Source: Thalassotalea sp. (GTDB taxonomy: Bacteria; Pseudomonadota; Gammaproteobacteria; Enterobacterales; Alteromonadaceae). From it: a stretch of DNA of 34,956 bases. A program made the translations under genes and the position numbers. Under the pieces are notes generated by a model. It saw only the letters and a program-made list of their open reading frames with translations, did no database searches and was not told where the DNA came from. Below are positions 1-34,956 of the stretch, one piece after another. Numbering within the stretch: position 1 is the first letter of the stretch; each line of letters begins with the position of its first letter. The stretch spans positions 1 through 34,956 of the forward strand of contig JAQWHO010000070.1 of the NCBI GenBank assembly GCA_029249355.1, in the 5' to 3' direction.

Positions 1-144
1 CGCCTTGAGCGAGAGCTTGAAGATGAGCATTTACGGAACCTGTTACTCAATGAAGTGGTTAATATTCTTGATGCTGAGCATGGAACTAGCCTCAGAAAAA
101 AGTATATGGCCAAGGAGCAAGAAGCATTCAAAAGCAAAAAATAG
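1..144 (+). CDS. C-terminal end of a protein of unknown function (truncated by window start)
   Basis: Frame 1 is open from base 1 (RLERELEDEHLRNLLLNEVVNILDAEHGTSLRKKYMAKEQEAFKSKK*) and stops at TAG 142-144. Confidence 0.55.
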   Translation, partial: RLERELEDEHLRNLLLNEVVNILDAEHGTSLRKKYMAKEQEAFKSKK

Positions 145-185
145 TTAGCTTAGAACGTGCTTGCATGCTCCTGTAAATAAATTTA

Positions 186-1826
186 TTAAAGATCTTTATT
201 AAAAGCTTCTAATGCTTCGAATTTATTACGGAGTTTCAAAAAACGTTTGTAGGATTCACTTTCTGGTGAGAGATGAGTAAATTGTCTAATTAATATTCTA
301 GCTTGTTTAAAGTCTTCTATTCTTTTTGGATCGGCTTCAAATGAGACCAGCAGCACTTGAAGTAAATTAAGCTTAACACCAAGGTGATTAGGAAAGTGAT
401 ACAAGGCCTGATTTAGTTTATCAATAGACAATGTGTAATGATTTGCTTTATATAAACTAACACCTATTTCTAGAGCATTTTGTGCCGCTACTTTATCTTT
501 TTCACTGATCGGTCTATCTGATAAATCAACAACTTGAGAAAGTATCTCCATGTTATCAGGATGTGCTTGTGATAAATTATCAAGCAAAGTTTCAGCTTTA
601 CCTCTACGTTTTAGTGCTATTAACGATTTAGCAATACTAAAGGTGCCGTCAATACTAATTTCATTTTTATACCTATCGAGAAGTCTTTCGGCATCTTTTA
701 AGGTGCTATATGAAATAGAATTTTCATTTGCGTTGCTATGAAGTCTTGCTGTTAAAAATTGCGCAATGACTTTTAATTCATTAGCGGGGAAATCCCTCAC
801 CATATTGCCAAGAACTTCAAAGGCTTTATTGTTTAACTTTCTAATTTCAAATTGATTGAGATTATCGGAATTCTCTATTAATGCTTCAGCAAAGTTAATC
901 GCGTTCTCGGGTTTTTTATGAATAGAATGGTAAGCGAGATCATTCGTTTTAGATAAGGCACTTGTAGCTTTATCTAATTTATTATTGTTTAAACAAAGTT
1001 GTGCATATTGTCTTAATCGCGTGACTGACCTCGGTGAAACTAATAAAGCTTTTTCTAAAGTCTCTTCTGCTTTTTCAATATCATTATTAAATTGATATGT
1101 TTTAGAAAGCCAATCGTAAGCCGTCAAATAGAAAGGGTTGTCGTCGATTACAGCTTGAAAATAGCGTTCAGCGCTATAATAATCAGTTTCTATAATGGCT
1201 ATTTTACCTAACCCAATTGCGGCCCATTGGCAGTTCTGAGTTCCTAAATATGCGGTGTATATTTTTTTGGCTTTATCATATTCTTTTAATTCAAAATGTT
1301 GTCGTGATTTGATGCCAAGACATTCATGTTTATAAGAAGAGTTATTATGTATTTGCTGTTTGCATAGCTCTATAACTTGTTGATGATTGTTTGCATCCAT
1401 AGCCGCATATATATTACGCATTGCATTATTTTTGTCGAAGCAGCGCGTTAGTCTAATGGTTAAATCTTTATGTGTATAAGGTTTGGTAATGTACTCATTT
1501 GGTTTGTGTTCAAGAGCCGCCAGTACCATGGCCTGAGAGACTTCAGCAGTTATCATAATGATAATACAATTACGCGAAAGGTTACCTTTAGCACGTAATT
1601 CTTCTAAAATTTGCTGACCGTTTTTTTTGTTATCACCAAGATCGTATCCTAATAAAATAACATCAAACTTTGTCGACTCACATAAAGCGAATAAATCAGG
1701 AGCATGAGAACAAGTATCGACACTTAAAACACCAAGACTATAGGCAAATATTTTTAGGTTATCACGTGACTGTTTAATGTGATCGACAATAAGAAAGCGT
1801 TTGTTGCCGTAATCTATGTTGCTCAT
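186..1826 (-). CDS. Response-regulator receiver domain plus TPR-repeat protein (receiver appears degenerate)
   Basis: 546 aa ORF; N-terminal receiver fold (RFLIVDH..., DVILLGYDLGD, IIIMITAE, YITKPYT) followed by TPR-like helices (YYSAERYFQAVIDDNPFYLTAYDWLSKTYQ). Confidence 0.85.
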   Translation of the reverse strand: MSNIDYGNKRFLIVDHIKQSRDNLKIFAYSLGVLSVDTCSHAPDLFALCESTKFDVILLGYDLGDNKKNGQQILEELRAKGNLSRNCIIIMITAEVSQAMVLAALEHKPNEYITKPYTHKDLTIRLTRCFDKNNAMRNIYAAMDANNHQQVIELCKQQIHNNSSYKHECLGIKSRQHFELKEYDKAKKIYTAYLGTQNCQWAAIGLGKIAIIETDYYSAERYFQAVIDDNPFYLTAYDWLSKTYQFNNDIEKAEETLEKALLVSPRSVTRLRQYAQLCLNNNKLDKATSALSKTNDLAYHSIHKKPENAINFAEALIENSDNLNQFEIRKLNNKAFEVLGNMVRDFPANELKVIAQFLTARLHSNANENSISYSTLKDAERLLDRYKNEISIDGTFSIAKSLIALKRRGKAETLLDNLSQAHPDNMEILSQVVDLSDRPISEKDKVAAQNALEIGVSLYKANHYTLSIDKLNQALYHFPNHLGVKLNLLQVLLVSFEADPKRIEDFKQARILIRQFTHLSPESESYKRFLKLRNKFEALEAFNKDL

Positions 1827-2071
1827 GTATTCCCTTTACGATGAATGACAACATTGCTTTTAACGGAATTTTGCATTTTTGTCTAGTGTTCTTAAACGGT
1901 TAGATAAAAATATCCTAAATGACGCTGAGATAAGATATATGTTTATAAATTGCTAATTGTTGTTTTTATTACTTAATTATAAGAAAACAATACTGGAAAA
2001 TATTGATATATCAGCAAACAAGTATAAAATTAAAGGATCGTGGTGTTAAAACATATAAGAATTTCTGCCTA

Positions 2072-2755
2072 ATGAAAAAAATCCTTATCATTGAAGATGA
2101 TAATTTGGTTTCCTTTACATTAAAGGCTCAATTGGAAAATCGAGGTTTTGAAGTAACTCAAGTTTTTAATGGTTCTGCAGCTGTTAGAAAAGTTATTAAT
2201 GTGAACCCTGATGTTATTTTGCTAGACATCGGTCTACCTGATAAAAACGGATATGATATTTGTAAAGAACTTAGGCAGTTCTATGAAGGAGGTATAATTT
2301 TTTTAACGGCTTCTGAATCCGTTGAGGCTGAAGTGACTTCTTTTGGCTTAGGGGCCGATGACTTTGTTGTTAAAGGTGCTCCTTTTGAAGTGTTATATCA
2401 GAGGATAAAGCGACTGGGTGTAAGACCACAGCAAATTGATGTTAATCAAGCCATACTGTTTGATGATATTGAATTTCAACCTAACAATTCAGATTGTTTT
2501 TATAAGAGCAAGGCAATAGGGCTGACTCAAGAAGAATATGAGTTGTTTTATTTTATTGCGACAAAGCGCGGACAAGTGGTTTCTCGTCAAATGATTTTGA
2601 AAGTATTAAAAGGAGCTGACTATAATGGCATTGATCGTTCTATTGACATTAAAGTGGCACGTATTCGTAGCAAATTAAAAAAAATAGGCTTGCCGAGCCA
2701 GATAATTCAATCAATACGCTCCAAGGGTTACCAGTTCATTTATCCTGTTCAATAA
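2072..2755 (+). CDS. Orphan OmpR/PhoB-type winged-helix response regulator
   Basis: MKKILIIEDDN start; DVILLDIGLPD phosphoacceptor, FLTAS, VVKG; C-terminal winged helix (LTQEEYELFYFIATKRGQVVSRQMIL...RSIDIKVARIRSKL...IRSKGYQF). ATG at 2072 preferred over the TTG at 2003 in the ORF track. Confidence 0.88.
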   Translation: MKKILIIEDDNLVSFTLKAQLENRGFEVTQVFNGSAAVRKVINVNPDVILLDIGLPDKNGYDICKELRQFYEGGIIFLTASESVEAEVTSFGLGADDFVVKGAPFEVLYQRIKRLGVRPQQIDVNQAILFDDIEFQPNNSDCFYKSKAIGLTQEEYELFYFIATKRGQVVSRQMILKVLKGADYNGIDRSIDIKVARIRSKLKKIGLPSQIIQSIRSKGYQFIYPVQ

Positions 2756-2831
2756 ATTGCAGTTAAATACACTATACTGTATTCTTCACCGCCGCTGAAA
2801 ATCAACCGATTTAACATCTAAGAGAACCAAC

Positions 2832-4232
2832 ATGAGCTTTTCCTCGTTAGCTTTATCAAGCAAAATTTTGTCTGCAATTGCGAAAAAAGGCTATAAAGAG
2901 CCATCTCCTATTCAAGCCCAGGCAATTCCGGCTGTTCTTTCTGGAAAAGATGTTATGGCAGCTGCACAGACAGGTACAGGAAAAACCGCGGGCTTTACGT
3001 TACCTATTCTTGAGTTATTATTAAAAGGACAAAAAGCAAAACCTAACCATGCACGTGTTTTAGTGTTAACCCCCACTAGAGAGTTAGCCGCGCAAGTTGG
3101 AGAAAGTGTTGCAACTTATGGTGCAGAGTTACCATTAACTTCAGCGATAGTATTTGGTGGTGTAAAAATTAATCCGCAAATGATGCGATTAAGAAAAGGG
3201 GTCGATATTTTAGTTGCAACCCCTGGTCGCTTAATGGATTTATATAATCAAAACGCGGTAAAGTTTTCACAAATTGAAGTTTTAGTACTAGATGAAGCCG
3301 ATAGAATGCTCGATATGGGCTTTATCCGTGACATTAAAAAAATTATCGCGTTATTGCCAAAACAACGACAAAATTTATTATTTTCAGCAACCTTTTCTCC
3401 CGATATCAGAGCGCTTGCGAAAGGTTTAGTACATAGCCCGGTAGAAATTTCAATTAATCCAGAAACAACAACGGCTGAAACCGTTCAACAAACGATTATT
3501 CCTACCGATAAAAAGAAGAAATCGAAACTAGTTAGTCATTTAATCAAAGAGAATAATTGGCAGCAAGTGCTTATTTTTACTCGAACAAAACATGGCGCCA
3601 ATAAGCTAACCAAGGACTTAGAATCACAAGGTATTCATGCAGCGGCTATTCATGGCAATAAAAGCCAAGGAGCAAGAACGAAAGCGTTAGCCAATTTTAA
3701 AACAGGCGAGGTTAGAGTTTTAGTGGCAACGGATATTGCAGCCCGTGGTTTAGATATTGACCAATTACCGCAAGTGGTTAACTTTGAATTGCCTAATGTG
3801 CCAGAAGATTATGTTCATCGTATTGGTAGAACAGGACGCGCGGGAGCAAAAGGCCACGCGGTTTCACTAGTTTGCTCAGATGAGATTAATGAATTACAAG
3901 ATATCGAACATGTTATTCAGCAGCATTTAGAAAGAAAAATTGAAGCGGGCTTTGAACCTTTTAATGCGTTGCCTGATTCTCGGGCGATAAAACCACTAAA
4001 ATCAGGTAGACCGCAAAAAATTAAGAAAAAGAAAGTTGAGCATAAAGACGGACAACGTTCTGGTGATAACGCTAAAGGTCATAAACCTAAAAGTAAAAAC
4101 CCAAGGCACACTGACACTAATAAGTTGGGGAATAGCAGCGCAAAATCAGGGAGAAGAAAACCTAACCCTGCAGCGAACTCAAATAAGAAAAAGCAAAGCC
4201 AGTCGGCTGACCCATATAGCGCTACGCGATAG
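2832..4232 (+). CDS. rhlE: DEAD-box ATP-dependent RNA helicase, RhlE type
   Basis: Q motif, [53 protein letters not shown]; basic low-complexity C-tail. Confidence 0.92.
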
Positions 4233-4281
4233 TCGGTTAAATATTTAAAAAATCGAAACTTTGAGCGAGAAAAATATTTAA

Positions 4282-4318
4282 AGGGTAAGTAAATTATGCC
4301 GATTTATTTACCCTAATT
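4282..4318. terminator. Bidirectional hairpin terminator between convergent rhlE and yaiI-type genes
   Basis: AGGGTAAGTAAAT (4282-4294) / ATTTATTTACCCT (4302-4314), 13-bp stem with one G-T pair, followed by AATTTT. Confidence 0.6.
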
Positions 4319-4326
4319 TTATTAAC

Positions 4327-4776
4327 TTATTTTTTCTTGATTAACCATCGGTCTAAATTATTAGCAAATGTTTGACGATCATTTTGACTGATAGGCGGTA
4401 CTCCACCTGTTTCAATTCCGCTTGAACGAAGTGTATCCATAAAGTCTCGCATATTAAGTCGTTGCTTTATGTTACTTGCCGTATAAAGTTCACCTCTAGG
4501 GTTTAGCGCAATACAGCCTTTTTCTACAACTTCTGCAGCTAATGGAATATCGGCGGTGATCACTAAATCACCTTTCTCCGCTCTTTTAACAATTTCATCG
4601 TCGGCGACATCAAATCCCGTACTCACTTGAACAAAACTGATCACTTTTGACGGTGGCGTTTTTAAATAGTGATTGGCCAATAAAGTCGTTGGCGTATTCG
4701 TTCGCTCGGCCGCTCGAAAAATAATTTCTTTGATCACCACTGGACATGCATCAGCATCAACCCAAATTTTCATCAT
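4327..4776 (-). CDS. YaiI/YqxD (UPF0178) family protein
   Basis: 149 aa; [25 protein letters not shown]...[56 protein letters not shown]. Confidence 0.9.
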
Positions 4777-4784
4777 ATTTCCCT

Positions 4785-7181
4785 TTAATCCACACTAAAT
4801 GTAATGCGAGGTTGTGCTTTTTTCGCAGAATCAATTTGCGGTGTACAAAGTAATAATCGTGAGCTGGAAATTTTATATTCATCGACAATGTGGTGCTTAA
4901 AATTCTCAACACGTTTTAAAGACAGTTGGTGTAAGTCTTCAATAACGTTTTTATCGGTAATTTTATTTCCTACACTCAAACCAGCATCTGCTGGGGTTGA
5001 AATAGCACATAATGTCACTTGAGTATCGGGCTTATCTTTAAGTAATAAAGCAAATTGTTTTATAAACGTTTGTTGGTCTTCTGAAATGTCAGCATGTGTT
5101 GGGGCATAAGGTAAGTCGTTAAAGCGCACTTTAAGCAACATTTTTCCTGCGCTCATGGCAACACTCACAACATTGGCATATGGGATAAAGGTAGTCATTA
5201 AATAGTCTTTAGCGGCCATCATCGTCGCTTGTTTAACTAATAATGTCATAAAGCCAGAATGCCCAAATGATGGGTCATTGGTATTGCCCGATAAAGGCAG
5301 TGATAAATCTACATTGCCTTGGCTATCTTTAAGCATGCCTAAAGCGACAGAAAATGGGATTGCTGTATGGTCTTTAAGCGAGCCAGCTTCATGATCATCG
5401 GCGGCAGTAAAATCAATACCACGTAATAATATGTTAGATTTCCCTGAAATATTATCGCCAGTTAATTTCGCATCGATGCTGAAATCTAACTGACCTGTTT
5501 TTATTTCATAATTTAATGCTTGTTTAATATAAGACGATACTGCCGGTAAGCTCACTTCTGTAATGCCACCCTTTATCGCATAGTATGATTTTTTAACAAA
5601 AGGTTGCAGAACACCATCGAAATTAAAATGAGCGTATCTATTATTCTTCCCGCGCAGTTTCAATAAACTTTCTAGCTCAGGATTACGGCTGTCTAATTGG
5701 CTAAATTGCAATTCTTCTACGGTAAATGTTTGTTGGAATGTCGGCTGAACACTTTTGTCTTGAAAGTTAATTATGGCGTTATTCGTTATATGAAAGTCAT
5801 TTAAACTGAATTGAAATTTAGGTTTAGTGCTGGTTTCAGTCGTTTTAACTTCTTCAACTTTAGCCGTTTCAGTTTTCGTGGCACTTTCTTTACTTTTAAT
5901 ACTATTTAATGGTGCGAAGCTTGTTAGTATTTTTTCAGCGTTAATATGTGTATCTATAATAAGATCAGACAACGATACCATATTAACATCAGCGGCTTGT
6001 TCAGAGATCATGACGTTATTAAACAATAACTGACTAAACTGGGTGAAAGCAGGTAAATCACTTTGGCTATCATGAGAAATAGTTGTTTGATCAATCAGCA
6101 CCTCATCAAGTGTGATGGTTGGTAAACCTTCAATCGCGTTAATATCAATTTGATTCACATTAAGGTTTGCGATTGAAGCAATCACTAAGTTTGATTGCTC
6201 TGCATTGGTTACAGTGATATTCGTTACGCTAAGTTCTCCTTTACCCAATATTTCCGGCGCAGTGTCGGCGAGTAAAGAAATATCAACCTGTGAAAACTGA
6301 GTTAACGACTCCTCGACAGAGAGTTGAATCTTGTCATATTCTGCAGAAAGTTTAGCCAGTGATAATTCGGTATCAGCTAACAAAATTTGCGTATTAGCTT
6401 CATTGAGTAATAACTTTTGGTTACTTTTTAAGGTAACCAAGCCAGCTAACTCGCGTATGTTTTCAGGAAGCCAAGGTTGAACGATAGCTAAATCGAATTG
6501 CTTAATATCAAGGTTACTTTCAATTTCACCTTGGCCATTAATTAAGTTCGCCTCAGCCGCAAACTGAAATTTTGACTCTTCTATGGTTAATTCGGTTGAG
6601 ATATTAGCAGATTGAGAATGTTCGTCTGCAAGTAAGTTATTTATCGTTAATGCATTGATTGCAATTGAGAGGTCGCTATTATTGATAGACAAATCTAACT
6701 GGCTATCATTTATTGATAAAAGTGGCATCACCAAGTAATACGGTTTTTTATTTTCTGACTCTGTCGTTGGTTCTTCTGGTTTTTCAGTCGCTGGTTGTTG
6801 AGGTGATTTCGGTATGGCTACGCCTGCGACGATGATACCGTCATCATTAATCGCAACCTGTCCGTTAATACCTTCTGCAATAATTGATTTAATATGTAAT
6901 TCTTGAAAGATCAATTGCAATAAATTCATTTCAACGGTTAATTTATCAATCGAAAAAACAGTCTTATTCGCTTTTTCTAAAACGAAATCATCAATCTTTA
7001 CTTGTGAAATAAAAGGGTTATAACGTACGGAACTGCTTTCGTTTAAATTTAAGCCATAATCTGCAATGTTTTTCTCAATAAAATGGCTACTGATCATTGG
7101 GGAAATTATCCAAATAAGCAGATAGAGAAAAAAGAAAAAAGCCGCAAGAACTTTAAGCGTAATGAAGGTGATTCTTTTCAT
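4785..7181 (-). CDS. DUF748 (AsmA-like) large envelope protein
   Basis: 798 aa; N-terminal TM segment; [89 protein letters not shown], typical of DUF748. Confidence 0.82.
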
Positions 7182-7383
7182 TGATGATTCCGAATTGTTT
7201 CAAGTGCACGGTATTGGTGCGCAAAGGGTTTTGAATATCTGATTATATTTGTTAGTTTACTCTAAATGTCATTGATTTATCTAGCTGATATCGCGATACA
7301 CATTTAATAAAAATTCTGGAATAGTTTGTGCTGTGCGTATTCATAAGCACTATTTTACATGATTAACTTAAAGAGAAAATATA

Positions 7384-7860
7384 ATGAATAAACCACAACG
7401 CGATATCACTTTACGATTTTTGGCTGAGCCTCAAGATGTAAACTTTGGCGGTAAAGTTCATGGTGGCGCTGTGATGAAATGGATCGATTTAGCGGCTTAT
7501 GCCTGTGCCGCTGGTTGGAGTGGTAGATACTGTGTCACCGCATATGCTGGGGGAATTCGTTTCGTTTCACCTATTCATGTTGGTAGTTTAGTTGAAGTGG
7601 AAGCAAAAGTTATTTATACCGGTAATTCTTCAATGCATATTGCACTAGAGGTAAACGCTTGTGATCCAAAATCATTAAACCGAAGAAAAACAACGCATTG
7701 TATTGTTATTATGGTTGCGGTTGACGAACATGGTCAGAAAATAGAAATACCAGAATGGATCCCAGAAAGTGCAGCTGATATAAAACAACATGAGTCGGCA
7801 AAAAAATTGATGGAAATGCGCAAACAAATCGGCGAAGAGATGCAAATTTTTGTAGAATAA
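7384..7860 (+). CDS. Acyl-CoA thioesterase, hotdog fold (YciA-like)
   Basis: 158 aa; LRFLAEPQDVNFGGKVHGGAVMKWIDLAAYACAAGWSGRYCVTAYAGGIRFVSPIHVGSLVEVEAKVIYTGNSSM. Confidence 0.88.
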   Translation: MNKPQRDITLRFLAEPQDVNFGGKVHGGAVMKWIDLAAYACAAGWSGRYCVTAYAGGIRFVSPIHVGSLVEVEAKVIYTGNSSMHIALEVNACDPKSLNRRKTTHCIVIMVAVDEHGQKIEIPEWIPESAADIKQHESAKKLMEMRKQIGEEMQIFVE

Positions 7861-7894
7861 GCGTTGAGTTTTTCAGCCACTTTAGGAAAGTCCG

Positions 7895-8302
7895 ATGGCA
7901 CAGGCGATAGATAAAAATCAAATTGAAAGTATTTTAAAATATGACGATGAACAGCGTGCGAAATATTTTCTCAAAGAAGTTGTCGAAAATCACCAAATTT
8001 GGATTTTAAAAGATGAACATGGTTGCGTGATGCTCACTACTGAAGATGAAGACTGTATTCCTGTTTGGCCAAATGAAGAGTTTGCTGCTGCATGGATAAC
8101 CCAAGAATGGCAACATTGCCAAGCGGAAGCTATATCACTTAATAAATGGTTTAGTCGTTGGTCTCATGGTTTAGCTGATGACGAATTAGCGATTGTTGTT
8201 TTTCCTAATCAGGACGATCAGGGGCTAGTCTTCTATCCAGATGAACTTGAAGATGAGTTAAAAACACAGCAAAAAAAGCAAATCAAGCAAGGGTCAAGAT
8301 AA
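7895..8302 (+). CDS. DUF2750-like protein
   Basis: 135 aa; Y..F.KEVVENHQIWILKDEHGCVMLTTEDEDCIPVWPNEEFAAAWI...LADDELAIVVFP. Confidence 0.75.
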   Translation: MAQAIDKNQIESILKYDDEQRAKYFLKEVVENHQIWILKDEHGCVMLTTEDEDCIPVWPNEEFAAAWITQEWQHCQAEAISLNKWFSRWSHGLADDELAIVVFPNQDDQGLVFYPDELEDELKTQQKKQIKQGSR

Positions 8303-8306
8303 GAGT

Positions 8307-9566
8307 ATGAAATTTTCTGACTTTGCTTTAAATAAAGCTTTAACTGACGCTGTTAAAGCATTGGGTTATAACAATCCTACTCCTATTCAAGAAAAAGCTA
8401 TTCCGGCAATATTAGCCAAAAAAGACATTATGGCCGGTGCGCAAACCGGTACTGGTAAAACAGCGGCATTTGCTTTACCTATTTTGCAGTTACTTAGCGA
8501 AAACATACTTGAGCATCGTCCTGTTCGTGCTTTGGTATTAACGCCTACGCGAGAACTTGCTCAGCAAGTGTATAAAAGCTTTGTTGGTTATGCTGAAAAT
8601 ACCCAGCTGAATATTGCCGTTGCTTATGGTGGCGTCAGTATTAATCCACAAATTGAAGCGCTAAACAAAGGTGCTGACGTATTGGTAGCTACGCCGGGTA
8701 GACTGCTAGATCACATCATTAATGGTTCTGTCGCGCTAACAGAGCTTGAGTGTTTAGTGTTTGATGAAGCGGATCGTATGCTTGATTTAGGCTTTAAAGA
8801 TGAAATTGACCGAATTTTAAATCGTCTACCGTTAAAGCGACAAACGTTATTATTTTCAGCAACTTTTGATGATGCGATATATAAACTCAGCAAAAACTTA
8901 CTTACCGACCCTGAACGCATTGAAATTGGTGAGAGAAATCAAGCGGCAGCCAAGGTTGAACAAGTTGTTTACACTGTAGATTTAGATCGAAAGCGCGAAT
9001 TAACGTCTTTTTTAATTGGTTCGAAGAATTGGCAACAAGTATTAATTTTTACTCGTACAAAACAAGGTGCTGATGCGCTAGCTAAAGAAATGTGTAAAGA
9101 CGGCATAAAAACACAATCTATTCATGGTGATAAATCTCAAGGAGCAAGAGAGCGTGCTTTAGCCGAGTTTAAAGAGGGAAAAACCAGAGCGTTGGTGGCT
9201 ACTGATGTTGCTGCTCGAGGGATTGATATTCATAACTTAAATGTCGTGATTAATTATGAATTGCCTTATGTTGCTGAAGACTATATTCATCGAATCGGTC
9301 GCACGGGTAGAGCAGGTAAAGAAGGTCTCGCTATTTCATTAATGGCGCCGAGTGAAGAGTGGTTGTTAAAAGCCGTTGAAGAAGTGCTTGATACGCGTTT
9401 ATTACAGCAATGGTTGCCCGGCTATGAGCCCGATCTAACGAAAACTGAAGCGGTGATGAAAAATATCAGCAAAGGCAAAGAAAAACAACGCGCAAGAAAG
9501 AAGGCGTTTGGTGATCAGTCATCAGATAAAAAAGGGCAGAAAAAGCGCAATTTTCAACGTAGATGA
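8307..9566 (+). CDS. rhlE: DEAD-box ATP-dependent RNA helicase, RhlE type (second copy in window)
   Basis: [56 protein letters not shown]. Confidence 0.92.
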   Translation: MKFSDFALNKALTDAVKALGYNNPTPIQEKAIPAILAKKDIMAGAQTGTGKTAAFALPILQLLSENILEHRPVRALVLTPTRELAQQVYKSFVGYAENTQLNIAVAYGGVSINPQIEALNKGADVLVATPGRLLDHIINGSVALTELECLVFDEADRMLDLGFKDEIDRILNRLPLKRQTLLFSATFDDAIYKLSKNLLTDPERIEIGERNQAAAKVEQVVYTVDLDRKRELTSFLIGSKNWQQVLIFTRTKQGADALAKEMCKDGIKTQSIHGDKSQGARERALAEFKEGKTRALVATDVAARGIDIHNLNVVINYELPYVAEDYIHRIGRTGRAGKEGLAISLMAPSEEWLLKAVEEVLDTRLLQQWLPGYEPDLTKTEAVMKNISKGKEKQRARKKAFGDQSSDKKGQKKRNFQRR

Positions 9567-9603
9567 CACGTATTAAATTGATAAAATAAAAATAGGAATA
9601 CAT

Positions 9604-11223
9604 ATGAAACGACTCATTAGTGCTGCGCTACTCCTCGTTGCTCATCAAGCTATTTCACAAACAATTGTTTTAAAAAACATCAATGTGCTTGATGTCAAAA
9701 ATCTTACCGTAAATCAACAGCAAACTATTGTAATTAAAGATAAACATATCATAAGTGTCGGTAGGAAAGGCTCATTAACAATTCCAGAAAATGCGATTGT
9801 TTTTGATATGACAGGCAAATATGTATCTCCGGGGTTAATAGACAGTCATGTTCATCATGCTACCGATCCCGACGGCTTTGATAATGACAGGGATTCGCGT
9901 AAACGATTAAGAACATTAATACGTGGTGGTGTTACTTCTGTGCGTGATATGGGGGGAGATACTCGAGCCTTAAATTCACTAGCGCGCAGAGCAATGTTAG
10001 ATCAAATACAATCGCCTGATATTTACTATTCTGTGATTATCGGCGGCGCTGAATTTTTTGCAGATCCTCGAACAGTTTCTTCTGCTAAAGGCATGAAGTC
10101 TGGCAATACTCCTTGGATGAAGGCCGTTGATGATGAAACCGCTCTTGATCAGGTAATGCTTATGGCCAAAGGTACAGGTGCAACAGGTATAAAAATATAT
10201 GCGAAAGTGCCTGGTCACCTTATGGAAAAACTATCAAAGGCAGCTAAAAAACATCAATTGAAAGTGTGGTCACATGCTTATGTTGGACCTGCGAAACCAA
10301 GTGAAGCAATTGCAGGGGGTGTTGAAACTATTTCACATGCACCTGATTTAGCCGCAGAAATTATTGAAAACTATGAAAATTGGCGTAGAAAGAATATTGA
10401 GCCAAATGCAGAACAAGAAAAACGTTCTTATAATGAGGATGAATATCAAAGGCTTTTAGCTCTTATGAAGCAAAAAGAAACGATTTTGGATGCAACATTG
10501 ACTGTATTTGAAAAACGTAAAAATTCATCAAAAAATAGCGAAAAGCGTTATCAACATGCAAAAATGTTGACACGTTTATCGCATGAAAAAGGTATTAAAA
10601 TTTCGGCGGGAACTGATGCGTTTAGCGATGAAGAAGTTCAGCTATACCATGAATTAACATTATTAGTTGAAGATGCAGGACTAACGCCATTTGAATCTCT
10701 GCAAGCGGCGACGATTCATGGTGCTGAAGTCATTGGTATTGAAAATGAGTATGGCTCAATTGAGAAAAATAAAATTGCCAATCTTGTTGTCTATAACGAA
10801 AACCCTAGTGAGAGCTTATCAGCACTTACGTCAATTGCTCATGTAATAAAAAACGGTCAATTCATTTATCGTGGAGCAGACTCTAGGCTTCCTTTTATTC
10901 CAGCAAAAAAAGCAGCTGGTACATTATGGATGTCGGGGCAGCTCGGAAACCTTCCCGGTACAATGAAGCTGGCTGGTGAAACAATTGATGGGCAAATGCA
11001 TCAAACTATGAAGAATATTGGTTATGTTTTGCAAGAATACAATTTATCAATGGCAGATTTGACTAAATGCACTGTGATGTTAAGCGATATTAAGGATTGG
11101 TCGAAAGCGAGTGATATTTATAAGACGTACTTCACAGGCGCCTTACCAACAAGAAGTGCTTTTGCTGCAAGTGGTTTGGCATTAAATGCCAAAGTTGAAA
11201 TTGAGTGTTTTGCTGCTTTCTAG
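9604..11223 (+). CDS. Exported amidohydrolase (imidazolonepropionase-like) fused to a C-terminal RidA/YjgF domain
   Basis: Signal-like MKRLISAALLLVAHQAISQ; metal-site motifs DSHVHH, GIKIYAK, WSHAY, ISHAPD, AGTDAF; C-terminal AAGTLWMSGQLG...QTMKNIGYVLQEYNLSMADLTKCTVML...PTRSAFAASGLALNAKVEIECFAAF is RidA-like. Confidence 0.88.
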   Translation: MKRLISAALLLVAHQAISQTIVLKNINVLDVKNLTVNQQQTIVIKDKHIISVGRKGSLTIPENAIVFDMTGKYVSPGLIDSHVHHATDPDGFDNDRDSRKRLRTLIRGGVTSVRDMGGDTRALNSLARRAMLDQIQSPDIYYSVIIGGAEFFADPRTVSSAKGMKSGNTPWMKAVDDETALDQVMLMAKGTGATGIKIYAKVPGHLMEKLSKAAKKHQLKVWSHAYVGPAKPSEAIAGGVETISHAPDLAAEIIENYENWRRKNIEPNAEQEKRSYNEDEYQRLLALMKQKETILDATLTVFEKRKNSSKNSEKRYQHAKMLTRLSHEKGIKISAGTDAFSDEEVQLYHELTLLVEDAGLTPFESLQAATIHGAEVIGIENEYGSIEKNKIANLVVYNENPSESLSALTSIAHVIKNGQFIYRGADSRLPFIPAKKAAGTLWMSGQLGNLPGTMKLAGETIDGQMHQTMKNIGYVLQEYNLSMADLTKCTVMLSDIKDWSKASDIYKTYFTGALPTRSAFAASGLALNAKVEIECFAAF

Positions 11224-11237
11224 TTCGCCGTAAAAAT

Positions 11238-11269
11238 AAAAACGCCAGAGAATAATCTCTGGCGTTTTT
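11238..11269. terminator. Bidirectional Rho-independent terminator
   Basis: AAAAACGCCAGAG-AATAAT-CTCTGGCGTTTTT, perfect 13-bp stem with U-tracts on both strands, between convergent genes. Confidence 0.93.
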
Positions 11270-11291
11270 GATTGTGCGATTAACGATTCAT

Positions 11292-11927
11292 TTATTTAAG
11301 TGTTAATAAATGCGCGATAATACTCTTGTACTCTTCAAGGAAGTTTTGAGGGTCAAGTTCTTTTGAATTGATTACGTATTTACCGTTTACGACAAATGTA
11401 GGAACACTTTTTACATAGCGACCTTGAGATAACTTGTCTTGAACTTTTTTATTACGTTTTGCTTGGCTGACAAGTGAAAAGCTTTTCATACCTTTATCAA
11501 ACTTAGCACCGTCGCCACCTGCAGCAATAAACATTTTACGAACGTCAGCTTCGCTGGTTACGATTTCACGTTTAGTTTGAATATAGTTGAATACCTCAGC
11601 ATTAAATTGTTTAGCAATGCCCATTTTTTCTGCAACCACTAGCCCTTTACTTAACATAAATTGAATATCTGGAGAGGAAGCGCCCATAAAATCAACATGC
11701 GTTTTATTTAATTTTGTGCCAGCAGGTAAACTTTTTTCAATATCGCCAAGGTAAGCTTCAAAACCACGACAGGCAGGACAATAATAAGAAAAATATTCAC
11801 GTACTTCAGGCTTGTTGGTCGCTTGTCCTGGGATCACTTGATAATGCTTACCTTCTTCATATTTAGCGGCAGTAGCTAAAACGGGTAATAAGGCGATGGC
11901 GAAAAAGGCAATGAAAAGTTTTTTCAT
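11292..11927 (-). CDS. dsbA: Thiol:disulfide interchange protein DsbA (CPAC active site)
   Basis: Signal peptide; YYCPACRGFE redox motif; cis-Pro loop SVPTFVVNGKYV. Confidence 0.9.
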   Translation of the reverse strand: MKKLFIAFFAIALLPVLATAAKYEEGKHYQVIPGQATNKPEVREYFSYYCPACRGFEAYLGDIEKSLPAGTKLNKTHVDFMGASSPDIQFMLSKGLVVAEKMGIAKQFNAEVFNYIQTKREIVTSEADVRKMFIAAGGDGAKFDKGMKSFSLVSQAKRNKKVQDKLSQGRYVKSVPTFVVNGKYVINSKELDPQNFLEEYKSIIAHLLTLK

Positions 11928-12164
11928 AAAATAATTACTCTTGTTGTCGTTCGATATAAATTCGATATTGAAATATGGTTTGATAATATCACCTTAAATT
12001 AATAAGTAACATTATCAAGTGGGTTTATTATTGTCACAATAGACCTTAATAGTAGCTGAACAGTTCACTGAAAATTGTAAAATTTTATTATCAGCGCTAT
12101 TTGATTGTGTTCTATTGCTTTTATTCTGCTACATTGTTGTTGATTATAAAGATAAGGAAATAAG

Positions 12165-12911
12165 ATGAAAAGCCATGAAATAGACTATGAAATAATCGGT
12201 CAATCAATGCAAATGGTTGAAGTTGAACTTGACCAAGATGAAACAGTTATTGCTGAAGCTGGCGCCATGAACTATATGGAAGATGGTATTGATTTTGAAG
12301 CAAAAATGGGTGACGGCTCAAACGTAGATCAAGGTTTTATGGGGAAACTATTTTCCGCAGGTAAGCGTATGATCACAGGAGAGTCTTTATTTATCACTCA
12401 TTTTACTAGTCGAGTTTCCGGTAAAAGAAAAGTCGCTTTTGCGGCACCTTTTCCGGGGTCAGTTATTGCGATTAATTTAGCTGAAATGGGGGGCAGCATT
12501 ACTTGTCAAAAAGATTCATTTTTATGCGCCGCATTAGGAACAAAAGTGGATATTGCTTTTAATCGACGTTTAGGCAGTGGCTTTTTCGGCGGAGAAGGAT
12601 TTATTCTTCAGCATTTGTCTGGCGATGGTATGGCTTTTTTGCATGCCGGCGGCACAGTGATTGAAAAAGAACTGAATGGTGAAACCCTACGTTTAGATAC
12701 GGGGTGTTTGGTCGCTTTTAGTGACGGTATTGATTACAGCATAGAAATGACGAAAGGCTTAAAAAGTATGTTTTTTGGTGGCGAAGGGTTCTTCATGGCG
12801 ACATTGAGCGGTCATGGTAAGGTTTGGATCCAAAGTCTACCGTTCTCTCGTTTAGCCGATAGGATTATTCAGCATGCTCCACAAGTTGGCGGTAGAGGAC
12901 AGGGAGAGTAA
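12165..12911 (+). CDS. AIM24 / TIGR00266 family protein
   Basis: 248 aa; [35 protein letters not shown]..., [33 protein letters not shown], ...[25 protein letters not shown]. Confidence 0.85.
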
Positions 12912-12930
12912 TAGTCTTCACATCTGCTTT

Positions 12931-12964
12931 ATGGCTCAAAGTGTATGCTTTGAGCCATAAAAAT
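12931..12964. terminator. Hairpin terminator between convergent AIM24 and CBM9-like genes
   Basis: TATGGCTCAAAG-TGTATG-CTTTGAGCCATA, perfect 12-bp stem (12931-12960). Confidence 0.7.
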
Positions 12965-12968
12965 AATG

Positions 12969-13736
12969 TCACTCAACTAACTCTAATATGTCAAAAACAT
13001 CGGCAGTAATATAACCTAAATTCTTTTCACCATTTACAGGAGTGATAGGGGTAGAGCCTACAAAGTGTTCACGCTCTTTACTGCCATCATTATCACAATA
13101 GGCGAGCATAAATCCGAGTTTCTTACCTTTAAATAGTTTAACTGGCTTGCCTTTGAACTCTTTTTTATTTTCAATGGTTTGGTAAGTTAAGCTGTCATCA
13201 TAAACATCAATGGCCATCTCCCAAGTAACAACATGCGGTGCATCTTTATTTCTCTGCCATTTATTTTTGATATGGTCATTCAGTGTTAAAAAATCAGGTG
13301 AGCCATCTGAATTTTTATAACCAATATCAACAGATTGATTATCTAACGCAACATGATAAGCAAAAGCATTAAAGTTAAATTGATGATTACCGCCGGAAGC
13401 GTCTTCATCGATAAATACTTCAATACAATCATCATCCCAATAAAAATGCAGCGGATCAGCATGTTGGTCAAAAAGAATATCGTCGGTAATTTCAACTAAT
13501 AAGTAGAGCTTTTCTTCGTCCCAAATTATTTTAAAACGTCCAGAAAAATCTTCAGGGCTTAAAGCTTCACCTAAAATAAGTTCATTTAAAGGTTGCCATT
13601 GAGCTAATGCCCAAGCCTTATCTATAGATTTTCCATCGATAGTGGGTGCAACGTTTGTTTTTGGTGCTGTCATTGCTAAAACATTGGGTATGCTTAAAGC
13701 GTACAATAATGACGTGATGAAAACTAAGGCTTTCAT
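12969..13736 (-). CDS. Exported CBM9-like carbohydrate-binding protein
   Basis: 255 aa; signal-peptide-like N-terminus; APTIDGKSIDKAWALAQWQPL, FKIIWDEEKLYLLVEITDD, WDDDCIEVFIDEDASGGNHQFNFNAFAY, VTWEMAI. Confidence 0.8.
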   Translation of the reverse strand: MKALVFITSLLYALSIPNVLAMTAPKTNVAPTIDGKSIDKAWALAQWQPLNELILGEALSPEDFSGRFKIIWDEEKLYLLVEITDDILFDQHADPLHFYWDDDCIEVFIDEDASGGNHQFNFNAFAYHVALDNQSVDIGYKNSDGSPDFLTLNDHIKNKWQRNKDAPHVVTWEMAIDVYDDSLTYQTIENKKEFKGKPVKLFKGKKLGFMLAYCDNDGSKEREHFVGSTPITPVNGEKNLGYITADVFDILELVE

Positions 13737-14257
13737 TTTCGATCTCTCTGTTTCGTTAGGAAAATAATAGATTGCTTTATTATACTTTCAATTGATTGAT
13801 TAATAGCGATTAATTCTATATTTTCGTGATTGTTTTTATTAGGCAACTCAAGTTCTTCAAATTGACTATCCAGTAATGTTTCAGGAAAGAAATGTCCTGT
13901 TCTATCGACTATGCGTCGGATAATTATCGCTTTTTCACCATAAAGAAAAATACCACTCAATGATCTATCTAAATCGTGAAACCGTTGTCTTTGTGATTTT
14001 TTCAAACCAGAATAAGCCAAGACAAAACGGGCATTATTATGATGTTCATCGGCAAGAAATAATAAAATACGAGTGATCCATGCTTGACGAATTTCATCGT
14101 TAATCGGCTGACCATCCGCCATCATTCTTTTAGCTTGTTCACTATGGAAGTCATCAGCATCAAGGTAAATATAGTTAAGTTGTTCGGCAAGCGATTCGGC
14201 TATGGTGGATTTCCCTGTACCACTAACACCCATCACTAAAATTAACTCTGCTGGCAT
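13733..14257 (-). CDS. gntK: Gluconokinase
   Basis: 174 aa; LILVMGVSGTGKSTIAESLAEQLNYIYLDADDFHSEQAKRMMADGQPINDEIRQAWI is the characteristic gluconokinase N-terminus; 4-bp overlap with downstream CBM9-like gene. Confidence 0.85.
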   Translation of the reverse strand: MPAELILVMGVSGTGKSTIAESLAEQLNYIYLDADDFHSEQAKRMMADGQPINDEIRQAWITRILLFLADEHHNNARFVLAYSGLKKSQRQRFHDLDRSLSGIFLYGEKAIIIRRIVDRTGHFFPETLLDSQFEELELPNKNNHENIELIAINQSIESIIKQSIIFLTKQRDRK

Positions 14258-16629
14258 ATTTGGCCTTCACTATTTCCTAGTGTTATATCTATATTGTAGA
14301 TTTTACCTTTAACGATATCGGTAATTATATTTGACGCTGATAATTTACCATCAACAATAACTTTAGTTGCTTCTGTGTTTTCATCTCTAGAATAATTCAC
14401 TTTAAACGTTGCGCCTAAAAAGTTACGTTCTACAGTTAATGACGGCCATTGCGATGGAAATTTTGGTGAAATAATAAGTTTTCCTGCCTCACCTTTTAAG
14501 CCACAAAGTTCTTCAATGATACAGCGATAATACCAAGCAACTGTTCCGGTATTGAATAATTGACTTGATTTACCAGCAACCTCAGGCATTTGAAAATATG
14601 CGCCACGGTAGTAGTTAGGCACAAAAGTTGGTAATTGCTGACGTGTTGAAATATCGTCTTTATTGGGAAGCATTTTAAGTAAAACATCAAACGCTTTATC
14701 GTACTGATTATTTTGATAAAGACTATAAGCGTAAAATGCGGCAGCATGATTATAAACCGAGCCATTTTCAGAAACACCGGGGAATTTTTGTGTCAGTCGT
14801 CCGACATTTTCATGCATTTTTGTGTAACTAGGCGCAAGCATCATGATGCCAAAAGGGGTGGCAAGATTTTCGTCAATTGCCGAAAGCACTATTTGTTGTT
14901 GTTTTGTATCTGCGGCGCCACTTAACATCGCCCATGTTTGAGGGTTTAGATATATTTTACCTTCTTCATCACTTTCTACACCGAAAGCGACACCATTATC
15001 ATTTATACCTCTTGCATACCATTTTCCATCCCAAAAATGTTCGTTCATCGCGTTATTGAGGGTATCAATGGCGGCTAAGTATTCAGGCAATTTTTCTTGA
15101 TTGATTTGGTGTTGTTGGCAAATATTACACCATACTTTTAACGAATAGGCGGTAGCAACGGTTAACCAAGCAGAAACACCTTTACCTTTATAGCCCACCA
15201 TATTCATAGGGTCACACCAATCACCTTGCTCAATAAAACTTAAGCCCTGTTCATTTCGAGCATTGAGTAAGTAGTCAAGGGTAAGGTTGATGTGCTCAAC
15301 CAGCGGTAAACATTGCTCAGAATCTGAAAAAGGAATGTCAGACGTTAAAATATCGTTGTCATTTGTTTCACTTAAATAACATTGCAAACAAAGTGTTAAC
15401 CAAATTCCATGATCGCTATGTGGCACCAAATTGATGTATTTAAGTTCAGCCTGTTCATGCAATAAAATTCCGTCGGGCATCGCACCAGAGATTAATTGTT
15501 GTGAAAGGGCAGTTATTAACGCTTTTTTCGTTTTTTCTGGTGCAATAAAAGCCATACCCATGGCATCTTGTAAGTAATTTCGGGTTTGTGGATCTGTCGA
15601 TAAACGATTGACATCACCATGATAAAAAACTTGCCTTGGTAGCCAATGATTAACAAATTCATTAAAGGCTTTATCTGGTGAAGTCACGCTAATGCTTCCT
15701 TCTCCTTGCGATAAATACTCTTGGTAATCAAGCCGAGCCTTATTAAAGCGATCTGGCTGAGCAAAGTACTTTTCTTTAATGTCTGCTATTTCATGATCAT
15801 TATTTGCTGGGCCAAAGAGAAATTGATGTTTTATTTGCTCTTGGCAGTTTAATTGATGATTAAATTGCAAAGCGGCTAACGGTGTTTGATACAGTGCTTT
15901 TTGCTGTGGCAGTTGACTAAATTGCAACGCGTCAGGATTATGCAAACCACCTTCACCTTCAAAAACAGGCTGATTTGCGCACCAACTGGTAGGTTGATGT
16001 TTTGTTAATAAAAACGTTTTGTCTTTTAAATGTTTATTTTTAAAGTAATCTTCTACTTTTTGATAAGGGGTAATACTACTAGCGACAATGCCATTTAATG
16101 CTCTATCAAAATCAGCAGATTGATTCATCCATGACATGTAGCCGATAGTAAAGTATGGGTATATCGCAATATTCCTTGTTTTTTCACTATGACTAATAAT
16201 GCTAAGTTCCCACATTTCTACCACATCATTTTTGGGTAGTGACAAACTTAATTGAATTTCTAATTCTAAATGATTAATGCGCCAAATTAGGTTGTCTTTG
16301 CCGACTGAAAAATTAAACGATCCGAGCTTAGACCTAACTGGTTCATAAGGGATTGAGAATAATTCACCTGAATCTAAACATTTAATATAGAAGAACCGGC
16401 CACTATGATGAGCAAAATAACTTTGCTCAGGTTGCATAAAGGTTTTAGCTTCCATATTAAGTGCATGTGAATACTTACTTGGTTCTGGTTGCATAAATTG
16501 GGCAACAGAATAACCGCGACAATTCATGTGGATCATCATGTTTTTATTCCATAAAAAGCCACTGGCTTGCGACATTTTTATCGGGTCGGAGATATCAACA
16601 CGCTGGTTGATAAAATCATGTTGAAACAT
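14242..16629 (-). CDS. GH94-type glycoside phosphorylase; candidate cellobionic acid phosphorylase
   Basis: 795 aa; GRFFYIKCLDSGELFS, NYLQDAMGMAFIAPEKTKKAL, MPDGILLHE, SDHGIWL, EQGDWCDPMNMVGYKGKGVSAWL, GVSENGSVYNHAAAFYAYSLY. Overlaps gluconokinase start by 16 bp. Confidence 0.82.
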   Translation of the reverse strand: MFQHDFINQRVDISDPIKMSQASGFLWNKNMMIHMNCRGYSVAQFMQPEPSKYSHALNMEAKTFMQPEQSYFAHHSGRFFYIKCLDSGELFSIPYEPVRSKLGSFNFSVGKDNLIWRINHLELEIQLSLSLPKNDVVEMWELSIISHSEKTRNIAIYPYFTIGYMSWMNQSADFDRALNGIVASSITPYQKVEDYFKNKHLKDKTFLLTKHQPTSWCANQPVFEGEGGLHNPDALQFSQLPQQKALYQTPLAALQFNHQLNCQEQIKHQFLFGPANNDHEIADIKEKYFAQPDRFNKARLDYQEYLSQGEGSISVTSPDKAFNEFVNHWLPRQVFYHGDVNRLSTDPQTRNYLQDAMGMAFIAPEKTKKALITALSQQLISGAMPDGILLHEQAELKYINLVPHSDHGIWLTLCLQCYLSETNDNDILTSDIPFSDSEQCLPLVEHINLTLDYLLNARNEQGLSFIEQGDWCDPMNMVGYKGKGVSAWLTVATAYSLKVWCNICQQHQINQEKLPEYLAAIDTLNNAMNEHFWDGKWYARGINDNGVAFGVESDEEGKIYLNPQTWAMLSGAADTKQQQIVLSAIDENLATPFGIMMLAPSYTKMHENVGRLTQKFPGVSENGSVYNHAAAFYAYSLYQNNQYDKAFDVLLKMLPNKDDISTRQQLPTFVPNYYRGAYFQMPEVAGKSSQLFNTGTVAWYYRCIIEELCGLKGEAGKLIISPKFPSQWPSLTVERNFLGATFKVNYSRDENTEATKVIVDGKLSASNIITDIVKGKIYNIDITLGNSEGQICQQS

Positions 16630-16638
16630 TGTTAAACC

Positions 16639-17991
16639 TTACTCGCTTTCATTGGATAATAATTTACGTTTAGCTAAATCGTCTTGAATATCTATTACAG
16701 CCTTATCAGATAGTGAATAAAATTTAACGACAAATACCGAAAGGGCAGCAAAGCCGGCAGGGATTAAAGTCATTAACAGAACAATACCTGTTTGAGAATC
16801 ATGGTTTTGCACTTGGTTGGCAATATAGCCCATTGATGCTAATAACCAGCCGATCATCGCTCCTGCAATTGCTCCACCTAATTTTTGCGCAAAGGCGGCG
16901 GCAGAAAAAACCATCGCAGTTGCACGACGACCATGTTTCCATTCAGAAAAATCAGCTGTATCTGCATACATAGAAAATACCAGCGGAGACTTTGGCCCTA
17001 ACGTAAAGCCAATCGCTATTTGTAGTATGTACATCAGCATTATTTGATCTTTAGGCACAAAATAAAAAAGTACCGATAAAATAGTTACCGCTGTCATCAG
17101 TATCATTAAAAGACGGCGCTTATCGATAAATTTAGTCATGATGGGTGTTGACGCAGCGCCCACAGCTAAAGCAATCATATAAGCAAAAGAAAAACTGCCG
17201 ATAAGGTCTTCTCGTTCAACGAAGTACTTAAAATAAAAAGTCCCTGTACTACCTCTTAAGGAGATTGTCATCATAATGATCAGGGCAAGACTAAACAAAA
17301 TGACCCACGGTCTATTTTGGGTTAAGTCTTTGATGTCTTGTAAAATAGGGGTCTTTTGTTCTTTTGGGGGGGCAATACGCTCCTTGGTACTTAAGAACGT
17401 AATTGCAAATAATATTGCGGCAATACCACCGTATAAGCCCATGGTGAGTTGCCAGCCAAAGGCTTCATTCCCTTGACCAAAATACTCAACTAATTTTGGT
17501 GTTAAGTACGCAACTAAACTACCGCCTGAAAATGCACCGATAAAACGAAAGCTCGTTAATGTCGTTCTATCTTGGCTGTTACCAGTAACTACTCCTAGTA
17601 ATGCTCCGTATGGGACATTAATAAAGGTGTAAGCGAGCATCATAAAAATATAAGTAGCATATGCCCACATTAGTTTGCCGCTGTCATCGAGATCAGGAAC
17701 CGTAAAAGTTAATACACCGGCTGCAGCAATAGGAATAATACCCCAGAGTAGGTAAGGACGGAATTTACCAAATTTCGTTTGTGTACGATCAGCCAAGGCG
17801 CCCATTAATGGGTCAGAAAATGCGTCTATTAAACGCGTGACTAACATCATGGTACCAACCGCAGCGGGGTGTAAACCAAATACATCGGTGTAAAAGATAA
17901 AGAGAAAAACATCAAAAACGCGCCAGTAAAAGTTTGATGCGACATCACCGCATGCATAACCGACTTTTTCTTTAAGTCTTAAACTCGCCAT
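16639..17991 (-). CDS. GPH (glycoside-pentoside-hexuronide) family MFS sugar transporter
   Basis: 450 aa; KVGYACGDVASNFYWRVFDVFLFIFYTDVFG, DPLMGALADRTQTKFGKFRPYLLWG, ADTADFSEWKHGRRATAMVFSAAAFAQKLGGA. Confidence 0.92.
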   Translation of the reverse strand: MASLRLKEKVGYACGDVASNFYWRVFDVFLFIFYTDVFGLHPAAVGTMMLVTRLIDAFSDPLMGALADRTQTKFGKFRPYLLWGIIPIAAAGVLTFTVPDLDDSGKLMWAYATYIFMMLAYTFINVPYGALLGVVTGNSQDRTTLTSFRFIGAFSGGSLVAYLTPKLVEYFGQGNEAFGWQLTMGLYGGIAAILFAITFLSTKERIAPPKEQKTPILQDIKDLTQNRPWVILFSLALIIMMTISLRGSTGTFYFKYFVEREDLIGSFSFAYMIALAVGAASTPIMTKFIDKRRLLMILMTAVTILSVLFYFVPKDQIMLMYILQIAIGFTLGPKSPLVFSMYADTADFSEWKHGRRATAMVFSAAAFAQKLGGAIAGAMIGWLLASMGYIANQVQNHDSQTGIVLLMTLIPAGFAALSVFVVKFYSLSDKAVIDIQDDLAKRKLLSNESE

Positions 17992-18052
17992 AAATAGAGA
18001 CCTTATTCATTTTTAATTTAGTTATTAGTCTTATTATTAAACTATATCAAAA

Positions 18053-18066
18053 TGAAAGCGCTTACA
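18053..18066. promoter_or_regulatory. LacI-type operator
   Basis: TGAAAGCGCTTACA, one mismatch to the TGTAAGCGCTTACA palindrome; 62 bp upstream of the GPH gene start. Confidence 0.8.
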
Positions 18067-18231
18067 AATATTTATTGATAGAAGAACTAATTTTATCTTT
18101 GATTGTTCATATTCTGAAAATAATAGATTTAAGGATGTTTAATTTATTTAATGATAACAATGCTTTGTCTTTATTGTTGAAATAATTAGTAAAATAATGA
18201 TTGACGATAATATGAACATAATCTAACTTAA

Positions 18232-18245
18232 TGTAAGCGCTTACA
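18232..18245. promoter_or_regulatory. LacI-type operator
   Basis: Perfect palindrome TGTAAGCGCTTACA upstream of the TonB-dependent receptor. Confidence 0.88.
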
Positions 18246-18297
18246 GAGTGTCTCGGATTTTTTTTCCCTTACACACGGTAAAAATTTTCAATAACTT

Positions 18298-18311
18298 TGT
18301 AAGCGCTTACA
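18298..18311. promoter_or_regulatory. LacI-type operator
   Basis: Perfect palindrome TGTAAGCGCTTACA, second copy upstream of the TonB-dependent receptor. Confidence 0.88.
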
Positions 18312-18368
18312 AAAATATATTATAAAAATAGCGATAATTGTACGTAAAAAGTATCGAGGGAGAACATA

Positions 18369-21300
18369 ATGAAAACATTTAAAAAATCTCAAATAGCTAC
18401 CAGTTTATCGGTGGTTTTAGGCATGGGAGCATTGAGTTTAGTTCATGCTCCAACTGCATTTGCAGCAGAAAATGCAGAGCAAGAAATTGAAGTTATTGAA
18501 GTTACGGGTATCCGTGGTTCTTCAAAAGCAAGCATAAACGGTAAGCGCTTTGCTGATTCTCAAGTAGATGGTATTGCTGCTGAAGACATTGGTAAATTAC
18601 CTGATGTAACTATTACAGATTCACTACAACGTATTTCAGGTGTTCAAATTGAACGTGTTGCAGGTGAGGGTGGACCGGTACAAATTCGTGGTTTACCTCA
18701 AGTAGACACCACAATGAATGGTGAAACATTCTTATCCGCTACAACAATTGATACTGCTGCTGCCGATTTAGGTGATTTACCAGCACAGTTATTTGGTGGT
18801 GTTGATGTATATAAATCGGCAACCGCTGGAAACGTAGCACAAGGTATCGCCGGTTCAATTGATCTTAAAACACGCCGCCCATTTGATATGGATGAAGGTT
18901 GGACATTCGCTGGTGGTGTTGAAGCTACTCGTGGTTCAATTACCGAAGAAACAGATCCTACATTACATGGTTTAGCATCATATAATAACGGCAAAATTGG
19001 TGTATTAATTTCTGCTGTCACCCAAGAAGCTACGTTAGCAACCGATTATAATGGTCATAACGATACGTCTGAAAATGGCGGAATCGGTTGGACTCAAAAT
19101 AACCATGCTTGGGGCGAGCCAAGTGAAGGTGGTGACGTTTATACAATCGTACCTCATGGTTTTACGGCTTTTAACAAAACAGAAGAACGCGAACGTGATG
19201 CTCTACAACTTTCTGTTCAAGCTGATTTAGACGATGGTTTTGTTTTAACGGCTGATTATTTCTATACACAGCAAGACCGTTTTAACAATCGTTCTGGTTT
19301 TAACCATAACAACCGCTGGCAAACATATAACGAATACGCGTATGCAACAAATTATACAGGCGATTCGTTTACAGATGCTAATGGTAATCCTTGGAAAGCT
19401 GCTGACGCATACAAAATGAATCCTTACCGTATGCAAACATTCACACAAGTAAACGTGAATGAGGAAAAATCACAAAACTTTAACCTTCAGTTAGATTTTG
19501 ATAATGGTGGAGCGTTAACAGGTCAAGTTCGTGCAACTCATGCTCGCGCGACAGCTAAAATGCGTCATGCATATGGTGAAGGTGATTTACTTAGCATTGA
19601 TGAAGGTTCACGTGTTTTAGGCCCAGGTGGTTTTAACCCATCACAATACTGTACAAATGGCGAAGAAATCATTGGCTCTGAAGGTGGTTGTAATGCTCAG
19701 TATTCTACAGGTATTGAAGACCCTAATTTCCAATTAACATATGATGCTCGTGGTTCACATCCAGCATTTGGTGGTTTCGATCAGCAAGTACTAGGCGGAA
19801 AAGGCATGATGTCAGTTGCTGACTACATGGCTGATCTTGATTCTTACCACATTGGTGCGTTCTCTTCTGAAGGTAATACAGACGATGAAGGTAAATTATC
19901 TACATTTAGCACCAAGTGGAACTATGCATTAGATGATCATGACTTCATTACGAGCGTTGATTTTGGTGTGCGTTTTAGCAAACGTGAAGTTGACCATGAC
20001 CAATTCACTTATACTTCTACTTTTGGTAATGGTTGTGATATCGCACAGTGGAAAGCGGTTGATCAACAATACGGCCCAGATTGTGAAGGGCAAGCAGGTA
20101 CCGGTGAATATGTAACTGATGATGAAGGTAACGAAGTTTGGACTCCTTATACATTGTTAGGACCTACAGCACTTGATCAACATACTACCGTTTCTTGGCA
20201 GACTGATTTTGGTGGTGTAACGGGTATTCCAGGTATTTGGGTGATTGACCCAGAAAACTTCCGTGACCCTAAACAATGGCATAAAGATACTTTCGGCAAT
20301 GTTGCACGTACTGAAAATGGTGGTGCTACCTATGATGTTGGCTTAGATGAAATCTCGTATTTCACACAAGTTAACTTCGATTATGAAGCATTAAGCGGTA
20401 ACATTGGTCTTAAAATCATTCAAACTGATTTATTTGTTAAGCAAAACTTAGTGGGTCCTAACTTACCTCACTCAGGTTTAGGTCCAGATATCGGTGATGT
20501 GGTTACAGAACGCAGCTATACAGATGAATTATTGTCAATGAACTTAGCATATCAAGCTTCAGATGAAGTTGTGTTACGTGCAGCATACTCTGAAAACATG
20601 CAGGCATTAAATTTAAGTCAATGGGGTGCGGGTAAAACTGTAGGCTCAGTATTTAATAATGATTGTAACTGTATGCGTGTTCAAAACGGTTCATTAAATG
20701 GTAACCCTGAGCTTGACCCATGGCGTTCAGAGAACTACTCACTTTCTGCTGAGTGGTATGCTGGTGATGCATCAATGTTTTTCCTTTCAACATACGGCAT
20801 TGACATTGAAAGCTTTACTGAAGGTTCAACTATCATGATTGATGAGCCTGATTCAGATGGTGTTCGTCGTGGTCCACATCCTTTCTCTGCTAACATTCAA
20901 GGCGTTGGTGGTGATGTGTCAGGTTACGAAATTGGTGGTAAAGTTGCATTCAGTGACTTCCTAGGAGAAGACAGCATATTAGCAAATGTAGGTATGGATA
21001 TTAACTACACATATGCTGACAGCTCTCAAGAAAGTAAAGGTATTGATGGCGATGACTTACCGTTTGGCGGCATGTCGAAAGATACTTACAACGCGGTTGT
21101 ATGGTATGAAGATGATATGTTCTCAGCTCGTTTAGCATGGAACTCTCGTAGCCCACGCCTAATGTCTGGCGGTAATGCTAACACAGGTAATCAAGCACTT
21201 TATCAAGATGACTATTCGCAACTTGATTTCAATGCTACATATGACTTCAATGAAACAGTTAGCTTCTATGTTAACGGTTCAAACATTACTGAAGAAATTC

Positions 21301-21389
21301 AACAGACTTATATAGAGTTTTCTAAGCAAAAAGCTTTCCAAAACGTATATGAAGCACGTTGGACAGTAGGTGCTCGAGTATCTTTCTAA
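18369..21389 (+). CDS. TonB-dependent receptor (TIGR01782-like, carbohydrate type)
   Basis: 1006 aa; signal peptide, EVIEVTGIRGS, EDIGKLPDVTITDSLQRISGVQIERVAGEGGPVQIRGLPQVDTTMNGE, C-terminal ...EARWTVGARVSF beta-strand. Confidence 0.93.
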   Translation: MKTFKKSQIATSLSVVLGMGALSLVHAPTAFAAENAEQEIEVIEVTGIRGSSKASINGKRFADSQVDGIAAEDIGKLPDVTITDSLQRISGVQIERVAGEGGPVQIRGLPQVDTTMNGETFLSATTIDTAAADLGDLPAQLFGGVDVYKSATAGNVAQGIAGSIDLKTRRPFDMDEGWTFAGGVEATRGSITEETDPTLHGLASYNNGKIGVLISAVTQEATLATDYNGHNDTSENGGIGWTQNNHAWGEPSEGGDVYTIVPHGFTAFNKTEERERDALQLSVQADLDDGFVLTADYFYTQQDRFNNRSGFNHNNRWQTYNEYAYATNYTGDSFTDANGNPWKAADAYKMNPYRMQTFTQVNVNEEKSQNFNLQLDFDNGGALTGQVRATHARATAKMRHAYGEGDLLSIDEGSRVLGPGGFNPSQYCTNGEEIIGSEGGCNAQYSTGIEDPNFQLTYDARGSHPAFGGFDQQVLGGKGMMSVADYMADLDSYHIGAFSSEGNTDDEGKLSTFSTKWNYALDDHDFITSVDFGVRFSKREVDHDQFTYTSTFGNGCDIAQWKAVDQQYGPDCEGQAGTGEYVTDDEGNEVWTPYTLLGPTALDQHTTVSWQTDFGGVTGIPGIWVIDPENFRDPKQWHKDTFGNVARTENGGATYDVGLDEISYFTQVNFDYEALSGNIGLKIIQTDLFVKQNLVGPNLPHSGLGPDIGDVVTERSYTDELLSMNLAYQASDEVVLRAAYSENMQALNLSQWGAGKTVGSVFNNDCNCMRVQNGSLNGNPELDPWRSENYSLSAEWYAGDASMFFLSTYGIDIESFTEGSTIMIDEPDSDGVRRGPHPFSANIQGVGGDVSGYEIGGKVAFSDFLGEDSILANVGMDINYTYADSSQESKGIDGDDLPFGGMSKDTYNAVVWYEDDMFSARLAWNSRSPRLMSGGNANTGNQALYQDDYSQLDFNATYDFNETVSFYVNGSNITEEIQQTYIEFSKQKAFQNVYEARWTVGARVSF

Positions 21390-21419
21390 CTCTCCCTAGA
21401 TAGTTACCTCGTTACTTAG

Positions 21420-21447
21420 AACGCCGCATTAAATGCGGCGTTTTTTT
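21420..21447 (+). terminator. Rho-independent terminator of the TonB-dependent receptor gene
   Basis: ACGCCGCATT-A-AATGCGGCGT followed by a T-run. Confidence 0.92.
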
Positions 21448-21450
21448 ATT

Positions 21451-21653
21451 TCAAACCATTAGGGCATGTTGATCTTTGTAATAGTTTGTATGGTATTTAT
21501 ATAAATTATTGCGAATGTAGTGAGGTTGTAACACATCAATGTGAATTAATGCTTTGCCTCCTTTATTATTCATGACATTTTCACTATCTGCCCAAAATTG
21601 TTTATTGTGGTAAACATCAAAGAAAAGAAAGTGTTCTCGATTTCCGGTACCAT
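21451..21653 (-). pseudogene. Possible frame-disrupted small gene or gene remnant
   Basis: Minus strand has AAGGA-spaced ATG at 21653; the long open frame (GNREHFLFFDVYHNKQFWADSENVMNNKGGKALIHIDVLQPHYIRNNLYKYHTNYYKDQHALMV*) ending at 21451 is offset by one frame from that ATG. Confidence 0.35.
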
Positions 21654-21814
21654 TATTATTTCCTTTCTAATGTCTAATAAAAAACGAGGAATACAAACTA
21701 CCTAAGACTTTATTGAACATGGTTATTGTCAAAAGCTTAAAGAGTTCTGTACTGAGAATTGAAAAGCATTTAAGAGAATATGTATTGTAAATAGGGTGTG
21801 TTTTGAATATAAAA

Positions 21815-21847
21815 AAAGCACTGATAAAGAATAATAGTGCTTTTTAT
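21815..21847 (-). terminator. Hairpin terminator downstream of the sugar MFS gene
   Basis: AAAAAGCACT (21815-21824) / AGTGCTTTTT (21838-21847), 10-bp stem with U-tract on the minus strand. Confidence 0.8.
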
Positions 21848-21864
21848 TTTGTCATTGAGGACGG

Positions 21865-23115
21865 TTAATTCTGTTGAGGCTTATAACCTTTCAAGCCGTA
21901 GTACATGATAAATACGTAGCATACTATTGGTAAAACAAATGAGATTTGTAAACCAATTGTATCGGCTAAAAGTCCTTGTAAATAAGGAATAATTGCCCCA
22001 CCAACAATCGCTAAACATAAAATACCCGAACCTTGGCTGGTATGTTCTTTCAGGCCATTAATTGCTAATGTGAATATTGTTGGAAACATAATTGAATTGA
22101 ATAAGCCAATAGCTAGCACAGCCCACATTGCGATAGCACCAGAAGTAAAAATGGTGATTAACAATAAAACAATGGCAGCCGCGGCATTAAAAGCCAACAC
22201 TTTTCCTCCTGCTATTTTTTGCATTACTGCAGCACCAATGAATCGACCAACCATAGCGCCACCCCAGTAATAAGCGATGTATGTTGCTGCAACTGATTCT
22301 TCCATCGCGGCAATAGTAGGTTCAGCGAAAAAGTTAACAAGAAAGCTACCAATGGCCACTTCAGCGCCAACATAAACAAAAATCCCAATAGCGCCTAATA
22401 CTAAGTGACTGTATTGCCATGCACTGCCAGACACCTCAACCGTTTGAGTTGTTTGTTGATGCTCAATATTAGGTAATTTTAAGTAGGCAAAAATAGCCGC
22501 TAAAATAAGTAGCATTCCCGCTAGAAACAAATAAGGCATTTGCACTGATTCAGCTTGTTGAGCTTTTGAAACCGCTTCTGCCGCTTCGTTTAATATTAAG
22601 AGCGCACCAAAAAAAGGGGCAACTGTTGTTCCTAATGAATTGAACGCTTGTGTTAATGTTAATCGCGATGAAGCAGTCGCTGGGTTTCCTAGAATACTGA
22701 CATAAGGATTAGCCGAAACTTGTAGAACCGTGATACCACTTGCCAAAATGAATAATGCAAATAAAAATACAGGATAACTTTGCATTGATGCTGCAGGATA
22801 AAAAGTCATACAACCAAAAGCCGCAATTACTAACCCGAGCACAATACCTCTTTGATAGCCTAATCTTTTCACTAATGCGCCAGCGGGTAATGACACGATA
22901 AAATAGGCGCCAAAAAAGCAAAATTGTACGAGCATCGCTTGGCTATAAGATAAATCAAATATACCTTTTAAATGAGGAATTAAAATATCATTCAAACAGG
23001 TGATAAACCCCCACATGAAAAATAAAGAGGTGAGTGAAGTTAAGGCAAAAGTATAATTACCGTCTTGACTCTGATTGTTGTTTTCTTGCGCTACGCCAGC
23101 GATACTTGCCGCCAT
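21865..23115 (-). CDS. FucP-type sugar:H+ symporter (glucose/galactose MFS)
   Basis: 416 aa; [94 protein letters not shown]. Confidence 0.92.
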
Positions 23116-23251
23116 AAATTCTCCTAATATAGTTAACTTTTTGTTTGTTTAATTATTATTCGTTAATAACTTTCTATGAGATTAGAACATAGACTATCTC
23201 ATTATTAATTAGCTGTTGATCTTTTATTTGATTCAATCTAATATTACAAAA

Positions 23252-23265
23252 TGTAAGCGCTTTCA
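23252..23265. promoter_or_regulatory. LacI-type operator
   Basis: TGTAAGCGCTTTCA, one mismatch to the palindrome, in the divergent region between the sugar MFS and GH1 genes. Confidence 0.82.
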
Positions 23266-23367
23266 TTTATACCACGTTAAAATAAAAGTGCAACAATTTG
23301 CATACGTATGTTTGCACCGATTTTGTAAAAGCTTTGCTTAACTGTTGAAAAGGAAACTTGAGATAAT

Positions 23368-24699
23368 ATGACTTTCTCACTACCAAAAAACTCTCCGATG
23401 CGTTCATCGTCATTTTTATACGGAGTGGCTACCGCATCATTTCAAATTGAAGGGGGAGTAGAAAATCGCTTACCTTGTATTTGGGATACTTTTTGTGCAA
23501 CAGCAGGAAAAATTGAAGACGGTTCAAATGGCGATGTAGCTTGTGATCATTTTAACCGCTGGCAAGATGATGTTGAGCTGATCAGTTCATTTGGTGTCGA
23601 CGCATATCGTTTATCTATTTCATGGCCTCGGGTGATCAAACAAGACGGTAGTGTTAATCAACAAGGCATGAGTTTTTATATCAATTTACTCGATGAATTG
23701 AATGCAAAAGGCATAAAACCTTTCGTGACTTTATATCATTGGGATTTACCACAATACCTTGAAGATAATGGTGGATGGCTAAATCGAGAAACGGCCTATA
23801 AATTTCAAGAATACACCAAACATGTTGTCAACGCTTTTGGTGACCGCGTACACGCATATGCGACACTAAATGAACCGTTCTGTAGTGCATATTTAGGCTA
23901 CGAAGCGGGTATTCATGCGCCGGGTTTAGTAGGGAAAGAATACGGGAAAAAAGCGGCACATCATTTACTTTTAGCACATGGCTTAGCCATGCAAGTGTTG
24001 AATGAATTAAGCCCAAATACCTTAAACGGTATTGTCCTAAACTTTACTCCAGGTTACGCGCTTTCTGATTCTATTGAAGACAAAGAAGCAACAAGAAAAG
24101 CCAACGAATACTTTAATTACTGGTACTCAAAGCCTGTATTTGATGGTGAATATCCTGAGCTAATAAACGAGTTACCAGCAGAGCATCGTCCAGAAATTCT
24201 TGATAATGACATGGAAGTCATATCCCAGCCGATGGACTTTTTAGGTATCAATTTTTATACCCGAGCAAGATATAAAGCGCACCCAACTGAAATGTTTGAA
24301 GAAATCATCGTTGAAGGGGTAGAGCGCACCGATATTGGTTGGGAGATCTATCCACAAGCTTTTACGGATTTATTAGTCGATTTAGATACTCGCTACGACT
24401 TACCGCCTGTTTATATTACTGAGAATGGCGCATCAATTGATGATGAAATTGAAAACGGAGTAGTGAACGATGTCCGTAGAATTGACTACTACAACAAACA
24501 CTTAAATGCGGTTAACGATGCGATAAGTAAAGGCGTTAATGTTCAAGGGTATTTTGCTTGGAGCTTAATGGACAATTTTGAGTGGGCCGAAGGCTACTTA
24601 AAACGTTTCGGCATCGTTTATGTTGATTATCAAACACAAATACGTACAGTTAAGGCAAGTGGCTTAGCGTACAAAAAGTTATTGAGTGAGCGCGATTAA
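23368..24699 (+). CDS. GH1 family beta-glucosidase
   Basis: 443 aa; FLYGVATASFQIEGG, DVELISSFGVDAYRLSISWPRV, acid/base motif TLNEPF, nucleophile motif ITENGA, GYFAWSLMDNFEWAEGY. Confidence 0.96.
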   Translation: MTFSLPKNSPMRSSSFLYGVATASFQIEGGVENRLPCIWDTFCATAGKIEDGSNGDVACDHFNRWQDDVELISSFGVDAYRLSISWPRVIKQDGSVNQQGMSFYINLLDELNAKGIKPFVTLYHWDLPQYLEDNGGWLNRETAYKFQEYTKHVVNAFGDRVHAYATLNEPFCSAYLGYEAGIHAPGLVGKEYGKKAAHHLLLAHGLAMQVLNELSPNTLNGIVLNFTPGYALSDSIEDKEATRKANEYFNYWYSKPVFDGEYPELINELPAEHRPEILDNDMEVISQPMDFLGINFYTRARYKAHPTEMFEEIIVEGVERTDIGWEIYPQAFTDLLVDLDTRYDLPPVYITENGASIDDEIENGVVNDVRRIDYYNKHLNAVNDAISKGVNVQGYFAWSLMDNFEWAEGYLKRFGIVYVDYQTQIRTVKASGLAYKKLLSERD

Positions 24700-24753
24700 T
24701 TGCCAACGAGTAAATATCTCCATTAAATAATTATAAGAAGAAGGTATAAAATA

Positions 24754-26286
24754 ATGCATAAGCTTTCGTTGTTTGAAAAAGTCGGTTACGCAACGGGTGA
24801 CGCTGCCGCAAACTTAGTATGGCGAGGTGCATTAGCTTACTTAGCGGTGTTTTATACTGACACTTTTGGCTTAACGGCTGCTGCCGCCGCCATGTTATTT
24901 TTGGTGGTGCGACTTTCTGATGGTGTTACTGACATTATCATGGGGATGATTGCTGATAGAACCGACACTAAGTGGGGCAAGTTTCGCCCATGGATTCTCT
25001 GGTCAGCGCCATTTTTAGGTTTGTTTATGGTGCTATGTTTTACCACGCCAGATCTGTCTGAAAATGGTAAATTAATTTATGCCTACGTCACATATATTGG
25101 TTTAACACTCGCTTATACCATCAATAATGTTCCTTATTCTGCTTTGATGGGCGTTATGACACCAAGTGATACTGAACGTACTAGCTTGTCAGGATTTAGA
25201 TTTGCTGGCGCTTTTGCTGGTGGTTTACTGGTTATGGGCTTTTTACCTGATTTGGTTGCCTACTTTGGCGCCGGCGACGACGCGGTAGGTTATCAATACA
25301 CTATGTACCTATTTGCTGGCTTGTTAATTGGCTTAATGGTGATCACATTCGCTTCAACTAAAGAACGTGTTACACCAAAAATTGATGAAACATCTTGTTT
25401 AAAAACAGAATTATTCGATTTATCTAAAAACCTCCCGTTTATTATTTTGCCTTTATTGGCGATGACCTTATTCTTTTATTATCGAGAACTTTACAGCGGA
25501 ATATTTTTCTTTGCGGTAATGACTGGGATGTATGTAGTGATCAAACGTTTGATCAATCAATCAACAGAAAATATGACGGGCACACAACGAGATATGGTCG
25601 ATCTATTAACCAATAAACCTTGGTTAATATTATTAGGCATGGGCTTTTTAACCATGATGTTTAACGGCATTAAATATGGCGTTATTGCCTATTATTTTAA
25701 ATATCATGTGGCGGATGAATTAATGGCCGGTAAATATTTTATCGCTTTGTTATTGGTGTCTATTCTTGGTGCATTATGTACAAGTTATTTAGCCAATAAA
25801 TTTGGCAAAATTAAATTATTTATAATCGCGTTAATTATTAGTGGCTTATTAACGGGAGCACTTTATTGGGTACCAAAAGGCGATATTGTTGTTCTTTTTT
25901 CACTCGGCTGTGCCGCTGAATTTTTTGCGGCGATGATGCCCACATTATTTTTTACCATGCTGGGCGATTCTGCTGATTATTCAGAGTGGAAAAATGGTCG
26001 TCGTGCTACGGGCTTAGTGTATTCAGCAGGCACTTTTGTGCAAAAAACAGGAGGAGGTTTTGCCGGTGCATTAGTATTGGTTGTGTTAGCAGGCTACGGC
26101 TATAACGGTATGGACCCTGCAACTATCGAAGCTTCATTGCCTGGTATGCAGTTATTGATGAGTTGGATACCTGCTGCATTTGCTTTTGCGGGCGCAGCAT
26201 TAATGTTGTTTTATCCATTAACGACTCAGCTAAACAAGCAAGTGAGTGAAGATCTTATTCAAAGAAGAAAAGCTTCTGCTCATTAA
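24754..26286 (+). CDS. GPH family MFS sugar transporter with enlarged central region
   Basis: 510 aa; KVGYATGDAAANLVWRGALAYLAVFYTDTFG, DRTDTKWGKFRPWILW, GDSADYSEWKNGRRATGLVYSAGTFVQKTGGG. Confidence 0.92.
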   Translation: MHKLSLFEKVGYATGDAAANLVWRGALAYLAVFYTDTFGLTAAAAAMLFLVVRLSDGVTDIIMGMIADRTDTKWGKFRPWILWSAPFLGLFMVLCFTTPDLSENGKLIYAYVTYIGLTLAYTINNVPYSALMGVMTPSDTERTSLSGFRFAGAFAGGLLVMGFLPDLVAYFGAGDDAVGYQYTMYLFAGLLIGLMVITFASTKERVTPKIDETSCLKTELFDLSKNLPFIILPLLAMTLFFYYRELYSGIFFFAVMTGMYVVIKRLINQSTENMTGTQRDMVDLLTNKPWLILLGMGFLTMMFNGIKYGVIAYYFKYHVADELMAGKYFIALLLVSILGALCTSYLANKFGKIKLFIIALIISGLLTGALYWVPKGDIVVLFSLGCAAEFFAAMMPTLFFTMLGDSADYSEWKNGRRATGLVYSAGTFVQKTGGGFAGALVLVVLAGYGYNGMDPATIEASLPGMQLLMSWIPAAFAFAGAALMLFYPLTTQLNKQVSEDLIQRRKASAH

Positions 26287-26319
26287 TTCATGTAAAATGC
26301 GGCATCCAAGATATTTAAC

Positions 26320-26357
26320 GGATAAAGATTAACGATATATATTGTTCATCTTTATCC
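26320..26357. repeat. Long near-perfect palindrome in the 5' leader of the lacI-type gene
   Basis: GGATAAAGAT-T-AACGAT-ATAT-ATTGTT-C-ATCTTTATCC: 16 of 17 arm positions pair (one as G-T), no flanking U-tract. Confidence 0.75.
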
Positions 26358-26394
26358 AAATTACCTTTAAAGGAAATAATCCGATAGGGAAATT

Positions 26395-27396
26395 ATGGCA
26401 ACCATTTATCAAGTTTCTGAATTAGCAAAAGTATCACTTGCGACTGTTTCTCGAGTGATGAATGGTAATGCTCGTGTTAGCGAGAAAACACGCAACCGTG
26501 TACTTTCAGCAATGAAAGAGCTAGATTATCGCCCGAATACTATTGCCCAATCTTTAGCGTCAAATCGTAGTAATTGTATCGGATTGCTGGTTTCTGAAAT
26601 TCATGGTCCATTTTTTGGTCAGATGATGAGTGGCGTTGAAACTGAGCTTCGCGCGGCAGGCAAACATGTCATTATTACTACCGGCCACAGTGAAGAAGAT
26701 AAAGAAAAAGACGGTATAGAATTTTTAATTAGTCGTAATTGCGACGCCATTATTTTACATGTTGAAGCCGTAACAGATGAGTATTTGCTTGAATTAAGTA
26801 AAGGTAAAACGCCTATTTATCTTATCAGCCGCCATGTTGAAGAAATGCCTGATAAATGTATTAGCTTAGACAATGAATTAGGTGGTTATATTGCCACTCA
26901 ATCATTGATTGAAATGGGGCATACCAATATAGCGTATTTAGCGGGGCCACAATATAAAGCCGATGCTATTGCTCGTTTACAAGGGCATAAAAGGGCGCTT
27001 TCAGAAAATAATATTGCAATTGATGAAAAGTTGATTTTCGAAGCTGAGTTTAAAGAGGCAGGTGGTATTGAAGGCTTACGCCACTTTTTGCGAGAAAAGG
27101 CTGAATTTTCGGCGTTAGTTTGTGGCAATGATGAAATGGCTTCCGGTGCCATGACTTATGCTCGAGAGCATAATTTGCAAATGCCAAAAGATTTATCGGT
27201 AATCGGTTTTGATAATGTTGTGTTTGCGCCGCACTTATATCCTAAATTAACAACAGTAGAAAACCCTGTTAATAAAATGGGTGCCATGGCAGCAAAATTA
27301 GTGCTGAAAGATGTATACCAACAAGATCAACATGACATTCAGCAATTATTTGAACCTAGCCTTATTATGCGCGACTCTGTTGCTGTATTAACTTAA
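26395..27396 (+). CDS. LacI/GalR family transcriptional regulator
   Basis: 333 aa; YQVSELAKVSLATVSRVMNGNARVSEKTRNRVLSAMKELDYRPNTIAQSLAS followed by a periplasmic-binding-like effector domain. Confidence 0.95.
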   Translation: MATIYQVSELAKVSLATVSRVMNGNARVSEKTRNRVLSAMKELDYRPNTIAQSLASNRSNCIGLLVSEIHGPFFGQMMSGVETELRAAGKHVIITTGHSEEDKEKDGIEFLISRNCDAIILHVEAVTDEYLLELSKGKTPIYLISRHVEEMPDKCISLDNELGGYIATQSLIEMGHTNIAYLAGPQYKADAIARLQGHKRALSENNIAIDEKLIFEAEFKEAGGIEGLRHFLREKAEFSALVCGNDEMASGAMTYAREHNLQMPKDLSVIGFDNVVFAPHLYPKLTTVENPVNKMGAMAAKLVLKDVYQQDQHDIQQLFEPSLIMRDSVAVLT

Positions 27397-27606
27397 ATGA
27401 CTATGCCTGTTGATAGTACTATTTGCCCTTTATGTCAGGCGAATAATAACTGTGGTGTTAACGGTGCAGAGCCTTGTTGGTGTACAAAAGAAAAAGTACC
27501 CGAAGCTTTAATCTTAAAAGTTCCCAGTGAATCGTTACATAAATCTTGTATATGCCAAGCTTGTATTCAAACATTCAATTTGGACAACATAAAAGAAGTT
27601 AAGTAA
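27397..27606 (+). CDS. Cysteine-rich CWC family small protein
   Basis: 69 aa; CPLC, NNNCG, PCWC, CICQAC cysteine motifs; ATG immediately follows the lacI TAA. Confidence 0.82.
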   Translation: MTMPVDSTICPLCQANNNCGVNGAEPCWCTKEKVPEALILKVPSESLHKSCICQACIQTFNLDNIKEVK

Positions 27607-27658
27607 TTCCAATTTATTCATTGCAGCTACTTAACTTATTTTGTTACGTGCCCTGTGG

Positions 27659-28093
27659 TTATTTTTGCACGACGGCAAATACCTTATTTACTATTTTCCA
27701 CTCTTGATTGATTTTTAGCAAAGAAAGATAATCGACATATTTCCATGTGCCCATATCCCATTCAGCACGAACAGACGCATCACTTTGTTCTATATCCACT
27801 GAAATAATATGAATGGTGTGTTTACCTGGCTTATCTGTACTAAAGAATCCAAGGAAAGTTTTCATATCATAAACATCATGTTTTCCTTTTCTAATTCCTT
27901 GAACCTTAGCGTCAGGATGAAAGGCTTTAGCAATTATTTCAGGATCACCTAATAAGCTACCTTCAAGATAATAATTCACGGCTTTTTCAACCGCCGTAGC
28001 TTGTGTTTTATCGCCACTATATTGGGTTTCAGCAATACTACTAAAACTTAATAAAATAAAGAGCGATGTTGATATTAAGTTGATGATTTTCAT
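27659..28093 (-). CDS. Exported NTF2-like / putative lumazine-binding-like protein
   Basis: Internal start MKIINLISTSLFILLSFSSIA gives a signal peptide; AVEKAVNYYLEGSLLGDPEIIAKAFHPDAKVQGIRKG...WKIVNKVF is an NTF2-like pattern. Confidence 0.75.
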   Translation of the reverse strand: MKIINLISTSLFILLSFSSIAETQYSGDKTQATAVEKAVNYYLEGSLLGDPEIIAKAFHPDAKVQGIRKGKHDVYDMKTFLGFFSTDKPGKHTIHIISVDIEQSDASVRAEWDMGTWKYVDYLSLLKINQEWKIVNKVFAVVQK

Positions 28094-28136
28094 GCTTATT
28101 CCTTTGTAGTCATAATTCATTATAAAACGTGTAAAT

Positions 28137-28895
28137 TTAAGGCTTTAAAAACTGACTGGGAGAAACCCCCATTTGCTTTTTAAACATATAAATAAATGCT
28201 GAGCTAGACTCATAGCCCAATAGTTCTGCAATGCTATTTATACTATCGCCGAGCGATAAATGTTTTATTGCTATTTGTATATTCAACCGCTGGCGCCATT
28301 CGCTATAAGTAATGCTGGTTTCTTTTTTAAACACGCGACTTAGGGTACGAGGTGAGGCTTTGACAAATTTCCCCCAAAACTTCAAATCACTTTTAAGTGA
28401 CGGATGCTTGAGTAAACGCTCAGTTATGTCTGTTAACCTATTATCTTTTGGGTAAGGTAAAAAAGTATCAAGCTCAGTCGCGATAATAAATTTGTCACGC
28501 ATTAGCCGTAACAACCTACCGTCGGGTGATTGCCAATCATAATTAGCAGGGATATTGATACTTTCAAGTATTAACGCATTTAACAAATGATCAACGGTAA
28601 TGACTTCAGGCTGTACAGATAAGTTAGTCGCTTCTTCGTTTGTGAAACAAAAAACACTAATTTTAACGGCAGTTTTGGCTAACATTTCATGCAAAAAATC
28701 AGCAGGAATAACAATAGCTTGTTGAGGCGGAACAAAGTATCGCCCGTTTTCGGTGATTATTGCCAGTACACCCGTATGAACAAAAATACATTGCGCTTGC
28801 TGGTGTTGATATTTGTTGATACCGGCAAGTGCAGGTATTTCACGATGTAGCACTGAAATAGGAGGAAGCTGGGTAGAATCAATTTCATTTGTCAT
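28137..28895 (-). CDS. AraC family transcriptional regulator
   Basis: N-terminal cupin-like domain; C-terminal HTH (FVKASPRTLSRVFKKETSITYSEWRQRLNIQIAIKHLSLGDSINSIAELLGYESSSAFIYMFKKQMGVSPSQF). ORF extends to 29027; MTNEIDS start at 28895 preferred. Confidence 0.88.
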   Translation of the reverse strand: MTNEIDSTQLPPISVLHREIPALAGINKYQHQQAQCIFVHTGVLAIITENGRYFVPPQQAIVIPADFLHEMLAKTAVKISVFCFTNEEATNLSVQPEVITVDHLLNALILESINIPANYDWQSPDGRLLRLMRDKFIIATELDTFLPYPKDNRLTDITERLLKHPSLKSDLKFWGKFVKASPRTLSRVFKKETSITYSEWRQRLNIQIAIKHLSLGDSINSIAELLGYESSSAFIYMFKKQMGVSPSQFLKP

Positions 28896-29083
28896 TTTGT
28901 CTACAAATACAATAAAATTTAATAAACTATGACATTCAGTTTTTATCATTTTGGCTGATAATTCAAGTATTGAGCAGAAAAAACACAATATGCCAGACAA
29001 TAAAGTTGAGAAAGTGATTGTATTCAATAGACAATAGTAACTACACTTTAGCCCACAAAATAAAATAACTCATAGGATTATAA

Positions 29084-30982
29084 ATGAGAAAGTTATTCGC
29101 ACTCTGTTTGGCATTATCTACTGTATTGTCTACAGCATTAACAAGCCAATGTGCGCTTGCTGATGGAGAAACTATTTATCAAGTGTCATTTGATAATGCC
29201 GTTCATCACGAAGCTCAAATATCTGCTACTTTTACCGGAATTGAAAATCAAGTATTAGAGGTGCAGATGAGTCGCGCTTCACCTGGCCGTTATGCAATGC
29301 ATGAGTTTATTAAAAATGTTTATAAAGTGCGCGCGGTAAATAGCGTAGGGCAACCACTAGAAATAACTCGACCTAATCCGTATCAATGGCACATTGCAGG
29401 TCATGATGGTGAAGTGACATTTATTTATACTCTATTTGGCGATAGAGCTGACGGGACCTATAATCAAATTGACCGCACTCATGCACATTTAAATATGCCA
29501 GCGACTTTTGTTTGGGCAACAAATCACGAAGACAGAAAAATAAACGTTGAATTTCGACCATTCAACCCTCGCTGGAAAGTGGCAACTCAATTAGTGAAAG
29601 GGCAAGGGAAATATTCATTTTCAGCGCCTGATTTACAATACTTTTTAGATAGTCCAACAGAATTAAGCGATCATCAAGTGCGTTCTTGGCAAGTGAATTC
29701 TGGTGGCAAAACACAAACCATAAAATTAGCTGTTCATCATGATGGTATCGAAGATGACTTAGATAAATACACTGAAAAAGCCAAAGCGGTTGTCGAAGAA
29801 CAGATAAAAGTTTTTGGTGAACTACCCACATTCGATTATGGCGAATATACATTTATTGCTTGTTATCTCCCTCACGTAAGTGGTGATGGTATGGAACATC
29901 GTAATTCGACTATATTAACGAATTCTACTTCGTTAGATGAAGCCGAATATAGTCAATTGGGTACTTTATCTCATGAATTTTTTCATGCTTGGAATGTCGA
30001 GCGTATTCGTCCGCAAGAATTAGAACCGTTTAAATATATTGAGGCGAATATGACGCCGAGCTTATGGTTGGCGGAAGGGTTTACAACATACTATGGCGAT
30101 CTTATCTTAAAACGCACGCAAGAATGGGATGAAGATAAATACTTAGAAAAAGTCGCAAGTATCATCAACCAAGCTTATAACATGCGTGGTCGATTATATT
30201 TTACGCCTGAAGGCGCGAGCCAATTAGCGACATTCACCGATGCTGGCGTTTCAAAAGACAGAACGAATTATCATAATATCTTTTTTAGTTATTACACCTA
30301 TGGTCGAGCGATGGGCTTAGCGTTAGATTTATCATTACGCGCGCAATTCCCTGGTAAGTCATTAGATGATTATATGCGTCAATTGTGGCTTGATTTTGGT
30401 CAATCTGAAACGCCATATTCTCGTGACGATGCACTTGCAACATTAGTAAAAATTACCGGCGATCAATTGTTTGCCGATAAATTTTTTGCGGAGCATATTC
30501 ATGGTCAAACCAAACCTGATTTTGCCGCATTACTCGCATCGGCAGGTTTGAAACTAGAACAAAAAGACGATGAAAGCGCTTATCTTGGTAAAGTGAATTT
30601 TTACTTTCGCGGTGAAGATGCCATTGTCGATAATACCGTTTTAGTTGATAGCCCACTTTATAGAGCTGGCGTTGAACGTGGTGATCAAATTATAAAACTA
30701 GGTCGTAGAACTATTCGTAATAGTAAGTTGTGGGATAAAGCTTTAGCGCAATTTTCACCGGGTGATGTAACCACTATTGAGTATATTCAACGTGGCGAAA
30801 CGGTTAAAAAGCAAATAGCCTTTATTAGCGATCCAACGTTAACCGTGTCAAAGCTTGATGATGAATTGTTACTTGATACACACAAAGCGTTCTTAATTGA
30901 TTGGCTAGGTGAGGATACTCCAGATGAAGATCTAGAAAATACACCGCCTACTGTGCAACCATTAGAACGTGTAGAAGACTAA
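29084..30982 (+). CDS. M61 family metallopeptidase with PDZ domain
   Basis: 632 aa; signal peptide; zinc motif LSHEFFHAWNVERIRP, LAEGFTTYYGDL; PDZ-like SPLYRAGVERGDQIIKLGRRTI. Confidence 0.92.
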   Translation: MRKLFALCLALSTVLSTALTSQCALADGETIYQVSFDNAVHHEAQISATFTGIENQVLEVQMSRASPGRYAMHEFIKNVYKVRAVNSVGQPLEITRPNPYQWHIAGHDGEVTFIYTLFGDRADGTYNQIDRTHAHLNMPATFVWATNHEDRKINVEFRPFNPRWKVATQLVKGQGKYSFSAPDLQYFLDSPTELSDHQVRSWQVNSGGKTQTIKLAVHHDGIEDDLDKYTEKAKAVVEEQIKVFGELPTFDYGEYTFIACYLPHVSGDGMEHRNSTILTNSTSLDEAEYSQLGTLSHEFFHAWNVERIRPQELEPFKYIEANMTPSLWLAEGFTTYYGDLILKRTQEWDEDKYLEKVASIINQAYNMRGRLYFTPEGASQLATFTDAGVSKDRTNYHNIFFSYYTYGRAMGLALDLSLRAQFPGKSLDDYMRQLWLDFGQSETPYSRDDALATLVKITGDQLFADKFFAEHIHGQTKPDFAALLASAGLKLEQKDDESAYLGKVNFYFRGEDAIVDNTVLVDSPLYRAGVERGDQIIKLGRRTIRNSKLWDKALAQFSPGDVTTIEYIQRGETVKKQIAFISDPTLTVSKLDDELLLDTHKAFLIDWLGEDTPDEDLENTPPTVQPLERVED

Positions 30983-31099
30983 AAGCGTACTTTAATCATT
31001 AATTTGGCGGAGTTACAGGGTTAAGAATTTAACTGCTATAACTCCAGCCATCTAAAATAACTTATACAATCAAAAATAATAATAACAAAGGCCTTTACG

Positions 31100-31528
31100 T
31101 TGTACTCACCAGAACAAATAGAAAACTTAACCGCTGAACTTCGACATTCACTTGGAGATAATATTCCTTGGAAATATGAAGAAAAATTAGCGGTAATGCT
31201 CAGCGAATTTGCGCAAAATAAATCAGATGTTGTGTTAGAGAAATTAAGAAATACATTAACCGATGAATGGCATAGTAAAACAGCAAAAAAACTGCCGAAA
31301 TCAATAAAAGAACAATTGGGTGATTTAGCTAAATTAAGTAAAAATCAAAGAATACTCGCTGTTCCTGCTAAAGATAGTTCTCCTGCATTAGTTGCCTTAT
31401 GGTGGCCTTGGGATCATGGTGGAACATATTCGCTGAGAATAAAAGTATTAGAAAATAGTTATGAAAATACACCTGAACAATCGTCAGGCATATTTTCATG
31501 GTTAAAAAATTTGTTTGTTTCTGCGTAA
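31100..31528 (+). CDS. Uncharacterised 142-aa protein
   Basis: TTG start with AAAGG 8 nt upstream; MYSPEQIENLTAELRHSLGDNIPWKYEEKLAVMLSEF...SPALVALWWPWDHGGTYSLRIKVL. No family recognised. Confidence 0.7.
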   Translation: MYSPEQIENLTAELRHSLGDNIPWKYEEKLAVMLSEFAQNKSDVVLEKLRNTLTDEWHSKTAKKLPKSIKEQLGDLAKLSKNQRILAVPAKDSSPALVALWWPWDHGGTYSLRIKVLENSYENTPEQSSGIFSWLKNLFVSA

Positions 31529-31553
31529 GTTATTTTAGTTTTTATTTATGAAT

Positions 31554-34010
31554 TTAATCTGCACCGCGTAAGCTATTTATAACAGGCTTTTTGATAGATT
31601 TTTGTAAAGGTAAATAACAAGCTAAAAACGAAACTAAAGAAATAAACCCTAACGTGACAAGATATGCAGGAATTAGCTCAATCGATATATAACTTATTAA
31701 ACTCTCAGCTAATATAAAATAGACACTAAATATCACAGTAATACTTAATAAAATACCAATGAGTAAAGCTGTGATGTTGTCTTTGACCACCATTAATATA
31801 ATGTCTTTTCCTTTTGCCCCTATTGCCATTCTAGTGCCTATTTCGAACTGCCTCATTTGAGTGCTATAGCTTAAAATTCCATACAAACCTATACCAGCAA
31901 GCACTAATACTAAGCTCGCCAAAATTGCGGTGGTTACAGCTGTGGAAATTTTGGGGAATAAGCTTTTTGTCAGTAGGTCAGATGCCATATGGAAGTTCAA
32001 TACTGAATATCGCGAATCTGCTTCTGTTAATATTTGTGCTAGTTGTTGGCGACTAATGGATTGTTCAGCTTTTATTTTTAGCATCAATTGCTGTGAATGT
32101 AGTGGTATGGGTGCATAAGATCTTGGCACAGCTGCTGTTATATCGTCGTTGCCAAATGCAGTCTGTCCAGGAATAACAATATCTTTAACTATACCTATTA
32201 TTTCAAAGTCAGGCTCGCCGATCGATGACAGTTGCATGCCTATAACATCACCGTCAGCTTTTAGTTGTTCGGCGAAAGCTTGATTAATAATAATGACATT
32301 ATTATTCTCTCGGCGATCAGCTATCGTCAGGTTTTCACCTGTTAAAAAAGGCTGTTCTATTAGGTTAAAATATTTCTGATCTATTCTTTTAAAGTAGGGT
32401 ATGTATTTTACATTATCTGCATTATTGGTGAGTGCTTTAACACCAAAGCCATCTAAAGGAGAACTCCCTTGCGAAATTGATTCAACTTGCGGTAAAGCCT
32501 CAAGCTGTCTGATGAGTTCAGCCATACTGTTAGTCTTCTCTTCTTCACTAGGAGTCTCTGTTGAAGAAAAGTTTAAAATTAAAGTTGATTTATTATTCGT
32601 GTTGAACCCTATCGGTGCATTGACGGTTTCCATCGCACTTTTAAACAAGCTAATATTCGCAAAAGCTAATGTTGTAGCTAATGCCACTTGGCTAGCGATA
32701 AGTAAATGACGCGTTTTTTTAGACACTTGTATACTGCTGTTCTTACCACTGCTCTGTAGCGCAGTATTTAATATATTGTAATTGACGATACGAGTGCTTA
32801 ATGTTGCAAATGATAATGCAAAAAGCAGCATAGTGAATATCGCTGATCCTAACGTAATCGCGTTAAGAGATAACTCGTTAATTCTAGGTAATACATCGGC
32901 TAAATATTGATGCATGAGAGAGAACCCAACTTGAGCTATAACTAGAGCCAGAATGATCGACATAAACATTAATAGACTGGTTTCAGCGAAGACAGCTGTA
33001 AATAGATGTTTTTTATTTGCACCAAGTGCCGCTTGAATGGCTATTTGATGTTGTTTTTCGGCAATACGTGACATGAATAAATTCGAAATGTTTGTACTGG
33101 CGATTAATACTAATCCAATGACACCAGCTAACAACATTATCGCAATAGTCTTGCTATTACCGAGTATGTCTTCTTCAAGTGAATGAACTTTCATGGTGAC
33201 CGACCAGCCTTTGAAAAAGTCATATTTAGCCGCAAATCCTTCCTGCCAATATTCACTCAATAAAGGTGTTAGCTTTTGTTCCACTTGGTGTTGAGTTGTA
33301 TTTTTTGTTAATTTTCCAATAAATTTAAAGTTACTTTTTATATTACCAAAAGTCTTTCTTTCTTCTGTACTCTCCGGATTCAAGTCCCAGGGTAGCCAAA
33401 CTTGGGTTTTACGACCAATTTCTGCCAGTGTAGGTTCAGCAAAGTCTTTAGCCAACACACCGACAATGCGATAACTAATAGCGCTTAAGGTTATTTTCTC
33501 GTCTAGAACACTATTGCTACCAGCAAACTCTTTTTGCCAAGTATCATAACTGAGCATTGCAACAGGATTATAGCTATCAAGAGCTTCGCTTGCTTCAAAC
33601 ATACGCCCTAGGGCTATGGGAGAGGCTAACATCTGATGAAATTCAGGCGTAACATAAGAGGTATTAACCAATGGCTGACTATGGTGAGAAATAATCACAT
33701 CTTGATCATAATAAACCATTGCTGCATGCTCAAATGCTTCTTTATCCTTGTATAAATACTCGAGGTTCGGATAACTATAAGCAACTGTTTTAGTTTCTTT
33801 TTTAGCATCAATAATTTTGTGGTCAACAACAAATAAACGATCTTGTTCCGGATAAGGCAATGGCTCAATCAATAACAAATAACTTAGCGTAATTGTGCAA
33901 AGTAGGGCGCCTAAGGTGATTCCCATTGTTGAAATAACACTAAAAACAAAACCCGGTTTTTGTTTAAGACCAAAATAGGCTTGCTTAAGCAGATAAATAA
34001 ACAGATTCAT
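31554..34010 (-). CDS. MacB/FtsX-type ABC transporter permease
   Basis: 818 aa; MacB periplasmic core pattern, NISNLFMSRIAEKQHQIAIQAALGANKKHL, C-terminal RQFEIGTRMAIGAKGKDIILMVVKDN, CYLPLQKSIKKPVINSLRGAD. Confidence 0.9.
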   Translation of the reverse strand: MNLFIYLLKQAYFGLKQKPGFVFSVISTMGITLGALLCTITLSYLLLIEPLPYPEQDRLFVVDHKIIDAKKETKTVAYSYPNLEYLYKDKEAFEHAAMVYYDQDVIISHHSQPLVNTSYVTPEFHQMLASPIALGRMFEASEALDSYNPVAMLSYDTWQKEFAGSNSVLDEKITLSAISYRIVGVLAKDFAEPTLAEIGRKTQVWLPWDLNPESTEERKTFGNIKSNFKFIGKLTKNTTQHQVEQKLTPLLSEYWQEGFAAKYDFFKGWSVTMKVHSLEEDILGNSKTIAIMLLAGVIGLVLIASTNISNLFMSRIAEKQHQIAIQAALGANKKHLFTAVFAETSLLMFMSIILALVIAQVGFSLMHQYLADVLPRINELSLNAITLGSAIFTMLLFALSFATLSTRIVNYNILNTALQSSGKNSSIQVSKKTRHLLIASQVALATTLAFANISLFKSAMETVNAPIGFNTNNKSTLILNFSSTETPSEEEKTNSMAELIRQLEALPQVESISQGSSPLDGFGVKALTNNADNVKYIPYFKRIDQKYFNLIEQPFLTGENLTIADRRENNNVIIINQAFAEQLKADGDVIGMQLSSIGEPDFEIIGIVKDIVIPGQTAFGNDDITAAVPRSYAPIPLHSQQLMLKIKAEQSISRQQLAQILTEADSRYSVLNFHMASDLLTKSLFPKISTAVTTAILASLVLVLAGIGLYGILSYSTQMRQFEIGTRMAIGAKGKDIILMVVKDNITALLIGILLSITVIFSVYFILAESLISYISIELIPAYLVTLGFISLVSFLACYLPLQKSIKKPVINSLRGAD

Positions 34011-34956
34011 TAATCGCTACCTTTTAAGCTATGAATCGCAGGTTTGTTAATATATTGACGCAGTGGTAGATAACACGCGAGAAATGAAATCAGGGAAATT
34101 AGGCCTAAGGTTCCAACAAATACAGGCACTAGGTCTAGTGAAATATAACGAGTTAAGTTGTCACTAAATCCGATATATAAGCCTAGTAACATTAACATAC
34201 TGAACACAATCCCCATTAATAACGCGCGTCCATTGTCTTTAATCACCATGGCAATAATATTTTTCCCTTTAGCGCCAATCGCCATATGCGTGCCTATTTC
34301 AAAACGACGCATTTGGCTTGAGTATTTCAAAATACCGTAAAGGCCTATACCACTCAGTAAAAAGGTAATGACAGTTAATATAATGGTCGTGAATGCAGTA
34401 GTTGTTGCACTAAATAGGCGGTCATTTTTATAAGCTGTTAATGAAGAGAAACTGAATAAACTTAGGTTATTATCAACCGTTTTAAGCGTTGTAATTAACT
34501 CTTCTCTTGATAGTGTTTGCCCGTTTTTTACTTTGATCAGTAACATGTTTCTTGAAAGGCTAGCCGGATAATAAAACCGCGGAGAGATAGACTTTCTGCC
34601 CGGAACATTAATGCTTTTAACTACACCAATAACACTCGCACCATTAGTAAATTTTGTACCTAATGCACTACCATTTGGGGCAAGCTTCTTTGCAAAAACA
34701 TCATTTATGATAGTAACTAATTCTCTATCTTTTATCTGAGCAGTCGTAAAGTTATCGCCTTCAATAATCTCTTGATTAATCAAGGAAAAATATTGTTCGT
34801 CAACATCTTTGCCGGCAATCGAAAAACGTTGATTATCTGCCTCAGTGGAAATGGCAAAAGTGCCAAAACCTGATGGCCTCATAGATTGACTAACCGCCAT
34901 GATTTTTGGAGACTCAAGCAATGCTTTTTTTAAGTGGGTTAAGTGTTCTGCTTGCA
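34010..34956 (-). CDS. MacB/FtsX-type ABC transporter permease, C-terminal part (truncated by window end)
   Basis: RRFEIGTHMAIGAKGKNIIAMVIKDN, CYLPLRQYINKPAIHSLKGSD parallel to the downstream gene; frame remains open to 34956 (QAEHLTHLKKALLESPK). Confidence 0.88.
   Translation of the reverse strand, partial: QAEHLTHLKKALLESPKIMAVSQSMRPSGFGTFAISTEADNQRFSIAGKDVDEQYFSLINQEIIEGDNFTTAQIKDRELVTIINDVFAKKLAPNGSALGTKFTNGASVIGVVKSINVPGRKSISPRFYYPASLSRNMLLIKVKNGQTLSREELITTLKTVDNNLSLFSFSSLTAYKNDRLFSATTTAFTTIILTVITFLLSGIGLYGILKYSSQMRRFEIGTHMAIGAKGKNIIAMVIKDNGRALLMGIVFSMLMLLGLYIGFSDNLTRYISLDLVPVFVGTLGLISLISFLACYLPLRQYINKPAIHSLKGSD

Follow-up and report, generated by a model that had tools for sequence, protein, structure and literature searches.

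Sequence comparisons point, with good confidence, to an operon for the uptake and phosphorolysis of cellobionate (4-O-beta-glucosyl-gluconate) under a BglR-type LacI repressor, in a window of 34,956 nucleotides (the whole stretch of DNA analysed here) from a marine Colwelliaceae bacterium whose genome assembly measures 3.47 Mb and is 84% complete. Oxidised cello-oligosaccharides are a main product of LPMO and dehydrogenase action. The route by which they enter bacteria is poorly known, the cellobionate importer of E. coli having been reported as unidentified (PMC4403981), and the locus provides a candidate importer with a testable residue as well as a predicted regulator whose operator is defined. 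The chemistry of the enzymes was known before; what we add is a conserved four-gene set that includes an exported CBM9 protein, a BglR-type operator in common, natural fusions of cellobionic-acid phosphorylase (CBAP) with gluconokinase (GntK), which are useful for engineering, and a transporter lysine. The literature searched, which left most subscription papers (key CBAP papers included) outside, held no description of the four-gene operon, of a switch common with beta-glucoside genes or of CBAP-GntK fusions.

The operon consists of four minus-strand ORFs, encoding a GPH-family (MFS_2) symporter (16639..17991, 450 aa), a GH94 phosphorylase (14242..16629, 795 aa), a GntK/IdnK-type gluconokinase (13733..14257, 174 aa) and an exported CBM9-like protein (12969..13736, 255 aa). 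A 9-bp gap (16630-16638) is followed by overlaps of 16 bp (14242-14257) and 4 bp (13733-13736), exactly the packing described in the first-pass annotation, with which the ORF coordinates agree. Each of the four proteins passed a curated Pfam or NCBIfam cut-off, the GH94 and CBM9 proteins being matched in Pfam with no NCBIfam model match. The order GPH-CBAP-GntK-CBM9 recurred in about 24 sampled relatives; a CBM9-like homologue stood beside CBAP in 19 of 80 fetched loci, and more cassettes were seen in L095-L099 and L112-L114. Since both packing and gene order are kept in relatives, the arrangement is not a product of chance, and the packing suggests that the four genes are co-transcribed. Outside the cassette group, CBAP adjoins a GPH gene and is often near GntK and LacI genes; no GPH gene was seen at the Paenibacillus CBAP loci. 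As a separate observation, median identity among cassette members was 75% for the transporter, 58% for the CBM9 protein, about 55% for CBAP and 38% for GntK, the membrane carrier being slower to diverge than the cytoplasmic enzymes (CBAP and GntK).

The GH94 protein carries the Glyco_hydro_94 and GH94 supersandwich domains of Pfam (PF17167, PF06165). The first-pass annotation had taken it for a cellobionate-type enzyme rather than a cellobiose phosphorylase, and had proposed comparing it with characterised GH94 enzymes. Its best PDB match was 4zle (1014 bits over residues 9-784), which is the Saccharophagus degradans CBAP, Sde_0906 (PMC8950772), and the next matches, namely cyclic glucan synthase and chitobiose and cellobiose phosphorylases, reached at most 178 bits. 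Across 150 genomes of the family, GH94 proteins fell into two groups, CBAP-type at 827 bits or more (49 genomes) versus others at 180 or less. The carboxylate-binding residues of subsite +1 in SdCBAP, reportedly Q190, R609 and K613 in a 2015 JBC paper, were identical in 82 CBAPs (the window protein, SdCBAP and 80 further sequences), and H, E and Y replaced them in all six outgroup GH94 proteins aligned, which are cellobiose phosphorylases. The catalytic Asp motif is present in the window protein (GDWCD, Asp473), and at 218 columns that are near-invariant in other CBAPs the window clade differed at 15 only. A quick maximum-likelihood tree put all CBAPs, SdCBAP included, on one side of a long branch with full support; a placement outside this clade had been named beforehand as evidence against the assignment, and the window protein lay inside it, adjoining Colwellia sp. 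1_MG-2023 and a Colwelliaceae MAG. By sequence, the GH94 protein is a cellobionic-acid phosphorylase.

The enzyme shares with the S. degradans CBAP (Sde_0906, Cep94B; PDB 4ZLE-4ZLI) the whole-length GH94 architecture, the Q/R/K acceptor site and the GDWCDPMN catalytic region, but it is 54% identical to it and belongs to another CBAP branch. Colwelliaceae CBAPs diverge fast (about 55% identity among members, compared with 75% for the transporter), and this, together with the 54% identity to the characterised enzyme, makes a shifted linkage or acceptor preference possible. A separate origin of the window CBAP, which is 57% like other Colwellia CBAPs, was considered and rejected, given that Colwelliaceae CBAPs differ mutually about as much.

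The kinase scored 132 bits with TIGR01313 (GntK/IdnK; cut-off 113.75), conserves the P-loop and GntK motif residues, and had E. coli gluconate kinase (1knq) as its best PDB match, consistent with a predicted gluconokinase of the GntK/IdnK type. It is the sole protein over this cut-off in the 84%-complete genome. One-ORF CBAP-GntK fusions of about 961-1052 aa occur in eight genomes (L007, L012, L047, L095, L096, L097, L098 and L099) spanning several genera, with a long linker in L098; Psychrosphaera saromensis is one bearer of such a fusion. All five fusions that were scanned exceeded the gluconokinase cut-off within their C-terminal part; the L099 fusion is without the exact MGVSGxGK string of the other inspected fusions and was recognised solely by blast to the window GntK. 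On the tree, whose deep branches are weak, the distribution of fusions needs at least four changes. The fusion of CBAP and GntK in relatives is independent evidence that the two act in sequence, which favours gluconate as the released acid and bears out the earlier pairing of the phosphorylase with a gluconokinase. Further down the route, 6-phosphogluconate dehydrogenase (Gnd) is present in the window genome and in both congeners; Edd was over cut-off in both congeners, with no match over cut-off in the 84%-complete window genome. The same three-step logic of acid-disaccharide importer, phosphorylase and gluconokinase is found in the aldonate pathway of Neurospora crassa (CBT-1, CAP (NCU09425) and a gluconokinase), which differs in its fungal MFS carrier CBT-1, in having its genes outside any operon, and in having neither a CBM9 protein nor a TonB receptor; in yeast, a gluconokinase was required together with CBAP and a transporter (PMC4537572).

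The first gene of the operon encodes a predicted inner-membrane cellobionate importer, scoring 398 bits with TIGR00792 (cut-off 231), whose orthologues, 75-80% identical, precede CBAP in relatives. All 63 CBAP-linked GPH proteins compared, whose hosts include gammaproteobacteria, betaproteobacteria and Flavobacteria among other groups, carry a lysine at the position of residue 334 of the window symporter, within a GPKSP motif. The neighbouring BglT-like GPH2 transporter and its orthologues have Met at this position (only four GPH2 sequences were compared), and an equivalent of Lys334 is absent from E. coli YagG, YicJ, UidB and MelB, YagG being annotated as a putative D-xylonate transporter. 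We regard Lys334 as a candidate carboxylate-reading residue, whose difference from GPH2 could be lineage-specific.

The last gene encodes a protein with a signal-peptide-like N-terminal stretch (recognised by eye) and a CBM9_1 domain (PF06452, 122 bits; cut-off 23). Its AlphaFold model (pLDDT 88.9) had its best fold matches among the CBM9 modules of Thermotoga maritima (CBM9-2, 1i82; E 8.3e-13) and C. kristjanssonii. A reading as a heme-binding DOMON domain was rejected because CBM9 modules rank first in the fold search (E 8e-13), the ethylbenzene dehydrogenase gamma subunit following far below (6e-5). Proteins of this kind form a 24-member family in the equivalent gene position. Trp71, a clamp residue of T. 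maritima CBM9-2 (PMC8280721), aligns with Trp100 of the window protein, which is invariant in the 24 relatives; for the clamp residue Trp175, no counterpart was located in the window protein by sequence mapping. The likeness to CBM9-2 of T. maritima Xyn10A (1I82) and to C. kristjanssonii CBM9.3 (PMC8280721) lies in the CBM9 fold and in the Trp71 position, whereas the window protein is free-standing and exported and CBM9-2 is a xylanase module. CBM9 modules favour the reducing ends of cello-oligosaccharides (PMC8280721), and the window protein may be a periplasmic sugar-binding component that takes cello-oligosaccharides or their acids, which is the weakest step of the proposed pathway.

A search of all 3.47 Mb of the genome for the palindrome TGWAAGCGCTTWCA gave five copies (0 for a reversed-pattern control): three lie before the operon and a divergent TonB receptor gene, one before a BglR-type beta-glucoside cluster and one before a GH3 gene. 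Four copies are in the window, against 0.05 expected. The palindrome search placed these predicted LacI-type operators at 18053..18066 (TGAAAGCGCTTACA), at 18232..18245 and 18298..18311 (both TGTAAGCGCTTACA), and, for the copy between the GluP and GH1 genes, at 23252..23265. The fifth copy, on host contig C243 (L093; 5493-10290), precedes by 51 bp a gene for a GH3 beta-glucosidase-like protein, and the contig further encodes a GH5 endoglucanase-like and a tryptophan-halogenase-like protein. In relatives, the operator preceded the orthologous GPH gene in 22 of the 22 cases with upstream DNA.

Divergent from the operon, on the plus strand, lies the gene of a TonB-dependent receptor (18369..21389; TIGR01782, 474 bits), a predicted outer-membrane importer found in the equivalent place at 73-96% identity in L003, L004, L028, L064 and L111-L113. 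Outside the four-gene operon, the neighbouring Bgl cluster comprises genes for a GluP-type glucose permease (21865..23115, minus strand; TIGR01272, 410 bits) and, on the plus strand, a BglA-like GH1 beta-glucosidase (23368..24699; TIGR03356, 597 bits), the second GPH transporter, GPH2 (24754..26286; profile search and alignment), these three being predicted to be co-regulated, and a LacI/GalR-family regulator, the predicted BglR (26395..27396; profile search). This part of the window (21865-27396) resembles the Shewanella Bgl regulon, which likewise has divergent glcP and bglA-bglT-bglR, a TonB receptor and a LacI-type regulator, BglR; the window regulon is predicted to add the CBAP operon and the GH3 gene, no cellobionate branch being described in the accessible part of the Shewanella account (PMC2996990). 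Because TGWAAGCGCTTWCA is common to the operon, the Bgl cluster and the GH3 gene, the operon very likely belongs to a BglR regulon as one of its branches. Orthologues of the LacI protein lie beside the cassette in L007, L012, L095 and L099, with an identical recognition helix (SLATVSRV). On the basis of co-location and of this identity, the LacI protein is predicted to pair with TGWAAGCGCTTWCA, and the common operator, the Shewanella-like layout and the LacI orthologues beside cassettes lead us to predict that it controls the use of both cellobiose and cellobionate. The GPH2 and LacI genes are separated by a stretch that contains a spacer-free inverted repeat of 19 bp (26320-26357, 89% complementary), which may be an attenuator or terminator inside the Bgl operon.

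In the route that we propose, the TonB receptor would bring the acid disaccharide into the periplasm, where the CBM9-like protein would bind it or related cello-oligosaccharides, and the GPH symporter would carry it into the cytoplasm. CBAP would then convert cellobionate and inorganic phosphate to alpha-glucose-1-phosphate and gluconate, GntK would turn gluconate into 6-phosphogluconate, and this product would enter the pentose-phosphate route (Gnd) or the Entner-Doudoroff route (Edd). A more ambitious reading, which we put forward tentatively and with more doubt than belief, is that of a complete bacterial cellobionate route from the outer membrane to 6-phosphogluconate, with a symporter reading the carboxylate through Lys334, a periplasmic hand-over by CBM9, a coupling of phosphorylase and kinase that is fused in several genera, a beta-glucoside repressor, and hosts without AA10 LPMOs that live on the oxidised cellulose of others.

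Other substrates would fit parts of this scheme. Equivalent chemistry could act on another beta-glucosyl-gluconate: a marine laminarin user may meet laminaribionate (beta-1,3) or gentiobionate, for example, more often than cellobionate. The distance of the window CBAP from SdCBAP in a fast-diverging lineage would allow this, a GntK fits it too, and the predicted co-regulation with general beta-glucoside genes leans the same way, a LamA beta-glucanase being included in the Shewanella Bgl pathway (PMC2996990). We nevertheless regard it as unlikely, given the kept acceptor-site residues, the small share of near-invariant columns that differ (15 of 218) and the GH5 endoglucanase-like gene on the contig of the fifth operator. 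That the substrates are glucosyl-uronic acid disaccharides, with a changed specificity of GntK, appears highly improbable: CBAPs reportedly took glucuronate as an acceptor in vitro in the 2015 work of Nam, and glucuronide carriers exist within the GPH family, but the kinase is over its family cut-off and is fused to CBAP in relatives, and no uronate-pathway gene was seen in the operon or among its neighbours. An ordinary cellobiose phosphorylase operon, which would suit the predicted regulator in common with the beta-glucoside cluster, can hardly be entertained. Two of the low-scoring GH94 proteins of the family are cellobiose phosphorylases, with 1163 and 1176 bits to the solved enzyme 8ho7 and 176 and 144 to 4zle, and the window protein is their mirror image; moreover, its acceptor residues differ from theirs at all three sites, and the glucose released by such an enzyme would not need a gluconokinase.

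For the preferred substrate, cellobionate, the first-pass annotation had suggested import and phosphorolysis of this acid or a similar aldonate, derived for instance from LPMO products; cellobionate-type phosphorolysis with a gluconate kinase is strongly supported, and the LPMO source is not supported for the organism itself. The 84%-complete genome and two congeners gave no AA10 LPMO, an absence that is weak for one incomplete MAG; the lack of association across 150 relatives is stronger, LPMOs occurring in 8 of the 49 genomes with CBAP and in 22 of the 101 without it (Fisher p 0.52). An LPMO of its own was therefore rejected as the acid source, and, as CBAP and LPMO genes are not linked within the family, aldonate consumers may be separate from producers. 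The acid probably arises through oxidation by other organisms or by a sugar dehydrogenase. Candidate makers of aldonic acids in the genome are a GSDH-family sugar dehydrogenase and two GMC oxidoreductases, of which one has a small subunit of the gluconate-2-dehydrogenase type; no tie between these genes and the CBAP regulon was seen. At L100 1143-3556, a gluconate-2-dehydrogenase-type small subunit adjoins a GMC oxidoreductase, a possible sugar-acid dehydrogenase of this genome. Elsewhere in the window, positions 9604-11223 encode a 539-aa protein that looks exported and joins an amidohydrolase to a RidA/YjgF-like (Ribonuc_L-PSP) domain.
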